Positions 1 through 64,000 of a DNA stretch of 64,000 bases are shown in pieces. Origin of the DNA: an uncultured Elusimicrobiales bacterium. Its GTDB lineage: Bacteria > Elusimicrobiota > Elusimicrobia > Elusimicrobiales > Elusimicrobiaceae. Position numbers and translations under genes: made by a program. Position 1 is the first letter of the stretch. The number at the start of each line of letters is the position of its first letter. Location of the stretch: the NCBI GenBank assembly GCA_944324645.1, contig CALUXB010000001.1:1-64000 (forward strand), in the 5' to 3' direction. Below the pieces are notes generated by a model, which was given only the letters and a program-made list of their open reading frames with translations, was not told where the DNA came from and made no database searches.

Positions 1-2961
1 GTGTTGCCTGCAAGTTTGGCCAAGGCGTTGTTCCCGTTAGGAGCGTTTAACCAGGCATTTGTCAGCCCGGCGGCTATCCAGGCGGCATATAGTGCAGATA
101 AAGAGGCGGCACAGAGCTTTTTTGCAGAAGAGAGCAGCGCCTCTGCCATCGCCCAGCAAGAAGCGGCAGTGGAACAGGCAGTCATTACCCAGCCCGCTGC
201 GCCTTCCGTTGAAACGGGCAGAAGTTTTAATTTCTTCTTAAATGGTATTTTTGATCAAGCTGCTTTTGAGAAAGCCTTATTAGCCCGGATGACGCCCGGC
301 TTAGTGCTTAGTATGAACGGGTTGGGCGAATGGTCAGAGAGAGTGACCCGGTTGGCTTTGGTCAAAAAAGTATCCCGCTTAGTAAAAGAAGCCTATCGTT
401 TAGCGCTGGCTGAATTTCATCAGTCGGGCAGTTCTTTGGGTGTTCTGTTTGCACAACATATAACGGAGGGCTTTTCTTCTCAGTTCGGAAATAAGCTGTC
501 TGCAGAAGAAATGTCATTAAAAAACAATACGCTGCAGTTGTTGGGAACAGGGTTTGCCTCTGAGGCAGAGGGAAGGGTAGCAAATCCCATTTCTTCTGAA
601 GAAGTGTTTCAGACCAATCCGGAAGACCCTGTGCCCGGCTTCCGGCTGACCTATATTGATTCCAAAACCAATCAAGAGAAAATTTTGCCGGTTGCTCTTG
701 CTATAGATCCGCGGATTAAAACAGAGGGATACAACCGTATTACGTTTAATGAAAAATTCCACGCACAGCTGCGCGATGGCTCTAAAAACCCGCAGACAAT
801 GTCGCACTTCTTCTTGCGCTTTGCCGGAACGCCGGCTGAGTGGAAATCATTTGTAAATTTGGCGTCCCAGGCAAATTTAGAAAAACCTTTCCATATTAAG
901 TTGCAGCGCAAACCCAACCAGGTCTATAAAGCCAATACGGTAACACTCTATCAGCAAGATGGCCGCACCCCATTGCCTATAGAAGTGGAAGTAGAAAAAA
1001 GATATTTGCCGGGTGAAGCCCGCCTGGTGTTATTAGATAATGGCCAAATGGGCGTGCTGCGGCCTTTTGCCGAAGAGGCAACCCCCATTACGGACGCGTA
1101 CATCCGCCTGCCTAAACACCAAATTGCCAATATGGTGCAAATACTTAAAAACAGCACACAGGTATTTCCTATAGCGGTATTGCCAACAAAGAATAAAGCG
1201 GCTATTTTGTACCGCAACCAGCAGATTTATAACAATTCGCTTGGCAAAACGATGGGGCCTATTATTCATAGTGATTTAGGGATAAGTTCTGCTTCTGCCA
1301 CCAGCTTGATGATGGTTATTAACTATGTAATTCCGGGGCTGGCTTCTTTCCTCAATCCGATTTTGCGGCGAATGGGAGAAAAACGCCTGAGCGTGATTGC
1401 CGGTTTTATGACCAGCTTGTCCAATTTTATGCCGCCGTTGGTGGGGTTCTATGGATTGGCCCACGATCATAAAGCCAGCACCATTGCGGCCAGTGTGATT
1501 ATATCGGCCTTTGTGTTGCGTTCTGCGGCCAGCGTGTTGCAACAGGTTACCTCCAATATGTTGGTGGCGGCTAACAGCGGTAAGATAGGACAGAAGAAAA
1601 AGGCAAACGAAGAAGTGGGCACTTCTCAGGAAAGAGTCTCTTTTAAAGATTTGCTTTCCCGTATGAAAGCGGTATGGAAAAAATCGGACTCTTCGGAAGA
1701 TATTCGCAACTTGTTGATGTACAACTTGAGCTTTGTGTATAAAAACTTGGGCACGTTATTGTTCCTGGCTTTGCCGTGGATACTCAACAAAGGAATTTAT
1801 CTTGTGACGGGGCAGGAATCCCATTTGGTATATTCCGTGAGTTTCCCTCTTTTTGGTTTGTACGCTTTGTTTGTGACCATACAAACGCTGCGGGCCAATT
1901 TGCGTGATGCCTACACGGTGCCCACAATAGAGAGTGCCACCGAAAGCGCCCATCTTGCTGCTGTAGAAGAAGCAAGCAAGCTGGGGCAAATTATAGCGAA
2001 AGAGCATCCTTCCGAGCAGAAAGTAAATGAGCTGTTGGAAAGCATTGCCAAAAAGTTCCAAGAAAAGGCCAATACAGTTGCGGAAGCGGCTCGTAAAGCA
2101 GGGAAGAAAAAAGAGGAAATGGCTGCCCTTCGCAAACAGCTTTTGGAATCTTTAGAGATTAAATTTAATGAGGTTTTGTTGCAAGGCTCTGCGTTCGCAG
2201 AAAGCCAAAAAATTGCACAAGATTTCTCCGCCATATTACAGCATTTGGAACAAAACCCTGTTTCTCTTAAACAAGTGTTCCTGCACGCGCCCAGCGTAGC
2301 GCTTATTACAATGGCTATGACCTTGGCTACCGTGCACGAGTTCACCATTTCCAGTGCATTTGCTATGAACCTGAATAAATTGATTGAAGACGGAGATATG
2401 GCCAATCTTTTGGTGGCGGTTTCTTTGTACGTGCCTTTGATTGCAGGCCGCTTGGCCGGTAATTTGATGGCCACGCGTATTAGCTCTGGCACAATGTATC
2501 TGCTTTGCAGCAGCTTGTCAGCTTTAGGGACTAGTATTATGCTGGGCGCTGGCGGGAATGTGCCGGTAGCCATAGTGGGTGCGGTAATTACCAGCTTGGG
2601 AGTAGGAAACTATTTCTCTCAAATGTATGACTATATCACCAAGAAAAATCCCAAGCTCCAGCGGGAAATATCCGTTATTTTGGCAGTTACTATGGCCTTA
2701 GCGGGTGCTTTGACGGTGCCGGCCTCGCATTTGAATGCTTGGTTTGGCGGAGCGAATTTGGACATTTGGTATGCTATGGGAGCGTTACTGCTGAGCCTGT
2801 GCACCAGCGCGGGGATGATGCGTAATTCTACTGTAGTAAAGTTTATTAGAAGTTCTTGGCAAAGTGCACAAGAAGCGCTTAAAAAGCATAAAAACCAAGG
2901 GGGAGGACCCAACGAAAATAACCAGCCTCCTGTTGACTTGGGTGAGCCGTTGGCTAATTAA
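1..2961 (+). CDS. Large MFS-like multi-pass membrane protein, probably 5'-partial
   Basis: The reading frame is open from base 1 (GTG) to the TAA at 2959-2961 (986 codons), so the true start may lie outside the window. About 420 N-terminal residues are soluble-looking. Then come hydrophobic segments at about residues 425-520 and 575-640, a charged helical stretch at about 650-760, and a second hydrophobic block at about 765-960, roughly 12 segments in two halves. The layout and the Gly/Ala-rich helices (for example GRLAGNLMATR) recall major facilitator superfamily transporters, but the long N-terminal extension and the large central charged insert are unusual. The substrate cannot be read from the sequence. 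An intrinsic terminator follows directly. Confident as a real gene, weak on function. Confidence 0.75.
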   Translation: MLPASLAKALFPLGAFNQAFVSPAAIQAAYSADKEAAQSFFAEESSASAIAQQEAAVEQAVITQPAAPSVETGRSFNFFLNGIFDQAAFEKALLARMTPGLVLSMNGLGEWSERVTRLALVKKVSRLVKEAYRLALAEFHQSGSSLGVLFAQHITEGFSSQFGNKLSAEEMSLKNNTLQLLGTGFASEAEGRVANPISSEEVFQTNPEDPVPGFRLTYIDSKTNQEKILPVALAIDPRIKTEGYNRITFNEKFHAQLRDGSKNPQTMSHFFLRFAGTPAEWKSFVNLASQANLEKPFHIKLQRKPNQVYKANTVTLYQQDGRTPLPIEVEVEKRYLPGEARLVLLDNGQMGVLRPFAEEATPITDAYIRLPKHQIANMVQILKNSTQVFPIAVLPTKNKAAILYRNQQIYNNSLGKTMGPIIHSDLGISSASATSLMMVINYVIPGLASFLNPILRRMGEKRLSVIAGFMTSLSNFMPPLVGFYGLAHDHKASTIAASVIISAFVLRSAASVLQQVTSNMLVAANSGKIGQKKKANEEVGTSQERVSFKDLLSRMKAVWKKSDSSEDIRNLLMYNLSFVYKNLGTLLFLALPWILNKGIYLVTGQESHLVYSVSFPLFGLYALFVTIQTLRANLRDAYTVPTIESATESAHLAAVEEASKLGQIIAKEHPSEQKVNELLESIAKKFQEKANTVAEAARKAGKKKEEMAALRKQLLESLEIKFNEVLLQGSAFAESQKIAQDFSAILQHLEQNPVSLKQVFLHAPSVALITMAMTLATVHEFTISSAFAMNLNKLIEDGDMANLLVAVSLYVPLIAGRLAGNLMATRISSGTMYLLCSSLSALGTSIMLGAGGNVPVAIVGAVITSLGVGNYFSQMYDYITKKNPKLQREISVILAVTMALAGALTVPASHLNAWFGGANLDIWYAMGALLLSLCTSAGMMRNSTVVKFIRSSWQSAQEALKKHKNQGGGPNENNQPPVDLGEPLAN

Positions 2962-2967
2962 CTTTAG

Positions 2968-2994
2968 AACCCCGCTTTAAAGCGGGGTTTTATA
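2968..2994 (+). terminator. Rho-independent terminator after the MFS-like gene
   Basis: AACCCCGCTT and AAGCGGGGTT form a stem with almost no loop, followed by a short T-rich run, 7 nt after the stop codon. Confidence 0.85.
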
Positions 2995-3108
2995 TGCTGT
3001 GGCAAGGAACGTTTGAGCAGACCGCTTGCATAAACAGTAAAGCAGGGTATATTCTTTTTGCCGGGTGAAACCCAAGAGCAACGAGGCAGGCGAAAAGGGG
3101 AATAAAAA

Positions 3109-3924
3109 TTATTTCCCGGTCAATTTATGCAGCAGCCGGTCGCTGTAGGGTTGGGGAATATGTATCCCTACCGAGGTAATGCGCCCGGCGTTGGGGCCGT
3201 GATAGTCCGAGCCGCCGGTGGCAAACAAATCATATTTGCGGGCTATTTTGAGCAATTCTTGTTTAAGCGTGTAGCTGTGTGAAGGGTAAAAAACTTCTAA
3301 TCCGTCCAAGCCGGCTTCTTTCCAAACCGGAAAATTCCATACCTCTTGCACCAACCCGGGGTGCGCCATTACGGCAAGGCCGCCGGCTTTTTTAATTTCG
3401 CGTATGGCTTCTACTACGGTTACCCCCAGCGAGGGTACATAGCCTACTTGGCCAGGAACCAGAAAACGGCGGAAGCCTTCCTGCCGGCTTGGGACAATTT
3501 TTTTCTTTTTCAAAGCATCTGCCACGTGCGCGCGCGACACCGTATTGCCCGCCAAAGAGAAAACATCTTCTTCCGTTAAATCCACTCCGCTGTCTGCAAT
3601 TTGCTGGATGATTTTTTTAATACGCAGTACGCGGTTTTCCCGGTTTTGTTTTAAGAACTGTTGGAAAGCGGAGTTTGTTAAGTCAATATTATAACCTAGA
3701 AAATGCAGATGGTCGTGTTCGCGTGTGCTGATTTCTACGGCGGGCACCCAGTTCAGCTTGTATTTTTCGCAGGCAGTTTTGGCGCGCAAAACGCCGTCCG
3801 TAGTGTCGTGGTCTGATAAGGCAAACAATTTTACGCCGGCTTTGCGCGCCGCATAGGCCACTTCCTCCGGAGAGGAAGTGCCGTCGGAAAAGAAAGAGTG
3901 CGTGTGCAAGTCGGCTTTAAACAT
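3109..3924 (-). CDS. PHP-domain metal-dependent phosphoesterase (TrpH/RNase AM-like)
   Basis: This 271-residue protein begins with the PHP metal-binding motif DLHTHS (His7, His9) and carries SDHDTTDG at about 37-44, an EIS motif, an AHP motif near 190 and GSDYHG near the C-terminus. All are expected metal ligands of stand-alone PHP phosphoesterases (YciV/TrpH group), which hydrolyse nucleotide 3',5'-bisphosphates or short RNA 5' ends. The length fits a stand-alone enzyme, not a polymerase PHP domain. It starts on the base next to the end of the NifU-like gene, so the two are very likely cotranscribed. Exact substrate is inferred from the family. Confidence 0.85.
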   Translation of the reverse strand: MFKADLHTHSFFSDGTSSPEEVAYAARKAGVKLFALSDHDTTDGVLRAKTACEKYKLNWVPAVEISTREHDHLHFLGYNIDLTNSAFQQFLKQNRENRVLRIKKIIQQIADSGVDLTEEDVFSLAGNTVSRAHVADALKKKKIVPSRQEGFRRFLVPGQVGYVPSLGVTVVEAIREIKKAGGLAVMAHPGLVQEVWNFPVWKEAGLDGLEVFYPSHSYTLKQELLKIARKYDLFATGGSDYHGPNAGRITSVGIHIPQPYSDRLLHKLTGK

Positions 3925-4149
3925 TTAGACGCGTTCCACCGCAGTTACACCGGGCACGGCCTCTTTAATTTTACGTTCCACGACGGCTTTGAGCGTCATT
4001 TGGGCTGCCGGGCAGCCGCCGCAACGTCCGCGCAAGCCAACAGTTACGATACCGGTCTTTTCATTCACTTCAATAAGCTGGATGTCGCCGCCGTCGGATT
4101 GTAAAATAGGGCGGATTTGGTCTATAACGGCTTGTACTTGTTCTTTCAT
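3925..4149 (-). CDS. NifU-like C-terminal domain Fe-S protein
   Basis: The 74-residue protein is a single NifU C-terminal (Nfu) domain. The conserved GRCGGCPAAQ motif supplies Cys43 and Cys46, which in this family hold a [4Fe-4S] cluster at a dimer interface for delivery to target proteins. Stand-alone domains of this length are common in anaerobes. An AGGAG-type ribosome binding site precedes the ATG, and a TATAAT box lies on the minus strand at 4176-4181. The stop codon abuts the start of the PHP gene. The role in Fe-S assembly or transfer is from family knowledge. Confidence 0.88.
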   Translation of the reverse strand: MKEQVQAVIDQIRPILQSDGGDIQLIEVNEKTGIVTVGLRGRCGGCPAAQMTLKAVVERKIKEAVPGVTAVERV

Positions 4150-4294
4150 AAGGTCTCCTAAAAGGGGTTTTCTTTATTATAGCTTTTTTAGCAAAAGGGG
4201 GCCGCGCAGGTATAATCTTGCAAAAACAGGCTTAATATATGCTATACTTTTGGGTGCAGAAGAGAGACTTAAATTTTTAAGGAGAAATTTCGTT

Positions 4295-4762
4295 ATGAAA
4301 AAAATTGCCGTTTTTGTTTTATTGTCTTGTTTTGTGGCTGCCCCGGCGTTTGCGCAGAAATATGCCAGCGTCAATACGACTAAAGCCAACGTGCGCACCT
4401 GCGCCGGCACCAAATGTGCCGTCAAATGGTATGCTTGGAAATATACCCCGGTGCTGATGCTCAAAACCAGCCCGGATAAACAATGGGTGGAAATTAAAGA
4501 TTTTGAAGGCTTTACCGGCTGGATTTCTTCTTCTTTGCTCAGTCCCAACGGCGGTATGTCTGCCAAGGTGGACTTAAATGTGCGCAAAGGGCCCGGCGTG
4601 AGCAATGAAATTGTCTGCACGGTGGAGAAAGGATATCCGTTTAAATACATCTCTAAAAAAGGTTCCTGGATTGAAGTGGAAGATGACCCGGCTGATCCCA
4701 AACAGGGTGTGTGCCGCGGTTGGGTGTATAACCAGAACTTGTGGGGCTTTTTCAAACAATAA
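4295..4762 (+). CDS. Exported protein with two bacterial SH3-type domains
   Basis: A 155-residue protein with a typical signal peptide (MKKIAVFVLLSCFVAAPAFA) cleaved after AFA. Two SH3b-like repeats follow: residues about 25-85 (KANVRTC ... GFTGWISSSLL) and about 90-150 (KVDLNVRKGPG ... GWVYNQNLW). The VRKGPG and GW.Y/S motifs are hallmarks of SH3b folds that bind cell-wall or surface ligands. The start at 4295 is chosen because AAGGAG lies just upstream at 4279-4284 and the signal peptide begins there. Likely periplasmic. Four cysteines may form disulphides. Specific ligand unknown. Confidence 0.85.
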   Translation: MKKIAVFVLLSCFVAAPAFAQKYASVNTTKANVRTCAGTKCAVKWYAWKYTPVLMLKTSPDKQWVEIKDFEGFTGWISSSLLSPNGGMSAKVDLNVRKGPGVSNEIVCTVEKGYPFKYISKKGSWIEVEDDPADPKQGVCRGWVYNQNLWGFFKQ

Positions 4763-4767
4763 GCCAT

Positions 4768-4797
4768 TTGCAGGGAGTATCTGCAAAAAGGTATAAT
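4768..4797 (+). promoter_or_regulatory. Promoter placing the transcription start at the ATG (leaderless)
   Basis: TTGCAG (4768-4773), an 18-nt spacer and a perfect TATAAT (4792-4797) stand six bases before the ATG at 4804. There is no ribosome binding site between the box and the start codon, so the mRNA would begin at or next to the ATG. Confidence 0.6.
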
Positions 4798-4803
4798 ATT
4801 GGT

Positions 4804-5274
4804 ATGAAAAAGATTTTAACCGTTGTAGCTTTGCTAAGCGTGGTGGCTTGCGTGTTTTGTATAGCGCGCAAAGTCAATGAAGGGCGTTTTAATATTAGCG
4901 GTACGGTTACCGTGCCGGAACGTTTAGCCAAGGTGGCCCAGGCGGATAATAACTCCTGCGCTATTATTGTAAAGAACGCGGCCGATGTGCCGGTGGCTAT
5001 CAAACGGGTGGTGAACCCCAAATTCCCGTTGGAATTTAAATTAGGGGAAGACGACCTGTTAGCAACAGACGTGGCGGGCGATTTGAAATTGGAAGTGCAA
5101 ATCAACAACCACGGCAAATTGGGTGTGATAAAAGAAGGAGATATTTTTGGTTCGGCTTCTGAGATGATTAAACCCAATGCCAAGAATGTCTTGGTGCAGG
5201 CCGACAAAATGACCGGAATGCCCAAATTGGCCCGTAATGTGCGCGGCAATTTTTTCCGCACAGCGGCCCGTTAA
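4804..5274 (+). CDS. Stand-alone CcmI/CycH C-terminal-like domain protein
   Basis: A 156-residue protein with an N-terminal membrane anchor or signal (MKKILTVVALLSVVACVFC). The rest resembles the periplasmic C-terminal domain of the cytochrome c maturation protein CcmI/CycH: an ISGTVTVPERLAKVA strand, a VKNAADVPVAIKRV strand matching the usual ..PLAVKRL pattern, PLEFKLGEDDLL, and a final GDIFGSASEMIKPNAKNVLVQAD matching the family's GDLxGxS..V..GAKNV. The usual N-terminal TPR part is absent and no other ccm gene is in the window. In CcmI this domain binds apocytochrome c. A function outside cytochrome maturation is possible here. The call rests on recalled motif patterns. Confidence 0.55.
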   Translation: MKKILTVVALLSVVACVFCIARKVNEGRFNISGTVTVPERLAKVAQADNNSCAIIVKNAADVPVAIKRVVNPKFPLEFKLGEDDLLATDVAGDLKLEVQINNHGKLGVIKEGDIFGSASEMIKPNAKNVLVQADKMTGMPKLARNVRGNFFRTAAR

Positions 5275-5296
5275 TAAAATAGAAGCGAAATTTCTC

Positions 5297-5324
5297 AAGA
5301 CCCACCGAAAGGCGGGTCTTTTTG
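5297..5324 (+). terminator. Rho-independent terminator
   Basis: AAGACCCACC and GGCGGGTCTT form a 10-bp stem with one mismatch and a GAAA loop, followed by five T residues. Confidence 0.85.
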
Positions 5325-5481
5325 TATCGTTCCTACAGAAAAAATTTGCAGGGGTTTAAAACAATCGCAGGCAGCACCACACAGAAGCGCTGGACCGAAG
5401 CGGACAAGCCGCAATGGGGCCCTTGACTCTGTGTAAAATAAATAGCACAATAACAATATCTTCAAGTATGGAGGGGGCGCT

Positions 5482-6201
5482 ATGAAAAGAAGTCTATTGT
5501 TTTTGGCGGCTTTAGCTGTATCTTCGGCTTTGTGCGCGCAAGAGAACCAAAATTTGGGACGGGAAGATGTCCTGGCCGCTTTTAAAGAATATAATCCCGC
5601 TGCGTTGGAGAAAGCGGCTGCGAATCCTGCTTATAATGAGCTGTTAAATAAGGTGGCAAACGCCTATTCCGCCCCGCGTACGGAAGAACGCCTAAATGAG
5701 ATGTTGGCCTTGGTGCTGAATTTTGACAATTCTATCCGGCTGCAAGCGGCCCGGGAAGAGTATTTTGACGGGCGTACCCTGCAGGAGGTGACTGGAGAAG
5801 AACTGGCCGCCTTAGACAGCCGCGTAAGCGAGCAGATTGTAACGGTGGTGGAAGCGGTTTTTGACAATACCTTGGAAATTAAAGAATTGCAGATTGACCG
5901 TTATAAAAAGCAGATTAAGATTATTAAAAAAGATAAGGTTTTGTCTCAAGAGCAGAAAAAAGAACTGGTGAAACAACTAAATGAGCAAATTAAAGCCGTT
6001 AAGGCGGAAATCAAAACATTAAAGAAAAACTCTAAACAGAAAATTAAAGATACCGCAAAAGTATATTTTGCTGAAATCCGTTCTGATTTTGACAAACAGC
6101 AAGCGGCCCAGTTGCATAAAGCCCAAAAACAACAGCTGCAGGCGGAACAATCTGCCGCGCAGGACGTGAAGGCAAACAACAAAAAACCGGTGGCGAAATA
6201 A
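5482..6201 (+). CDS. Exported coiled-coil protein of unknown function
   Basis: A 239-residue protein with a signal peptide (MKRSLLFLAALAVSSALCA). The mature part is almost entirely helical and charged. From about residue 120 on, Lys/Glu/Gln-rich heptads (KELQIDRYKKQIKIIKKDK onward) indicate a long coiled coil ending in a Lys/Gln/Ala-rich tail. A strong GGAGGGG ribosome binding site precedes the ATG. It has its own terminator and no operon partner. No family recognised; a periplasmic structural or chaperone-like role is only a guess. Confidence 0.75.
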   Translation: MKRSLLFLAALAVSSALCAQENQNLGREDVLAAFKEYNPAALEKAAANPAYNELLNKVANAYSAPRTEERLNEMLALVLNFDNSIRLQAAREEYFDGRTLQEVTGEELAALDSRVSEQIVTVVEAVFDNTLEIKELQIDRYKKQIKIIKKDKVLSQEQKKELVKQLNEQIKAVKAEIKTLKKNSKQKIKDTAKVYFAEIRSDFDKQQAAQLHKAQKQQLQAEQSAAQDVKANNKKPVAK

Positions 6202-6213
6202 CTTTCCCTTTCT

Positions 6214-6258
6214 CCGTGCGTTGCCCGTTTTAAAGCGGACAACGCACGGTTCTTTTTG
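6214..6258 (+). terminator. Rho-independent terminator
   Basis: CCGTGCGTTG (6214-6223) pairs with CAACGCACGG (6240-6249), with an inner CCG/CGG pairing, followed by TTCTTTTTG. Confidence 0.85.
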
Positions 6259-6353
6259 TCCAAAAGTTGCAGTTCCAATATATAAATTGATTTAATGTAG
6301 TCAAAGCCCTTTTTATAAGGTAGTTTATTTTCAATATACAATAGGATTTCACT

Positions 6354-8957
6354 ATGATTAGAATGGTAATAGATAAGGTGTTTGGCACCAAAAGTGAACG
6401 TGATTTGAAAAAAATACAGCATTATGTAGATAAAACCAATTCTTTGGCGGCGGAAATAGAGAAACTGTCTGATGAGGCATTGAAAGACAAGACCCGCCAA
6501 TTTAAAGAACGTCTGGCCAAAGGGGAAACGTTAAACGATATTTTGCCGGAAGCTTTTGCCGTGGTACGTGAAGCGGCCAAACGCGTAATTGGCCTGCGCC
6601 CCTATGATGTGCAGCTGTTGGGCGGCATAGTGCTGCACCAGGGCAAAATCGCCGAGATGGGCACCGGGGAAGGGAAAACCTTGGTTGCCGTGCTGCCCTC
6701 TTATTTAAATGCTTTAACCGGCCAAGGCGTGCACGTGGTAACTGTCAACGATTACCTGGCCCGGCGCGACCGCCAATGGATGGGCCCCATTCACGAGTTT
6801 TTGGGCTTGACTGTAGGTTATATTAATCACGATATGCCCAATGCCGAACGCCGCGAAATGTATGCCAAAGACATTACCTATGTAACCAATAATGAGCTGG
6901 GTTTTGACTACTTGCGCGACAATATGGTCATCACCCGCCAAGACCGCGTGCTCCGCCCGCTGAACTATTGTATTGTGGACGAGGTGGACTCCATTTTAAT
7001 TGACGAGGCCCGCACCCCGCTGATTATTTCCGGCCCTTCGGAACAAAGCACGGATAAATATTATATCGTCAACCGCTTAATCCCTGCCCTCAAAGTGCGT
7101 ATGATTACCGAAAACGATGAAGTAAAAGCCAAATATGAGCATATTGATTTGGCAGAAGGCTATGACGCTATTGTAGATGAAAAAAACCACACCGCCACGC
7201 TGACGGAAACGGGTATTGCCAAGGCGGAGAAATTTTTAAATGTTACCAACCTCTATAATGATGTGGAATCGGAGTGGGTACACCACATTAATCAAGCGTT
7301 GCGTGCCCATCATTTGTATGAAAGAGATGTGGATTATGTGGTAAAAGACGGGGAAGTAATTATTGTAGATGAATTTACCGGACGTTTGATGCCGGGCCGC
7401 CGCTGGAGTGACGGTTTGCACCAGGCCGTAGAAGCCAAAGAAGGCCTGCAAATTAAAGAAGAAAACCAGACCTTGGCCACTATTACGTTCCAGAACTTCT
7501 TTAAACTGTATAAAAAACTTTCCGGTATGACCGGTACCGCTATGACGGAAGCCAACGAGTTTTGGCAGATCTACAAGCTGGACGTAGTGGAAATACGGCC
7601 CAACCGCCCTTCCCAGCGCAAAGATTTCCCGGATTTAGTGTTCCTCAGCGAGAAAGACAAATTCCACGCCATTGTGGAAGAAATTGAAGAACTGTGGAAA
7701 AAGGGCGCCCCGGTGCTGGTGGGCACGCGTTCTATTGAAAAATCTGAAAAATTGGGTAATATGCTGCGCGCCAAGGGCATTCCGCACAAGGTGCTTAACG
7801 CTAAATACCACGAAATGGAAGCCCAAATCATCAGCCAGGCAGGCCGTAAAGGGGCGGTAACTATCGCTACCAATATGGCAGGCCGCGGTACCGATATTGT
7901 ATTGGGCGGCAACCCGGCAGAAAAGGCCGAACAGGACTATGTGTTGGGGCAGGGCGGTCTGCACGTGATTGGTACGGAGCGCCACGAAAGCCGCCGCATT
8001 GACAACCAGCTGCGCGGCCGCTGCGCCCGCCAGGGGGACCCGGGCTGTTCCCGTTTTTATATTTCATTGGAAGATGAATTGATGCGTTTGTTTGCAAACA
8101 CCGCCAAGATCAGCTCTATTTTAAGCACCCTGGGTATGAAACCCGGCGAAGCTATAGAGTCGCGCCTGATGAGCCGCCAAATTGAAGGGGCCCAGCGTAT
8201 GGTGGAAGGACATAACTTTGATATCCGCAAGCATTTGCTGGATTATGACAAAGTAATGAACCAACAGCGTACGGCCGTTTATGGCCTGCGTAACGCTATC
8301 CTGGACGGGGAAGATATGACCAGCACCGTCTTAAAAATGATAGATGAAGTGGTGGACGAAATTGTGCAGACGCATTATTTCCCGCGTGACCCGGCAAAAT
8401 CCAATTTTGAAACGCTTAACGTAACCCTGCGTTCTTTGTTCCCCTATGCCTTTGATTACAATGCAGACAACACCAAAGACAAGAGCCCGGACCAATTAGC
8501 GCAGGAAATTATGGATTTGGTGGAAAAACTCTATCACGAGCGGGCGGACTTTTTTGCCAGCCAGGGAGTAAGTTTCCCGGAATTGGAGAGAATGTTGCTG
8601 CTGCAAATTATAGACAATGCCTGGAAACAAAATCTCTATGAATTGGACCAACTGCAAAACAGCGTCAGCCTGCGCGGCTATGCCCAAAAAGACCCGCTGA
8701 TTGAATATCAGAAAGAAGCCTATAAACTCTATAGCGCAATGATGAATAAAGTGCGCGATTTAATGGTAGGTTATATTTTCCGGCTGCAGCTGCCTCCCGT
8801 GCGCCAGGCTGTTTCTGCCAAACGGCAAGCGGCCCAGCCAAAAGAAAAAGAAGCCGGCAAGAAAGCCGTTGCGTCCGATCATAAAATTGGGCGTAATGAT
8901 CCCTGCCCGTGCGGCAGCGGCAAAAAATACAAAAAATGTTGCGGAGCTAAATTATGA
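6354..8957 (+). CDS. secA: Preprotein translocase ATPase SecA
   Basis: The 867-residue protein is full length for SecA, the ATPase that drives secretory proteins through SecYEG. It shows the Walker A site GTGEGKTLVA (about residues 103-112), the Walker B region VDEVDSILIDEARTPL, the second nucleotide domain with TNMAGRGTDI, and the C-terminal zinc-binding tail CPCGSGKKYKKCC that contacts SecB or the ribosome. The preceding TACAAT box (6337-6342) lies 11 nt before the ATG, leaving only a weak AGGA ribosome site. Its stop codon overlaps the next ATG by 4 nt, which starts a tight gene chain to 14434. Confidence 0.98.
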   Translation: MIRMVIDKVFGTKSERDLKKIQHYVDKTNSLAAEIEKLSDEALKDKTRQFKERLAKGETLNDILPEAFAVVREAAKRVIGLRPYDVQLLGGIVLHQGKIAEMGTGEGKTLVAVLPSYLNALTGQGVHVVTVNDYLARRDRQWMGPIHEFLGLTVGYINHDMPNAERREMYAKDITYVTNNELGFDYLRDNMVITRQDRVLRPLNYCIVDEVDSILIDEARTPLIISGPSEQSTDKYYIVNRLIPALKVRMITENDEVKAKYEHIDLAEGYDAIVDEKNHTATLTETGIAKAEKFLNVTNLYNDVESEWVHHINQALRAHHLYERDVDYVVKDGEVIIVDEFTGRLMPGRRWSDGLHQAVEAKEGLQIKEENQTLATITFQNFFKLYKKLSGMTGTAMTEANEFWQIYKLDVVEIRPNRPSQRKDFPDLVFLSEKDKFHAIVEEIEELWKKGAPVLVGTRSIEKSEKLGNMLRAKGIPHKVLNAKYHEMEAQIISQAGRKGAVTIATNMAGRGTDIVLGGNPAEKAEQDYVLGQGGLHVIGTERHESRRIDNQLRGRCARQGDPGCSRFYISLEDELMRLFANTAKISSILSTLGMKPGEAIESRLMSRQIEGAQRMVEGHNFDIRKHLLDYDKVMNQQRTAVYGLRNAILDGEDMTSTVLKMIDEVVDEIVQTHYFPRDPAKSNFETLNVTLRSLFPYAFDYNADNTKDKSPDQLAQEIMDLVEKLYHERADFFASQGVSFPELERMLLLQIIDNAWKQNLYELDQLQNSVSLRGYAQKDPLIEYQKEAYKLYSAMMNKVRDLMVGYIFRLQLPPVRQAVSAKRQAAQPKEKEAGKKAVASDHKIGRNDPCPCGSGKKYKKCCGAKL

Positions 8958-9409
8958 ATCCGAAAATCAAAGGGATATTTTTGTTGATCTGTGCAGTATT
9001 GATTGTGGGGTTGGCGCTGTCTTTCTTTTCCCGCGCTACCCCTATAGAAGTGCAAATGCCGCTGGTAACGCGTGAAATGGTGGACGAAAACCAGGCCGCC
9101 ATTAAGGCCGCTGCGGAGAAACGCCAAAATGCAGCTGCGGCGCGCAAACGTGCCGAGCTGGAAATGCGTTTGTATCAATGCCAGGCAGACAGCGATTGTA
9201 TTATTGTGGACAAAGACCCTTGCGGTTGTTTGAAAGGGCCGGAAGGAGTGACGGCGATTAATTCTTCTATGACTTTGGAGTTTTCCCGCTTGGTGCAGGA
9301 AAAATCTTCTTTGGCAGAGGTGTGCCCGTCTGTGGCTTCTGCTGAAAAAGAATGCTCCGCTACCGCCCGGCCGGTTTGCCAACAGAATGTTTGTAAGATT
9401 GTGTATTAA
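8954..9409 (+). CDS. Membrane-anchored cysteine-rich periplasmic protein
   Basis: A 151-residue protein with one transmembrane helix at about residues 8-25, a charged Ala/Lys/Arg linker to about 75, and a cysteine-rich globular end. The arrangement C-x-C-x5-C-x8-C-x-C ... C ... C ... C ... C suggests disulphides outside the cytoplasm. The phrase DSDCIIVDKDPCGC resembles small Cys-rich domains of lipoproteins in other Gram-negative bacteria, whose function is unknown. Its ATG overlaps the secA stop (ATGA), so translation is coupled to secA, and lnt follows after 9 nt. No function assigned. Confidence 0.75.
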   Translation: MNPKIKGIFLLICAVLIVGLALSFFSRATPIEVQMPLVTREMVDENQAAIKAAAEKRQNAAAARKRAELEMRLYQCQADSDCIIVDKDPCGCLKGPEGVTAINSSMTLEFSRLVQEKSSLAEVCPSVASAEKECSATARPVCQQNVCKIVY

Positions 9410-9418
9410 AGTGTAAAA

Positions 9419-11044
9419 ATGAGCGCGTTACATCGTCCCTATTTGCAAGAAAAAGCCCCCAAAGAGCCCTCCCGCGTGTGGGCTCTTTTGGTGCGTTTAG
9501 GGGCGTCTTCTGTGCGTTTGCTGGGTCTTCTGGTTTGTGCTTGTGCTACAGCCGTTTTGTTTAACTTGGCTTACCCCAAACCTTCTTATAGTTTGCTGAT
9601 GTGGCTGGCGCTTGCTCCGTTCACCCTGGCCTTGGTGTGGGCGCGCAGTTTTTGGGGGAGCTTCTTTTATGGGTGGCTTACGGGTTGGCTGGTTTTTGCC
9701 GGGCTGTACCGTTGGGTTTTTATCACGTGTGTAGATGGCGGTGCAATGGGATATGTGTTGGCGTCTGCGGCGTGGCTGGGGTTGGCTGCCCTAATGGCGG
9801 TGCAGTTTGCTATTTTTGGAGGCAGCTGTTTTTATTTAAAACGCCTGCAGTGGGCCTTTCCGGTATTGGCGGCATTGGGCTGGGCGGCGTTGGAATGGGC
9901 GCACGAAATGCTGGCTACGTATGCGCTGGGGTTTCCGTGGTTTGCTTTGGGCTATTCCCAGTGGAATTTGCCGCAGATTATACAAATTGCTTCTTTTGCC
10001 GGAACCGCCGGTGTTAGCTTTTTAGTGGCTTTTGGCGGCATCAGTGTGGGATATGCTTTTGCTACGCCTTATTTGAAACGTGGTTTGGGGCAGTTGGTGC
10101 TAGCGGCTGCGGTGTTTTTGGGAACTTATGGGTTTGGTTCGGCGGTTTTATCCCGCCAGCCAGCGCATACGCTTCTTTCGCTGCAAGCGGCGGTTATACA
10201 GCCCAATATTGATCAGTATAAAAAATGGACGCCGGAATTTGGACAAGAGATTTTAAACACGATTACCCAAACCGGGGCAGAGTTGGTGGGTAAAAACTTA
10301 ATGCTGGCTGTATGGCCGGAAAGCGTAACCCCCGGCCCGGTGCAGCAGGAACCGTATCTTTCGCTAATGCAGGGGGTGGCGCAAGCATCTGGTGCGTGGC
10401 AGTTGGCGGGCTCCACTCGGGAGGCAGAAGGCAAACAATATGTCAGCGCGTTTTTATTTCCGCCTTCTATACAGCAAGCGGCTCTTTCTTCTTATGACAA
10501 AACACACTTGGTTCCCTTTGGCGAATATATTCCGTTTGACGGTTTGGTCCGTCGGCTTTTTCCCCAAGTAACTATATTAGGGGAACTGGGAGCTTTTTCT
10601 GCAGGGGAGTGGGAGCAACCTCTTTTGCAGCTGGATCAAATTCCGTTTGGCGTGACGATTTGCTATGAATCCGTCTTTTCCCGTTTATGGAAAGCGCAGG
10701 CTAAAGCCGGCGCGCGCTTTTTTGTTAATATCACTAATGATGCTTGGTTTTTTGATACGGACGCCCCGTACCAGCATTTGGCTGTTTCTGTGCTGCGCGC
10801 AGTAGAAACGCGCCGGCCGGTGTTGCGCGCAGCCAATACGGGCATCTCTGCAATCATTAGCCCCAGCGGTGAAATTTTGGCCCGCGCAGAATTAAACACC
10901 CGTGCGGTCTTGCAAGCGGCGGTGCCGCTGCCGCTGGGCGCTTACGACAGTTTCTATGTGCGCTGGGGGGATTGGTTTGCCTGGGTGTGCGCGGCAATTT
11001 ATTTTACGATTTTGATTTCCGTTATGGTGTTTGCCTATGAATAA
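9419..11044 (+). CDS. lnt: Apolipoprotein N-acyltransferase
   Basis: The 541-residue protein has an N-terminal half of about six to seven membrane helices and a C-terminal nitrilase-type domain. The Glu-Lys-Cys catalytic triad is visible as Glu301 in AVWPES, Lys361 in [12 protein letters not shown] and Cys415 in GVTICYES. Lnt adds the third acyl chain to lipoproteins at the outer face of the inner membrane, which fits the lipobox proteins at 15607-16041 and 19446-20024 and implies a Gram-negative envelope. It lies 9 nt after the previous gene and overlaps prfB by 8 nt. Confidence 0.95.
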
Positions 11045-12155
11045 TATTGAATTTAAAGATATAGAAAATGCGCTGGCGGATTTGACGGGCCGCATCCAAA
11101 AAATCGGCCAAATGGAAAATATTCCTGCCAAACAAAAAGAACTGGCCGAGCAAGAAGCGCTGGCGGCGGACCCTTCTTTTTGGAACGACAATCAAAAAGC
11201 CAAGGCCGTTACGCAAAAAATAGACGGGCTCAAAAGCGCTATAGAAACTTACCACTCGTTATGCAAACAATTGGAAGATGCCCAAACTTTGTATGATTTG
11301 GCGCGGGAAGTGCAGGACCAAAGCGAACTGCCTTCTTTGGACGCGGCGGTAAAAGAGCTGAAAAAGCAAACTGAAAAAACGGAATTTGAAATCACCCTTT
11401 CGGACCCGCACGACAAACTGCGCGCCATTGTGACTGTGCACGCCGGAGCCGGCGGCACAGAATCGTGCGATTGGGCGCAAATGCTGTTGCGTATGTACAC
11501 CCGCTGGGCAGAACAACACGGGATGAAGGTGTCTATTACAGATACGCTGCCCGGGGAAGAGGCCGGCATTAAAAATGCTTCTATGATTATAGACGGGCCC
11601 TATGCATATGGGTATTTGAAAGGAGAAAACGGCGTGCACCGCTTAGTGCGTGTTTCCCCGTTTGACGCCAATGCGCGGCGGCATACTTCGTTTGCTTCGG
11701 TGGACGTGCTGCCAGACATTGAAGATGAAATCAATATTGAAATCCCGGAGCGCGATATTGAGCTGGAAACTTCCCGCGCAGGCGGGCACGGCGGGCAAAA
11801 CGTCAATAAGGTGGAAACGGCCGTGCGCCTGTTGCACAAACCCACTGGCATAGTGGTTTCCTGCCGCATAGAGCGCAGCCAGCTGCAAAACCGTCAGACC
11901 GCTATGAAAATGCTCAAAGCGCGTCTGTATGAAATGGAGCTGGATAAAAAACGCGCCGAGGCAGAAAAACGCTATGGTCAAAAAGGGGAAATTGCCTGGG
12001 GGCACCAAATCCGCTCTTATGTGTTTATGCCCTACCAGCTGGTAAAAGACCTGCGCACCGATTACGAAACTTCCAACATTACCGGCGTGATGGACGGGGA
12101 TTTGGACCCGTTTATGTTCGCCTACCTGCGCCACGAAGCCGAGCGCAAAGTATGA
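11037..12155 (+). CDS. prfB: Peptide chain release factor 2, without the frameshift site
   Basis: The 372-residue factor carries the stop-codon-reading tripeptide SPF ([14 protein letters not shown]) and the peptidyl-hydrolysis GGQ loop ([11 protein letters not shown]), so it is RF2, releasing at UAA and UGA. The frame is open from the ATG at 11037, which overlaps the lnt stop by 8 nt. The region matching the usual autoregulatory frameshift (after about codon 25; here [15 protein letters not shown]) has no in-frame TGA. A TTG at 11031 is a less likely start. Its own stop overlaps the next ATG (ATGA). Confidence 0.96.
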
Positions 12156-13261
12156 GCGGCCTTTATATCCATATTCCCTTTTGCCGGCAGAAATGCCGCT
12201 ATTGTGATTTTGCCTCTTTTGCCGGGGCGGAAAGCCAAATAGATGTTTATTTGGACGCGTTGGAAAAAGAAGCTTCGTTTTACAGCGGAGCCCGTTTTGA
12301 TACGCTGTATATAGGCGGCGGCACGCCCAGTTTGCTCTCTGCTCCCCAGCTGGAGCGTTTGTGTGCATTGCTAGAGAGGCATTTTGGGCCGCTTGCGCGC
12401 TTTAGCGAAAGCACCCTGGAGGCCAACCCCGAAAGCCTTACTGCCGAAAAATTACACGTACTGAAAGAAGCAGGGCTAAACCGCTTAAGCCTGGGCCTGC
12501 AAAGTTTTGACGATGCGGTATTAAAGCGCATCGGACGCATTCACGATGTGCAAGCTTTTCTTTCTGCCTATGCGTGTGCGCGCCGCAGCGGGTTTGAGAA
12601 TATCAGCGTAGATTTAATAGCCGGCTTGCCGGGGCAAAGCGAACAAGGTTTTTTGGAAGGGCTTAAAAAACTGCTTGCGCTGGGGCCGCAGCATATCTCC
12701 GTCTATGGGCTTCAAATAGAAGAGGGCACCCCTTTTTACCGCGACGGCGTGCAAACCGATGAAGATTTGCTCCGCCGCGAGCTGGAACAAACCCATTTTC
12801 TGTTGGAGCGGAATGGCTTTACCCACTATGAAATCTCTAATTTTGCCCACACAGGCCGCCAAAGCCAACACAACATCAATTATTGGCGCAACGGGGAATA
12901 TTTAGGGTTGGGCGCGGCGGCGGCTTCTTACCAAAATGGCACGCGCCGCTGCAATACAGCAGATTTAAAACAATACATAGCGCAAGTACAGGCCGGGCAC
13001 CTCCCTACTGATTTTTGCGAAACATTGACCGGGTTAGCTAAAGAAGGAGAGCAGATTATGCTGGGCCTTCGGATATTGGGCGGAGTGAAACTCTCGCCGC
13101 GCCAGCAACAGCTTTTTGCGCGGGAAATAACCGGCTTAGTGGCGCGCGGGCTGCTGGAGCAGAAAAAGGATATAATAAAATTAACTTTTGAGGGGCTGTT
13201 TTTAGCTAACCAGGCGTTTATGGCTTTTGTCGGCCCGTTTGAGGATAAAGAATGCAAGTAA
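12152..13261 (+). CDS. hemW: HemW-like radical SAM protein
   Basis: The 369-residue protein starts with the radical SAM cluster motif C11-RQK-C15-RY-C18 inside [16 protein letters not shown], followed by [14 protein letters not shown] and the C-terminal HNINYW...YLGLGAAA segment that marks HemW rather than true HemN. HemW proteins bind heme and are thought to insert it into target proteins; they are often misannotated as coproporphyrinogen oxidase. No heme genes are in the window, so its partner is unknown. It overlaps prfB by 4 nt and the next gene by 10 nt. Confidence 0.85.
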
Positions 13262-13977
13262 CTGCTTACCATACGGCTGTGTTTAAAGAAAAAGAGGATT
13301 TGCCTCTTTTTATTTGCCGTCATATAGCGCAATTGGAAGAGGGCGATGTCCTGGTGGTGTCTTCTAAATTAGTTTGCTTGTGGAAGGGGCTCAGCGTCCC
13401 CTATCTTAACAAACGTCAAAAGCAACGCTTGATACAAAGCCAGAGTGAGCGGGCCTTAAAAACCAAACTGGCCTGGCTGACTATTAAAGCGGGTATGGTA
13501 ATGACCAATGCCGGGATAGACGAGTCTAACGCCAACGGTAAATTGCTTCTTTTGCCGCGTGATTTGTACGCTTGCGCCGCTGAGCTGCGCCGGGCGCTGT
13601 GTAAAAAATACGGGATAAAAAAACTAGGTGTAATTATTACTGACAGTATGATTTTGCCGCTGCGGGCCGGCGTAATTGGCGCGGCGGCGGCGTATGCTGG
13701 CTTTTGCGGCGTGCGCGATGAGCGCGGCAAAAAAGACATCTTTGGCAAAAAGTTGGAAACCACATTGGTCAATTTGGCAGACGCTTTGGCGGCGGCCGCC
13801 GCGCTAAATATGGGGGAGCGCAACGAGCAGAAACCGCTTTGCCGCATTAGCGGCGCGCCGGTGCGTTTCGTGCAAAAAACAAACCCGGCGGAAATCATCT
13901 ATCCGCCGGAGCAAGACTTGTATGCCCCGCTTTTTAAAGCGGCAGGTTTAACAAAAAAGAGGGAAAAAAATGATTAA
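13252..13977 (+). CDS. Coenzyme F420-0:L-glutamate ligase (CofE)-family protein
   Basis: The 241-residue protein shows CofE-family signatures in order: GDVLVVSSKLV near the N-terminus, MTNAGIDESNA near 85, LLPRDL, GVIITDS near 125, RAGVIGAAAAYAGFCGVRD and the metal/substrate loop RGKKDIFGKKLETTLVNLAD, ending in MGE....P. In methanogens and actinobacteria CofE adds gamma-glutamates to F420. In a fermentative bacterium without visible F420 genes the acceptor may be different. AGGA lies six bases before the ATG. It overlaps hemW (10 nt) and mscL (8 nt), so it is firmly in the operon. Family is clear, substrate is not. Confidence 0.8.
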   Translation: MQVTAYHTAVFKEKEDLPLFICRHIAQLEEGDVLVVSSKLVCLWKGLSVPYLNKRQKQRLIQSQSERALKTKLAWLTIKAGMVMTNAGIDESNANGKLLLLPRDLYACAAELRRALCKKYGIKKLGVIITDSMILPLRAGVIGAAAAYAGFCGVRDERGKKDIFGKKLETTLVNLADALAAAAALNMGERNEQKPLCRISGAPVRFVQKTNPAEIIYPPEQDLYAPLFKAAGLTKKREKND

Positions 13978-14434
13978 AAATATTATTTCAGAGTTTAAAC
14001 AATTTGTCATGCGCGGCAACGTCATTGATATGGCAGTAGGTATTATCATCGGCGGGGCTTTTACCAAAATCGTCAACTCTATGGTGGCTGATGTATTGAT
14101 GCCACCTTTAGGGCTTTTGATGGGCAAGGTGGATTTTTCCAACTGGTTTATTGTGTTAAAAGAAGGCTCCCAAGCCGGGCCGTATGTTTCTTTGTCTGCG
14201 GCGCAGGCGGCGGGAGCTACGACGATTAATGTGGGAAATTTTTTGAACACAATTATTAGTTTTTTAATTGTAGCTCTTTGTATTTTTATGCTGATTAAAG
14301 CTATTAACAAGCTGGATAATTTAAAGAAAAAACCGGCCCCAGCCCTGGCCACCAAAGTCTGTCCGTTTTGCTTTAGCACCATAGATATACGTGCAGTAAA
14401 GTGCCCGGATTGCACGGCGGATTTAAACAAATAA
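13970..14434 (+). CDS. mscL: Large-conductance mechanosensitive channel with C-terminal zinc ribbon
   Basis: The 154-residue protein begins with the conserved MscL N-terminal helix and first membrane span (EFKQFVMRGNVIDMAVGIIIGGAF), has a periplasmic loop at about 48-80 and a second span at about 85-108. After a Lys-rich linker the C-terminus carries CPFCFST...KCPDC, two CxxC pairs forming a probable zinc ribbon. MscL opens under membrane tension as a safety valve against osmotic down-shock. It is the last gene of the secA chain and is followed by a terminator. Confidence 0.95.
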   Translation: MIKNIISEFKQFVMRGNVIDMAVGIIIGGAFTKIVNSMVADVLMPPLGLLMGKVDFSNWFIVLKEGSQAGPYVSLSAAQAAGATTINVGNFLNTIISFLIVALCIFMLIKAINKLDNLKKKPAPALATKVCPFCFSTIDIRAVKCPDCTADLNK

Positions 14435-14450
14435 ATTGGTTGTGAAGCAC

Positions 14451-14482
14451 AAAACGCAGCCTTTTTCGGGCTGCGTTTTTCT
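14451..14482 (+). terminator. Rho-independent terminator ending the secA-mscL operon
   Basis: AACGCAGCC and GGGCTGCGTT form a stem around a T-rich loop, followed by TTTTTCTT. Confidence 0.88.
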
Positions 14483-14556
14483 TAATGCATTGCCTAAAAG
14501 AAAAGGATTCGTTTATCCTATGTGGACGTATCTTCTTTTCTTATCCATAGCAGTTA

Positions 14557-14585
14557 TTGGTCAACAGCGGGGTTTTTGTTACAAT
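14557..14585 (+). promoter_or_regulatory. Leaderless-type promoter with extended -10
   Basis: TTGGTC (14557-14562), 17-nt spacer, and TACAAT (14580-14585) with the extended TG motif (TGTTACAAT). The ATG at 14592 begins six bases after the -10 box. Confidence 0.65.
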
Positions 14586-14591
14586 AAGAAT

Positions 14592-15374
14592 ATGATTTAC
14601 TTTGCACACCGCGGCGCCAGCACGCTCGCTCCTGCCAATTCTTTGCCGGCTTTTGCTTTAGCGCGGCAGCAGGGTTGCACGCATTATGAATTGGATGTGC
14701 ATTTAAGCAAAGACGGCTGTTTGGTGGTGCACCACGATTATTATTTGGGCACAGACACCACGTGCACGCGGGATATAAAAGATATTACGTTTTCTGATTT
14801 AAACCAATGCCGCATCTTGCATTCTTTTGACAAAGAAATTATTGTCCGGCCCCCGCTTTTGCGCGAGGTGCTTCCCGTTATTGTAGAAGATTTGGCTCTT
14901 TTAAATGTAGAAATAAAAAACGATGACAATGTGTACCCAGATATTGAAAAAATTATTTGGGAAAGGGCTAGTTCTTTCGGGCCGGAAGCTCTCAAGAAAA
15001 TGCTTTTCTCCAGTTTTGATTATCCCACACTGCAGCGTTTGCGCAAGATTGCACCGGGGGCACAAATCGGGTTGTTGACGCGAATGTTTGAGCCACAAAA
15101 AGCCCGCAATATAGGCGCCTATAGTGTGCATATGAATAAAACGCGCATTACCAAAGAGATTGTAGATCTTTGCCACGCGGAAGGGCGCCAAGTGTTTGTT
15201 TATACGGTAAATGACAAATATACGGCCCATTCCTTAGAGCGTATTGGCGTAGATGGTATTTTTACGGATAATCCGGGCCTGTTTTTGCCGGGCAAGCACG
15301 AGCTGCCGGAAGAATTGTGCGAAAAATACACGCCGCTGAAATTATCTAAAAAAACCAAAATTCCCCGTTTTTGA
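14592..15374 (+). CDS. Glycerophosphodiester phosphodiesterase family protein
   Basis: A 260-residue GDPD/TIM-barrel protein. It begins with YFAHRGAS, whose His and Arg are catalytic, followed by NSLPAFALA, ELDVHLSKDGCLVVHHD (metal-binding Glu and Asp plus second His) and a C-terminal VYTVND...IGVDGIFTDNPG motif. These enzymes split glycerophosphodiesters into glycerol-3-phosphate and an alcohol. There is no signal peptide from this start, so a cytoplasmic location is likely. The ATG at 14592 is chosen because a good promoter ends six bases earlier and longer frames would start inside the mscL terminator; an ATG at 14520 is a weaker alternative. Confidence 0.85.
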   Translation: MIYFAHRGASTLAPANSLPAFALARQQGCTHYELDVHLSKDGCLVVHHDYYLGTDTTCTRDIKDITFSDLNQCRILHSFDKEIIVRPPLLREVLPVIVEDLALLNVEIKNDDNVYPDIEKIIWERASSFGPEALKKMLFSSFDYPTLQRLRKIAPGAQIGLLTRMFEPQKARNIGAYSVHMNKTRITKEIVDLCHAEGRQVFVYTVNDKYTAHSLERIGVDGIFTDNPGLFLPGKHELPEELCEKYTPLKLSKKTKIPRF

Positions 15375-15569
15375 TGTTACTTTGCGCAGCAATTATACGG
15401 GCACTTGTCCGTATGGTCCTGTTTGTTCTAGGTCAAGAGCGGGGGAACCATAGAATACGTATTTAATGGGTGGCGCGGGCACAAAGCCTGTTTTGACGTT
15501 GTAAAAAGTGGGTAAGGCTGAAAAAACAAAACGCTTGCGCGCAGTATCAAGTCGTTAAAAGACAATAAA

Positions 15570-15594
15570 AAACCCGCCTTTTGGGCGGGTTTTT
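15570..15594. terminator. Bidirectional Rho-independent terminator
   Basis: AACCCGCC and GGCGGGTT with a TTTTG loop, T-rich on both strands. It ends the minus-strand lipoprotein gene and could also stop transcription from the GDPD gene. Confidence 0.85.
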
Positions 15595-15606
15595 GACGGA
15601 TAAATG

Positions 15607-16041
15607 TTAATAGTCGTATCCGCTGTAGGAAGAAGAATAGTCTGAAGTGGTACCGCTGTCCACTTCGGCGGAGCCGCTTTGATAGCCATAATACTGGTCT
15701 GGTGAATAGCGGCGCGGTTTTTCCCATAAACGTTTGGTGGTGCGGTAATCGCGTTCGCTGGGTACGCCCGGCACTTTGGGCTGGGTACGTTCATCAAAGA
15801 AATAAACATTCTTTTGGGTGTCGGGCTGCACATCAAAAATATAATTGGACTCTATGCTGGGTTTGGCTTCGCGGCGCTCTTGAAAAGCTTGCCGGTCCAA
15901 GTCCTCCAAGTAGTCCTCTTCGGTTAAATAAATTTTGCGTTGGTAGCGCTGGGAGTCCTGGTCTTTGGAATTGGCCGAAGAGCAAGCAGCCAGACCAAGG
16001 CACATAGCAGACAATACAGCTAAATGAATGAAGGTTTTCAT
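15607..16041 (-). CDS. Small lipoprotein of unknown function
   Basis: The 144-residue product has a lipoprotein signal peptide with lipobox LAAC (MKTFIHLAVLSAMCLGLAAC), so Cys20 should be lipidated by the Lgt/Lsp/Lnt pathway. The mature part is hydrophilic, rich in Tyr, Arg, Asp and Glu, and ends in a low-complexity Ser/Tyr/Gly/Asp tail (SSSYSGYDY). The start at 16041 is set by AAAGGAG just upstream and by the signal peptide. It follows folD on the same strand by 10 nt. No domain is recognised. Confidence 0.8.
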   Translation of the reverse strand: MKTFIHLAVLSAMCLGLAACSSANSKDQDSQRYQRKIYLTEEDYLEDLDRQAFQERREAKPSIESNYIFDVQPDTQKNVYFFDERTQPKVPGVPSERDYRTTKRLWEKPRRYSPDQYYGYQSGSAEVDSGTTSDYSSSYSGYDY

Positions 16042-16051
16042 AAGTTCTCCT

Positions 16052-16918
16052 TTAAGCCTTTCTTTCCCCTGATAATATAATGTTTTCAAGCAAACACGCA
16101 AGCGTTACGGGGCCCACGCCGCCGGGTACGGGGGAGATTTTGCAGCCCTTATCAAGCAGCTGCTGCGTGCAGGCATCGCCACACAAGCGGCCCTGCGGAT
16201 CTAGGTTGGTGGCAATGTCTATTATTGTTGCGCCCGGTGGTACGTTTTGCGGTGTCAGCAGCCCCGGGTGTCCGGCTGCGGCGCAAATTAAATCGGCGTT
16301 TTGCAAAGAAAAAGCCAAATCCCGCGTGCAGGTGTGACAAATCTTTACGGTGGCGTTGCGGCACGTTAGTAAATGGGCCAAAGGTCTGCCTACGGTGGGG
16401 GAGCGGCCTATTACGACGGCTTCTTTTCCTGGCAGTTCTATGTTGTGCGCGTCCAGAAGCCGTATCACCGCCATAGCTGTGCAGGGTACAAACGTGGGCA
16501 AGGCTTCTATGTCCTGCCACGTTTTACATAAAAATAAGTTTCCGGCAGATACATTGGACATTCCGTCAATGTCTTTTTCCGGGGCGATAAAATGGGTAAA
16601 ACCGCTTTGGGCCAAAGCCGGCGGCAAAGGGCGCGGAATTAAAATAGCGTCAATGTCCGGTTGGGCAGAGGCTTTTTGTAAAAGGGACAGAAATTCTTTT
16701 ACCGGGGTATTTTTGTTAATTTCATATACTTGGCAGCGCACTCCCAGTTTTTCTGCGGCCTGTACTTCTTTTTTTAAATACACATAAGCGCCATAGTCGT
16801 CGGTGGAACCGACGGCAAAAAGCGATATGGGCCGCCCCAATTTTTGCGCAACTGCTTCCGCCCGTGCCGCCAGCGGCGCGCGCAGGGCTGCAGCTAATGT
16901 TCTGCCTTCTAAAATCAT
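16052..16918 (-). CDS. folD: Bifunctional methylene-THF dehydrogenase / methenyl-THF cyclohydrolase
   Basis: The 288-residue protein matches FolD in length and motifs: the catalytic Lys in YVYLKKEVQAAEKLG, the PEKDIDGMSNVSAG segment, the Rossmann motif VVIGRSPTVGRPLAHLL and the C-terminal PVPGGVGPVT. FolD interconverts 5,10-methylene-, methenyl- and 10-formyl-tetrahydrofolate in one-carbon metabolism. The SPTVGRP motif replaces the usual S-x-IVGKP, a mild deviation. It is the first gene of a two-gene unit with the lipoprotein; the ATG sits in an AT-rich palindromic patch (ATATATGATATC). Confidence 0.95.
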   Translation of the reverse strand: MILEGRTLAAALRAPLAARAEAVAQKLGRPISLFAVGSTDDYGAYVYLKKEVQAAEKLGVRCQVYEINKNTPVKEFLSLLQKASAQPDIDAILIPRPLPPALAQSGFTHFIAPEKDIDGMSNVSAGNLFLCKTWQDIEALPTFVPCTAMAVIRLLDAHNIELPGKEAVVIGRSPTVGRPLAHLLTCRNATVKICHTCTRDLAFSLQNADLICAAAGHPGLLTPQNVPPGATIIDIATNLDPQGRLCGDACTQQLLDKGCKISPVPGGVGPVTLACLLENIILSGERKA

Positions 16919-17339
16919 ATATATATGATATCAAATTCGGCCCCGGGTCCGCCGCTGCTCTTGGGTGGGCGCCAAAGCAAAGTATGGCGAAAGGTTGAAA
17001 ATTAGGGTGGCAGGCAAACACCCTGGCCTCGCTCTTGTGCGCGGTTTGAAATGGGGTGTAAGAGTGCTGAAAACTATGGAAACAGGCAAGGCCTCCGGCC
17101 TGCCTCTGCCGTAGCTTTTGGGTGCGTGGGCGGCTGCGTTATACCGCTGTGTGCACCAAATCTATAGAAGCATCTGCTCAACCCGAATGCCAGAGGACAG
17201 AGCTATGCGGGGCTTGTAAAAGGGCGTATAGGCTATGCCTGCAGCTTAGCCTGACAAATGCGTTCTAGGAAATGATAAAATATACATATACTTTAATCTA
17301 TACCGCTTGGTGTGCCCGGCGGACTCTTTTGGAGGGCGT
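16919..17339. other. Intergenic region, no gene recognised
   Basis: This 421-nt divergent gap between folD and the PIN/TRAM gene has no convincing frame. It holds a GC-rich bulged hairpin at 17084-17105 (AGGC-a-AGGCC/GGCCT-GCCT) and AT-rich promoter-like sequence at 17275-17300. I looked for RNase P, tmRNA and SRP RNA signatures and saw none. Confidence 0.5.
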
Positions 17340-18287
17340 ATGCCTATTTGGATTTTTCGCTTTTCTACGCTGATTGCGTTTCCGTTTTTAACCTATGATT
17401 TTATTGATAAAGATCCCTTGTCTTTGGCAGCAGGCTTGTTGTGTGCGTTGATTGTTATTATTGCCGAAGCGGTGTTTAAGCGGCTGCGGCTGATTAAAAT
17501 TATGATTGCCTGTTCCGGCTTTTTATTGGGCTATTTGTTATTTGTTTTTACCGATTATGCAGTGCAAAATTTCTCCAATTCCAGTTCTTTGGCTTGGTGG
17601 GTGGATTACGGCCGCCAGGTAGAAATCGGCTTGATTGTGTTTGGGGTGTTGGCCAGTTTGTTTAAATCGCGTGATTTGGAAGGGCTCTCTTACAAGGGCC
17701 GCCATTTAAAAGTGGCCGACGTCAGCGCACTAATGGACGGGCGCATTGTGGATCTGTGCGAGATTAATTTTCTGTCCGGTATTATCGTTATCCCGGTTTT
17801 TGTGCTGGAAACGCTTAACAAAATGGCCGCTTCCAAAGACCCGCTGGAGCGCGCCAAAGGCCGCCGCGGCTTAGACGTGGCCACCCGTTTGCAGGAACTC
17901 AAAGAAATTGCGGTGCGCGTAACGTCTAAAACCCCCAAAGCGGAAAACGATGTGGAACGTGTGGTAAAACTGGCCAAAAGCTTTGATGCTGAAGTGGTAA
18001 CGCTGGATTTTAACGTCAATAAAATTGGCGCTTTATATGATGTAGTCGTTTTAAATATTGCCGATTTGGCCACCGCTTTAAAGCCGGTGGTACTGCCGGG
18101 GGAAACGATGTCTCTGTTTATTATGAAGGACGGCAAAGAAAAGGAACAGGGCATCGGGTACTTAGACGACGGCACAATGGTTGTGGTAGAAGATGGACGT
18201 AAATTCATTGGCAAACGGACCGAGGTTTCTGTCTATTCCATTTTGCAGACTTCTTCGGGCCGTATGATTTTTGCTAAAACTAAATAG
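17340..18287 (+). CDS. YacL-like membrane protein with PIN and TRAM domains
   Basis: The 315-residue protein has four membrane helices in residues 1-110, then a PIN nuclease fold (DVSALMDGRIVDLCE at about 130, with acidic residues continuing to LERAKGRRGLD and VVTLDFNVNKIG) and a C-terminal TRAM-like RNA-binding domain (PGETMSLFIMKDGKEKEQGIGYLDDGTMVVVEDGRK). This is the YacL/YdaT-type arrangement, often found next to ispD. The start at 17340 has GGAGGG just upstream; an earlier GTG at 17307 is possible. The next gene begins 7 nt later. A membrane-tethered RNase role is inferred. Confidence 0.88.
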   Translation: MPIWIFRFSTLIAFPFLTYDFIDKDPLSLAAGLLCALIVIIAEAVFKRLRLIKIMIACSGFLLGYLLFVFTDYAVQNFSNSSSLAWWVDYGRQVEIGLIVFGVLASLFKSRDLEGLSYKGRHLKVADVSALMDGRIVDLCEINFLSGIIVIPVFVLETLNKMAASKDPLERAKGRRGLDVATRLQELKEIAVRVTSKTPKAENDVERVVKLAKSFDAEVVTLDFNVNKIGALYDVVVLNIADLATALKPVVLPGETMSLFIMKDGKEKEQGIGYLDDGTMVVVEDGRKFIGKRTEVSVYSILQTSSGRMIFAKTK

Positions 18288-18294
18288 GACAGCG

Positions 18295-19449
18295 ATGCAA
18301 GAAGAGCTAACTTTTGCCGCCGCGGTAATTGTAGCCGGCGGGCTAGGCAAGCGGATGGGCCGCCCCAAACAGTTGTTGCCTTTGGCGGGCCGGCCGGTGT
18401 TGGTGCGTGCGGTGGAGGCATTTAAAAAGATTCCGTCCGTGCGGCAAATTGTGGTGGTAACCGCTGCAGAGAACCGCGAAACCCTCAAAAAATTTTTCCC
18501 TGATTTAATTTTTGCCCAACCGGGGCCGACCCGTATGGCTTCGGTCATCAATGGCGTACAACTATTAGACCACCGGGTACAGGCCGTAGCCGTGCACGAC
18601 GGGGCGCGCCCGCTGGTGGACCCGCAGGCCGCCGCCCGTTGTTTGCGGCGCGGTTTTGCAGATGGGGCAGCGGTGCTGGCTGTGCCCGTTAAAGATACAG
18701 TAAAACAGGTGCGTTCCGGCGCGGTGGAACAGACGCTGGAGCGCAGCAGTTTGTGGGCGGCTCAAACGCCCCAATGTTACCGGGCGGAAATTCTGCGCCG
18801 GGCTTTAGACAAATTTGGACATTTGCAGGACGCTACCGATGAATCCCAGTTAGTAGAACGGCTGGGTGTAAGCGTCAAGATAGAACCCTCTGATTATAGA
18901 AATTTAAAAATTACCACGCCGGAGGATTTAGTAATGGCGGAAGCATTTTTTAATACCTCCGCCCGTCAACGCACGGGCTTTGGCTTTGATTTGCACCGAA
19001 TGGCGGCGGGCCGCAAGTTTATTATTGGCGGCGTGGAACTGCCGCACAGCAAAGGTTTTGTGGGCCACAGCGACGGCGATGTAGTGCTGCACGCAGTGTG
19101 CGACGCGATATTGGGTGCGCTGTGCCAGGGGGAAATCGGCCTGCTTTTCCCGCCGTCCGACCCTGCTATAGAGGGCATAGACAGCCGGAAAATTGCCAAG
19201 CGCGTGCTGCAAATTGTGCGCGAAAACCAGGCGCAAATTACGCATATGGACGTTACCCTAATTACCCAAGAGCCCAAAATCAGCCCGCATTATGCCGCGG
19301 TGCGTGCCTCTTTGGCTCAAATTTTTGAAATGAACGAAAAAGACGTAAGTTTTAAATCTAAAAGCCACGAACACGTGGGCGAAATAGGCCGCGGGGAAGC
19401 GGCTATGTGCCACGCGGTGGTAAGTTTGATTATTGGAGAAAGCAAATGA
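18295..19449 (+). CDS. ispDF: Fused IspD-IspF enzyme of the MEP isoprenoid pathway
   Basis: The 384-residue protein is a fusion. Residues 1 to about 220 are IspD (2-C-methyl-D-erythritol 4-phosphate cytidylyltransferase) with VIVAGGLGKRMGRPKQLLP and VHDGARPLVDP. Residues about 228-384 are IspF (MEcPP synthase) with metal-binding DLH, GHSDGDVVLHAVCDAILGA and the C-terminal KSKSHEHVGEIGRGEA. The two catalyse non-consecutive MEP steps, bridged by IspE. The ATG at 18295 is preferred to an upstream in-frame start overlapping the previous gene. The stop overlaps the next ATG by 4 nt. Confidence 0.96.
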   Translation: MQEELTFAAAVIVAGGLGKRMGRPKQLLPLAGRPVLVRAVEAFKKIPSVRQIVVVTAAENRETLKKFFPDLIFAQPGPTRMASVINGVQLLDHRVQAVAVHDGARPLVDPQAAARCLRRGFADGAAVLAVPVKDTVKQVRSGAVEQTLERSSLWAAQTPQCYRAEILRRALDKFGHLQDATDESQLVERLGVSVKIEPSDYRNLKITTPEDLVMAEAFFNTSARQRTGFGFDLHRMAAGRKFIIGGVELPHSKGFVGHSDGDVVLHAVCDAILGALCQGEIGLLFPPSDPAIEGIDSRKIAKRVLQIVRENQAQITHMDVTLITQEPKISPHYAAVRASLAQIFEMNEKDVSFKSKSHEHVGEIGRGEAAMCHAVVSLIIGESK

Positions 19450-20024
19450 AAAAAACCCTTTTATTTTGCACCTTGGGCGCTTTGTTAACAGCTGCCTGCA
19501 GCACGGTGGACTATACCTCTAACCGCAAGCTCAAAGGCATTGACTATTCCTCCTATGAAAATCCGTCCGGTTTTATGGGAGATAATTATTACGGGGAACT
19601 GCCCGCCCCCAGCATTTTAGATGAATATGGTCAGCCGCAGGAAGAAACCGTAGATGAAAGCCAGGACTTTACTTCAGAGGAAATTGCCGCTTCGTACGGG
19701 CGCTATACCGATGTAACGGTGGTGGCGGCGGCCAAGCGGGTCAAGCTGGGCTCTTCGGCTAATTCCAAAAATATGGCCCTTTTTCAAAAAGCGTTAGATG
19801 AGGCTTATAAACAGGCGCTGCGCACCTACCGTCCGGCAGGATTTACCTACTCTATCGCCAGTGTAGGAGCGGTCAATCCGCTCTCTGACATTGAAGTGAG
19901 CTGTATCTTAGGCGAACAGGCCGCCAACGAAGTGGGCCAAAGCACCTGCAATCTGTTTTTTGACACATTGGTAAAACAATACAACACGTTACTAAAAGAG
20001 GCGCAGAACAATGCAGCTTTATAA
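19446..20024 (+). CDS. Lipoprotein of unknown function
   Basis: The 192-residue product starts with MKKTLLFCTLGALLTAAC, a lipoprotein signal with lipobox LTAAC. The mature protein begins with a Tyr/Ser/Gly-rich disordered stretch, then an acidic segment (EETVDESQDFTSEE), then a folded-looking domain (KALDEAYKQALRTYRPAGF...DIEVSCILGE). It is tightly embedded: ATG overlaps the ispDF stop, and its end overlaps cysS by 14 nt. No family recognised. Confidence 0.8.
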   Translation: MKKTLLFCTLGALLTAACSTVDYTSNRKLKGIDYSSYENPSGFMGDNYYGELPAPSILDEYGQPQEETVDESQDFTSEEIAASYGRYTDVTVVAAAKRVKLGSSANSKNMALFQKALDEAYKQALRTYRPAGFTYSIASVGAVNPLSDIEVSCILGEQAANEVGQSTCNLFFDTLVKQYNTLLKEAQNNAAL

Positions 20025-21417
20025 TACCGAAACCCGCCGCAAAGACACTTTTACCCCGCTTCACAGCCAAGAAGCTACGATGTACTGCTGCGGCCCCACG
20101 GTCTACAATTATGCGCACATCGGCAATATGCGTACCTATATTTTTGAAGATTTGCTGGCGCGCACCATTCGTTTGAATATGCCGCTTAAACACGTGATGA
20201 ACGTGACCGATGTGGGGCACCTGGTTTCTGACGGGGACGAAGGGGAAGATAAAATGGAAGTGGCCACCACGCGCGAAGGCAAAAGCGCCTGGGAGATTGC
20301 CAAATTCTACGAGCAGAAATTCTTTGAAGATTTTGACGCTTTGCACTGCACCCGCCCTACGGTTATCAGCCGCGCCACGGCACATATACCGGAAATGATT
20401 GCCCTGGTAAAAACGTTGGAAGAAAAGGGCTACACCTACCGCACTTCTGACGGGATTTATTATGACACGTCCAAATTCCCCCGCTACGACGCTTTGGTGG
20501 GCCGCAGCCGCTTGGAAGGCTTGCGCGGCGGGGCGCGGGTGGAAATGAGTGACGAGAAGAAAAACCCCACCGATTTTGCCCTGTGGAAGTTTTCCCCCAA
20601 AGACAAAAAACGTCAAATGGAGTGGGACAGCCCCTGGGGGGTTGGCTTTCCGGGGTGGCATATAGAATGCTCCGCTATGGCGATGAAGTATTTAGGCCCG
20701 ACGGTGGACATTCATTGCGGCGGCATAGACCACGTGTCCGTGCACCACACCAATGAAATTGCCCAAAGTGAAGCCGCCACCGGCCAGCAATATGTGCGTT
20801 TTTGGGTACACGGGGAATTTTTGGTGTTGCGTGCGGGCAAGATGTCTAAGTCCGGCGGTACGTTTGTCACGCTGCAAACTTTGCGCGATAAAGGCTATGA
20901 CCCGTTGGATTACCGCTATTTGTGTTTGATGGCGCATTACCGCACTCAGCTGGAATTTACCTATGAGGCGCTAGACGCCGCACGCAAAAGCCTGCAAATT
21001 CTGCGCCGCGAAGCCGCCAAAGCCGCTGAAACGGCGGACCGCCAGGCGGCTGTCTTGACGGCGGCATTGGAAGAAGCCAAAAACCGTTTCCGCGCCGCTA
21101 TGGAAGATGACTTAAACGCCCCCAAAGCCTTAGCTACTGTGTGGGAATATATGCGCGGGGCGGAACTGAACGCGGCAGAAAAAGTGGAGTTTTTGCGGTT
21201 TGCTGACGGTATTTTAGCTCTGGATTTATTCCGCGCGCCGCAGCCAGAACAGAGCGAAGAACTGCCGCCGCAAGTGCAGGAGTTGCTGCAGCAGCGTGCC
21301 CAGGCCCGCGCGGCAAAAGATTATAAAAAATCTGACGAGCTGCGCGCCGCTTTGGCTGCCGCCGGCTACAGCGTAAAAGATACCCCGCAAGGACAGAAAA
21401 CGGAGAAAATAAAATGA
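20011..21417 (+). CDS. cysS: Cysteinyl-tRNA synthetase
   Basis: The 468-residue class I synthetase shows the zinc site Cys in MYCCGPTVYNYAHIGNMRTY with the HIGH-type motif HIGN, the GWHIECSAMA zinc-ligand motif, and the KMSKS loop as GKMSKSGGTF. It charges tRNA-Cys with cysteine. Its frame begins inside the end of the lipoprotein gene, and its TGA overlaps the add start by 4 nt. Confidence 0.98.
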   Translation: MQLYNTETRRKDTFTPLHSQEATMYCCGPTVYNYAHIGNMRTYIFEDLLARTIRLNMPLKHVMNVTDVGHLVSDGDEGEDKMEVATTREGKSAWEIAKFYEQKFFEDFDALHCTRPTVISRATAHIPEMIALVKTLEEKGYTYRTSDGIYYDTSKFPRYDALVGRSRLEGLRGGARVEMSDEKKNPTDFALWKFSPKDKKRQMEWDSPWGVGFPGWHIECSAMAMKYLGPTVDIHCGGIDHVSVHHTNEIAQSEAATGQQYVRFWVHGEFLVLRAGKMSKSGGTFVTLQTLRDKGYDPLDYRYLCLMAHYRTQLEFTYEALDAARKSLQILRREAAKAAETADRQAAVLTAALEEAKNRFRAAMEDDLNAPKALATVWEYMRGAELNAAEKVEFLRFADGILALDLFRAPQPEQSEELPPQVQELLQQRAQARAAKDYKKSDELRAALAAAGYSVKDTPQGQKTEKIK

Positions 21418-22628
21418 ATAAAATAACCGCTGAATTTATCCGCCACATTCCCAAAGCGGATCTACACGTGCATTTAGACGGGTCGCTTCGTTTGTCCACC
21501 CTTATTGAGCTGGCTAAAAAGGAAGGGGTGGAACTGCCCGCTTATACCGAAAAGGGGCTGCGCGAAAAAGTATTTAAAAAACAATATGCCTCTTTGCCGG
21601 AATATCTGCAGGGGTTTAATTATACCACCGCTGTGATGCGCAATAAAGAAAATATAGAACGTATTGCCTATGAGCTGGGCCAAGACGCTATTGCCGAAGG
21701 CGTGCGCTATATGGAAGTGCGTTTTGCTCCGCAGCTGCACGCCAGCGAAAATTTGTCCGTAGCGGGGGCGGTGCGCGCGGTGGTGGCGGGTTTGAACCGG
21801 GCACAAAAAGAGCATAACGGCCAAGCTGACGTAAAAAGCGGCAAAGATTTACCCTTTTATTTTGGCGTTATTGTGTGCGCTATGCGCAGTTTTAATGCTT
21901 TTATGTCGCCGTATTATAAAAACCTTATTGGGGCGCTGTCGCAATATTCCAAGTCGGAAATTTTTGGAGTGGCGTCGCTGGAGCTGGCGCGCCTGGTGGT
22001 CAAACTGGCGCGGGAAGAGCATTTGCCTGTGGTGGGCTTTGATTTGGCGGGCGAAGAGGCCGGCTACCCCGCTTCCGACCACGTAGAAGCCTATAAATAT
22101 GTGCATAAAAACTTTATGCGCAAAACGGTCCATTCCGGCGAAGCCTACGGCCCGGAATCTATTTTCCAGGCTATTACGGACTGCTACGCCAACCGCATTG
22201 GCCACGGCACGCATTTGTTTGACGCGGAGATGATTAAAGACCGCAAAGTCAAAGATAAAAAAGCCTATGTGGAAGCCTTGGCAAACTATATCGCCAGCGA
22301 ACGCATTGGCGTAGAGGTCTGCCTGACCAGCAATTTGCAAACGTTGCCGGAAATCAAATCGGTTTCCAAGCACCCGGTGCGGGAAATGATTAAGCGCGGT
22401 CTTTCGGTCAGCATCGCCACAGATAACCGCCTAGTGTCTAATACGACAGTTAGCAAAGAGCTGGAGCTGCTGGTAAAGCATATCCCGCTGACGCGCAAAG
22501 AGTTTAAAAATATCGTTATAGCCGGCTTTAAAGGGGCGTTTTTCCCGGGTAGTTATATGGACCGGCGTATTTTTGTGCGCCAAGTCAGCAACCGCTATGA
22601 TGAACTGGTAAAAAAGTATTTGGACTAA
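21414..22628 (+). CDS. add: Adenosine deaminase family protein
   Basis: The 404-residue amidohydrolase shows the metal-binding ADLHVHLDGSL motif near residue 16, VHSGEAYGPESI near 245, RIGHGTHL near 265 and the final acidic motif as ATDNRLVSNTTVSKE, where many adenosine deaminases have TDDP. TDN-type variants occur in bacterial Add proteins, so activity is likely, but adenosine, deoxyadenosine and aminofutalosine cannot be told apart here. It overlaps cysS by 4 nt. Confidence 0.88.
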   Translation: MNKITAEFIRHIPKADLHVHLDGSLRLSTLIELAKKEGVELPAYTEKGLREKVFKKQYASLPEYLQGFNYTTAVMRNKENIERIAYELGQDAIAEGVRYMEVRFAPQLHASENLSVAGAVRAVVAGLNRAQKEHNGQADVKSGKDLPFYFGVIVCAMRSFNAFMSPYYKNLIGALSQYSKSEIFGVASLELARLVVKLAREEHLPVVGFDLAGEEAGYPASDHVEAYKYVHKNFMRKTVHSGEAYGPESIFQAITDCYANRIGHGTHLFDAEMIKDRKVKDKKAYVEALANYIASERIGVEVCLTSNLQTLPEIKSVSKHPVREMIKRGLSVSIATDNRLVSNTTVSKELELLVKHIPLTRKEFKNIVIAGFKGAFFPGSYMDRRIFVRQVSNRYDELVKKYLD

Positions 22629-22685
22629 AAATCTGATAAAAAAGACGTATAGAACAAACAAACTACAGAGAAAGAGGTGCTGCTA

Positions 22686-23177
22686 GTGAATAGGCAAAAA
22701 ATAAAAAATAAGAACTCTTTAAACACAAAGGGTTTTACTCTCATTGAGCTATTAGTGGTGGTATTGATTATTGGTATTTTGTCTGCTATTGCGTTGCCGC
22801 AATATACAAAGGCTGTCACTAAAGCCCGCTTTGCAGAGGCAATGATTAATTTAAAAGCCATTGCAGAAGCAGATAGACTGTGCCGTTTGGAAACAGATGC
22901 CGAAATGTGTAAAATTACAGACTTGGCGGTGACGATCCCTGGTACAGCAAATGAAGAAGACGCTACTATCACTACAGATAATTTTTTATATCGTGCTTCT
23001 GCCAATCCGGGAGGTGGACAGGCTCAAGCTTTATATCTGAAAGAGGATGTTTGTATCTCTATTTCAGATGATTGGGAGTTTGGAATTGTACAAAACGATG
23101 GATGTGTCGAAAAAGCGGCTTCTTATGATTACTCTAAATTATTGAACCTTCCTGAAACAGGCTCTCCTTGTTGTTAG
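22686..23177 (+). CDS. Type IV pilin-like / pseudopilin protein
   Basis: A 163-residue protein with a class III prepilin leader: Lys/Asn-rich residues 1-16 ending in KG, then FTLIELLVVVLIIGILSAIALPQY. Cleavage is expected between Gly16 and Phe17, with the conserved Glu at mature position 5. The C-terminal domain has four cysteines, ending in SPCC. The GTG at 22686 is chosen because AGAGGTG lies six bases upstream; GTG 22677 is an alternative. It follows add by 57 nt without a terminator and ends before a strong one. It probably forms part of a pilus or type II-like pseudopilus; assembly genes are not in the window. Confidence 0.85.
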   Translation: MNRQKIKNKNSLNTKGFTLIELLVVVLIIGILSAIALPQYTKAVTKARFAEAMINLKAIAEADRLCRLETDAEMCKITDLAVTIPGTANEEDATITTDNFLYRASANPGGGQAQALYLKEDVCISISDDWEFGIVQNDGCVEKAASYDYSKLLNLPETGSPCC

Positions 23178-23187
23178 TTTTTATAAA

Positions 23188-23217
23188 AACCCCCGCTTAC
23201 AAAGCGGGGGTTTTTTA
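23188..23217. terminator. Bidirectional terminator between pilin gene and lepA
   Basis: AACCCCCGCTT and AAGCGGGGGTT with loop ACA; T-runs on both strands. It ends the plus-strand pilin gene and the minus-strand lepA operon. Confidence 0.9.
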
Positions 23218-25044
23218 TTCTTCGTCAATCTTCAGCATAGCCACAAACGCTTCCTGCGGTATGTTTAAACTGCCGATAGACTTCATACGCTTTTTGCCTT
23301 CTTTCTGTTTTTCCAGCAGTTTGCGTTTGCGCGTAATATCGCCGCCGTAGCATTTGGCAATGACGTCTTTGCGGTAGGCGGGTATGGTTTCGCGTGCGAT
23401 GACTTTGCCGTTAATGGCCGCCTGCACCGCCACTTCAAATTGCTGCCGCCCGATAAGCTCTTTGAGTTTGGCGCACAGCGCACGGCCCTGGGTTTGGGCT
23501 TTGTCTTTATGTACCACCACAGACAGCGCGTCCACCGGCGTGCCGTGCAGCAGAATTTCCATCAGCACCACATCAGCACTGCGGAAGCCCGCCACCTCAT
23601 AGTCAAAAGAGGCGTAGCCTTTGGAAACGGATTTGAGCTTATTATAAAAATCAATCACCATTTCGCCCATTGGCATTTCATACTTGATGATAACGCGCTG
23701 GTTGGACAGGTGCTCCATATCCATAAAGGTGCCGCGTTTTTCTTTCAACAGCGTCATCACCCCGTCCATAAATTCCACCGGCGTAACAACTGTAATATGA
23801 ATGACCGGCTCTTTAATATCCACAATATCGCCGTGTGGGGGGAAGTTGGCCGGGTTGTCTATGATTTTATAGCCCGGGTCGTCGGGTGCGTCGGGCAAGG
23901 CCGCCAGCTCCTGCGGGTGGTTTTTGCGCGGGGTAAATTTGACGTGATAGACCACATTGGGTGCGGTGGCAATCAGGGAGAGGTTAAACTCCCGCTCCAG
24001 CCGTTCTTTGACAATTTCAATGTGCAAAATGCCCATAAACCCTAAGCGGAACCCAAAACCCAGCGCTTTGGACGTTTCGCTTTGGTAATGGAAAGAAGAA
24101 TCAGATAAATTCAGTTTTTCCAACGCGGTGCGCAGCAAGGGGAAATCCGTCGTTTCTACCGGGAAGATGCTGGCAAATACCACCGGCTTGGCGTCTGCAT
24201 AGCCCGGCAGCGGCGTTTGGGCGGGGCGGTCGGCCAGGGTAACCGTATCGCCTACCTTGACCTGGTGAATGTCTTTGATGCCCGCCACCAGATAACCCAC
24301 TTCGCCTGCGCTTAAAGAAGCCGCTTTATGCAGCTGTTTAGGCGTCATAAAACCCACTTCTTCCACTTTGTAGCTGGCGCCGGTAGCCATAAAGCGGATG
24401 GTTTGCCCGGCTTTTACGGTGCCGTCCACAATGCGCACATACATAATGACGCCGCGGAACGGGTCGTAAAAAGAGTCAAAAATCAACGCGCGCAGCGGCG
24501 CCTTGGGGTCGCCCTGTGGGGCAGGGATATCGGCAACAATGCGGTCCAAGAGATGTTCTATACCCATACCGGTTTTGGCGCTGACGCGCTCGGCTTCCAC
24601 CGGCTCACGCAAAATGTCCCACAGCTGTTCTTCCGAAGCGTCGGCATCGGATTGGGACAGATCTACTTTGTTCATTACGGGAATAATTTTCAGCCCCAAG
24701 CTTTGGGCCAAATGCGCGTGGGCCACGGTTTGCGCTTCCACCCCTTGCGAAGCGTCCACCAACAGCAGTACCCCTTCACAGGCGCGCAAAGAGCGGGCCA
24801 CTTCATAAGAAAAGTCCACGTGTCCTGGGGTGTCAATGAGATTTAAAATATAGTCTTTATATTGAATGCGCACGGCCTTGGCTTTAATCGTGATGCCGCG
24901 CTCACGCTCCAAGTCCATACCGTCTAGCAGTTGGGCTTGCATTTTGCGTTTGGGCACGGTGCCCGTGTCTTCCAATATGCGGTCAGAAAGGGTGGTTTTG
25001 CCGTGGTCTATATGGGCCACGATAGAAAAATTACGAATCTTCAT
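23215..25044 (-). CDS. lepA: Elongation factor 4 (LepA) GTPase
   Basis: The 609-residue GTPase shows G1 AHIDHGKTT, G2/G3 RERGITIKAKAV and DTPGHVDF, G4 MNKVDL, and the LepA-specific C-terminal region (QAAINGKVIARETIPAYRKDVIAKCYGGDITRK is typical). EF4 binds ribosomes and promotes back-translocation or initiation under stress. It is the last gene of the operon starting at hpf. Its ATG overlaps the ptsI end by 14 nt. Confidence 0.97.
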   Translation of the reverse strand: MKIRNFSIVAHIDHGKTTLSDRILEDTGTVPKRKMQAQLLDGMDLERERGITIKAKAVRIQYKDYILNLIDTPGHVDFSYEVARSLRACEGVLLLVDASQGVEAQTVAHAHLAQSLGLKIIPVMNKVDLSQSDADASEEQLWDILREPVEAERVSAKTGMGIEHLLDRIVADIPAPQGDPKAPLRALIFDSFYDPFRGVIMYVRIVDGTVKAGQTIRFMATGASYKVEEVGFMTPKQLHKAASLSAGEVGYLVAGIKDIHQVKVGDTVTLADRPAQTPLPGYADAKPVVFASIFPVETTDFPLLRTALEKLNLSDSSFHYQSETSKALGFGFRLGFMGILHIEIVKERLEREFNLSLIATAPNVVYHVKFTPRKNHPQELAALPDAPDDPGYKIIDNPANFPPHGDIVDIKEPVIHITVVTPVEFMDGVMTLLKEKRGTFMDMEHLSNQRVIIKYEMPMGEMVIDFYNKLKSVSKGYASFDYEVAGFRSADVVLMEILLHGTPVDALSVVVHKDKAQTQGRALCAKLKELIGRQQFEVAVQAAINGKVIARETIPAYRKDVIAKCYGGDITRKRKLLEKQKEGKKRMKSIGSLNIPQEAFVAMLKIDEE

Positions 25045-26773
25045 CTTGGTTCATTTGCTCTACTAAGCTGCGTATCTCTTCTGAGGAGGAGGCCAGCAAG
25101 GCCGCTTGGGCCGTGTCGGAGCAGGCTTCAAAATTTAAGTTGCGTATGCGGTTTTTAATGCGCAAAAACATACGCGGCGGCACAGACAGTATATCCACTT
25201 CCAGCCCCAGCAGCATAGGCACCATTTTAACATCGGAAGCAATTTCCCCGCAAATACTGACGGGGCGGCCCCGCTGGTGGGCGGTTTGGATAATTTGGTG
25301 TATCGTGCGCAATACGGCTGGGTGGCACGGGTCGTACATATGTGCCACTTCCGGATTGACGCGGTCCACCGCAATTAAATATTGTATCAAGTCATTGGTG
25401 CCTATGGAAAGAAAATCTATATCTCCTATCATACCGTCCAAAGCAATAGCGGCGGAGGGCACTTCAATCATAGCTCCCAGAGCAATTTTGTTAACAGGCT
25501 TCTTTCCTTCTTTGGCAAATTCTGCCAGCGCTTTATTGAGTGCGTCGCGCACGTGGCGCACTTCTTCTACGGAAGACACCATCGGAATCATAATTTTAAT
25601 TTGCGCGGGCACTTCGCAGGCAGTGCGCACAATGGCGCGCAGCTGGGTATGCATTAATTCGGGATTTTTTAAAAATAAGCGGATACCGCGGCAACCCATA
25701 AAGGGGTTGTTGTCTTTGTCAAATTCGTCCAGCGGGAAATCGGGTATTTTGTCGGCACCCAAATCCGCCAGGCGGATAGTGACGGGGCGCATATCAAACT
25801 TTTTGGCGGTGGAGAGATAAATCTGGTATTGCTCCAGCTCGCTGGGGGGCTGGGGAATATTCATATATAAAAATTCGGTACGCAGCAGCCCCAAGCCATC
25901 CGTAATCAGTTTTTTATTTTCTTTTGTATCGGTGCGCGGGTCAAAGTTCACCATCAGCTTGAAATTGCGCCCGTCCCCAGTAACAGTGGGCAGGTGATTG
26001 ATGGTTTGCAGCAGAGATTCTGCCTTTTTAATTTCGCGCTGGGTTTTTTTGTACCGGGCCAGGGTATAGCGGTCCGGACTGATAATCAGCAGGCCGTTTT
26101 CCCCGTCCACAATCACGGTGTCCCCTTCTTTTACTTGTTTGGCTGCATTAGACAAAGCCACTACTGCAGGCAACTTTAAGCTCTGCGCCAAAATGGCGGT
26201 GTGGCTGGTTTTGCCGCCCAAATCGGTACAGAAACCTATAATTTGGTTTTCTTGCAGGCTGATAGTGTCTGAGGGAAATAAATCGTGGGCAATTAAAATA
26301 GACGGGCGGCGGATAGAGGCCCAGAAAGCTCCTTTGTTTTCCTGCAAATTGCCCACCAAACGCTTGCCGACGTCAAAAATATCATTGCGTCGTTCTTTAA
26401 AAAACGGGTCGGATACTTTGTCAAAGGAAGACGCCAACTCCTGCAAAGTTTGGAAAATAGCCGCCTGCGCGGAGAAATGCTCTTTTTTTATTTTGGCGAT
26501 GGTGGCATCTTTGAGCATCGGGTCTTGCAAAATCATCTTATGCATAGACATCAGGTTGGCATATTCGCCCCCTAAGGTGTCGCGCAATTTTTTTTCGTTG
26601 GCGTCCAAATCCGCCAAGGTTTTTTCTACGGCCCGGCCAAATTTTCCGATTTCGCTTTTTACTTCGGTAGCTTCTATATGTTGGTTTGCTACGGCAAAAT
26701 CCGCCGTGGGCAACAATACAGCCGGCCCAATGGCCACACCGGGACTGGCGGGAACTCCTTTGATTACAAACAT
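25031..26773 (-). CDS. ptsI: PTS enzyme I (phosphoenolpyruvate-protein phosphotransferase)
   Basis: The 580-residue protein is full length for enzyme I. It begins with GVPASPGVAIGPAV, carries the phosphorylated His in GGKTSHTAILA, and has the PEP-binding barrel motifs LLRTEFLYM, GCRGIRLFL, MIPMV and FLSIGTNDLIQY. Enzyme I takes phosphate from PEP and passes it to HPr His15. It is encoded directly after ptsH (one base between stop and start region) and overlaps lepA. Confidence 0.97.
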   Translation of the reverse strand: MFVIKGVPASPGVAIGPAVLLPTADFAVANQHIEATEVKSEIGKFGRAVEKTLADLDANEKKLRDTLGGEYANLMSMHKMILQDPMLKDATIAKIKKEHFSAQAAIFQTLQELASSFDKVSDPFFKERRNDIFDVGKRLVGNLQENKGAFWASIRRPSILIAHDLFPSDTISLQENQIIGFCTDLGGKTSHTAILAQSLKLPAVVALSNAAKQVKEGDTVIVDGENGLLIISPDRYTLARYKKTQREIKKAESLLQTINHLPTVTGDGRNFKLMVNFDPRTDTKENKKLITDGLGLLRTEFLYMNIPQPPSELEQYQIYLSTAKKFDMRPVTIRLADLGADKIPDFPLDEFDKDNNPFMGCRGIRLFLKNPELMHTQLRAIVRTACEVPAQIKIMIPMVSSVEEVRHVRDALNKALAEFAKEGKKPVNKIALGAMIEVPSAAIALDGMIGDIDFLSIGTNDLIQYLIAVDRVNPEVAHMYDPCHPAVLRTIHQIIQTAHQRGRPVSICGEIASDVKMVPMLLGLEVDILSVPPRMFLRIKNRIRNLNFEACSDTAQAALLASSSEEIRSLVEQMNQDEDS

Positions 26774-27043
26774 TTAGATTTCCTCATTAAATTTATCTGC
26801 AAACAACTGGGTAATAGCGGCACAGGCTTCTTTTTCATCTTTTCCATCGCAGCTCAAACGCAAAGTAGAACCATATTCGGCGGCCAGCATCATCACCCCC
26901 ATAATGCTTTTGGCGTTAATCTCTATGGGGCCTTTGGCAATTTTAATATCACATTCAAAATTACCTGCCGTTTGCGCCACCGTAGCAGCCGGGCGGGCGT
27001 GCAGCCCCAAGCGGTTAATAATTTTGATTTCTTGCGTAATCAC
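26774..27043 (-). CDS. ptsH: PTS phosphocarrier HPr with regulatory Ser46
   Basis: From the GTG at 27043 the protein is 89 residues, the usual HPr length, and numbering falls in register: His15 in NRLGLHARPA is the EI phosphorylation site and Ser46 in AKSIMGVMML is the site for HPr kinase. A longer frame from ATG 27070 would overlap the EIID gene; the GTG has AAGAGGA nine bases upstream. HPr hands phosphate to EIIA. Ser46 and the hprK gene in the same operon indicate Ser-P control of carbon flow. Confidence 0.93.
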   Translation of the reverse strand: MITQEIKIINRLGLHARPAATVAQTAGNFECDIKIAKGPIEINAKSIMGVMMLAAEYGSTLRLSCDGKDEKEACAAITQLFADKFNEEI

Positions 27044-27057
27044 AGAAAATGGTCCTC

Positions 27058-27876
27058 TTAAAAGAAACACACAATATTAAAAATCAGTACGGCCGTGATA
27101 TATAAATACACATTGGGAATGCGCAGCCGGCGTGTAATAAAAGAAAACATCACGAAAAATAATACCAATACCGCCCGGGCTACAAAATTTACATCTACGC
27201 GGATGCCGTTGAAAAAGCGGTACACGCCAAACAGAATCAATCCCACCGCAAAGAAAATGCCAATACGTTTGGCATTATAAATCGTGCGGTTCCAATCAAA
27301 GCGTGTCAGACCAAAACAAGAGCTATCATCTGATTCATAGCCAATTTTTATTCCTTGCCAGCGCACAAACAATGCCACCGTATTATAAACAAAAAAGGCA
27401 ACTGCTCCTGCCGTAAAGCCGTAGAGAATGGATACGGGGGGCATTTCTTCTATCTCAAAAAAATCCACCCCTAAAAGCATCCAAATAAATATGGCTAAGA
27501 GCAAAGTCAGCGGCTTGATAGACCCCCAAAACAACCGGTCCCCAATAGAGGCAGCCGTAATAGAAAGCCCACGCCGGGCACCGTTCCATTCGGCCACTTG
27601 TTCTTTATAATCGGTAACGGATTTGGCCCGGGCAATGTTTTCTTCCAGGTGCGCCATTGCCCCAAAGCAAAAAGAGGCCATCACGGGATGGGTATTAAAT
27701 GCTTCTAAATACCGATTAAGCACAGTAGGCAAGGCTTCTGGGTCATTTTTGTATAAACGCCGCAAAAACGGCATCATTACCAAGGCAAAACCCAAGTTCT
27801 GATATTTAACATAATTCCAGCCGGCTTGCAGGAAAAAAGAGCGGAAGAACATATTCATACGGAGCCAAAAGGGCAT
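27058..27876 (-). CDS. PTS mannose/fructose/sorbose-family component IID
   Basis: The 272-residue protein has EIID features: an N-terminal amphipathic stretch with FFLQAGWNYVKYQNLGFA, the conserved MPFLRRLY...NRYLEAFNTHPVMASFCFGAMAHLEE region, GDRLFWGSIKPL, and hydrophobic C-terminal helices. With IIC it forms the membrane channel of a mannose-type PTS. It lies four bases downstream of IIC and 14 nt before the ptsH start. Confidence 0.92.
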   Translation of the reverse strand: MPFWLRMNMFFRSFFLQAGWNYVKYQNLGFALVMMPFLRRLYKNDPEALPTVLNRYLEAFNTHPVMASFCFGAMAHLEENIARAKSVTDYKEQVAEWNGARRGLSITAASIGDRLFWGSIKPLTLLLAIFIWMLLGVDFFEIEEMPPVSILYGFTAGAVAFFVYNTVALFVRWQGIKIGYESDDSSCFGLTRFDWNRTIYNAKRIGIFFAVGLILFGVYRFFNGIRVDVNFVARAVLVLFFVMFSFITRRLRIPNVYLYITAVLIFNIVCFF

Positions 27877-27880
27877 ATTC

Positions 27881-28486
27881 TTACCTCGTCTTAAGCCGGA
27901 AGGCCGGAATCAGCGCCGCCAGCCCAATCCAAGGAACGGCCAAATAGGCCAGGCGGAACGCAAAATGCGCCTTGGCGGAAATATAGGGATATACCATAAA
28001 CATCAGCTGGGAGCTCCCCCACGCCAAGACGGAAATAAAAACAAAAGTCATTAAAAAAGACAACAATAAAGCCGCCGCGATAATACGTTTAATATCGGTT
28101 GGTTTGCGACCGATGCGTTTTTCCAGAAAAATCAGCCAGTTGAAGCGGGTTTTACGCAGCAAAGCATCAAAAAAGGAATATAACACGGCGCCTAATACTC
28201 CTATAAAAAAACCAAAATACAAATCTATGCCTTGGGCGTATAATAGGATTGGGAGCACCGTGGCCACTACACCGCTGGGGGGGATAATGCCGCCAAGGGG
28301 TGAAATGTCGGCAAACAAAAGCTCAGCAAAAATACCCACCTGTACGCCGGCCGCCATATCCCCGGTTAAACACCCAAAAATGGGCCCTGCAATAATGGGA
28401 CGCGAAAGAAGCAGCTGGAACGCATAGGTGGTATCCAGCTCCAGCAGTGCTGCCAAAACGCATAGTAAAATTAAAGATAACGTCAT
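27881..28486 (-). CDS. PTS mannose-family component IIC, short form
   Basis: A 201-residue polytopic protein with IIC features (LLSRPIIAGPIFGCLTGDMAAGVQVGIFAELLF, then PLGGIIPPSGVVATVLP). Classical ManY/AgaC proteins are about 265 residues, so this is a shortened version with about six to seven helices. Its ATG overlaps the IIB stop by 4 nt. It would form the sugar-translocating channel with IID. Sugar specificity cannot be read from the sequence. Confidence 0.9.
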   Translation of the reverse strand: MTLSLILLCVLAALLELDTTYAFQLLLSRPIIAGPIFGCLTGDMAAGVQVGIFAELLFADISPLGGIIPPSGVVATVLPILLYAQGIDLYFGFFIGVLGAVLYSFFDALLRKTRFNWLIFLEKRIGRKPTDIKRIIAAALLLSFLMTFVFISVLAWGSSQLMFMVYPYISAKAHFAFRLAYLAVPWIGLAALIPAFRLKTR

Positions 28487-28950
28487 ACGATGTTTTCTTT
28501 TACGGAAATAGACTTGGAACTGGGCACGGCCCGGGTTTCAATGTCTATTCCCAAATCGCTCAATATGCGCAGCGTTCTTTTGTCTGTGGCGTCTAAAAAT
28601 ACGTTTTCCGCCAGTTTCTGCGCCCCTTCTTTAAAATGCATCCCGCCAATGTTTAATGATTTGATTTGCAGCCCGTCTTCCAAAAGCGGGTTTAAGTCCT
28701 GTAAAGATCCCATTAGCAGAAAAATGCGTTTTTTGGACGCACTCATATACCCTACGCACCGCGCCGGATCCAGCACCGTCAGTTCATATTCAAACGGCAG
28801 CGACAGGCGCAATAGATTTTTATTCACGCGGTTTTCCCGCTCACGGGGGCAGGGAATAACCACCTCGTCAATATTCAGTTCGGGCAGCCAGGCTTGCACG
28901 ATTTGTCCGTGTATCAGCCGGTCGTCCACCCGCGCAAAAACAATAGGCAT
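28483..28950 (-). CDS. PTS mannose-family component IIB
   Basis: A 155-residue cytoplasmic protein. The phosphorylated His14 lies in FARVDDRLIHGQIVQAW, the family signature. IIB accepts phosphate from IIA and passes it to the sugar bound by IIC-IID. Separate IIA and IIB genes are found here instead of the fused ManX of E. coli. It begins one base after the IIA gene ends and overlaps IIC by 4 nt. Confidence 0.93.
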   Translation of the reverse strand: MPIVFARVDDRLIHGQIVQAWLPELNIDEVVIPCPRERENRVNKNLLRLSLPFEYELTVLDPARCVGYMSASKKRIFLLMGSLQDLNPLLEDGLQIKSLNIGGMHFKEGAQKLAENVFLDATDKRTLRILSDLGIDIETRAVPSSKSISVKENIV

Positions 28951-28951
28951 A

Positions 28952-29356
28952 TTACAGCCCCTTAATTAAAAGCTCCGTTGCGTTGATTACTGCCCGTTTG
29001 CCGTCTGCTTCAATTTTTTCCGCCAATTCTTTGGCCGCCAGTTTTTTGCGGCTGTTTAAAGCGGTCAGCAGCATACTGAGATTCATCCCCGTAATCACGT
29101 GGCATTTGGGGTTTTCTTTGGTGGCTGTTAAAGCGATATTGGTGGCGCTGCCGCCAAAAATATCGGTCAACACAATAGCCCCGTCCGTTGCATCTGCAAG
29201 GAGATTTTTTAGTTCTTGTGCGCCCTGCTCCACAGAGCTGGACGTCGTAACCGAGAGCGTCTGCACGCCTTCGGCGGGCTTGCCCAAAATTTGGGCTGCC
29301 GTGGCCAACATTTCCGCAGCCAAATGGCCGTGGGTTACTAAAATGAGTTTTACCAT
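28952..29356 (-). CDS. PTS mannose-family component IIA
   Basis: A 134-residue protein starting MVKLILVTHGHLAAEML; His9 in the THG motif is the expected phosphorylation site. The DIFGGSATNIAL segment is also typical of EIIA-Man. It receives phosphate from HPr. It sits one base after rapZ and one before IIB, clearly in the operon. Confidence 0.93.
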   Translation of the reverse strand: MVKLILVTHGHLAAEMLATAAQILGKPAEGVQTLSVTTSSSVEQGAQELKNLLADATDGAIVLTDIFGGSATNIALTATKENPKCHVITGMNLSMLLTALNSRKKLAAKELAEKIEADGKRAVINATELLIKGL

Positions 29357-29357
29357 A

Positions 29358-30212
29358 TTATAATCCTATATCCCTGTGAAATTCCGACGCACTTAACCCT
29401 TGTTTGCGCAGCGTTTCCGCCAGTTGGTGCGCCATAAATACGCTGCGGTGTTTGCCGCCGGTGCAGCCGATGGCGATGGTCAAATAGCTTTTCCCTTCTT
29501 TAATGTATTTGGGAATGAGGTATTTAATCAAATCGGCAAAGCGGTCAGCAAATTCCTGTGACTCTTTAAAAGACAAAATATAATCCTGCACGGCTTTATC
29601 CAGCCCGGTTTTATTTTTCAGTCCTTTTACATAATATGGGTTGGGTAAAAAGCGTACGTCCATTACAATATCTGCTTCTTTTGTGATACCATTTTTAAAG
29701 CCAAAAGACACAACGGAAATTTGCATTTCCCCTTCTTTTTTGAGTTCCAGCAAGGCGGAAAGCTTTTCTTTGAGTTCCCCTAATTTCAAATCCGTTGTGT
29801 CAATCACTTTGTCGGCTGCAATTTTAATAGGGGTTAATAACTCGTGTTCGTGAGCAATGGCCGCCGCCAGTTTTTTATGCAGCGGATGTTTGTGCTTGGT
29901 TTCTGAGAAACGGCGTATCAGGCATTCTTCCGAAGCGTCTAAAAAGATAACTTTTGGGGAAAAATCGTCTTTAGTCAGATTTTTAAGCATAGCCGGCAGC
30001 TCGCGCAGGCGTTCCCCTTCCCGCACGTCCACCCCTAAAGCTACGTTTTGCAATTCGGGCCTTTCGGTAACGTAAGCGGCAAACTGTTTAAAAAGGGCCA
30101 ACGGCAAGTTATCTACACAATAAAACCCGAAATCGCCAAAAATCTTCAGCGCCTGGCTTTTGCCCGCGCCGCTCATACCGGTAATAATAAACAGTTTTCT
30201 TTTAGCTTGCAT
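29358..30212 (-). CDS. rapZ: RNase adapter / nucleotide-binding protein RapZ
   Basis: The 284-residue protein shows the Walker A motif GMSGAGKS near residue 12, the CVDNLP motif that is diagnostic for RapZ/YvcJ, and the C-terminal [10 protein letters not shown] motif. In E. coli RapZ steers RNase E to GlmZ and senses glucosamine-6-phosphate; in Gram-positives its role is less clear. Its start overlaps the end of hprK by 11 nt. Confidence 0.96.
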
Positions 30213-31158
30213 TGTTTTTGGTGGTTGCCCGTTTCATACGGTCCAGCATACGGCGGCTAAATTCCTTGGCGGAAAAAATACCTTGCGCCTTAAGCTGCTG
30301 GTTTAAGGCGGCCACTTCTATCAGCACCGCCAAATTGCGCCCCGGGGTAACCGGCAGGCGCAGACAGGGTACTTCTAAACCTAAAATTTCCGAAGTTTTC
30401 TGTTCTACCCCCAAACGGTCTATATTTTTGACCGGCGGGGTGAGCACTACTTCCAAATCTATGGCCATTTCGTCTAGGGTGGACCCTACCCCAAACAAAA
30501 GCTCTACATCTAAAATCCCCAAACCCCGCACTTCCATATAGTGTTTGAGCATTTCAGGGCAAGAGCCTACCAAAAAACGGCCCCAGCGTTTTTGTACTTC
30601 CACCACGTCATCAGCCACTAAAATGTGCCCCCGCTTAATCAACTCCAGCGCGCATTCGCTTTTGCCAATGCCCGCTTCCCCCCGGATGAGCACGCCAATA
30701 CCGCTGACGTTTAAGAGCACCCCGTGCAAGTGGGTCACGGGGGAGAGCTGCTCATCTAAAAAGCGGGAAAATTCCGCCACAAACGCGGCAGATTCCATAG
30801 TAGTTTTCAGCACCGGCACGTCCGCTTCCAAACAGGCTTTTTTAATGGCTGGAAAGGGGTCTTGGTCGGCGGCCATAATTACACAGGGCACCCGCCCTTT
30901 GCCTAGCATCTTGGCAATGTTGGCCTTTAAAAGCGCCGGCTTTTCTTTGGCGCAAAAAGCGTGTTCCCCTTTGCCAAATACCTGAATGGCGTTGGCGCGG
31001 AAATGGTCCAAGTGTCCGCACAAAGCCAACCCCGGGCGGTTAATGCTGGGGGTGGTAATCTCGCGGTGCACATATCTTTTACCGCAAACCAGCTCCAGGT
31101 GAAGACGTTTCACCTGGAGCAGTTCGCTGACTGTTACGGATTTGGTAAATTCCTGCAC
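30202..31158 (-). CDS. hprK: HPr kinase/phosphorylase
   Basis: The 318-residue protein has the C-terminal P-loop GEAGIGKS (160-167), His145 in THLHG upstream of it, and the HprK signature [13 protein letters not shown] (208-220). HprK phosphorylates HPr Ser46 with ATP or PPi and reverses this, linking PTS activity to energy state. The PPi-dependent phosphofructokinase at 41234-42922 makes a link through PPi attractive but speculative. It lies 11 nt downstream of hpf. Confidence 0.96.
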
Positions 31159-31169
31159 CGCTGCCTCTG

Positions 31170-31721
31170 TTATTTTTTCTTAACCGGTTTAATCAGCCCG
31201 TATGTGCCGTCTAAGCGTTTGAAAATCAGGTTGATTTGTTTGGAATCTTCGTCCAAGAACATCCAGAAGGAATAGCCCAGGCGTTCCATTTCGTAGGCGG
31301 CGTCTTCCGGGTTCATCGGGGTAACTTCCACCTGCTTAATGACGGAGAATTTCACGTCATTGGGCGGCAAAAGAATATGGTCGCTGAACGTGGCGATTTC
31401 TTCCACAACGGCCGTTTTCTTGGCGGCGCGTTTGGATTTGCTTTTTTCTTTGGCTTTTTTCAGCTGCGCTTCTGCTTTAACGGCAGCGGCGTCAATGGCT
31501 TTGTACAAATCGGTTTCCACGGCGGTAGCGCTGATTGGATTTTTGCCCCCGGTATGAATGATAATTTCGGCGCGCTGGTTGATTTTCTTTTCTACAGACA
31601 GCAGCACCTGCGCCCACACAATGTGGTCCACATAGTTTTCAATTTTGCTGACGCGGGTTTGCACAAACTGTTTGATAGCGGGCGTCAGTTTAATATTTTT
31701 AGCGGTAACTTTAATTTCCAT
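31170..31721 (-). CDS. hpf: Ribosome hibernation promoting factor, long form
   Basis: The 183-residue protein has the RaiA/HPF N-terminal domain (MEIKVTAKNIKLTPAIKQFV; about 1-105), a Lys/Ala-rich linker and the C-terminal dimerisation domain (VEVTPMNPEDAAYEMERLGYSFWMFLDEDSKQINLIFKRLDGTYGLI). Long HPF forms 100S ribosome dimers in stationary phase. GGAGG precedes the ATG. It is the first gene of the PTS operon and has a probable 170-nt leader. Confidence 0.95.
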   Translation of the reverse strand: MEIKVTAKNIKLTPAIKQFVQTRVSKIENYVDHIVWAQVLLSVEKKINQRAEIIIHTGGKNPISATAVETDLYKAIDAAAVKAEAQLKKAKEKSKSKRAAKKTAVVEEIATFSDHILLPPNDVKFSVIKQVEVTPMNPEDAAYEMERLGYSFWMFLDEDSKQINLIFKRLDGTYGLIKPVKKK

Positions 31722-31901
31722 ATTTCCTCCGTAGTCTTAACGGGAAACCCGTACAGACATTTAATCATTAATCTTCTCTCGGTGTCAACGGCGTTTTCAG
31801 GCGGGGCGGCTATACCCGTAAGACGGGGCCGCGGGCCGGTGTCGGCGCGTCGCGGACAGAGGGAAACGGACAACACACGCCGCCGGGGGCGGCGTTGCTA
31901 C

Positions 31902-31929
31902 AGTATAAGCTGGAAACGAAAAAAAACAA
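31902..31929 (-). promoter_or_regulatory. hpf: Probable promoter of the hpf-PTS operon
   Basis: On the minus strand TTGTTT (31929-31924), 16-nt spacer and TATACT (31907-31902). The start would be near 31895, giving hpf a leader of about 170 nt with several GC-rich hairpins, including a perfect 8-bp stem at 31875-31893 close to the start and ACGGG/CCCGT at 31740-31752 just before the ribosome site. Confidence 0.5.
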
Positions 31930-31938
31930 GGGAAAATT

Positions 31939-31947
31939 TGTTAAGAT
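31939..31947 (+). promoter_or_regulatory. Possible extended -10 promoter of the glycosyltransferase leader
   Basis: TGTTAAGAT has the TG-N-TANNNT form of an extended -10 box; no good -35 is seen. Transcription from about 31954 would give a leader of about 294 nt. Confidence 0.4.
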
Positions 31948-31953
31948 AAAAGG

Positions 31954-32250
31954 ACATAAGGAGAATGATTTTGTAAGGCCCTAATCCGGCTTTTATTTTA
32001 ATCTGTTTTTGGAATCCTGTGGAAACAGGATGAGCTGTAGCTTTAGGCTGCGGCACTATTCACTCCAAAAACAGTCGTTTTAGGTGTTATGCATACGGCC
32101 TAATTACCCGTATGTATAAGACCGAGAGCTGTTTGTCATCCTCAGATGACAGACAGCCGCGGCTGTTTGTCTTTGGGTGAGTGAATAGGCTCAGGACTTA
32201 CAGCCGTTTTTGTTTCCTCCGGGAATCCGCAAACCAAGGAGGAAACAATG
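31954..32250 (+). promoter_or_regulatory. Structured leader RNA with pseudoknot and RBS-hiding hairpin
   Basis: Pairings that can be read directly: P1 32003-32012/32065-32074 (10 bp, perfect) closes a junction with P2 32014-32020/32025-32031 (7 bp, GGAA loop) and P3 32034-32041/32047-32054 (8 bp). Junction strand 32056-32064 pairs with 32180-32188, a pseudoknot. P5 is 32087-32098/32108-32119 (12 bp). P6 32128-32140/32145-32157 (13 bp) competes with 32148-32157/32162-32171. P7 32210-32220/32238-32248 (11 bp, perfect) covers GGAGG and the A of the ATG. Every non-Watson-Crick pair is G-U in the plus-strand RNA, so the plus strand is the likely transcript. Behaves like a translational switch; no known riboswitch class recognised. 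Confidence 0.6.
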
Positions 32251-33219
32251 ACCCCTGAAATATCTGTTTTAATCCCCGTTTATAATGCGGAGAAATACCT
32301 GCCCCAGTGCTTGCGTTCTTTGCAGGAGCAGACTTTTTCTGATTTTGAAATCATCTGCATAGATGACGGTTCCACAGACAAATCCCGTCAAATTATTCAA
32401 AACGCCGCCCTGGCGGACCCGCGCATTTGTCTTATCTGCCAGACTAATCAAGGGGTCGCTTTCACCCGCAACCGGCTTATAAAGCAGGCCCGGGGAACGT
32501 ACATAGCTTTTGTGGATGCCGATGATTTTGTGTTGCCGGAATATTTAGAAAAACTTTATAAAACAGCCAAAGAAAGTGCGGCAGAGATAGTGAAGTGTTT
32601 CTTTTACGAAACGGAAGAAGATGGCTCCTTGCGTTCAAAGGCACACTGTACAAAGGGGTTTTACCGGGTGCCTGCAAAAAAAGATGCGTCGCGCTTTCGG
32701 GCAGGCTACGAAGATTCTGTCTTGTGGGGGAAACTTTTTCAACGTCTGTGGCTGGAAAAAAATCAATTTGAATTTTGGCCGGGCCGTGTGGCGGAAGATT
32801 TCCCCTTTGTTGTGCTTACCTTTCTGTTTGCCGATAAAATTGCAGTAGTTGCGGAAAGATTATATTGTTACCGAAAAGGGCTTAGTCAGGCAATTACCAG
32901 CGGTTCTTGGAATTTGACAGTAGGGGTTTTGCTCAATCTTTTGTCGTTGCGGGAGGATTTGCTTTGCAGAAACCGCTGGAACAGACAAACCGCTTCGGAG
33001 TGGCTGCGCGCTGCCGTGTGGAGCTATTGCCGCTTGCGCAAATTTTCTATACAGCAGCGTCAGCAACAGCAGGAGTTGACGCGCCGCGTGTGGCAGCAGA
33101 TGAAGCAAACAGTAAGATATTGTTCTTTTTTGCCTCAGCTGCGCTGGCGGTTGTTTTTTCTCTTAGTTTCTGTATGCGGCCCAAAGAGCCGTTTCTTCTG
33201 GGGAAAAATTTTCAGATAA
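32248..33219 (+). CDS. Family 2 glycosyltransferase
   Basis: The 323-residue protein has a GT-A fold start (EISVLIPVYNAEKYLPQCLRSL), the nucleotide-binding IDDGSTDKS motif near residue 33, GVAFTRNRLIKQARGTYIAFVDADD with the metal-binding DxD near 90, and a variable C-terminal half with basic and aromatic residues. GT2 enzymes of this kind transfer sugars to LPS, capsule or exopolysaccharide. It is a single gene with no neighbouring polysaccharide cluster, and is unusual in having a long structured leader with a hidden ribosome site. Confidence 0.9.
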   Translation: MTPEISVLIPVYNAEKYLPQCLRSLQEQTFSDFEIICIDDGSTDKSRQIIQNAALADPRICLICQTNQGVAFTRNRLIKQARGTYIAFVDADDFVLPEYLEKLYKTAKESAAEIVKCFFYETEEDGSLRSKAHCTKGFYRVPAKKDASRFRAGYEDSVLWGKLFQRLWLEKNQFEFWPGRVAEDFPFVVLTFLFADKIAVVAERLYCYRKGLSQAITSGSWNLTVGVLLNLLSLREDLLCRNRWNRQTASEWLRAAVWSYCRLRKFSIQQRQQQQELTRRVWQQMKQTVRYCSFLPQLRWRLFFLLVSVCGPKSRFFWGKIFR

Positions 33220-33415
33220 AGCGGCTTTGCCTATTATGTTTGGGGGCAGCCTGGCCATTTACGAAACTTCCGAAAGAGAGAAAGAAAAATTTTGCACCGC
33301 AAGCAGTGTGTTGGAAGAATGAAGTCTTGAAACAAACTGTGAGCCGTTTGCTTTGAAATCCCATTTTGCTTCTTTGTGGTGTTGGCAACAAAACGCAGCA
33401 ATCTGTTGTAAATAA

Positions 33416-33447
33416 GGCAAAAAAACGCCCCGCTAATGCGGGGCGTT
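33416..33447 (-). terminator. Rho-independent terminator of the small repeat protein gene
   Basis: AACGCCCCGC (33424-33433) and GCGGGGCGTT (33438-33447) with loop TAAT; read on the minus strand it is followed by a T-run. Confidence 0.88.
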
Positions 33448-33450
33448 AAA

Positions 33451-33675
33451 TTATTTGGCGTTAACCATTTTGGCTCTGGAGATATCGCCTTTCTTGTCCA
33501 AGAAATACAGATATCCTTTTTCTTTCTTGATGCCGGTTTTTTCTACTTTTTTGGGCTTGCCGCCTTTTTTGCCGCCGCGGGCCATTTGCACACGGGCCAC
33601 GTCGCCGTCTTTGTCAATGTAGTAGAGGAAGCCGTCTTCGCGTTCTACACCAATTTTGAGTACTTTTTCTGCCAT
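33451..33675 (-). CDS. Small basic protein with two internal repeats
   Basis: From the ATG at 33675 (AGGAGG ten bases upstream) the protein is 74 residues. It consists of two repeats of about 30 residues: KIGVEREDGFLYYIDKDGDVARVQMARG and KTGIKKEKGYLYFLDKKGDISRAKMVNAK, joined by a GGKKGGKPKK linker. Each repeat has a GxLYxxDKxGDxxRxxM core, suggesting paired beta hairpins. The protein is very basic, so nucleic-acid or ribosome contact is possible. It is a stand-alone gene with its own terminator. I do not recognise the family. A longer frame from 33747 is less likely. Confidence 0.8.
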   Translation of the reverse strand: MAEKVLKIGVEREDGFLYYIDKDGDVARVQMARGGKKGGKPKKVEKTGIKKEKGYLYFLDKKGDISRAKMVNAK

Positions 33676-34014
33676 ATAATTTGTTCCTCCTTTCAGGAAA
33701 CATATTGCAGGGTTCGGATTTTTTAAAACGTCTAAAATGTTTGCCATCCGCTTGCGATACTTCCAGCCGCGGAGGGGTGTCCGGCACCCTTACCGAAAAA
33801 GTCTAATAAATATTCGTTTCTTTTGCAAGCCCTTTTTTCCTCGGAGCGCTGAAAAATCTCTCTCGGAGCGTCTTTTTCTTGTTTTTTGCTCTACGCGTAA
33901 GAGTGTCCAAATGTGGCGCCGGGCGGCTTTCGGGCCGGGCGCTCTTTGCCTGTAATAGCGTGGCAAATGTTATAATACATATATATATCCCCTATTATAG
34001 AGGACGGTACGCTC
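33676..34014. other. Intergenic region with the smc promoter
   Basis: A 339-nt divergent gap. It holds an extended -10 box TGTTATAAT at 33968-33976 reading towards smc, a GC-rich inverted repeat around 33914-33942, and two copies of CTCGGAGCG about 30 nt apart near 33840 and 33867. No gene is seen. Confidence 0.5.
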
Positions 34015-37000
34015 ATGTATTTAAAAGCCATAGAAATCGTTGGTTTCAAATCTTTTGCCGACAAAGTGCGTTTGGACTTTGAACCCGGTATTACCTGTGT
34101 GGTAGGGCCCAACGGCTGCGGCAAATCCAACGTAATAGACTCTGTGCGCTGGACGATTGGTGAGATGAGCTGGAAAGCGCTGCGTTCTGCTTCTATGGTG
34201 GACATCATTTTCAACGGCACGGCTAAACGCGCGCCGCTGAATATGGCGCAGGTCAGTATGATTTTTGACAATTCCACGCGCAACCTGCCGCTGGATTTTA
34301 ATGAAATTACCGTCAGCCGCAAAATCTTCCGCTCCGGGGAAAGCGAATATTATTTAAACAAAGTGCAGTGCCGCCTGCGCGATATCCGCGATTTGTTTTT
34401 AGATACGGGTATCGGCGGGGAAGGCTACGCCATTATTGACCAGGGCGGCGTGGAAAGCGTGCTTTCCGCCACGCCGGAACAGCGCCGCGAAATGTTTGAA
34501 GAAGTGGCCGGCGTGTCTAAGTACAAGGCCAAGCGGGAAGAATGTATCCGCCGGTTGGAGCGGGTGGATATGGATTTGGCGCGCCTGTCTGACACCGTGG
34601 CCTTGATTGCCGAGCAAATTAAAAAATTAGACGGCGAAGCGCGCAAAGCCCGCCTGTACCAAAAATACCGCGACGAACTGAAAGAAAGCGAAATAGCCAT
34701 TTCCCTTTGCTCCATTAAAGAGGCCGACGGCCTGATAGCCAAACACAGCGCCGAGCTGGAGCCGGTGCTGCGGCGCGCCCAAGATTTGGATAACCAAATT
34801 TCCGCGCAGGAAGGGCAAACTGCGGCAATGGATTTAAACTTAACCCACAAACAAAAAGAAGTGGCCCAGTTTAATGAAAAAATAGCCGCCAGCAAATACC
34901 AGGTGGGGTTATTGGAAGGGGCGATTAAAAACTGCGACAGTTTAACCGCCGAATTTACCGCCCAGCTGGCTGCCTCCGGCAGCGAAGCCGAACGCGGCCA
35001 AAGCCGTATTAAAGAGATAGAGCCCGCCATTGCCAAACTCAAAGCACAGTTGGCGGAGTTGGAAGGCCAACTGGCCCCGCTGCAAAAACAGTATAACGAA
35101 GAATTTGCCCTGTCCCAAAAACAAGAGCAAGACCTGCGCAACGCAGACGTGCAAATCCAGCGCGCCAGCACCGATTTAATGCGTCTGGTGCAAAACCAAA
35201 TGGAATGCCAAAACAAAATTTCCTTGGAGCAAGCCAACGTACAGCGCGAGAGTGAAGATTTAATTACGCTGGAGAAAAGCAGCCAGGCAGACAGCGGCGT
35301 AGAAGGCGTGCGCCGCGCGCTGGAAGAAATCCGCGCCCGCTTGCAGGAAAAGCAAAACGCCGCCAGCCAGGCGCGTGAGCAAATTGCCCAGCAGGAAAGC
35401 GCAGTTAAAGATTTACAGCAGAAACGCAGCGCGCTTAATGAACAGCTCTCTACGGTAAAATCCGAAAAAGCCGCTTTAAACGCCAAGCTGGAGTTAATCC
35501 GCACCCAGGGCGAGAACGACCCCTATTGGGTGGGGGTTAAAGTGGCGTGCGAGTCTAATCTGAGCGGTGTAAAAGGCACACTGCGCAAGGCGCTTAAATA
35601 CCAGCCGGCAGACGCTACTGCCGTGGAAGAGGCGTTTGGCAAGTATTTAGACGCCGTGTTGTGCGAAAACGAAGCCGCCGCCAAGGCCGCTGTGGAAAAA
35701 TTAAAAGCGCACGGCAAAGCGCGCTGTAAATTTATTTTATTAGACCAAGTGCCTGCGGCGCCGTCCGTTTCCGGCACGCTTAAAAGTCGTTTGCAATACA
35801 AGCCGGAGCTGGAAAATTTGATTTCTTTACTTATTGGCGGTTATGACGCGGCAGATGACGGAGCGTTGCGCGGGGGCTTTTTCCTCAGCGCCGGCGCGCC
35901 CGGCGTAACCGCGCCGGAAGCCTACTGGGGGGAAGAAGAAAGCGCCCGCCAGGCGCTGGCGGACAAAACGGCTCAGGAAGAAGAATTTTCCCGCCAGACC
36001 ATTGCCAATTACGAAGCGTTGCAAAAGGCCGAAGAAGCCCTGCGTACCCTGCGCGTGAGCGCCCAGGAAGCGGCGGTAGCCGCCGGGGCGGTGCAGGGAG
36101 AGCTGGTCGCCAAAGAGCGGGAGCTGAAACAGGCGGAAGAGGCCCTGGCCAAAGCCGCCGCCCAAAAGCAGGAACTGATGGCGCGGGTGGACCGGCGCAA
36201 ACAAAATGTGCAGCAGCTGCAGCAAAATTTGCAGAGCATTTTGAAACAGCAGGAAGATATAAAAACGCAGACGGAAAACCTGAAAACGCAGAAAATAGAA
36301 CTGCAAAAACAGACCGAGCAAACCAAAGGCCGCCTCAACAGCTTAAACGGAGCTTTGTACGAATTTAAAATCCGTAAAAACAATGTGGAAGTGGACCTGA
36401 AATCTACGGAATTTGAATATAATACCTTACTGCAAAATGAAGGCAAACGCGCCGAGGCGGCCAAATCCGCCCACGCCCGCTTGCAGGCTTTGGCGGAGGA
36501 AAAACTGTCCACTCAGGCCAAGCTCTCCACCGAGCGCGACACCTTGGCCGGCCTGGAAACCGACGAATACAAATTGCGTGAGTCATTGGAAGTGTTGAAG
36601 AAAGAATACAACGATAAAATGACCGTGCTCAACGCCAATAAAAAACAGCTTTCTGAGCTACATATCAAACAAAACGATTTGGAAAACGCGCTCTCCAATG
36701 CCCGCCGCCAGCGCACGACGGTGGTAAATAACCTCTTTGAAAGCTGGAACATTACGCCGGAAGAGGCGCAAATGAACTTTGGCGATAAACAGGTGGATTA
36801 TGAACGCGTAAAAATGATGCGCAAACGCATTGAGAATATGGGCGCCGTCAATATGACCGCGCCGGAAGAATACGACGCACTGACTGAGCGGCACAACTTC
36901 CTCAAAACCCAAATCAATGACTTGGAAGAAGCCAAAAAAGACTTGCGCTCCGCCATTCACAAAATCAATGTCACCACGCGCGATAATTTCCGCTATACCT

Positions 37001-37482
37001 TTGAACAGGTCAAAATGCATTTTAAAAACATTTACCAAACGCTTTTCCGCGGCGGCGAATGTGATTTGGTGCTGACCGATCCGGAAAACCTGCTGGAAAC
37101 GGGCATTGAAATTTATGCCCAGCCGCCCGGCAAAAAGCTGCTCAACATCTCTTCTATGTCCGGCGGGGAGAAAACGCTGACGGCGCTTTCGCTTCTCTTT
37201 GCGTTCTTTACGCACAATCCGGCCCCGTTCTGCATTATGGACGAAGCCGACGCCGCTTTGGACGAGGCCAATGTGGAACGCTTTGTCAATTTGATTAAAG
37301 AGTTCTCCAACACCACCCAGTTTATTGTGGTCACCCACAATAAACGCACGATGGAGTCTGCCCGCCGCCTCTATGGTATTACGATGGAAGAAAGCGGCGT
37401 GTCCAAAGTAATGTCTGTCAACCTGGCCGACCGTGCCGACGCCGCCAAAAAAGAAGAGCTGGAAGCGATGGCGGTATCCTGA
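34015..37482 (+). CDS. smc: Chromosome segregation ATPase SMC
   Basis: The 1155-residue protein has the full SMC layout: N-terminal Walker A GPNGCGKSNVIDSVRW near residue 32, long Gln/Glu/Lys-rich coiled coils at about 170-500 and 660-990, a hinge at about 510-650 (GVKGTLRKALKYQP...), the ABC signature SSMSGGEKTLTAL near 1045 and Walker B CIMDEADAALDEANVERF near 1078. SMC dimers compact and segregate chromosomes with ScpA/ScpB, which are not in the window. The stop codon shares one base with the next ATG. Confidence 0.97.
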   Translation: MYLKAIEIVGFKSFADKVRLDFEPGITCVVGPNGCGKSNVIDSVRWTIGEMSWKALRSASMVDIIFNGTAKRAPLNMAQVSMIFDNSTRNLPLDFNEITVSRKIFRSGESEYYLNKVQCRLRDIRDLFLDTGIGGEGYAIIDQGGVESVLSATPEQRREMFEEVAGVSKYKAKREECIRRLERVDMDLARLSDTVALIAEQIKKLDGEARKARLYQKYRDELKESEIAISLCSIKEADGLIAKHSAELEPVLRRAQDLDNQISAQEGQTAAMDLNLTHKQKEVAQFNEKIAASKYQVGLLEGAIKNCDSLTAEFTAQLAASGSEAERGQSRIKEIEPAIAKLKAQLAELEGQLAPLQKQYNEEFALSQKQEQDLRNADVQIQRASTDLMRLVQNQMECQNKISLEQANVQRESEDLITLEKSSQADSGVEGVRRALEEIRARLQEKQNAASQAREQIAQQESAVKDLQQKRSALNEQLSTVKSEKAALNAKLELIRTQGENDPYWVGVKVACESNLSGVKGTLRKALKYQPADATAVEEAFGKYLDAVLCENEAAAKAAVEKLKAHGKARCKFILLDQVPAAPSVSGTLKSRLQYKPELENLISLLIGGYDAADDGALRGGFFLSAGAPGVTAPEAYWGEEESARQALADKTAQEEEFSRQTIANYEALQKAEEALRTLRVSAQEAAVAAGAVQGELVAKERELKQAEEALAKAAAQKQELMARVDRRKQNVQQLQQNLQSILKQQEDIKTQTENLKTQKIELQKQTEQTKGRLNSLNGALYEFKIRKNNVEVDLKSTEFEYNTLLQNEGKRAEAAKSAHARLQALAEEKLSTQAKLSTERDTLAGLETDEYKLRESLEVLKKEYNDKMTVLNANKKQLSELHIKQNDLENALSNARRQRTTVVNNLFESWNITPEEAQMNFGDKQVDYERVKMMRKRIENMGAVNMTAPEEYDALTERHNFLKTQINDLEEAKKDLRSAIHKINVTTRDNFRYTFEQVKMHFKNIYQTLFRGGECDLVLTDPENLLETGIEIYAQPPGKKLLNISSMSGGEKTLTALSLLFAFFTHNPAPFCIMDEADAALDEANVERFVNLIKEFSNTTQFIVVTHNKRTMESARRLYGITMEESGVSKVMSVNLADRADAAKKEELEAMAVS

Positions 37483-38225
37483 TGTTATACGGTGTTCTTT
37501 CTGATATTCACGGCAATTTGGAAGCCTTTAACGCCGCGCTCAAACGACTTAAGGCGGAAGGGGCAGAACAATATATTTTTTGTGGCGATTTAGTCGGCTA
37601 CGGCCCAGATCCCGAAAAGTGCGTACAAAAATACCTCAAACTGCAGGACGAGGGCTTGGCTGTTGGCGTAATGGGCAACCACGATGCTGTTTTTTCCCAC
37701 CCGGAGCTGCGGGAATATTTCAATTTTGATGCATTGAACTCCTTGGACTGGAGCGCCAAGCAAATGAGCCCTAAAGCGGTGCGCGCGGTGTCTTTCTTGC
37801 CGGAAGTGGTGCGCGGAAAAAATTTTACGGCGGTGCACGGTACCCCTATGGACCCTATCAAAGAATATTTGGCCGGCTGCCAGCAGTACCGCGCGGCTTA
37901 TGATTTGTGGAAAGGACAGGTTTTGTTTGTGGGACACACCCATTTGTCTTTTTATATGGAGGGGGATGAAAATGTGTGTCACGTTTCTGTGGTAAGGCAA
38001 GAAGCAAGCATTAATTTCCACTCTTTACTGCGTTATGTGGTGAACCCCGGCTCTGTGGGCAAACCGCGTGACAACGATACCCGGGCTTCTTTCGGGTTGT
38101 GGGATGATAAGACCAATGTTTTTCGTTTTATTCGCCAAGCTTACGACTTTACCAAAACACAGGAGAAAATGCGAGCGTCCGGTTTGCCGGATTTTTTGGT
38201 AGAAAGTCTGGCGCTGGGAATGTAA
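37482..38225 (+). CDS. Metallophosphoesterase of the YfcE/diadenosine phosphatase type
   Basis: The 247-residue calcineurin-like enzyme shows LSDIHGN near residue 7, GDLVGYGPDP near 36, MGNHDAV near 63, AVHGTP near 115 and VGHTHLSF near 147, the complete two-metal active site. The substrate is not predictable. Start and smc stop overlap by one base, so it is translationally coupled. A terminator follows. Confidence 0.9.
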   Translation: MLYGVLSDIHGNLEAFNAALKRLKAEGAEQYIFCGDLVGYGPDPEKCVQKYLKLQDEGLAVGVMGNHDAVFSHPELREYFNFDALNSLDWSAKQMSPKAVRAVSFLPEVVRGKNFTAVHGTPMDPIKEYLAGCQQYRAAYDLWKGQVLFVGHTHLSFYMEGDENVCHVSVVRQEASINFHSLLRYVVNPGSVGKPRDNDTRASFGLWDDKTNVFRFIRQAYDFTKTQEKMRASGLPDFLVESLALGM

Positions 38226-38247
38226 CGGCGGCGTATAAATATTTTAC

Positions 38248-38283
38248 AAGCGGAAATCCAAATTGGGTTTCCGCTTTTTTATA
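38248..38283 (+). terminator. Rho-independent terminator of the smc operon
   Basis: AAGCGGAAA (38248-38256) and TTTCCGCTT (38268-38276), followed by TTTTT. Confidence 0.88.
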
Positions 38284-38381
38284 TAAAGCTGGAGGAGCGG
38301 ATACACCGCCGCCCTCATATGGCTGTGCCTTTAGAAAGAAAGTGATGCTTTGCAAGCGGTAGCGTAACTGCGGCCTATCAA

Positions 38382-38407
38382 TAAAAAACCCACTCTTTAG
38401 AGTGGGT
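38382..38407 (-). terminator. Rho-independent terminator of tRNA-Ala
   Basis: ACCCACTC (38388-38395) and GAGTGGGT (38400-38407) with a four-base loop; on the minus strand followed by TTTTTTAT, 12 nt after the tRNA 3' end. Confidence 0.88.
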
Positions 38408-38419
38408 AAAGTAGAAAAA

Positions 38420-38495
38420 TGGTGGACCCGACAAGGATCGAACTTGCGACCTCCTGCATGCCATGCAGGCGCTCTCCCAGCTGAGCTACGGGCCC
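38420..38495 (-). tRNA. tRNA-Ala (GGC anticodon)
   Basis: Read on the minus strand, a complete cloverleaf starts GGGCCCG and ends GGGTCCACCA. The anticodon stem CCTGC/GCAGG holds loop ATGGCAT, so the anticodon is GGC (alanine). The 3' CCA is encoded. A TATACT box lies on the minus strand at 38514-38509, and a terminator follows. Confidence 0.96.
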
Positions 38496-38786
38496 GTCTT
38501 ATGCATATAGTATAGCAATTTTTTATTTTTTTGGGAAGAGTTTTTGCCTTGCAAATTCTTTGTATAGGATTTTATGGCCGGCAACTTTGCTAAGTTAGTC
38601 TGTCTCAATAAGAAGGGAAGGGAAAATGCGGCGCCTGCCCTTGCAGTACATTTTCTGCGGAAACTATGCGTCGTTGACCGGCTTTGCATTTTTAGTTATG
38701 ATGAGAGATAGAGATTGCTTTAATACAGATTCATTGGAGCTTTGGAGACGGTTGTATATTTTGTTTCCCAAACAAAGAGGAAAAAT

Positions 38787-39764
38787 ATGAAAAAAATATT
38801 GGTAATGGGCGGGGCGGGTTATATAGGCTCGCATATTGTAAAGCATTTGACGGAAAAAGGATATGATTGTGTAGTAGCGGACAATTTGGTGTATGGACAT
38901 CGCGAGGCCGTGCCGCAGAGCGTACCCTTTGAAAAGGCAGATTTGGCTTGCCCGGAATCTTTGGAGCAGCTTTTTTCCAAATATGATTTTGAAGCGGTTT
39001 TCCATTTTGCCGCTTACGCTTATGTGGGCGAAAGTGTGACAGACCCGCAAAAATATTATCAAAACAATGTATCCGGCACGCTCAATTTGCTGGCGGCTAT
39101 GAAAAAACACGGGGTGTCTAAAATTGTATTTTCCAGCACCTGTGCCACCTATGGGGAACCCCAATATACCCCTATGGATGAAAAACACCCGCAAAACCCT
39201 ATTAACCCCTATGGCCGCACCAAGCTGATGATAGAGCAGGCGTTTGCTGATTACGCCCGTGCATACGGACTTAAATACGCCGCCCTGCGCTATTTCAACG
39301 CCGCCGGCGCCGCCGCTGACGGAAGCATTGGGGAGTCCCACAACCCGGAAACCCATTTAATTCCGCTGGTGTTGCAGGCTATAGAGGGCAAACGGCCCTG
39401 CATTAAAATTTTCGGTACCGACTACCCCACACCAGACGGCACCTGCCTGCGCGATTATATTCACGTAGAAGATTTGGCAGACGCCCACCGGCTGGCTCTG
39501 GAAAAACTGGACACTTTCAGCGGATGCGTGAACTTAGGAACCGGGGTGAAAACGTCCGTCAAAGACATTATTGCCGCAGCGGAAAAGGTGACGGGCAAGA
39601 AATGCCCCGTGGAAAACGCCCCCCGCCGCGCCGGGGACCCGGCTGAGCTCTACGCCGCCGCCCACGGCCCGGCCGAAACCGTGCTGGGCTGGAAGCCGCG
39701 GTATATGAATATAGAAGACATTATTGCTACGGCTTGGAATTGGGAGCAAAAGAGAAGATATTAA
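38787..39764 (+). CDS. galE: UDP-glucose 4-epimerase
   Basis: The 325-residue short-chain dehydrogenase has the NAD-binding GGAGYIGSH, the catalytic triad elements SSTCATYG and NPYGRTK (Tyr and Lys), and the C-terminal GETVLGWKP pattern typical of GalE. It interconverts UDP-glucose and UDP-galactose for sugar use and surface polysaccharide. The ATG at 38787 is chosen for AAGAGG six bases upstream; an earlier in-frame start at 38742 adds 15 residues without family similarity. Single gene with its own terminator. Confidence 0.94.
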   Translation: MKKILVMGGAGYIGSHIVKHLTEKGYDCVVADNLVYGHREAVPQSVPFEKADLACPESLEQLFSKYDFEAVFHFAAYAYVGESVTDPQKYYQNNVSGTLNLLAAMKKHGVSKIVFSSTCATYGEPQYTPMDEKHPQNPINPYGRTKLMIEQAFADYARAYGLKYAALRYFNAAGAAADGSIGESHNPETHLIPLVLQAIEGKRPCIKIFGTDYPTPDGTCLRDYIHVEDLADAHRLALEKLDTFSGCVNLGTGVKTSVKDIIAAAEKVTGKKCPVENAPRRAGDPAELYAAAHGPAETVLGWKPRYMNIEDIIATAWNWEQKRRY

Positions 39765-39793
39765 GCGGTGCTTTAGTTTCAAATTCTTTGCAT

Positions 39794-39831
39794 ATTTGGC
39801 AGGTTGGTATCAGCCTGCCAAATTTATTTTT
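39794..39831 (+). terminator. galE: Rho-independent terminator of galE
   Basis: ATTTGGCAGG (39794-39803) and CCTGCCAAAT (39814-39823), perfect 10-bp stem, followed by TTATTTTT. Confidence 0.9.
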
Positions 39832-40096
39832 GGTGGGATAAGGCAAGAGAGTGCTCCATCTAAATTAAAATGCGTTCGTGCTTTTCAGCGGGGACGGCTT
39901 ATTACTGTGCAAAAACCCCGGGGCAGGGCCCTTTTTTATTCTTATAGGCGGCTATGCAATATTCAGTTCAAGCAATCCCGTGTTTCCCCTCATAAAAACG
40001 GGAGGAATTGCAAATAATTTTACTGGAGAGCAAAAGAGAGTGGGGTGGAAAATGCAAGATCCCCCGGGCCAGCTTGGGGTTTTGTTTTTAGAAATT
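39832..40096. other. Intergenic region, no gene recognised
   Basis: Convergent gap between galE and the manA homologue. Short frames only. A CCCC...GGGG hairpin at about 40059-40078, followed by TTTTGTTTTT on the plus strand, may be another terminator. Confidence 0.4.
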
Positions 40097-41065
40097 TCAA
40101 ATATAAATTTCTAATAATTTGGCTTGCTCTGCGCTTAGCGTGCAGTCTGCACATTGGGCCGGGACCAAAACAGTCTCCCCAGTCTGCAAGGGCAAAGTAT
40201 AGCCATTGCATTGCAGTTGGGCTTGCCCTTTAACGCAGACATAGACAACAAATGTTTTTTGTTCTTTTAAGTCTCGCCGCATATGCTCTTGTAGCTCTAA
40301 CACATTGATGGTAAAGCAGGGAGTATGAGCCACATTGACTGGCTGGTTTAGCCGGGCAATGTAGTGAATGCGCGGTTCCGTGGTGGCAGAGAAATCTATA
40401 ATGTTTTGCGCCTGCTGGGTTTGAAGAGTTCTTTCTTTTCCGTCCAAACCTTTGCGGTGATAGTCATAAAGCCGATAAGTAATGTTAGACACAGGCTTTA
40501 CTTCCGCCAGCAGAATGCCTGCCCCAATAGCATAAATGCGCCCCGGCGGGATTAAAAAGCAGTCTCCGGGCTGCACCTCATAAGAGCCTAGGTGCGGTAA
40601 TAGATTTCCTTCCTCCAGCAAGGATTTATATTCCTGTGCGGTAATAGACTCTTCAAATCCAAGCAGAAGCCGCGCCCCTGGGTCAGCTTGCAGGACATAC
40701 CACATTTTGGTATTTTCAAAACAACCGTGCACGGCGCTGGCCGGGTTTTCGGCCGGGTGAACTTGTATAGATAGATTTTGGGCGGCGTCTATAAATTTAA
40801 ATAATAAAGGAAAACTGTCCCCCGCTTGCAGGGCTACTTTTTCACCCAGCAGCTGAGGCCCGAAATGTTTGCACAAAACATCTAAATCTTTTCCCGCCAG
40901 CGGTCCATTTTTAGCTACGGACATTTGCCCAGGTACTACCGAAATTTCCCAGCTCTCTCCTGTGTTTTCAGGGGCCAACGTTTTATGCAGCAGCTGACGT
41001 AACTTCGTGCCGCCCCAAATGGTACGCTTAAAAACAGGCCGGAATTTTAGCGGATAAAGATTCAT
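40097..41065 (-). CDS. Mannose-6-phosphate isomerase homologue with altered metal site
   Basis: The 322-residue protein aligns throughout with short class I phosphomannose isomerases: FKRTIWGGTKL, GESWEIS, SIQVHP (His103), MWYVLQADPGA, IPPGRIYAIGAGILLAE and NITYRLYDYHRKG. Two expected zinc ligands differ. Where the family has KTEMWYV the Glu is Lys120, and where it has GRxHAIGAG the His is Tyr178. The QQTSDITYR motif reads KPVSNITYR and the later LHT reads LQT. The protein may therefore be catalytically inactive, metal-free or of changed specificity. It stands alone, convergent with galE and upstream of nothing. Confidence 0.8.
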   Translation of the reverse strand: MNLYPLKFRPVFKRTIWGGTKLRQLLHKTLAPENTGESWEISVVPGQMSVAKNGPLAGKDLDVLCKHFGPQLLGEKVALQAGDSFPLLFKFIDAAQNLSIQVHPAENPASAVHGCFENTKMWYVLQADPGARLLLGFEESITAQEYKSLLEEGNLLPHLGSYEVQPGDCFLIPPGRIYAIGAGILLAEVKPVSNITYRLYDYHRKGLDGKERTLQTQQAQNIIDFSATTEPRIHYIARLNQPVNVAHTPCFTINVLELQEHMRRDLKEQKTFVVYVCVKGQAQLQCNGYTLPLQTGETVLVPAQCADCTLSAEQAKLLEIYI

Positions 41066-41186
41066 TTATATTCCTAATATGTAAGTTACTTTATGGTAAC
41101 ACTTTGCCGTCGTGCTGTCAACGCATCTGCCGTATAGGTTGTGGGGAGTGGGGAGCTGGTAAAAGAGAAATAACAAAGAGATGGAA

Positions 41187-41219
41187 ACAAAAAATCCCCG
41201 CGCGGCTGCGCGGGGATTT
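41187..41219 (-). terminator. pfp: Rho-independent terminator of pfp
   Basis: AAATCCCCGCGC (41192-41203) and GCGCGGGGATTT (41208-41219), a 12-bp stem with GGCT loop, T-run on the minus strand. Confidence 0.92.
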
Positions 41220-41233
41220 AGAAGACAAACTAA

Positions 41234-42922
41234 TTATTTTTTAGCGCCTCTTTCAAAACGCAGCGTGAACGTAATCATATCCGTTACTTCCGCCGGGCCA
41301 AAATATTGGATAGGCCCCGGGAACTGATAATCGTCGTTCATTGCCCAGCGCTGGCGCACTTTGGCGAATTGTTTAAACGGCTCTCCGTTGAGCTCCACCA
41401 GCGCTTTGCGGATGACCGGTTTTTCTTTGCCTTTGCGGCGTTCAATGTTCATCATCATCGTAAGAGGTACGCCGCCGCATTCCCATTGCTGGGGTTTGCG
41501 CGTCAGTTTGCGCACGGAGGACAAATAGCCGCTGCAGCCGTTTAAGGCCAGGGCCGCGGCATTGTAACCCAGTGCGTAGGTATAGTTGGCGTCAAAGGTA
41601 GAGGGCACGCCGCAGCGCCCTTCATAACCAAAGAAATGCATAATGGCAGAGAATTTGCCGTTGTATTTGCCGGCTTTTTTCAGTTCCGCCAGTTTGGTGC
41701 GCAGCATTTCCACTAACAGTTTTTCGGTTTCAATCAAAGACACCTGTACGTTGCCGTGCGGGTCGCGGTCCAGCATCAGCTGGGCGGCAATGCCTTCCGG
41801 CAGCGACTTCATCAGCGCGGCCAATTTGGCCGGCAGCTTGGAGATGATAAAGGCTTTTTTCTCCGCCACGGTATTCATTTTGGACAGCTCCGCCTCGTGG
41901 TCGGCCAGCAGGTCGTTTAGCGCGGCGATTAAGGCCTTCATTTCCGGGATAAATTCAATTAACCCTTCCGGCACCAGCACCACGCCGAAGTTTTTTCCTT
42001 CCTTGGCGCGTGCTACCACTAAGGCTGCCAAATCGTCCACGATTTGTTTAAGCGTCATTTTTTTGGCTAATACTTCTTCGCCCACCAGCGTAACGTTGGG
42101 GTGCGTTTTGTGCGCCACTTCCAGCGTAATGTGCGAAGCGCTGCGGCCCATCAAGCGCACAAAGTGCCAATATTTGCGGGCGGAGTTGACGTCGCGGCAG
42201 ATATTGCCCACCATTTCCGCGTAAATTTTGGTGGCGGTGTCAAAACCAAAAGAGGTTTCAATTTTGTCATTTTTTAAATCGCCGTCAATGGTCTTGGGTA
42301 CACCGATGACACAGATGTCGGCGCCTTGCTGTTTAAAATATTCCGCCAGTACGCCGGCGTTGGTGTTGGAGTCGTCCCCACCGACAATAATTAACGCGTT
42401 GACTTTGTTTTTCTTTAAAGTTGCCAAAGCGGTGGCCAGTTGTTCGTCTGTTTCAATTTTGGTGCGGCCGGATTGAATGAGGTCAAAGCCGCCTGTGTTG
42501 CGGTAGCCTTCCATCAGTTTGGGGGTAATCTCTTTCCATTTTCCTTCTAAAATACCGCTGGGGCCACCTAAAAACCCATAGAGCTTATTTTTGGGGTTGG
42601 CTTTTTTTAACCCGTCCAATAAACCGGCAATCACGTTGTGTCCGCCCGGGGCTTGCCCGCCGGAAAGCACCACCGCGGCTTTGACGGCTTTTTTGCCGAT
42701 AGCCGGGTTGGCGCCTTTAATGAAAGTAACTTCCGGCATACCATAGGTGTTAGGGAACATCTTTTTCACGGTAGCCTGGTCTGCTACGCTCTGGGTGGCT
42801 TTGCCGGTTTTGACTTTCACGGCGCAAGGCCCTTTTTTAAGCATATCCGGCAGTACCGGTTTGTATTTGCAGCGGTGTTGCTGCAAAGGGGAACAACAAG
42901 ACGTATTGCTCTTTGTAGCCAT
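41234..42922 (-). CDS. pfp: PPi-dependent phosphofructokinase, long form
   Basis: The 562-residue protein belongs to the long PPi-PFK group: LSGGQAPGGHN near residue 85, GGDDSNTNA near 180 (Asp-Asp blocks ATP and marks PPi use), PKTIDGDL near 210, and MGRSASHITLE near 258. It phosphorylates fructose-6-phosphate reversibly with pyrophosphate in place of ATP, saving energy in fermentative cells. AGGAGA lies eight bases before the ATG. Monocistronic, with a strong terminator. Confidence 0.96.
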   Translation of the reverse strand: MATKSNTSCCSPLQQHRCKYKPVLPDMLKKGPCAVKVKTGKATQSVADQATVKKMFPNTYGMPEVTFIKGANPAIGKKAVKAAVVLSGGQAPGGHNVIAGLLDGLKKANPKNKLYGFLGGPSGILEGKWKEITPKLMEGYRNTGGFDLIQSGRTKIETDEQLATALATLKKNKVNALIIVGGDDSNTNAGVLAEYFKQQGADICVIGVPKTIDGDLKNDKIETSFGFDTATKIYAEMVGNICRDVNSARKYWHFVRLMGRSASHITLEVAHKTHPNVTLVGEEVLAKKMTLKQIVDDLAALVVARAKEGKNFGVVLVPEGLIEFIPEMKALIAALNDLLADHEAELSKMNTVAEKKAFIISKLPAKLAALMKSLPEGIAAQLMLDRDPHGNVQVSLIETEKLLVEMLRTKLAELKKAGKYNGKFSAIMHFFGYEGRCGVPSTFDANYTYALGYNAAALALNGCSGYLSSVRKLTRKPQQWECGGVPLTMMMNIERRKGKEKPVIRKALVELNGEPFKQFAKVRQRWAMNDDYQFPGPIQYFGPAEVTDMITFTLRFERGAKK

Positions 42923-43102
42923 ATCTTCATCTCCTAAAGAATGGAAATCCTACTTAAATTATACAAAACTTATTATTTTTCGCACGCGTACGGACCGGTG
43001 CGCGTTATAAGCGCCCTTGTTTTTGTAAAAACAGTTTATTAAACTATAGTTGTAGGGTTTTGCAGCCTTATTTTGTGTAACTTCAAAATAAGGAGGGTGT
43101 AT

Positions 43103-43270
43103 ATGAAAACACTCGTTGCAAACCCAAACGAAGTACTGCAAACTGCTGTCGCTATTGGTGCCGCTACAGGCGGTAAGATTGCCGGTCCCAAAGGGGCGGC
43201 TATCGGGACTGCAATAGGCGCTATAGTCGGCGGCGGGGTAGTGCTTTTGGCCCAAATTAAGGGCAAATAA
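43103..43270 (+). CDS. 55-residue glycine-zipper peptide
   Basis: The tiny gene has an excellent ribosome site (AAGGAGGGTG) before the ATG at 43103 and its own strong terminator directly after the TAA. The product has a short polar start (MKTLVANPNEVLQ) and then one hydrophobic Gly/Ala helix with GxxxG-type spacing (AIGAATGGKIAGPKGAAIGTAIGAIVGGG), ending in VVLLAQIKGK. Such glycine zippers insert into or line membranes. A membrane-active peptide, toxin or bacteriocin-like role is possible, but no immunity or export gene is adjacent. Family not recognised. Confidence 0.7.
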   Translation: MKTLVANPNEVLQTAVAIGAATGGKIAGPKGAAIGTAIGAIVGGGVVLLAQIKGK

Positions 43271-43306
43271 AAAAGTCCTCCTAATTAAATTAGGAGGACT
43301 TTTTGT
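43271..43306 (+). terminator. Strong Rho-independent terminator after the glycine-zipper gene
   Basis: AAAAGTCCTCCTAAT (43271-43285) and ATTAGGAGGACTTTT (43289-43303): a 15-bp perfect stem, which also contains TCCTCC complementary to the gene's ribosome site. Confidence 0.92.
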
Positions 43307-43570
43307 ATGCTAAGGATGCTATGGCGTGGACAACCCCTTTTGAAATTGAAAGTGCAGAGAGATGAGTAAACATTTCTTGATGCCGCTCAAAGCATCATAC
43401 AAAACCCGTTGTAAGCAAAAGATTTCTTGGGTGTATTTCCCACAAACAAGAATGGGCCTGGCACAAGAAATGGAAATGCGGTTGTTCATTATGTTGCCCT
43501 TTTTGCTGACAGCATAACTGCCGCACATATCCGCAATTTCCTAATTTTGCAATATGGATTTTATGACGAT
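43307..43570. other. Intergenic region, no gene recognised
   Basis: Between the peptide gene and tRNA-Val terminator. A 69-codon minus-strand frame (43319-43528) has no good ribosome site, unusual composition and no recognisable motif. I see nothing else. Confidence 0.4.
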
Positions 43571-43612
43571 AAAAAAGGACTTTTAGCCAAGTTGTATTGC
43601 CAAAAGTCCTTT
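43571..43612 (-). terminator. Rho-independent terminator of tRNA-Val
   Basis: AAAGGACTTTT (43574-43584) and AAAAGTCCTTT (43602-43612), with an inner GCC/GGC pairing; T-rich on the minus strand. Confidence 0.85.
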
Positions 43613-43623
43613 CAGAATAAATC

Positions 43624-43695
43624 TGCCCAGTATAGGATTTGAACCTATGACCTTTCCCATGTCAAGGGAACGCGCTACCCCTGCGCCAACTGGGC
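43624..43695 (-). tRNA. tRNA-Val (GAC anticodon)
   Basis: On the minus strand GCCCAGT pairs with ACTGGGC and A is the discriminator base. D-stem GCGC/GCGC, anticodon stem TTCCC/GGGAA with loop TTGACAT (anticodon GAC, valine), and T-arm ATAGG-TTCAAAT-CCTAT are all present. CCA is not encoded. Confidence 0.95.
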
Positions 43696-43780
43696 TTAAA
43701 ATGGGTTAAGTACTTGTTTATTATAACAAATAACCGCCCCGATTGAAAACCGTTTTAGGCGGCCGTACGGGCCGCGGCAA

Positions 43781-44077
43781 TCAGGCTTCCTGCACGCGCG
43801 GCTGTTTTTTCTGGGCGCGGGCCAAGTCCAGCTTGCGGTTGCGGATCATCAGCATTAAGTCAATAAACACCATTACAAAGTTGGCCACATACAGCCAAAT
43901 GACGGCGTCATAATTATAAAACACTTTGTGAATTACGCCGCACAGATAGGCCAGTTCAATGGTAATCATAAAGGCAAAGCTTTTGCCTGCGGCCGTTTTG
44001 GTTTTGATAGATTTATAGATGTTGCAGGGCCAAGCCAAACCAAAACCCAGCATCATCAGCGCTTCAAAAATACTCAT
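43781..44077 (-). CDS. Small three-helix membrane protein (PQ-loop/SemiSWEET-like)
   Basis: The 98-residue protein has hydrophobic helices at about residues 3-20, 35-55 and 60-80 and a basic tail. The segment LAWPCNIYKSIKTKTAAGKSFAFM recalls the PQ-loop pattern (P-x-x-x-x-x-x-K-T-K-x-x-x-G-x-S) of SemiSWEET and related transporters, which act as dimers. The usual Gln after the Pro is replaced (PCN). Solute unknown, resemblance only moderate. It is a stand-alone minus-strand gene upstream of tRNA-Val. Confidence 0.6.
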   Translation of the reverse strand: MSIFEALMMLGFGLAWPCNIYKSIKTKTAAGKSFAFMITIELAYLCGVIHKVFYNYDAVIWLYVANFVMVFIDLMLMIRNRKLDLARAQKKQPRVQEA

Positions 44078-44220
44078 TTTTATTCTCCAAAAACCCCGCT
44101 CCGTATTTCCGGTGCGGGGCTTATATGTATATTATACCTCTTTAAAAGAAGGCGGAAAATACACGCAAACGGGCGGCGCGGCTGCGCCGTGTTTTTGCAG
44201 GTTGCGTGCCGCAGACGAAC

Positions 44221-44253
44221 AAAAAACCCGCCTTTTACAACAGGCAGGTTTCT
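44221..44253 (-). terminator. dnaE: Rho-independent terminator of dnaE
   Basis: On the minus strand AAACCTGCC and GGCGGGTTT (one T-G pair) enclose a T/A-rich loop, followed by TTTTTTG. Confidence 0.8.
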
Positions 44254-44270
44254 GTATAAAGCGGCAGATG

Positions 44271-47200
44271 TTATTCAAAGCGCCAGGCATCGTTGCCTAA
44301 CGTGTTTTCCAAGTGTTCCAGCAGGGCGCGGTGTATCATAATGGACTTGCCGGTGCGGATGACGTGCAGTTTGGAAGGGTCGGCCTTGGAAGGAATTTCC
44401 AAATATACTTTTGTTACGCCTTTGGCGGCGTCAAGCAGTATTTTAAGGCGCTGTAAATTTTCTTGCGAATAATCGGGCGTCAGGCGTATGGTCAGCTTTT
44501 TGGCAATATTGCCAATCAGCTCCGGCACGCCGGCAACGTCTTGCAGGTTGATTTCTACGCGGGCGCTTTCGTCATCCACTTTGACCTCGCCGGAGAAAAA
44601 CAGAATGGCGTTTGGTGCCACTTTATGCCCCACATTGGCCCACGCGCGCGAAAAAGCGTTTACCATAATGGAGCCGGTGCAGTCCTCTATTACAAACTGA
44701 GCCCATTCTTCTTTACGTTTATTCTGGCGTTTTTTAAGACGCGTTACAATGCCGATAACGTTTAAATGGCCGGACGCTTTGCCGTCCAAAATGTCTTTAA
44801 TGGACACACAGTTTAGACGGGATAAATAGTTTTGATAACGCGCGATGGGGTGCCCGCTGAAATAAATGCCCATTACTTCTTTTTCAAAACTCATCAGCTC
44901 GTTTTGCGTCAGCGGCGCGACCGGTTTAGGGTCGGCCTTCTTTTTAAAACTCATCGTGGCGGAAAAATCGTCTCCGAACAAACTGACGGTGCAGTTTTCT
45001 TTTTCTTTGGCAATCAGATGGGCGGTGTCCACCGCTTCGTCAATTTGGCTAAGCAGGGTGGCGCGGGCCAGCTTCGGTTCGGCATCGGGCATAAAGCCGT
45101 CCATCGCGCCGGCTTTGACCAGACTTTCTATTGTTTTTTTGTTGGCCTGAAACAAATCAATGCGGGCGCATAAATCTTCCATCGAGGTAAACGGCTTTTT
45201 GGCTGCTTCCGTGGCGATGGAAATGCAGCCTTCTTCCCCTGCGTTTTTAACTGCTTCCAGCGCGTAGCGGATATACTGTTTGCCGTCTTTTTCTTCTACG
45301 GAAAATTCCGGCTGGCTTTTGTTAATGTCCGGCGGCAGAATGCCAAAGCCCATTTTTTTGGCTTCTTCCAGATACGTGGCTATTTTGTTTTCTTTATCGT
45401 CGGCGCCGATGGCATTGTGGCCGATTTCGTTGGTCAGCGCCGCGCACATAAATTCAATGGGATAATTGGCCTTTAAATACGCCGTTTGATAGGATACCAG
45501 CGCGTACGCATAGGAGTGTGATTTGTTAAAACCGTATCCGGCAAAGGCTTTCATTTGCTCGTAAATATGGGTGGCCGTTTTTTCGGAAATGTGATGCGCT
45601 TTGGCGCCTTCAATAAATTTTTTGCCGAATTTCTCCATTACGTCCAATTTCTTTTTACCCATTGCTTTGCGCAGGGTGTCGGCCTCGCCGGGGGTAAAGC
45701 CGCCCAGCGTTTTGGAAATTTGCATAATTTGCTCTTGGTACACCATACAGCCGTAGGTGTCTTTGAGCACTTCTTCCAAGAGCGGCGTTTCGTATTTAAT
45801 TTTTTCTTGTCCGTTTTTACGCCGCACAAACATATCCATCATACCTGATTCCATCGGCCCGGGGCGGTAGAGCGCCACCAAAGCGGATACGTCGCCAAAT
45901 TGGGTAGGCTGCAGTTTTTTAATCAAATCGCGCATACCGCCGCTTTCTAACTGAAAGACCCCTAACGTTTGGCAGGCGCAAAGCAAATCATAGGTTTTTT
46001 TGTCGTCCAGCGGGATATTGTTAATGTCAAAATTAGGGTCGTGCCGCTGGCGTATGAGTTTTTCTGCATTATCAATTACTGTTAAAGTGCGCAGGCCCAA
46101 AAAGTCCATTTTTAAGAGCCCCAGGTTGGAGCAAGGCTCCCCTTCAAACTGGGTGGTAATCGCGTCGCGCGCACCGCGCGAAAGCGGTACGTAATGTGAA
46201 ACGGCTTCTTTGGTAATCAAAACGCCGGCGGCGTGAATGCCGGTGTGGCGTTTGAGGCCTTCAATTTTACGCGCCATATCAAAAAGACGTTTGGACGTAG
46301 GGTTGGAAGAAACCTCATTTTGCAGCTCTTTAATGTTGGCAAGGGCTTCGTCTAAGGTAATTTTCGGGTCATTGGGGATCATCTTGGCCACGCGGTTGGC
46401 CTCGCTGACGCTGATGCCCATCACGCGCGCCACATCACGCACCGCCAGTTTGGCTTTCATCGTACCAAAAGTAATGATTTGGGCTACTTTGTCTGCCCCG
46501 TATTTTTGGCGCACATAGTCAATGACGCGTTCGCGCCCGGTGTCGGACATATCAATATCCAAATCCGGCATACTGACGCGGTCCGGGTTTAAGAAGCGTT
46601 CAAAAAGCAGTTTGCTTTTAATAGGGTCAATACGGGTAATATCTAAACTATAGGCCACAATACTGCCGGCGCCGCTGCCGCGGCCCGGGCCAATGGGAAT
46701 GCCGTTTTGCCGCGCCCAATGAATGAAATCCTGCACGATAAGAAAATAGCAGTCAAACCCCATTTTGATGATAACGTCAAATTCATATTCCAACTGCTTA
46801 AGATATTCCGGCGGCACGTTGCCGTGCATTTTTTTGTTGAGCCCTTCGCGGCAGAGCGCTTTAAAATACTCGGCGGAATTGGGGTATTGGGGCGGAATGT
46901 CAAAATTAGGCAAAATAAAGCCGTGCTTGGGAAACTCTAAATTGCACTTTTCGGCAATTTCCAGCGTGGTGGTTAAGGCCTCCGGTGTGTGGGCAAAAAG
47001 CTCGTACATTTCATCTGGAGATTTGAAATACAGCTCGTGCGTAGTCATTTTTAAACGGCGCGGGTCGTTTAAAGTTTTAGAGGTGGAAATACAGAGGTTA
47101 ACGTCGTGCGCTTCCCAATCTTCTTTTTTTTCGTAGTGACAATCGTTGGTGGCAACGGTTTTTAAGCCCAGCTTTTTGGCAATTTCTTTCAAAATGGGCA

Positions 47201-47774
47201 AAGATTCCTGCTCTTCGCGGATGCCGTGGTCCATCAGCTCCACATAATAATTTCCTTTGCCCATAATATCGGCATATTCTTGGGCCAAAGCGCAGGCTTT
47301 TTCAAAGCCCTCATTGAGAGCATATTGGCTCAGAAACCCTTTTAAACACCCAGACAAGGCAATGAGCCCTTCTGAATATTTAGCCAGCAGTTCTTTGTCT
47401 ATGCGCGGGTTGTAATAATATCCGTCCACCCACGCCAGGGAGTTGAGCTGCATTAGATTTAAATATCCTTGGTGGTTTTTTGCCAGCAAAGTCAGATGCC
47501 CGGTGCGGTGGTTGTTTTTGTCTTTTTCGGTATATTTACCCTCGGTTATATACATTTCACAACCGACGATAGGCTTTAGCCCTATGGCCCGGGCCGAATC
47601 GTAAAAATCCAATGCACCGTAGAGGTTGCCGTGGTCGGTCAGTGCCATTGCTTTAATGCCGCTTTCGGCCAAACCGCGCAAAAAGCGTGAAGGCTTATGA
47701 TTTTCGGAAATACGCAGCATACCGTCTAAAAGGGAATATTCCGAATGGTTATGCAAATGGATGAACTCTTTCAT
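44271..47774 (-). CDS. dnaE: DNA polymerase III alpha subunit
   Basis: The 1167-residue replicative polymerase starts with an intact PHP domain (HLHNHSEYSLLDG, TDHGNLYG), then palm motifs GPGRGSGAGSIVAYSLDITRIDP and MPDLDIDMSD with the catalytic aspartates, fingers and the tandem HhH region, and an OB-fold near the C-terminus (LNVIGIVTRLKKRQNK...). It is the DnaE1-type enzyme, with proofreading expected from a separate epsilon subunit or its own PHP domain. Single-gene unit facing away from the Nudix gene, with only 39 nt between the two starts. Confidence 0.97.
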   Translation of the reverse strand: MKEFIHLHNHSEYSLLDGMLRISENHKPSRFLRGLAESGIKAMALTDHGNLYGALDFYDSARAIGLKPIVGCEMYITEGKYTEKDKNNHRTGHLTLLAKNHQGYLNLMQLNSLAWVDGYYYNPRIDKELLAKYSEGLIALSGCLKGFLSQYALNEGFEKACALAQEYADIMGKGNYYVELMDHGIREEQESLPILKEIAKKLGLKTVATNDCHYEKKEDWEAHDVNLCISTSKTLNDPRRLKMTTHELYFKSPDEMYELFAHTPEALTTTLEIAEKCNLEFPKHGFILPNFDIPPQYPNSAEYFKALCREGLNKKMHGNVPPEYLKQLEYEFDVIIKMGFDCYFLIVQDFIHWARQNGIPIGPGRGSGAGSIVAYSLDITRIDPIKSKLLFERFLNPDRVSMPDLDIDMSDTGRERVIDYVRQKYGADKVAQIITFGTMKAKLAVRDVARVMGISVSEANRVAKMIPNDPKITLDEALANIKELQNEVSSNPTSKRLFDMARKIEGLKRHTGIHAAGVLITKEAVSHYVPLSRGARDAITTQFEGEPCSNLGLLKMDFLGLRTLTVIDNAEKLIRQRHDPNFDINNIPLDDKKTYDLLCACQTLGVFQLESGGMRDLIKKLQPTQFGDVSALVALYRPGPMESGMMDMFVRRKNGQEKIKYETPLLEEVLKDTYGCMVYQEQIMQISKTLGGFTPGEADTLRKAMGKKKLDVMEKFGKKFIEGAKAHHISEKTATHIYEQMKAFAGYGFNKSHSYAYALVSYQTAYLKANYPIEFMCAALTNEIGHNAIGADDKENKIATYLEEAKKMGFGILPPDINKSQPEFSVEEKDGKQYIRYALEAVKNAGEEGCISIATEAAKKPFTSMEDLCARIDLFQANKKTIESLVKAGAMDGFMPDAEPKLARATLLSQIDEAVDTAHLIAKEKENCTVSLFGDDFSATMSFKKKADPKPVAPLTQNELMSFEKEVMGIYFSGHPIARYQNYLSRLNCVSIKDILDGKASGHLNVIGIVTRLKKRQNKRKEEWAQFVIEDCTGSIMVNAFSRAWANVGHKVAPNAILFFSGEVKVDDESARVEINLQDVAGVPELIGNIAKKLTIRLTPDYSQENLQRLKILLDAAKGVTKVYLEIPSKADPSKLHVIRTGKSIMIHRALLEHLENTLGNDAWRFE

Positions 47775-47813
47775 AAGGCCGCCGGACCGGGCGAAATTTT
47801 ATAAGATAGTGAT

Positions 47814-48362
47814 ATGCAACATTATAGTAAATTAAAAGAAACCAAAGTGTCCTCCAAAACTCTTTATAAAGGGGTGGTGGGGTTTAATAAAGATGTGGTC
47901 CGTTTGATTAATGGCAAAGAAACCACCCGCGTCTATTTGGCTCACCGCGGCGCCAGCGCCATTGTGCCACTTTCAGACGACGGGCAAGTTTATCTGGTGC
48001 AGCAATACCGCTACCCCGTTGGCCGGGTTACCTGGGAAATTCCGGCCGGCAAGCGCGAAGCGGGGCAAACCCCCCTTTCCTGCGCCAAGACAGAGCTGGC
48101 CCAAGAAACGGGTTTGCACGCGGCCCGCTGGAAGAAAATAACGGTTTTTAATCCCAGCAATGCTTTTTCTACCGAATTTCTGCATATCTATCTGGCCCGG
48201 GGACTAAAACGCGGCAAAGACAGCCCGGATGAAGACGAGTTTTTAAATGTCAAAAAATTCCCGCTGGAAAAAGTCTATCGTATGATAGAAAAAGGGCAAA
48301 TCCAAGATGCAAAAACCATCATAGGTCTTTTGATGTACCGCAGTTTTATGAGTGGCAAATAG
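47814..48362 (+). CDS. Nudix hydrolase (ADP-ribose pyrophosphatase-like) with altered Nudix box
   Basis: The 182-residue protein has the ADPRase-type lead QYRYPVGRVTWEIPAG and a Nudix box at 79-101. Against the consensus Gx5Ex7REUxEExGU it reads Gln85, Thr93 and Gln97 in place of Glu, Arg and Glu, while Glu94 and Glu98 are kept. It may still bind Mg2+, but reduced or changed activity is possible. A TAAGAT box lies six bases before the ATG with no ribosome site between, so the mRNA may be leaderless. Divergent from dnaE. Confidence 0.82.
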   Translation: MQHYSKLKETKVSSKTLYKGVVGFNKDVVRLINGKETTRVYLAHRGASAIVPLSDDGQVYLVQQYRYPVGRVTWEIPAGKREAGQTPLSCAKTELAQETGLHAARWKKITVFNPSNAFSTEFLHIYLARGLKRGKDSPDEDEFLNVKKFPLEKVYRMIEKGQIQDAKTIIGLLMYRSFMSGK

Positions 48363-48376
48363 GAACAAATCACATA

Positions 48377-48405
48377 AAAACCCCGTCCTTTTGGGCGGGG
48401 TTTTG
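48377..48405. terminator. Bidirectional terminator
   Basis: AAAACCCCGTCC and GGGCGGGGTTTT with T-runs on both strands, between the Nudix gene and the minus-strand SNase gene. Confidence 0.88.
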
Positions 48406-48447
48406 TGTTGCTGGCAAAGTTGCCGGTGGCCAATTATTATGCGGAGC

Positions 48448-48936
48448 TTATTGATACCGGTCCGATTTTTTGCCGCCGTCGTAGGCGTAGCCTAAATCGT
48501 GCGCAATAAGCTGCTGGGCCAAATTTTGCCCGGAGCCGTTGGTTACATCACAGAGCAGGCGGAAATATTTGTCCCGCCCGCAGTTATGCAAAGAAATGGG
48601 CGTTTGTTTCAGAAAATTTTTGGTAAAAGCCTTGGCCTGTTGGGCCAGGGATTTTTCACGCTTGGTTTTGCCTTTGATTTCCGGGCAGTCCACCCCGCGC
48701 ACGCGCACGGGCACCTTTTCGCAATAGACGGAAAGTGAACAATTTAAATTGATTTTAAAGGTATCTCCGTCATACACAGAGGCAATAGACACATCTTGCA
48801 AGGAAGGATTGTCCGGCAAAGCCTGCGAAGTGACCGGCTTGCCCAACTGTTGTATAACCGCCAAAGCCGCCGCCGCCAGTACGGTGGCCCAAAATTTGGC
48901 TTGTTTGCGGGTATATTTGCGTTTGCGCCGGGCCAT
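48448..48936 (-). CDS. Membrane-anchored staphylococcal nuclease-like protein
   Basis: The 162-residue protein has a basic N-terminus (MARRKRKYTRKQ) and a membrane helix at about residues 14-32, then an SNase-type OB fold: VYDGDTFKI, VRVRGVDCPEIKGKT (Arg, Asp and Glu of the active site), and GRDKYFRLLCDV with the second catalytic Arg. Such enzymes cut DNA and RNA with Ca2+, usually outside the cytoplasm. Four cysteines suggest disulphides. It lies 11 nt after the lipid kinase gene on the same strand. Confidence 0.88.
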   Translation of the reverse strand: MARRKRKYTRKQAKFWATVLAAAALAVIQQLGKPVTSQALPDNPSLQDVSIASVYDGDTFKINLNCSLSVYCEKVPVRVRGVDCPEIKGKTKREKSLAQQAKAFTKNFLKQTPISLHNCGRDKYFRLLCDVTNGSGQNLAQQLIAHDLGYAYDGGKKSDRYQ

Positions 48937-48947
48937 ATAAGTACCGA

Positions 48948-49829
48948 TTAATATCCTTGCGGCACCAGCAGGCGCAGCGCTTTGGGAAGCAGACTGATTT
49001 TCAGTTCATTTTGTGCGGTTTTGGGTTCCCCGTCCAAATGATATACAATTTCTCCGTCATAACGGATGAGGGCTTCTTTGGTTTTCTGCGTGCGGGTTAC
49101 GTCAAAAGGGCGGAAGGTTTTGCTAAAAAAAGTGGGGGCCGCCAAAGCGAGTTTGAATTTGCTTACCGGCAGTACCTCCACCATATCAAATAGTCCGTCT
49201 GTTAAGCTGGCGCGCGGCGCAATTTTAAAGTTGCTGCCGTATTGCGTGCCGTTGGCAAACACCAGCGTTAGCGGGGTAAGAATTTCTTCTTTTCCGTTGT
49301 AACTTACTTGCAGGGTTTTGGGTTGATAAGTAAAAACTGCTTTAGCCCCTAATTTAAAATAGGGCCATTTGCCTCGTTTGCCATTTTGGCCATACTCGGC
49401 AAACATTTTGGCTATTTCAGCCTCTATGCCTACGCCGGCTAAGTTAAAAAAATACTCTCCGTTGGCTTGCCCCACATCGCAGGCTACAGGGGTGGCTTTT
49501 TGCAGGGCGGTCCAAGCCTCTTCATACATCAGCGGCATACCCAGCTCCCGCGCTAGGCCGTTGCCGGAGCCTTTGGGCACAATCCCCAACGCCGTTTGCG
49601 TGCCCACCAATGCTTTGGCGGCTTCATTAATGGTGCCGTCCCCACCGGCCACAATCACTTGGTCGTAGCCGTTTTGGGCCGCTTGGGCGGCTAGTTCAGT
49701 AGCGTGCCCGGGGTGTTTGGTAAAGGCGCCTTCTGCAGCTGGGAAATTAATCAGCGCTGCCCGTTCTAGGTCCGCAGCTTCCCTGTGCCGCGCACCGCTA
49801 ATGGGGTTAATGATGACAAATGTTTTCAT
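48948..49829 (-). CDS. Diacylglycerol/lipid kinase of the DagK/YegS family
   Basis: The 293-residue protein shows NPISGA at residues 8-13, VAGGDGTINEAA near 60 with the catalytic GGDGT, and PKGSGNGLARELG near 86, followed by the all-beta C-terminal domain (YNGKEEILTPLTLVFANGTQYGSNFKIAPRASLTDGLFDMVEV). These kinases phosphorylate diacylglycerol or similar lipids at the inner face of the membrane. Same strand as SNase, probably cotranscribed. Confidence 0.92.
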   Translation of the reverse strand: MKTFVIINPISGARHREAADLERAALINFPAAEGAFTKHPGHATELAAQAAQNGYDQVIVAGGDGTINEAAKALVGTQTALGIVPKGSGNGLARELGMPLMYEEAWTALQKATPVACDVGQANGEYFFNLAGVGIEAEIAKMFAEYGQNGKRGKWPYFKLGAKAVFTYQPKTLQVSYNGKEEILTPLTLVFANGTQYGSNFKIAPRASLTDGLFDMVEVLPVSKFKLALAAPTFFSKTFRPFDVTRTQKTKEALIRYDGEIVYHLDGEPKTAQNELKISLLPKALRLLVPQGY

Positions 49830-49862
49830 AAAAAGTATCTTGAAAGGATTGTTAGCCCGGGG

Positions 49863-50219
49863 TTATAGCTTTTTGATGCGTTCTTCTTGCGCCAAAATTC
49901 CCTCGTGCCTCAGGCTTTGCAGCGTTTCACACAGGCGTTCTGTTTTTAACAGGTTATTTCCAATGCCTGCCACTTTGCTTCCCAGGCCTGCCAGAAAAAT
50001 CATAAACAGCACAAAGAAAGAAATATTTAAAATTTGGTTTATAACGTCTGCTTGTATTTCTACAGCTCCATATTGCGTATTCACCGCCAAGGGTTTTAAT
50101 TGTACAACCTGTATGACGGGTTTTTTGTTCACGAATGTTTGATACATTCCCGTGAACGCAAAAAACAGGGTGGCTAATCCCACAAACAATAACAAATAAC
50201 CAATGATTTTATGGTGCAT
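49863..50219 (-). CDS. Small membrane protein of unknown function
   Basis: From the ATG at 50219 the protein has 118 residues: a membrane helix at about 4-24, a polar loop of about 50 residues probably outside (NKKPVIQVVQLKPLAVNTQYGAVEI), a second helix at about 68-88, and a charged cytoplasmic helix at the end (ERLCETLQSLRHEGILAQEERIKKL). The start is chosen because a perfect extended -10 box ends six bases before it; an upstream ATG at 50270 would ignore that promoter. No family recognised. Confidence 0.65.
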   Translation of the reverse strand: MHHKIIGYLLLFVGLATLFFAFTGMYQTFVNKKPVIQVVQLKPLAVNTQYGAVEIQADVINQILNISFFVLFMIFLAGLGSKVAGIGNNLLKTERLCETLQSLRHEGILAQEERIKKL

Positions 50220-50225
50220 AAAAAA

Positions 50226-50234
50226 ATTATAACA
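50226..50234 (-). promoter_or_regulatory. Extended -10 promoter giving a leaderless mRNA
   Basis: On the minus strand TGTTATAAT is followed by six T residues and the ATG at 50219, so transcription should begin at the start codon. Confidence 0.6.
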
Positions 50235-50293
50235 AATCCCCATCAATTCTTTTTGTCTCCATATTTCCATTGCCCGTATTTAAACTGGCTTTT

Positions 50294-50602
50294 TTAGCCG
50301 TTTGCGGGAAATGGCTTCATACGCCTTAAGGCTTTGGTCTTTTGCAATGTTGCGGGCGCGCCGTTTGCTTTGCGCTTGAATAGTTCGGCGTAATACTTAT
50401 TAAGCTCATTTAACGCCATACGCTCCTGCGCTTCCACATTTGCGCCCGATTTGGCCGCTTTTTCAAAGATTTCAAGCACTCTTTTGCGCGTCCGCTCGTC
50501 CATTTTCTTAACCAGCGCGTCCAGTTCTTTGGTGTACCAAGAACGCACCCCTGCGTTGGGGATTAGCGGCTTGCCTAAAATAAAATTAGTTTTCTTTCTC
50601 AT
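50294..50602 (-). CDS. Phage-like fragment (head-morphogenesis N-terminal resemblance)
   Basis: From ATG 50602 the product is 102 residues, highly basic and helical. The segment GKPLIPNAGVRSWYTKELDALVKKMDERT resembles the N-terminus of some phage head/minor capsid proteins (P-x-x-PNAG-x-x-x-WY-x-x-x-L-x-x-L-x-x-x-M). The protein is far shorter than those, and no other phage gene is nearby, so it may be a remnant or a domesticated small protein. The ribosome site is weak. Function not assigned. Confidence 0.45.
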   Translation of the reverse strand: MRKKTNFILGKPLIPNAGVRSWYTKELDALVKKMDERTRKRVLEIFEKAAKSGANVEAQERMALNELNKYYAELFKRKANGAPATLQKTKALRRMKPFPANG

Positions 50603-50608
50603 AACCAC

Positions 50609-50638
50609 TTGAAAAAATCTCTGTTTTTGAGATATACT
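50609..50638 (+). promoter_or_regulatory. Near-consensus promoter of a small RNA
   Basis: TTGAAA (50609-50614), 18-nt spacer, TATACT (50633-50638). The start expected seven bases later is G50645, the first base of a stem-enclosed RNA. Confidence 0.65.
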
Positions 50639-50644
50639 ATTTAT

Positions 50645-50722
50645 GAGAGTGAATTCCGCTTCGGGCGTTGGCGTTGGGGACTGGGTTTCCAGCAATCACA
50701 ATGCGTTTTCACTCTCTTTTTT
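50645..50722 (+). ncRNA. Probable free-standing 78-nt small RNA
   Basis: The first nine bases GAGAGTGAA (50645-50653) pair perfectly with TTCACTCTC (50708-50716), which is followed by six T residues, so the closing stem is also the terminator. Inside, GCGTTG pairs with CAATGC (one G-U), and CTGG-GTTT-CCAG forms the end hairpin. No start codon with a ribosome site lies within it. It does not match 4.5S, 6S, tmRNA or RNase P signatures that I know. Function unknown. Confidence 0.6.
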
Positions 50723-50946
50723 ATTGCCTTTCCTTTTTCACAAATTTTCAAATCATAAGTCTTTCTTGTTTTTTCCTAAAATCATTTTCAAATCAACATA
50801 TTGCGCCGCCGTTTGCGCCCTGGGGTGTGTTGTTTGCCATATCCCTGCGGGGCGGTTATTGTGCGGCGCGGCGATATCCAGCCAGGCAGCGCATTTGATA
50901 TAATTTACATATAACACATTATTTTAAATCCCCAATAGGAAACACA
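50723..50946. other. Intergenic region with the alaS promoter
   Basis: AT-rich then GC-rich sequence without a gene. TATAAT at 50898-50903 is the likely alaS -10 box, giving a leader of about 40 nt with an AGGA ribosome site. Confidence 0.5.
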
Positions 50947-53556
50947 ATGAAAAGCACAGAAGTCAGAAACGGTTTTTTGCAATTTTTTAAATCCAAAGGC
51001 TTACCGGTGTTGCCGTCCAGCCCGCTTATTCCGCATTCAGACCCCACTCTGTTATTTACCTCTGCCGGTATGGTGCAGTTTAAAGCCAATTTTATGGGTA
51101 TAGACAAACGCCTCAAAAACGCCGCCACCTGCCAAAAGTGCGTGCGCACCACCGATATTGACAGCGTGGGTTTCACAGAGCGGCATTTGACGTTTTTTGA
51201 AATGTTGGGCAATTTTTCTTTTGGGGATTATTTTAAAAAAGAAGCCATCGCTTGGGCCTGGGAATATTTGACGGGAGTGCTGGGTATTGACCCGCAAAAG
51301 CTCTACGTCAGCATTTACAAAGGCGGCATTGCCCCGCGTGACGCAGAAGCCTATGAAGCCTGGCTGCAATATGTGCCTAAAGAGCGCATTTTTGAGTTGG
51401 ACGAGGCGGACAACTTTTGGACGATGGGCCCCACCGGCCCCTGCGGCCCCTGCACCGAAATTTATTATGACTTTGGTGCCAAAGGCTGCAAAAACCCGCA
51501 TTGCGACATTACTTGCGACTGCGGACGCTTCGTGGAAATCTGGAACATCGTTTTTGAAAGTTATAACCGCCAGGAAGATGGCTCCCTGCAGCCCTTGCCG
51601 CAGAACAATATAGATACGGGTATGGGGCTGGAGCGTCTGTGTATGGTGATGCAGGGCAAACAAAATATTTTTGAAACGGACCTCTTCACCCCGCTGACGC
51701 AGGAAGCGCAAAAGATTTTGGGCATTTCCGGCAAGACGGCGCAGGAAATTTCCGCCCTGCGCATTATTGCAGACCACGTGCGCAGCTCTTCTTTCTTAAT
51801 TGCAGAAGGGATTTTGCCCTCCAACGAAGGCCGCGGCTACATTTTGCGCCGTTTAATCCGCCGCGCCGCCCGCTACGCCAAGCTGATGGGCAGCCAAAAG
51901 CCGTTCCTCTATACGCTGGCTAAAAAAGTGAGCGCGATTTTTGATGGGCTCTACCCGGAAATAGATAAAAATTTGCGTCATATTGAAGACGTGCTGAAAA
52001 CCGAAGAAGAAACATTCTTTAAAACCTTGCAGACCGGCGAAGAAAAATTAGACGCTCTGCTGGCCAAAAAAGGCAAAACCCTTTCGGGCGAAGACGCGTT
52101 TTATTTGCACGAAACGTTTGGCTTTCCGCTGGAGCTGACGCGCGAAATTGCCGCCGCCAAAGGCGTGCGGGTGGACGAGGCCGGCTATGAAAAAGCCAAA
52201 GAAGCCGCCGCCGCCAAAAGCCGCAGCTACGCTGATGAGCTTTCCAAAGAAAAAGTCAAAACCTTGCAGACGCTGGAAAACAAGTATCCCGCCACCCAGT
52301 TCACTGGCTATGACACGCTGGAGCAGAAAGCCCGTGTGCTGACGCTTTTAAACGAAAATTTGGAAGAAGTGCCCGCCTTGTCCGGGGCCGGATACGCCGT
52401 ATTTGACCAAACTTCTTTTTACGCCGAATCCGGCGGCCAGGTGGGGGATACGGGGCTTATTTTAAAAGACGGTCAAACCGTTGCCCGCGTGTTGGACGTA
52501 CAAAAACCCATTGGCAAAGTGTTCTTGCATAAAGTGGACGGCGTCTTGAAAACCGGCGAAGAGGTGCTCTTGCAAGTCAACAAAGAAGCCCGCCGCCGCG
52601 CCGCCGCCAACCACAGCGCCATTCATATCATCAACGCTGCCTTGCGCCAAGTGTTTGGGCAGGGGGTGCACCAAAGCGGCTCTTTTGTGTCGCCCCAGCG
52701 GCTGCGCTTTGACTATACGCTTTCCAAAACACCCACGGCAGAAGAGTGGAAAAAGGTGTGGGCGCTGGTGCAGAAAGCCATAGACAATGCACTGCCTGTT
52801 GCCTGCCAGGAGCGCCCGCTTAAAGACGCGGCGCGTTTGGGTGCGGTAACCCTGCTGGGTGAAACATATGCAGACCCGGCCCGCTTTGTAATGATGGGTG
52901 GAAGCTTTGACAAGCCCGAAGATAAATATAGTTTAGAGCTCTGCGCCGGAACGCACGTGTCCAACACGGCCCAAGTTATTACCGTAGTGCCTTTGAAAGA
53001 AGGTTCTTTGTCTGCCGGTATCCGCCGTATAGAAGCAGTGGCCGGCCCGGCGGCGCTGGATTATTTGAAACAGATTAATACCCAGGCCGAAGAAATGGCG
53101 GCCCGCCTGACCGTGCCCGTGCAGGACGTGGCCGGCCGCTTAAACGCCTTGATAGACGAATTAAAAGAAGTGAAGAAACGCTATATGGCCTTCCGCGAGA
53201 AAACGATGGCGGCCGGCGGTTTGGCCCAGGTGTCCTTTACGATGCAAAACGGCGCCACGCTGGTGATGCAAAACGCCGAAGGCGCCCAGCCGCGCGAACT
53301 GCGCACCATTGCCGATACGGTGGGGCAGAAGTATGATAAAGCACTTGTCATTGTCTGTACGGATCGGGACGGCAAACGCTCCTTTGTAGTCAAAATGGTG
53401 GGGCAACTGCCTAACACCAATGCCTTGCAGGTGGCCAAACAAATAGCCGAAAGTCTTAACGGCCGCGCCGGCGGCCGGCCGGACTTTGCCCAAGGTGGCG
53501 GCGAGGCTAAAAAGCCGTGGCAGGAATTTATGGCCTCTATTAAAGAAGAACTATAA
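50947..53556 (+). CDS. alaS: Alanyl-tRNA synthetase
   Basis: The 869-residue synthetase has the class II core (FTSAGMVQFKANFMG, TFFEMLGNFSFGDYFKKEAI, GPTGPCGPCTEIYYD), the editing domain with metal motif NHSAIHIINAALRQVFG and CAGTHVSNT, and the C-Ala region at the end. It charges tRNA-Ala and clears Ser/Gly mischarging. An extra Cys cluster at GCKNPHCDITCDCGRF, near residue 185, may bind zinc. Monocistronic with a strong terminator. Confidence 0.98.
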   Translation: MKSTEVRNGFLQFFKSKGLPVLPSSPLIPHSDPTLLFTSAGMVQFKANFMGIDKRLKNAATCQKCVRTTDIDSVGFTERHLTFFEMLGNFSFGDYFKKEAIAWAWEYLTGVLGIDPQKLYVSIYKGGIAPRDAEAYEAWLQYVPKERIFELDEADNFWTMGPTGPCGPCTEIYYDFGAKGCKNPHCDITCDCGRFVEIWNIVFESYNRQEDGSLQPLPQNNIDTGMGLERLCMVMQGKQNIFETDLFTPLTQEAQKILGISGKTAQEISALRIIADHVRSSSFLIAEGILPSNEGRGYILRRLIRRAARYAKLMGSQKPFLYTLAKKVSAIFDGLYPEIDKNLRHIEDVLKTEEETFFKTLQTGEEKLDALLAKKGKTLSGEDAFYLHETFGFPLELTREIAAAKGVRVDEAGYEKAKEAAAAKSRSYADELSKEKVKTLQTLENKYPATQFTGYDTLEQKARVLTLLNENLEEVPALSGAGYAVFDQTSFYAESGGQVGDTGLILKDGQTVARVLDVQKPIGKVFLHKVDGVLKTGEEVLLQVNKEARRRAAANHSAIHIINAALRQVFGQGVHQSGSFVSPQRLRFDYTLSKTPTAEEWKKVWALVQKAIDNALPVACQERPLKDAARLGAVTLLGETYADPARFVMMGGSFDKPEDKYSLELCAGTHVSNTAQVITVVPLKEGSLSAGIRRIEAVAGPAALDYLKQINTQAEEMAARLTVPVQDVAGRLNALIDELKEVKKRYMAFREKTMAAGGLAQVSFTMQNGATLVMQNAEGAQPRELRTIADTVGQKYDKALVIVCTDRDGKRSFVVKMVGQLPNTNALQVAKQIAESLNGRAGGRPDFAQGGGEAKKPWQEFMASIKEEL

Positions 53557-53570
53557 TTGCCTGTGTTCCA

Positions 53571-53607
53571 AAAACCCCGCGCTAATATATTGGGCGCGGG
53601 GTTTTTT
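53571..53607 (+). terminator. alaS: Rho-independent terminator of alaS
   Basis: AAAACCCCGCGC and GCGCGGGGTTTTTT with an 11-nt loop. Confidence 0.92.
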
Positions 53608-53826
53608 ATGTGTGGGGTGCTTGATAACTATTGGCTTGGGGCTTACAGAAGCATTTTTTCTCCGGGCGGCGTTGGAAGCGGTTGCCACGGCATTATAAAG
53701 GACCCAAAAAATAAATAGGTCTTAATATCCCTTCTTTTTAGGCCCAATGGCCCTCGTTCTGTTTAAAATGAATCTTTACAATATAATAAAGAAAATATGG
53801 CAAAGTTGTTTTTAGAGGCCTCAAAG

Positions 53827-54387
53827 ATGAAAAAAAATGTGTTTATTCTAGTGGCTATTTTGCTGTTTCCGGTGTTTCTGTCGGCCCAGTCTGCCGTATA
53901 TCCTTATGCTGGGCGGGAAGGGAAAATGATGGCCCTCGGGGAAGTATTGGCCCAAGCTTTTTCTAGAGAAATGGCTAAGCAAGCGCGTGCTGCGGATACC
54001 AAAAATTTTGCCCAAAAAGAGGGGGCAAAAGCCCACGCGGCTTTTAAAGCTTTGCTGAGTGCTTACCCAGAATATGAAACGCTTCTTTCTAAAGTAATGC
54101 AGGGGCATAGCAGTATGGAACGCTTGGTCTCTCAGCAGCAAAATGAAACGAAACTGGCGGAGCAACTGAATATACAGCTAAAATATCTGTATGGGGATAT
54201 GCTTTCTCTGCGTAAAAAGAACCCGGAAGTAGCGGTGCAGGTGCGCCAGATTTTAAATCACGAATATTGGATAGCCTCCCGCAATGAGGCAATGAATTTT
54301 GACAAGATAAAAAATTTTGTTGAGCAGGAATTGAATTTGGCGGGCAGTTGGAAAGAGCCGGTGCCGTCTTGGACAAAAGAATTATAA
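53827..54387 (+). CDS. Exported helical protein of unknown function
   Basis: The 186-residue protein begins with a signal peptide (MKKNVFILVAILLFPVFLSA). The mature part is predicted helical with many Lys/Glu/Gln and no clear motif. The start at 53827 has AGAGG eight bases upstream and the signal peptide starting at once; an upstream ATG at 53797, only a few bases after a TATAAT box (53782-53787), would put a charged extension before the signal. Followed by its own terminator. No family recognised. Confidence 0.72.
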   Translation: MKKNVFILVAILLFPVFLSAQSAVYPYAGREGKMMALGEVLAQAFSREMAKQARAADTKNFAQKEGAKAHAAFKALLSAYPEYETLLSKVMQGHSSMERLVSQQQNETKLAEQLNIQLKYLYGDMLSLRKKNPEVAVQVRQILNHEYWIASRNEAMNFDKIKNFVEQELNLAGSWKEPVPSWTKEL

Positions 54388-54392
54388 TTTTT

Positions 54393-54416
54393 AAGCCCCG
54401 CTTAAGCGGGGCTTTT
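54393..54416 (+). terminator. Rho-independent terminator
   Basis: A perfect palindrome AAGCCCCGCTT/AAGCGGGGCTT followed by TT. Confidence 0.85.
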
Positions 54417-54461
54417 ACATATTGGCAGACCAATCTGCAGGTTGTTTTTATATAAGACAAA

Positions 54462-55130
54462 ATGAATAAAGTTTTGGGTGTATTATTGCTTTTTGTATGT
54501 GCCTTGCCCGGCTGGAGCCAAGCCAGCCTGGAATGGATGCGCGCTACCCCTGCCCAACGCAAAAAAATAGAAGCGCGCCGCGCACGGGAGGCATTGGAAG
54601 GCTGGTCGTACGCAGGGGAAATTCCAGCCCCGCTGCAACAACAGACGGATATATATTTAGGAACGCATCTGCGCAGTTCGCAAATTCAATGGATTTGGCA
54701 AGCCCAGACGGGGCTTTTGCTCCCCGTGCCAGATTTGAACGGATATGTGGCCAGCCCACAAAAAGTTTTTCTTCCGGCGTGGCGTTGGGCGGTGCGCAAA
54801 AAGCTAACATTGTCCACATTGCCTATTCTTAGTAGAAAAACGGCCTTTTCGTATCGGGTGGATATAGAAGAGAGCGACAACAATGCACTGCTGCTTCACT
54901 TTTTTCCTGTAAAGAATGAAAACGGCGGCAATCTGCTTATAAAAATTAAAATTTTTGCACAGCGTTTAAACGGCAACCGCTATGGTTTGTATTTACAGCC
55001 CTATTTGGTAGAAGAAACACCGGAAAAGGTGCCGGAGGTGGCTGACGTGTCGGAACAAAATAACTTACAGTCGGCCGGCCCGCAGGAAGAGGCCTTGCCC
55101 GCTATACAGATTGGCTGGTTGTTGCGCTAA
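54462..55130 (+). CDS. Exported protein of unknown function
   Basis: The 222-residue protein starts with a signal peptide (MNKVLGVLLLFVCALPGWSQA). The mature part has a basic region (RKKIEARRAREALEG), then beta-type sequence with many aromatic residues, ending in an acidic, Gln-rich stretch and IQIGWLLR. No motif is recognised. A TATAAG box lies five bases before the ATG without a ribosome site, another possible leaderless mRNA. It has its own terminator. Confidence 0.7.
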   Translation: MNKVLGVLLLFVCALPGWSQASLEWMRATPAQRKKIEARRAREALEGWSYAGEIPAPLQQQTDIYLGTHLRSSQIQWIWQAQTGLLLPVPDLNGYVASPQKVFLPAWRWAVRKKLTLSTLPILSRKTAFSYRVDIEESDNNALLLHFFPVKNENGGNLLIKIKIFAQRLNGNRYGLYLQPYLVEETPEKVPEVADVSEQNNLQSAGPQEEALPAIQIGWLLR

Positions 55131-55147
55131 TATATAAAAGAAAAAAA

Positions 55148-55175
55148 TAAACCCCGCCTAAGCGGGGTTATATTT
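55148..55175. terminator. Bidirectional terminator
   Basis: AACCCCGC and GCGGGGTT with a CTAA loop; it can end the exported-protein gene and, on the minus strand, tRNA-Tyr. Confidence 0.85.
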
Positions 55176-55176
55176 T

Positions 55177-55260
55177 TGGTAGGGATAGGATTCGAACCTA
55201 TGTAGGGCGTAGCCCGACGGTTTTACAGACCGTTGCTTTTGACCACTCAGCCACCCTACC
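55177..55260 (-). tRNA. tRNA-Tyr (GTA anticodon)
   Basis: On the minus strand it begins GGTAGGG and ends CCCTACCA. Anticodon stem ACGGT/ACCGT with loop CTGTAAA gives anticodon GTA. A long variable arm (CGGGCTACGCCC-like) and the TTCGAAT T-loop fit tRNA-Tyr. CCA is not encoded. An extended -10 box TGTTATAAT lies on the minus strand at 55335-55327. Confidence 0.95.
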
Positions 55261-55613
55261 GAACAAAGGGTTAAAAACGCCGCGGGCGGGCCCGCAGCTT
55301 AAAAACTCTTCCTTACGAACACATATATTATAACAAAAAAAGATAGTTCTGTCATTTCCCTTTATCTAAACCGCCGGCCTGCTTATGGATGTGTTTGGCC
55401 GGGGGGCGCAATTGCACAGAGGGGAGACAGCCGGCTTTTTTGCCCTGCGCAGTCTGCCCCGGAGAAAAAGCTAATTTGAAAAGGCGAAATCTACGGTAAC
55501 CGCTTTCTTTAGTTCCCGTCGGTTTTACATCCGGGTTTTGGGCGGCCTTCTGCGTGCGGGATATAAAGATTAAAATGCGCCAAAGCGGGGCGCAAAATTG
55601 ATAAAATAATCTT
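55261..55613. other. Intergenic region, no gene recognised
   Basis: Divergent gap between tRNA-Tyr and mutS. It holds the tRNA promoter (55327-55335, minus) and the mutS -10 box (TAAAAT, 55602-55607, six bases before the ATG). Several GC-rich inverted repeats occur around 55370-55460 but no clear RNA gene. Confidence 0.5.
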
Positions 55614-58181
55614 ATGCAAAACAGTTACAATACCCCTTTAATGAAGCAGTATTACGAAATTAAAAACCAGTATCCGGGGATTATCCTTTTTTTCCGTTTG
55701 GGTGATTTTTATGAGATGTTTGATGAACAGGCGCGCGAAGTCAGTGCACTTTTAGGCCTGACGCTGACCCAGCGCCACGGCATACCTATGTGCGGCATTC
55801 CGTTTCACGCCGCGTCTTCTTATATCAGCCGGTTGCTCAAAGCGGGCAAAAAAATTGGTATTTGTGAGCAAATCAGCTCCGGGGCGGAGAGAAAGAGCAA
55901 GCTTTTTGAGCGCAAAGTAATCCGCGTAATCACGCCCGGCACCGTGATGGAAGACGATATGCTGGACGCCAACCAGTCCAATTTCTTGGTTTGCCTGCGC
56001 GCAGACGGTAAAGGCTGGGGGTTGGCTTGCGTGGATGTATCCACCGGTCAGTTTTGGGCCAGCCAGAATGCAGACGATGTCAATTTTACGGCCTTGGCCG
56101 GGGCGTTGGCCTCGGTTAACCCGGCAGAGATAGCGGCCGACGCGCACACCTTGCAGCTGCTGCAAAATAAAGTGGTGCTGCCAGCCCGCCTGCCGCTGAC
56201 GGAGCTGCCGCCTTTTGAGGGGGATTATACACTGCCGGCGGCTTGGCCGCCGTTGTCTTTGTGGCGGGGTAAGGAGCTGGCGCTTTCGTGTGCTTTGCAG
56301 GCGGTGGCTTATGTGTCCACCACGGAGCCGGGGGTTAAAGACACATTGGTGCCTTCTTATACGGAACTGACGGACTCTTTGCAAATTGATGAAAACGCCG
56401 TCAATTCTTTAGAGCTTGTCAAAAGCCAGGAAGGGGTGCGGGCCGGCAGTCTGTGGGCGCTACTAGACCATACCAAAACTTCTTTTGGCAGCCGCAAACT
56501 GCGGGAATGGATTTTGCACCCATTGCTTTCGGTAGAAGAAATCCGCCGCCGCCAAGACTGCATAGAAGGGTTGACCAAAAATCCGGACGCGCTGGGCGCG
56601 CTGGGTACTATTTTGCAAAATATATCGGATGTGGAGCGTATTATGTCGCGCGTATCTGCGGGCAACGCCTCCCCGCGGGATTTGGGCGGGCTTAGGCAGT
56701 CTTTGCTCAATGCAGAGCCGCTGAACCGTTGGCTGGAAAAATACGGCCCGGCGGTAACCCCACATTTAAAAGAACAATTTGACGCCGTTTATCCGGCCGC
56801 GCAGGAAATGTCGCGCCTGCTTTACGAAGCAATTAATGAAGAACCGCCCCTGCGTATTGGGGACGGGCATATTATCCGGGACGGTTATAATGCCGAACTG
56901 GACGATTTGCGCAGTCTGCACAGCGGTGGCGGCAAAGCCTTGGAAGAGCTGTGCCAGCGCGAGCGGGAAAAAACGGGTATCCCCACTATGAAAGCCGGCT
57001 ATAACTCCATTTACGGCTATTATTTGGAAGTGACCAAAACCCACAGCGCCAAAGTGCCTTATAACTATACGCGCAAACAGACGCTGACCAATGCCGAGCG
57101 CTATATTACCGAAGAACTCAAAGAACTGGAGAATAAAATCTTAAACGCAGAAAGCCGTATCTTGCGTTTGGAGAGCTCTTTGTTTGATGCCGTACGCAAA
57201 ACGCTGGCGGGCCAGGCGGGCGCGCTGAAAATTTTTGCACAGATTGCGGCGGAGCTGGACGTCTATTTGTCTTTGGCGTTGGCGGCAATGAAGTATCACT
57301 ATGTGCGCCCCAATGTTAATGACGGCACCGGGCTTGCTTATAAAGGCGGGCGGCACCCGATAGTGGAGTCGCTGCTGCCGGCGGGCTCCTTTGTGCCCAA
57401 TGATTTAAATATAGACGGCGTAACCACCCAACTAATGCTTATTACCGGGCCCAATATGGGCGGCAAAAGCGTATATTTAAAACAGACGGCCTTGATTGTC
57501 ATTATGGCGCAAATGGGCTCTTTTGTTCCGGCGCAGGAAGCTCTTGTGGGCGTGGTGGATAAAATTATGACGCGTATCGGCGCCCACGATGCGTTGCAGC
57601 GGGGCAACTCTACCTTTATGGTGGAGATGAACGAAACGGCGCATATTTTGGCGTCCCAAACGCCGCGCAGTTTGATTTTGTTAGACGAAGTGGGCCGCGG
57701 CACCTCCACTTTTGACGGCATATCTATTGCCTGGGCGATTGTAGAATATCTTTATAAACCCAAAGGCGGAGCCAAGGTGCTTTTTGCCACGCATTATTTT
57801 GAGCTGGTGGATTTGGAGAATAAATATTCCAGCGTTAAAAATTTTCACGTGGAAGCCAAAGAATATAAAGACGCTTTTGGGCAGAGCAAGCTGGCCTTTT
57901 TATATCAAATTTTGCCCGGCGCGGCGGATCAATCGTACGGTATCCACGTGGCGGAAATAGCCGGGCTGCCGGCGGCGGTTACGGTGCGCGCGCGCAAAGT
58001 GCTTAAAGATTTGGAAGCCAAAAAAGGGGCCAAAATATCTGCGCGGGAGAAAGACCCGGTCAAAGATTTATTTTCCGCACCTATTGTGCAGGAAATTAAA
58101 CTGACTGATCCGGACAAACTGACCCCTATGGGTGCGCTGCAGCTGATTGCCGAGTGGAAAAAACGGGTGGAAAATGAATAA
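55614..58181 (+). CDS. mutS: DNA mismatch repair ATPase MutS
   Basis: The 855-residue MutS1-type protein has the mismatch-contact motif GDFYEMF (Phe-x-Glu) near residue 29, the lever and clamp domains, and the ABC ATPase with Walker [14 protein letters not shown] near 620 and Walker [17 protein letters not shown] near 690, followed by THYFEL. It recognises mispairs and recruits MutL. The -10 box six bases before the ATG suggests a leaderless message. It overlaps mutL by 8 nt. Confidence 0.97.
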
Positions 58182-60096
58182 AATTCACGTATTAGATGAA
58201 AAAACCGCCGGACAAATAGCCGCCGGGGAAGTGATAGAGCGGCCGGCGGGCGTGCTCAAAGAGCTTTTGGAAAACGCTGTGGACGCCAGTGCGCGCCATA
58301 TCCGCGTGGATATAGAAGGCGGCGGGCGGGAACTGATACGTATTAATGACGACGGCTGTGGTATGACCCCGGCCGATTTGGCCGCCAGCGTGTTGCGTCA
58401 CGCCACCAGCAAAATTTCCCGGTTTGAGGATTTAAACGCCTTACACACCTTTGGCTTTCGCGGAGAGGCTTTGTACTCTGTGGCGGCGGTGTCTAAAATG
58501 ACCCTCACCAGCTGCGCTGAAGGCAGCGAGGGAAGCCGCCTGGAAATACACGGCGGCAAAACGCTGGCCCAAAGCCCCGCCCCCGCCATACGCGGTACGA
58601 CGGTGGAAATACGGGATTTGTTTTATAATGTGCCGGCGCGGCTGAAATTTTTAAAAAGCGCCTCCTATGAGCGCGCCTGCCTGCTCAAAGTGGTGGAAGA
58701 AAGCGCGCTGGCTAATTTGCAGGTGGGCTATACGGTAGTCAGCTCCGGCAGAGAGGTGTACCGTTTGCCGGTGCTGGAAAAAGACGAACAAAACGCCGTG
58801 CTGGCCCGCGCCCAGGAAATTTTAGGGCAGGAAGCGGCGGGCGGCCTGGTTAGCCGGTTTTTTGAGGAGCAGGGACTTAAAATTTTTATTACGCCGCCGG
58901 ATAAACTGGTGGCCACGCGGGATTTACAGTTCATTTTCGTCAACCGCCGCCCGGTGGACAGCAAAACAGTGCAGCAGGCGGTGTACAAGGCGTTTCAAAA
59001 CGTCCGCCCCAAAGACCGCCACCCGGCCTTTATTATTTATATGGAGCTGGACCCGGCGTCTTTTGACGTCAATATTCACCCGCAGAAGCGCGATATCCGT
59101 TTTGCCGATGAGCACGCCATGTTTGGCGCCATTATGAAAGCGGTGTCTGATACGGTGTTTGGCTCGGCTACGCCGGTGCAAATGAAAGTGCCCGAAGCAC
59201 CTGCCTCTTCCGCCCAGCCGGCCCGGCAGGACGGCGCCCTGCCGCAGATTGCGGCCCCGCTGCCGCAAATGACCCCCGCGCCCAAAGCCAGTGCCGGATT
59301 GTTTGAGCCGCAAAGCGGCGAAGTGCAGGGCCTTGCTGTGGAAAAGAGTGCTTCTTTTGCGCCCAAAACGGTGCTGACCGCGCGCGAAACCGAAGACCCG
59401 GTGGAATACCGCGCCGTTAGTGCGGAATTTACTCCTTCCGTTTCCGCTCCGTCTGCGCAAACGGCCCCTGTGCCGCCCTCTTGCGCTTCGGACGCTGAGC
59501 CAGGCGCCCCCACCTGGTGGCACGGGCCTTATCATTATTTAGGCCAGCTGGAAAAAACGTATTTGGTGTTTGAAAACCCGGACGGATTGATTTTAATTGA
59601 CCAGCACGCCGCCCAGGAACGGGTGCTTTTTGAGCATTATTTAAATGCTTTTGAAAACCGCTCCGTGGCGGTGCAAGAGCTTATTTTCCCTATCCACGTA
59701 GATGTGACGCCCAGCAACGCCGAAAGCTTAATGAGCTGGGCTCCGTGGCTGAAAGAAGCCGGGTTTGATTTAACCCGTTTTTCCCCGCGCACGATTTTGG
59801 TTAATACGATACCCTCCGTATTGCGCTTTAAAGAAGATGATATGAAAGCGTTTATTATCTCTCTTTCCCAGATTGTAGCCGAGCCCGACAAATCCAGCGA
59901 CCAGCTGAAACGCAAAATGGTGGCAATGTTGGCCTGCAAAAAAGCCATTAAAGCACACGACCAAATTTCTGCCGCAGAAGCCGAAGCGCTGTTGGAAAAT
60001 ATGAAAAAATGCAAAGACGGTATGCATTGCCCGCACGGGCGGCCCTGCGTGGCGGTGCTGTCCACCAAAGACATTGCCAAATTGTTCGGGCGTTAA
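58174..60096 (+). CDS. mutL: DNA mismatch repair protein MutL with endonuclease motif
   Basis: The 640-residue protein has the GHKL ATPase motifs [32 protein letters not shown] and TFGFRGEAL, a Pro/Ala-rich linker at about 345-445, and a C-terminal domain with [12 protein letters not shown], fitting the endonuclease motif DQHA(x)2E(x)4E, plus [14 protein letters not shown] and terminal FGR. It should therefore nick DNA itself, as in organisms without MutH. The ATG at 58174 overlaps the mutS stop by 8 nt. Confidence 0.97.
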
Positions 60097-60107
60097 GGTG
60101 AAGGGGT

Positions 60108-60890
60108 ATGCATATTTCCAAAATTACAGCGGTGTTTTTCAGCCCGTGCGGCGGCACGGAAAAAGTGCTGGACGCGTTTCTTTCCGCCCTGCCGTTGCCG
60201 GCTGAAAAAATAGACCTTACCCCTTTTTCCTCCTCAGTGCAAAGCCGTACTTTTGGTACAGAGGAGTTAGTCATTTTTGCCGCCCCGGTATATGCCGGGC
60301 GTATCGTGCCGCTGGCTATGCAGCGTTTTGCCGCGCTGCGCGCCGCCCATACGCCGGCGGTGTGTTTGGCGGTGTATGGCAACCGCGCCTATGAGGACGC
60401 CCTGCTGGAGCTGACGGATTTAGCCAAACAAAACGGCTTTGTGCCTTTTGCTGCTGCGGCGGCGTTGGCACAGCATAGCATTATGCGCCGTGTGGCGGCC
60501 GGCCGTCCGGATACAAACGATGTGGCCAAACTTGTGGATTTTGCTAAGCAAGTTTGGCGTAAAGTGGCCCAAGCCCCCAGTGCGGCGGTGCTCTCTGTCC
60601 CGGCGGTGCCGGGCAATCACCCGTACAAAGATTTTAAGGCGGTGGGTTTTGTGCCGGCGGCTTCTGCCGCGTGCATCCGCTGCGGACGCTGCGCCGCGCA
60701 TTGCCCCAGCGGAGCCATAGACCTCGCTTGCCCCGAAAAAACAGATAAAACGCGTTGTATTTTTTGTATGGGTTGTGTGTCTGTATGCCCGGTACAGGCG
60801 CGCAGCGCCAATAAAGCGCTTTTGTGGGCGGCGGAAAAAGCGTTTGCCCTCAAATTCAGCACCCGCCAAGAGCCGGAATTTTTCCTCTAA
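60108..60890 (+). CDS. EFR1-type flavodoxin-ferredoxin
   Basis: The 260-residue protein joins an N-terminal flavodoxin-like domain (FFSPCGGTEKVLDAF, FAAPVYAGRIVPLA, CLAVYGNRAYEDALLEL; residues about 8-160) to a C-terminal ferredoxin with two cluster motifs, CIRCGRCAAHCP and CIFCMGCVSVCP. This EFR1 architecture is common in anaerobes and carries electrons between unknown partners. It follows mutL by 11 nt, so it may be cotranscribed. Confidence 0.9.
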   Translation: MHISKITAVFFSPCGGTEKVLDAFLSALPLPAEKIDLTPFSSSVQSRTFGTEELVIFAAPVYAGRIVPLAMQRFAALRAAHTPAVCLAVYGNRAYEDALLELTDLAKQNGFVPFAAAAALAQHSIMRRVAAGRPDTNDVAKLVDFAKQVWRKVAQAPSAAVLSVPAVPGNHPYKDFKAVGFVPAASAACIRCGRCAAHCPSGAIDLACPEKTDKTRCIFCMGCVSVCPVQARSANKALLWAAEKAFALKFSTRQEPEFFL

Positions 60891-61023
60891 ACTTTATCTG
60901 TTTCTTACTGCTTGGGCCCGCTTTTGTTCTGCCGGGCCGCAAACGCTCTGTGCTCAAAATAGGCGGCGGGCGGGGAAAAAGGGTGTTGGGCGCGGCCTTG
61001 CTGGCTGGTGCAATAGGAAGGCC

Positions 61024-61051
61024 TTGACCCGTTTTTTTTTTTTGATACATT
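61024..61051 (+). promoter_or_regulatory. Pilin promoter, leaderless type
   Basis: TTGACC (61024-61029), 16-nt spacer containing a T-run, and TACATT (61046-61051). The ATG at 61058 is six bases further. Confidence 0.6.
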
Positions 61052-61073
61052 TTGCGTATGAGCAAAATGTATC
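61044..61073 (+). repeat. Perfect inverted repeat over the pilin -10 box and start codon
   Basis: GATACATTTTGC (61044-61055) and GCAAAATGTATC (61062-61073) are exact reverse complements with a six-base spacer that holds the start codon. It could be an operator for a dimeric repressor or, in RNA, a hairpin at the extreme 5' end. Confidence 0.7.
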
Positions 61074-61675
61074 AAAAAACTATTCTCGTCTTTAAAAACC
61101 CGGCTAAAGGCAAATTTAGCGGTTTTACGCTAATTGAACTTTTGGTGGTAGTGCTGATTATCGGCATTTTAGCCGCTATTGCTTTGCCGCAATACCAAAA
61201 GGCTGTTTTAAAAGCCAAAATGAGTGAGCCACAACAGCTGATAGCCCATATTTTGTCAGCGGAGCAGCGCTATTTTATGGCCAACGGCACTTATACGCGC
61301 TGCTTAAATGACCTAGATATCAGTTTCCCCGGTTTTGAAACGGTGGAAAATGTGGATGGGTGTATTTGGAAAATAGCCAAGGGTCCCGCCGGGCAGGAAG
61401 GCCGCACAGATGACCGGCTGATATTGTATATTTCTGAATCAGCAGATCGTCGCACTTGGACTATTTATGCTTGGTATGGAAAGTATTTGTATAGCGGTTA
61501 CGGCGGGTTTGGCGCTCAAGTCAGCACCCTCAATCCAATGTCTAATTACAACAAGCCTTTAAGCTGTGTGGAGTATGCCTGCTATGCGGTGGAGGAAGGC
61601 AGCTTCTGCCCGCAGGTAATGGGCTGGAAAAACCCGTCTTGGACTTCCCCCTGTGCCAGCTTTTACAGTATGTAG
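61058..61675 (+). CDS. Type IV pilin-like / pseudopilin protein
   Basis: A 205-residue protein with prepilin leader ending in FSG; cleavage is expected between Gly22 and Phe23, giving FTLIELLVVVLIIGILAAIALPQYQKAV with Glu5. The C-terminal domain has six cysteines and many aromatic residues (WTIYAWYGKYLYSGYGGFG). It shares the helix with the pilin at 22686-23177 but differs in the globular part, typical of variable surface pilins. The ATG at 61058 is chosen from the promoter position; ATG 61067 is an alternative. Terminator follows. Confidence 0.85.
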   Translation: MSKMYQKTILVFKNPAKGKFSGFTLIELLVVVLIIGILAAIALPQYQKAVLKAKMSEPQQLIAHILSAEQRYFMANGTYTRCLNDLDISFPGFETVENVDGCIWKIAKGPAGQEGRTDDRLILYISESADRRTWTIYAWYGKYLYSGYGGFGAQVSTLNPMSNYNKPLSCVEYACYAVEEGSFCPQVMGWKNPSWTSPCASFYSM

Positions 61676-61698
61676 TTGTGTCGGCAAAAAGCAAATGG

Positions 61699-61727
61699 AC
61701 GGCGCGGACACCATCCGCGCCGTTTTG
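61699..61727 (+). terminator. Rho-independent terminator of the pilin gene
   Basis: ACGGCGCGGA and TCCGCGCCGT, perfect 10-bp stem with a five-base loop, followed by TTTTG. Confidence 0.9.
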
Positions 61728-61797
61728 TCTGTATTAGCTCTTCACAGCGGGGCCAAAATAAGGTATCCTGTATTATATATTCTCTATTGGAGGGATT

Positions 61798-62325
61798 ATG
61801 TCTGATACGCCCGTGTTGGAGCGCATTTTATTTTCGCAGGAACAGCTGGCCCAAAGAGTGTCTGAAATGGGCCGTGAAATTTCAGCCGATTACAAAGGCA
61901 AAGAGCCGTTGTTTGTGGGCATCTTGCGCGGCTGCATTATGTTTTATTCGGACCTGCTGCGCGCGGTAAGCATAGACTGCAAAATGGATTTTATGTGCCT
62001 CTCTTCCTATTGCGGCACCAGCTCCACCGGCGAAGTGCGCACTATGCTGGATTTGCGCGAGAGCATTAAAGGCCGCCACGTGATTATTGTAGAAGATATC
62101 GTGGATACGGGGCTCACGCTGGACTATCTGATGCAAAACCTCAAAAACCGCGGTGCCGCCAGTATAGAGATTTGCTGTTTGCTGGATAAACCCGCCAACC
62201 GCAAGGCGGAAGTGCACCCCAAATACATCGGTTTTACTATAGAGAATGAATTTGTAATAGGGTACGGGTTGGATTATAACGAACTATACCGCAACCTGCC
62301 CTATATTGGGGTATTTAAAAAATAA
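61798..62325 (+). CDS. hpt: Hypoxanthine phosphoribosyltransferase
   Basis: The 175-residue type I phosphoribosyltransferase shows VGILRGCIMFYSDLLRAV, MCLSSYCGTSSTGEVR and the PRPP loop VIIVEDIVDTGLTLDYL. It salvages hypoxanthine and guanine to IMP and GMP. GGAGGG precedes the ATG. In many bacteria hpt lies next to ftsH, as here; the two genes overlap by one base. Confidence 0.95.
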   Translation: MSDTPVLERILFSQEQLAQRVSEMGREISADYKGKEPLFVGILRGCIMFYSDLLRAVSIDCKMDFMCLSSYCGTSSTGEVRTMLDLRESIKGRHVIIVEDIVDTGLTLDYLMQNLKNRGAASIEICCLLDKPANRKAEVHPKYIGFTIENEFVIGYGLDYNELYRNLPYIGVFKK

Positions 62326-64000
62326 TGACAAACAAAAATAATAATAACAAACGCCGTATTGTTTCCATTCCTCAAATTTTGGTTTGGGTGGCTATTTTTG
62401 CTGTGGCGGTTTTTTTGTTTAACCGCCCCGGTACACAAACGCAAACGCTGGATTATTCCGAGTTTAAACAAAAAGTAGCGCAGGGGCAGGTGTCTGATGT
62501 GACGGTAGCCCCGGGTATGATTAGCGGTACGTTTAAAGACGCAGACGGCAAAGCAATTAATTTTAAAACTGTGCGTATGGAAGACCCGGACCTAGTGAAA
62601 GAGCTTTCCGCCAAAGACGTGCGCTATAAAGCGCAGGCGGATAATTCCTGGGTAGGCAACATTTTATTTAACGTACTGTGGATTGTGCTTTTGATTGGGC
62701 TGTGGTGGTTTGTGTTTATCCGCCCGCAGCGCGGCGACGGCAAAAGCGCAATGAACTTTGCGCGCAGCCGCGCCAAAATGCAGGACCCTTCCAAACAAAC
62801 CATTACGTTTAAAGACGTGGCCGGCGTGGAAGAAGCCAAAGAAGAACTGCAGGATGTGATTAAGTTTTTAAAAAATCCCAAAAAATTCCAAAAGCTTGGT
62901 GGCAAACTGCCTAAAGGCGTGCTGCTCTATGGTGCGCCCGGCACGGGCAAAACCCTGCTGGCAAAAGCAGTAGCCGGGGAAGCGGGCGTGGCGTTTTTCA
63001 GCGCGTCGGCTTCGGAATTTGTGGAAATGTTTGTAGGCGTGGGCGCGGCCCGCGTGCGCGATTTGTTTGAGCAGGCCAAGAAAAATTCCCCCGCCATTAT
63101 TTTTATTGACGAGCTGGACGCCGTAGGCCGCCGGCGTTTTGCCGGTATCGGCGGCGGACACGACGAGCGCGAACAAACGCTTAACCAGCTGCTTATTGAG
63201 CTGGACGGCTTTGAAAGCAAACAGGGCATTATCCTAATGGCCTCTACCAACCGCCCGGACGTGTTGGACCCGGCTTTAATCCGCCCGGGCCGTTTTGACA
63301 GGCACGTTTCTGTTCCGGCGCCGGATTTAAAAGGCCGCGAAGAGATTTTAAAAGTGCACGCCAAAAAAGTGCGCTTGGCTCCGGAAGTAAATTTACAAAC
63401 CGTAGCCAAAGGTACGCCTGGTTTTGTAGGGGCGGACTTGGCTAACGTGGTTAACGAAGCGGCCATTTTGGCGGCCCGTGCCGATAAGAATGCTGTAGAT
63501 AACACCGATATGGCAGAAGCGGTGGAGCGTGTGATTGCCGGCCCGCAGAAAAAGAGCCGCATTATCTCGGAAAAAGAAAAGAAAATCATTGCCGCACACG
63601 AAGTGGGCCATACCATAGTGGCGCGCTTGACCAATCATTCCGACCCGGTGCACAAAGTCACCATCATTCCGCGCGGGCAGGCGCTGGGATATACGCTGCA
63701 GCTGCCGCTGGAAGATAAATTCTTAACCAGCAAGTCGGAAATTTTGGATAAAATTTGCATTCTGCTTGCCGGCCGCGCCGCCGAAGAAATTGTGTTTGGC
63801 GAGATTACGTCCGGCGCCAGCGACGATTTAAACAAAGCCACCGCCTATGCGCGCAAGATGATTATGGAGTTGGGGATGAGCGAGAAAATCGGCCCCATTG
63901 CTTTGCCCGGCGGAGAAGACGGGGAAGTGTTCCTGGGACGTGATTTGTCCCGCCACCGCCAGTATTCCGAACAATTGGCCCAGCGTATTGACGCGGAAAT
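62325..64000 (+). CDS. ftsH: ATP-dependent zinc metalloprotease FtsH, 3'-partial
   Basis: The open frame continues past the window end, giving about 558 residues of the usual 620-650. Two membrane helices (about 15-32 and 107-127) flank a short periplasmic domain. The AAA module shows [25 protein letters not shown] and the arginine-finger region RPGRFDRH; the zinc site reads HEVGH, where most FtsH proteins have HEAGH. The third ligand region [13 protein letters not shown] follows. FtsH degrades membrane and unstable cytoplasmic proteins. Confidence 0.96.

Follow-up and report, generated by a model that had tools for sequence, protein, structure and literature searches.

A previously undescribed class of structured leader RNA upstream of glycosyltransferase and type IV pilin genes in gut and rumen Elusimicrobiota

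The leader RNA and its family

The window, that is, the whole stretch of 64,000 nucleotides analysed here from an uncultured Elusimicrobiales bacterium (contig CALUXB010000001.1, positions 1 to 64,000), carries a GT2 glycosyltransferase gene that adjoins a divergent hibernation-factor gene, a neighbourhood also found in several relatives. Upstream of the GT2 gene, positions 32003-32211 (+) are one copy of a structured leader-RNA family, of which more than 250 copies were read (Table 1). This family is a new class of cis-acting leader, previously undescribed, of gut and rumen Elusimicrobiota. The original prediction of a new pseudoknotted cis-regulatory leader on the plus strand is borne out. 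Helix P1, its two inner hairpins, the pseudoknot 32056-32064/32180-32188, a hairpin around 32087-32119, the hairpin 32128-32157 and a perfect 11-bp helix covering GGAGG next to the ATG are all present. A terminator-like hairpin (32160-32206) followed by TTTTT, and an alternative pairing between 32070-32077 and 32160-32167, had been missed. Folding of the plus strand gave −130.2 kcal/mol with z = −9.35 versus dinucleotide shuffles, as against z = −4.86 for the minus strand, in agreement with the plus strand being the RNA strand.

Table 1. Features of the leader copy in the window and its surroundings
Feature	Coordinates	Strand	Remarks
Candidate −10 box TATAAG	31904..31909	+	Inferred for this copy; TATAAT at the same position in L005/L006
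Small 5' hairpin AAGGCC...GGCTTT	31975..31993	+	In many copies, not all
P1 5' strand CTGTTTTTGG	32003..32012	+	99% of cells paired, 225 copies
P2 hairpin	32014..32031	+	Both sides changed in 6 of 6 pairs
P3 hairpin	32034..32054	+	Folding and covariation analysis
Pseudoknot strand PK5 CTATTCACT	32056..32064	+	Copy-specific
P1 3' strand CCAAAAACAG	32065..32074	+	Alignment; P1 pairing
AACAGTCG, common to P1 and antiterminator	32070..32077	+	Pairs with 32160-32167
P4 hairpin, 16 bp	32083..32123	+	Both sides changed in 16 of 16 pairs
TAATTA palindromic hexamer in P4 apical loop, putative kissing loop	32101..32106	+	
P5 hairpin	32128..32157	+	Both sides changed in 11 of 11 pairs
P6/P7 terminal hairpin CGGCTGTT...ACAGCCG, PK3 in loop	32160..32206	+	Alignment and covariation
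Pseudoknot strand PK3 AGTGAATAG	32180..32188	+	Own-versus-swapped pairing test
T-run TTTTT, completing intrinsic-terminator-like end	32207..32211	+	At least 5 T in the 8 nt after the terminal stem in 249 of 254 copies
Anti-Shine-Dalgarno strand	32210..32220	+	Pairs with 32238-32248; local to window locus
Shine-Dalgarno strand of 11-bp helix	32238..32248	+	Pairs with 32210-32220; local to window locus
GT2 glycosyltransferase, gene proposed to be regulated here	32248..33219	+	PF00535, E = 1.1e-37

A blastn search against relatives returned dispersed multi-copy homologues, not one orthologue, and the element was found before orthologues and paralogues alike. A covariance model (R1, 208 positions) built from 19 aligned homologues detected the RNA at E ≤ 0.001 in 97 of 394 genomes of the phylum Elusimicrobiota, with E-values of 1e-12 to 1e-61 in most of the positive genomes. 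These comprise nearly all species of the window's genus, a sister genus and another family of the phylum; the hosts are Elusimicrobiaceae and Endomicrobiaceae (Ruminimicrobiellum, Praeruminimicrobium), mostly from rumen and gut. The leaders are about 205 nt long and number 0 to 128 per genome: one in the window's own genome, 0 to 8 in many others, 17 in G048, about 19 in G044, 48 in G040, 50 in G075 and 128 in G060, a genome of 1.7 Mb. Closely spaced or tandem copies occur at L012 (two, 1.4 kb apart), L063/L078 (two, about 0.2 kb apart) and L134. A short subfamily without hairpin P4, found with a second model (R2), is present in other genera and families (L062, L064, L065, L066, L076, L077, L098 and L296); L296 is the single copy in a single-contig genome (G066, genus g2) and has a GC-rich terminator.

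In an Rfam cmscan of the window and 20 diverse members, only tRNAs reached the gathering score, in keeping with the original statement that no known riboswitch class was recognised. A known Rfam family is ruled out; the sub-threshold matches were to viral or microRNA models (IBV D-RNA, BTE) and unconvincing, and the models of raiA, OLE, GOLLD and ROOL had no match in the same sequences. The raiA RNA had come into consideration through the adjacent hpf/raiA-type gene and was rejected: Rfam gave no match, the strand is the opposite one and most copies lie away from hpf. In other phyla, three exact-pattern matches (Muribaculaceae, Clostridia and Algoriphagus) failed the R1 model and are attributed to chance, and collections of phages, plasmids and viruses held no match at the sensitivity used. 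A literature search on Elusimicrobia riboswitches, structured RNA and pilin RNA gave no description of the family, which may nevertheless figure in a large table of candidate RNAs (e.g. PMC8040213).

Structure and exchange of strands

The original prediction had named covariation among related leaders as a check, and the signal is strong. Among 98 distinct sequences, 95.4% of cells are paired versus 76.3% after shuffling, both sides have changed in 60 of 63 pairs, and covariation scores 0.546 versus at most 0.092 with slid partners; the alignment was fitted to R1, which biases it towards the structure, but the margin is nonetheless very wide. The pseudoknot is absent from R1, so that pairing of each copy's own strands, compared with strands swapped between copies, provides an independent test, and one used in place of per-column pair counts because covariance-model alignments do not register the pseudoknot inserts. 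PK5 and PK3 form on average 9.9 contiguous bp within a copy versus 5.2 bp when swapped, and the 225 distinct helices are nearly unique to each copy. Among 96 copies taken from one genome, 95 pseudoknot strands differ, and their mean identity of 0.32 is close to the random expectation of 0.26, while identities are 0.85 for P1, 0.99 for P6 and 0.52-0.56 for the P4 arms. Near-random between copies in which P1 and P6 are conserved, the pseudoknot behaves like a private barcode.

The position of the RNA relative to genes is equally regular. The RNA and the next gene share a strand in 236 of 242 cases, and the gap between them, mostly 30-60 nt, has a median of 41 nt; the upstream gene, by contrast, has a mixed orientation (132/111). 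Fixed orientation and short distance, taken together with the covariation, identify the family as a cis-regulatory leader RNA. An extended −10 element (TG.TATAAT-like) occurs within −62 to −8 of P1 in 65% of the G060 copies and in 24% of those from other genomes, versus 2% in the control region in both cases. At the 3' end, hairpin and T-run have the form of an intrinsic terminator, as expected of an attenuator, and are predicted to terminate transcription. With the −10 element upstream and a same-strand gene beyond the T-run, each copy looks like a promoter, a leader, a terminator and a gene.

Inspection of the two ends of the leader reveals that P1 (CTGTTTTTGG/CCAAAAACAG, then TCGTTTT) and the terminal hairpin (CGGCTGTT.../...AACAGCCG, then TTTTT) are near-copies of each other, so that their strands can be exchanged. 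Specifically, AACAGTCG, which consists of the P1 3' strand and the three bases following it, has CGGCTGTT as an alternative partner. In this alternative helix 96.3% of cells are paired over 225 copies, a value that falls to 19-43% when the partner is slid by one or two positions. Mean duplex energies are −10.7 kcal/mol for P1, −13.7 kcal/mol for the alternative helix and −22.5 kcal/mol for the terminal hairpin. The P4-less subfamily keeps the core switch: both of its strands differ (AATAATCG with CGATTATT), and RNAalifold picked the alternative pairing unprompted. As the exchanging strands are nearly invariant, few double changes back the alternative helix, namely seven cells at one position in addition to the P4-less class.

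Folding of transcripts cut just after PK3 predicted the alternative form in 199 of 222 members, with a mean P(P1) of 0.01, a comparison of nested folds only, since RNAfold cannot score the pseudoknot. At full length, the predicted probabilities are 0.90 for P1, 0.89 for the terminator and 0.06 for the alternative helix, and the antiterminator form costs about 8 kcal/mol more, even with the pseudoknot left uncounted. The leaders have a conserved putative antiterminator, mutually exclusive with the terminator as in attenuators, that is predicted to form before it. The PK5-PK3 helix is compatible with both states and could act as a toehold.

Two further pairings of the original prediction stand in part. 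Of two hairpins proposed to exclude each other, 32128-32157 is the family's P5 while 32148-32171 is specific to the window copy. The complementarity between 32021-32027 and 32211-32217 exists in the sequence, but its P2 loop, GGAAAC, is confined to the nearest orthologues.

Palindromic P4 loops and downstream genes

Of 244 apical loops of P4, 233 contain a palindrome spanning 4 nt or more, and 166 have a perfect hexamer. Ten such hexamers were found (TAATTA, TTATAA, TCATGA, TTCGAA, TTGCAA, CTCGAG, CTATAG, TAGCTA, CTGCAG and TCTAGA); other loops carry GATC, AGCT, GGCC, TGCA, GTAC or GCGC, and three carry GACG. When each distinct loop is counted once, 29 of 59 have a hexamer versus a mean of 3.1 in shuffled loops (maximum 9 in 500 shuffles), and 50 of 59 have a palindrome of at least 4 nt versus 21.7. 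The loops of P2, P3 and P5 hold palindromes at chance level against their shuffles, which is the fair comparison given that these loops are shorter. Neighbouring bases of a loop cannot pair within the same chain, so that the swapping of one palindrome for another points to pairing between molecules. The same reasoning was applied to the OLE and GOLLD homo-oligomers, and OLE switches between GGCC, GAUC and AGCU (PMC12286853). An apical loop that stays self-complementary under sequence change is what a homodimeric kissing loop calls for, and we regard the P4 dimer as putative on this ground. Since the palindrome accounts for almost every loop type, an anticodon-like reading of the 7-nt P4 loops was given up. 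Not every member can depend on dimerisation, as the subfamily described above does without P4.

Across the family, the next genes are mostly type IV pilins, and a role specific to glycosylation, as originally proposed, therefore does not hold. In G060, the next gene is a type IV pilin by motif in 87 of 91 cases; three of the other four have a pilin motif bearing a variant residue and one is a GT2 gene. The remaining next genes encode GT2 and GT8 glycosyltransferases, polysaccharide pyruvyl transferase, lipoproteins, outer-membrane barrels, a Chlamydia-type PMP repeat protein, DNA methylases (including an EcoRI-type enzyme) and a SNF2/ResIII helicase. The RNA is not required for pilins in general, since pilin genes are abundant with or without it: the window's genome has 104 pilin genes and one RNA, G028 has 58 and none, and G060 has at least 150 and 128.

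The N-terminal motif of type IV pilins was found in 58 to more than 150 genes each in the window's own genome (G000), G028, G060 and G075, which measure 1.4-1.7 Mb. Of 18 pilin genes inspected in the own genome, at least 8 (L310, L313-L316, L320, L324 and L327) share an upstream promoter in which about 12 consecutive T separate a TTGACT-like −35 from a TAAAT/ATACAT-like −10 element; these promoters are candidates for phase variation by slippage. In different genera (L026, L046 and L296), the gene that follows the RNA encodes a related zinc-ribbon protein (MALIKC.EC.KE.SD...CP.C), a conserved pairing of RNA and gene.

Proposed mechanism and comparison with known systems

The structure, the covariation, the terminator-like end, the conserved alternative pairing, the palindromes and the gene association, all read from sequence, are best explained by a terminator/antiterminator strand-exchange switch with homotypic loop-loop contact, serving mainly type IV pilin and other variable surface genes. 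We put the probability of this reading at about 0.6. The cis leader of about 205 nt would control transcription of the next gene as follows. During transcription, P1 would first close a three-way junction with P2, P3 and PK5. As soon as PK3 and the terminal hairpin's 5' strand have emerged, PK3 would pair with PK5 and the terminal 5' strand could take over the P1 3' strand, yielding a nested form with P1 opened, the antiterminator (ON). If, on the other hand, the last strand, AACAGCCG, pairs back, P1 would reform and the PK5-PK3 helix would become a pseudoknot, upon which terminal hairpin and T-run would halt transcription (OFF). Actual termination, this order of events, dimerisation in the cell and the effect of dimerisation belong to the model.

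As to what tips the choice between ON and OFF, we infer preferentially a contact between leaders of the same loop type. Hairpin P4 lies between the exchanging strands and its apical loop is self-complementary, so that leaders of one type should kiss each other, either as nascent RNA or as released, terminated RNA of about 205 nt. Such homotypic contact would bias the ON/OFF choice and thereby couple the expression of surface genes, mainly type IV pilins. More tentatively, and with the odds somewhat against it, the family might constitute a genome-wide RNA self-recognition code, in which scores of pilin mRNAs carry bistable leaders, each marked by a private pseudoknot barcode of 10 bp and by one of 15 or more palindromic kissing-loop types, and leaders or terminated fragments sense each other to coordinate or exclude surface-gene expression without a protein regulator.

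Alternatively, the P1 junction and pseudoknot could be an aptamer, with a metabolite or second messenger picking terminator or antiterminator and the kissing loop as a mere scaffold. A three-way junction with a pseudoknot would suit an aptamer, and the terminator platform, the many copies and the gene set (pili, glycosyltransferases and secreted proteins) recall c-di-GMP riboswitch regulons. However, no Rfam class matches; few unpaired bases are conserved beyond J14 and the junction, conservation falling mainly on the exchanging strands; from copy to copy the sequences of pseudoknot and P3 vary almost at random; and 128 copies in one genome with one or none in a near relative would be unusual for a metabolite regulon. 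We consider a riboswitch unlikely.

The conserved length of P4 (41 nt) and the conserved sequences of J14 and J45 would also fit an RNA-binding protein or NusG-like factor that recognises P4/P5 and causes read-through by attenuation or processive antitermination. The surface-gene targets resemble genes under antitermination, as known from EAR/LoaP-type elements. Against this, no protein gene was seen travelling with the RNA, and a protein that reads sequence does not explain a P4 loop that varies by type yet stays palindromic. A dependence on such a protein seems less probable still.

A translational switch, in which a metabolite, a protein or temperature hides or frees the ribosome site, was the mechanism favoured by the original prediction. 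At the window locus the perfect 11-bp helix over the Shine-Dalgarno sequence speaks for it, and a close relative (L005) keeps this helix through a compensated G-C to A-T change. Over 200 copies, however, the longest Watson-Crick stem that the terminator-to-start gap can form with the Shine-Dalgarno region has a mean of 4.49 bp versus 4.18 bp after shuffling, and a stem of at least 8 bp occurs in only 8 of them; the feature common to the family is the terminator. Masking of the Shine-Dalgarno sequence is real in the window copy and its nearest relatives (the hpf/GT locus) but is not a property of the family at large. At the window locus it may contribute translational control; as the mechanism of the family it is improbable. 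Finally, a repeat or mobile element landing before genes, or a stand-alone small RNA with an incidental neighbour, would account for the dispersed, high and very uneven copy numbers between related genomes, but we give it hardly any weight in view of the near-constant strand and distance of the next gene, its narrow functional range, the covariation by which divergent copies keep their structure, and the lack of copies in phage, plasmid and viral collections at the sensitivity used.

If the strand-exchange reading is true, the leaders form a new class of RNA for bacterial gene control, very large and found in a gut phylum that has been little studied, and may show how Elusimicrobiota choose which surface proteins to make. 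The reading offers a concrete way to test how a cell that has more than 100 pilin genes selects those it expresses, and whether mRNA leaders can control each other through self-recognition; both the strand-exchange design and the varied palindromes are testable with short synthetic RNAs. We know of no earlier cis-regulatory leaders with strong sequence evidence for homotypic RNA-RNA contact.

Like attenuators and transcriptional riboswitches, the family places a leader between promoter and gene, with a terminator-like end and an exclusive antiterminator that shares a strand with it. Unlike in those systems, the switch strand is common to the closing helix of a three-way junction, the pseudoknot helix is present in both states, no known aptamer is found and one to 128 divergent copies occur per genome. 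The c-di-GMP riboswitches (GEMM) likewise control pilus and surface genes with several copies per genome, but the leader family has no sequence or structure match in Rfam. In the guanidine-II riboswitch (mini-ykkC), also a bacterial mRNA leader, loop-loop kissing is part of the proposed mechanism; there it joins two hairpins of one RNA and depends on guanidinium, and fold and size differ from those of the Elusimicrobiota leader. OLE, GOLLD and ROOL are structured bacterial RNAs with a symmetric kissing loop whose palindrome changes yet stays palindromic, as in L9.3 of OLE, but they are long (ROOL 659 nt), form RNA-only multimers whose function is unknown and are not gene leaders (PMC12286853), whereas the Elusimicrobiota leader is about 205 nt long and cis-linked, and a single genome holds many of its loop types. 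Retroviral dimer initiation sites (HIV-1 DIS; GACG in MoMuLV) share the six-nucleotide palindrome in an apical loop, and the GACG of three leader copies equals the MoMuLV-type minimal kissing loop (PMC7357161); here, in contrast, the loops sit in bacterial mRNA leaders rather than genomes, and the role proposed for them is the control of genes.
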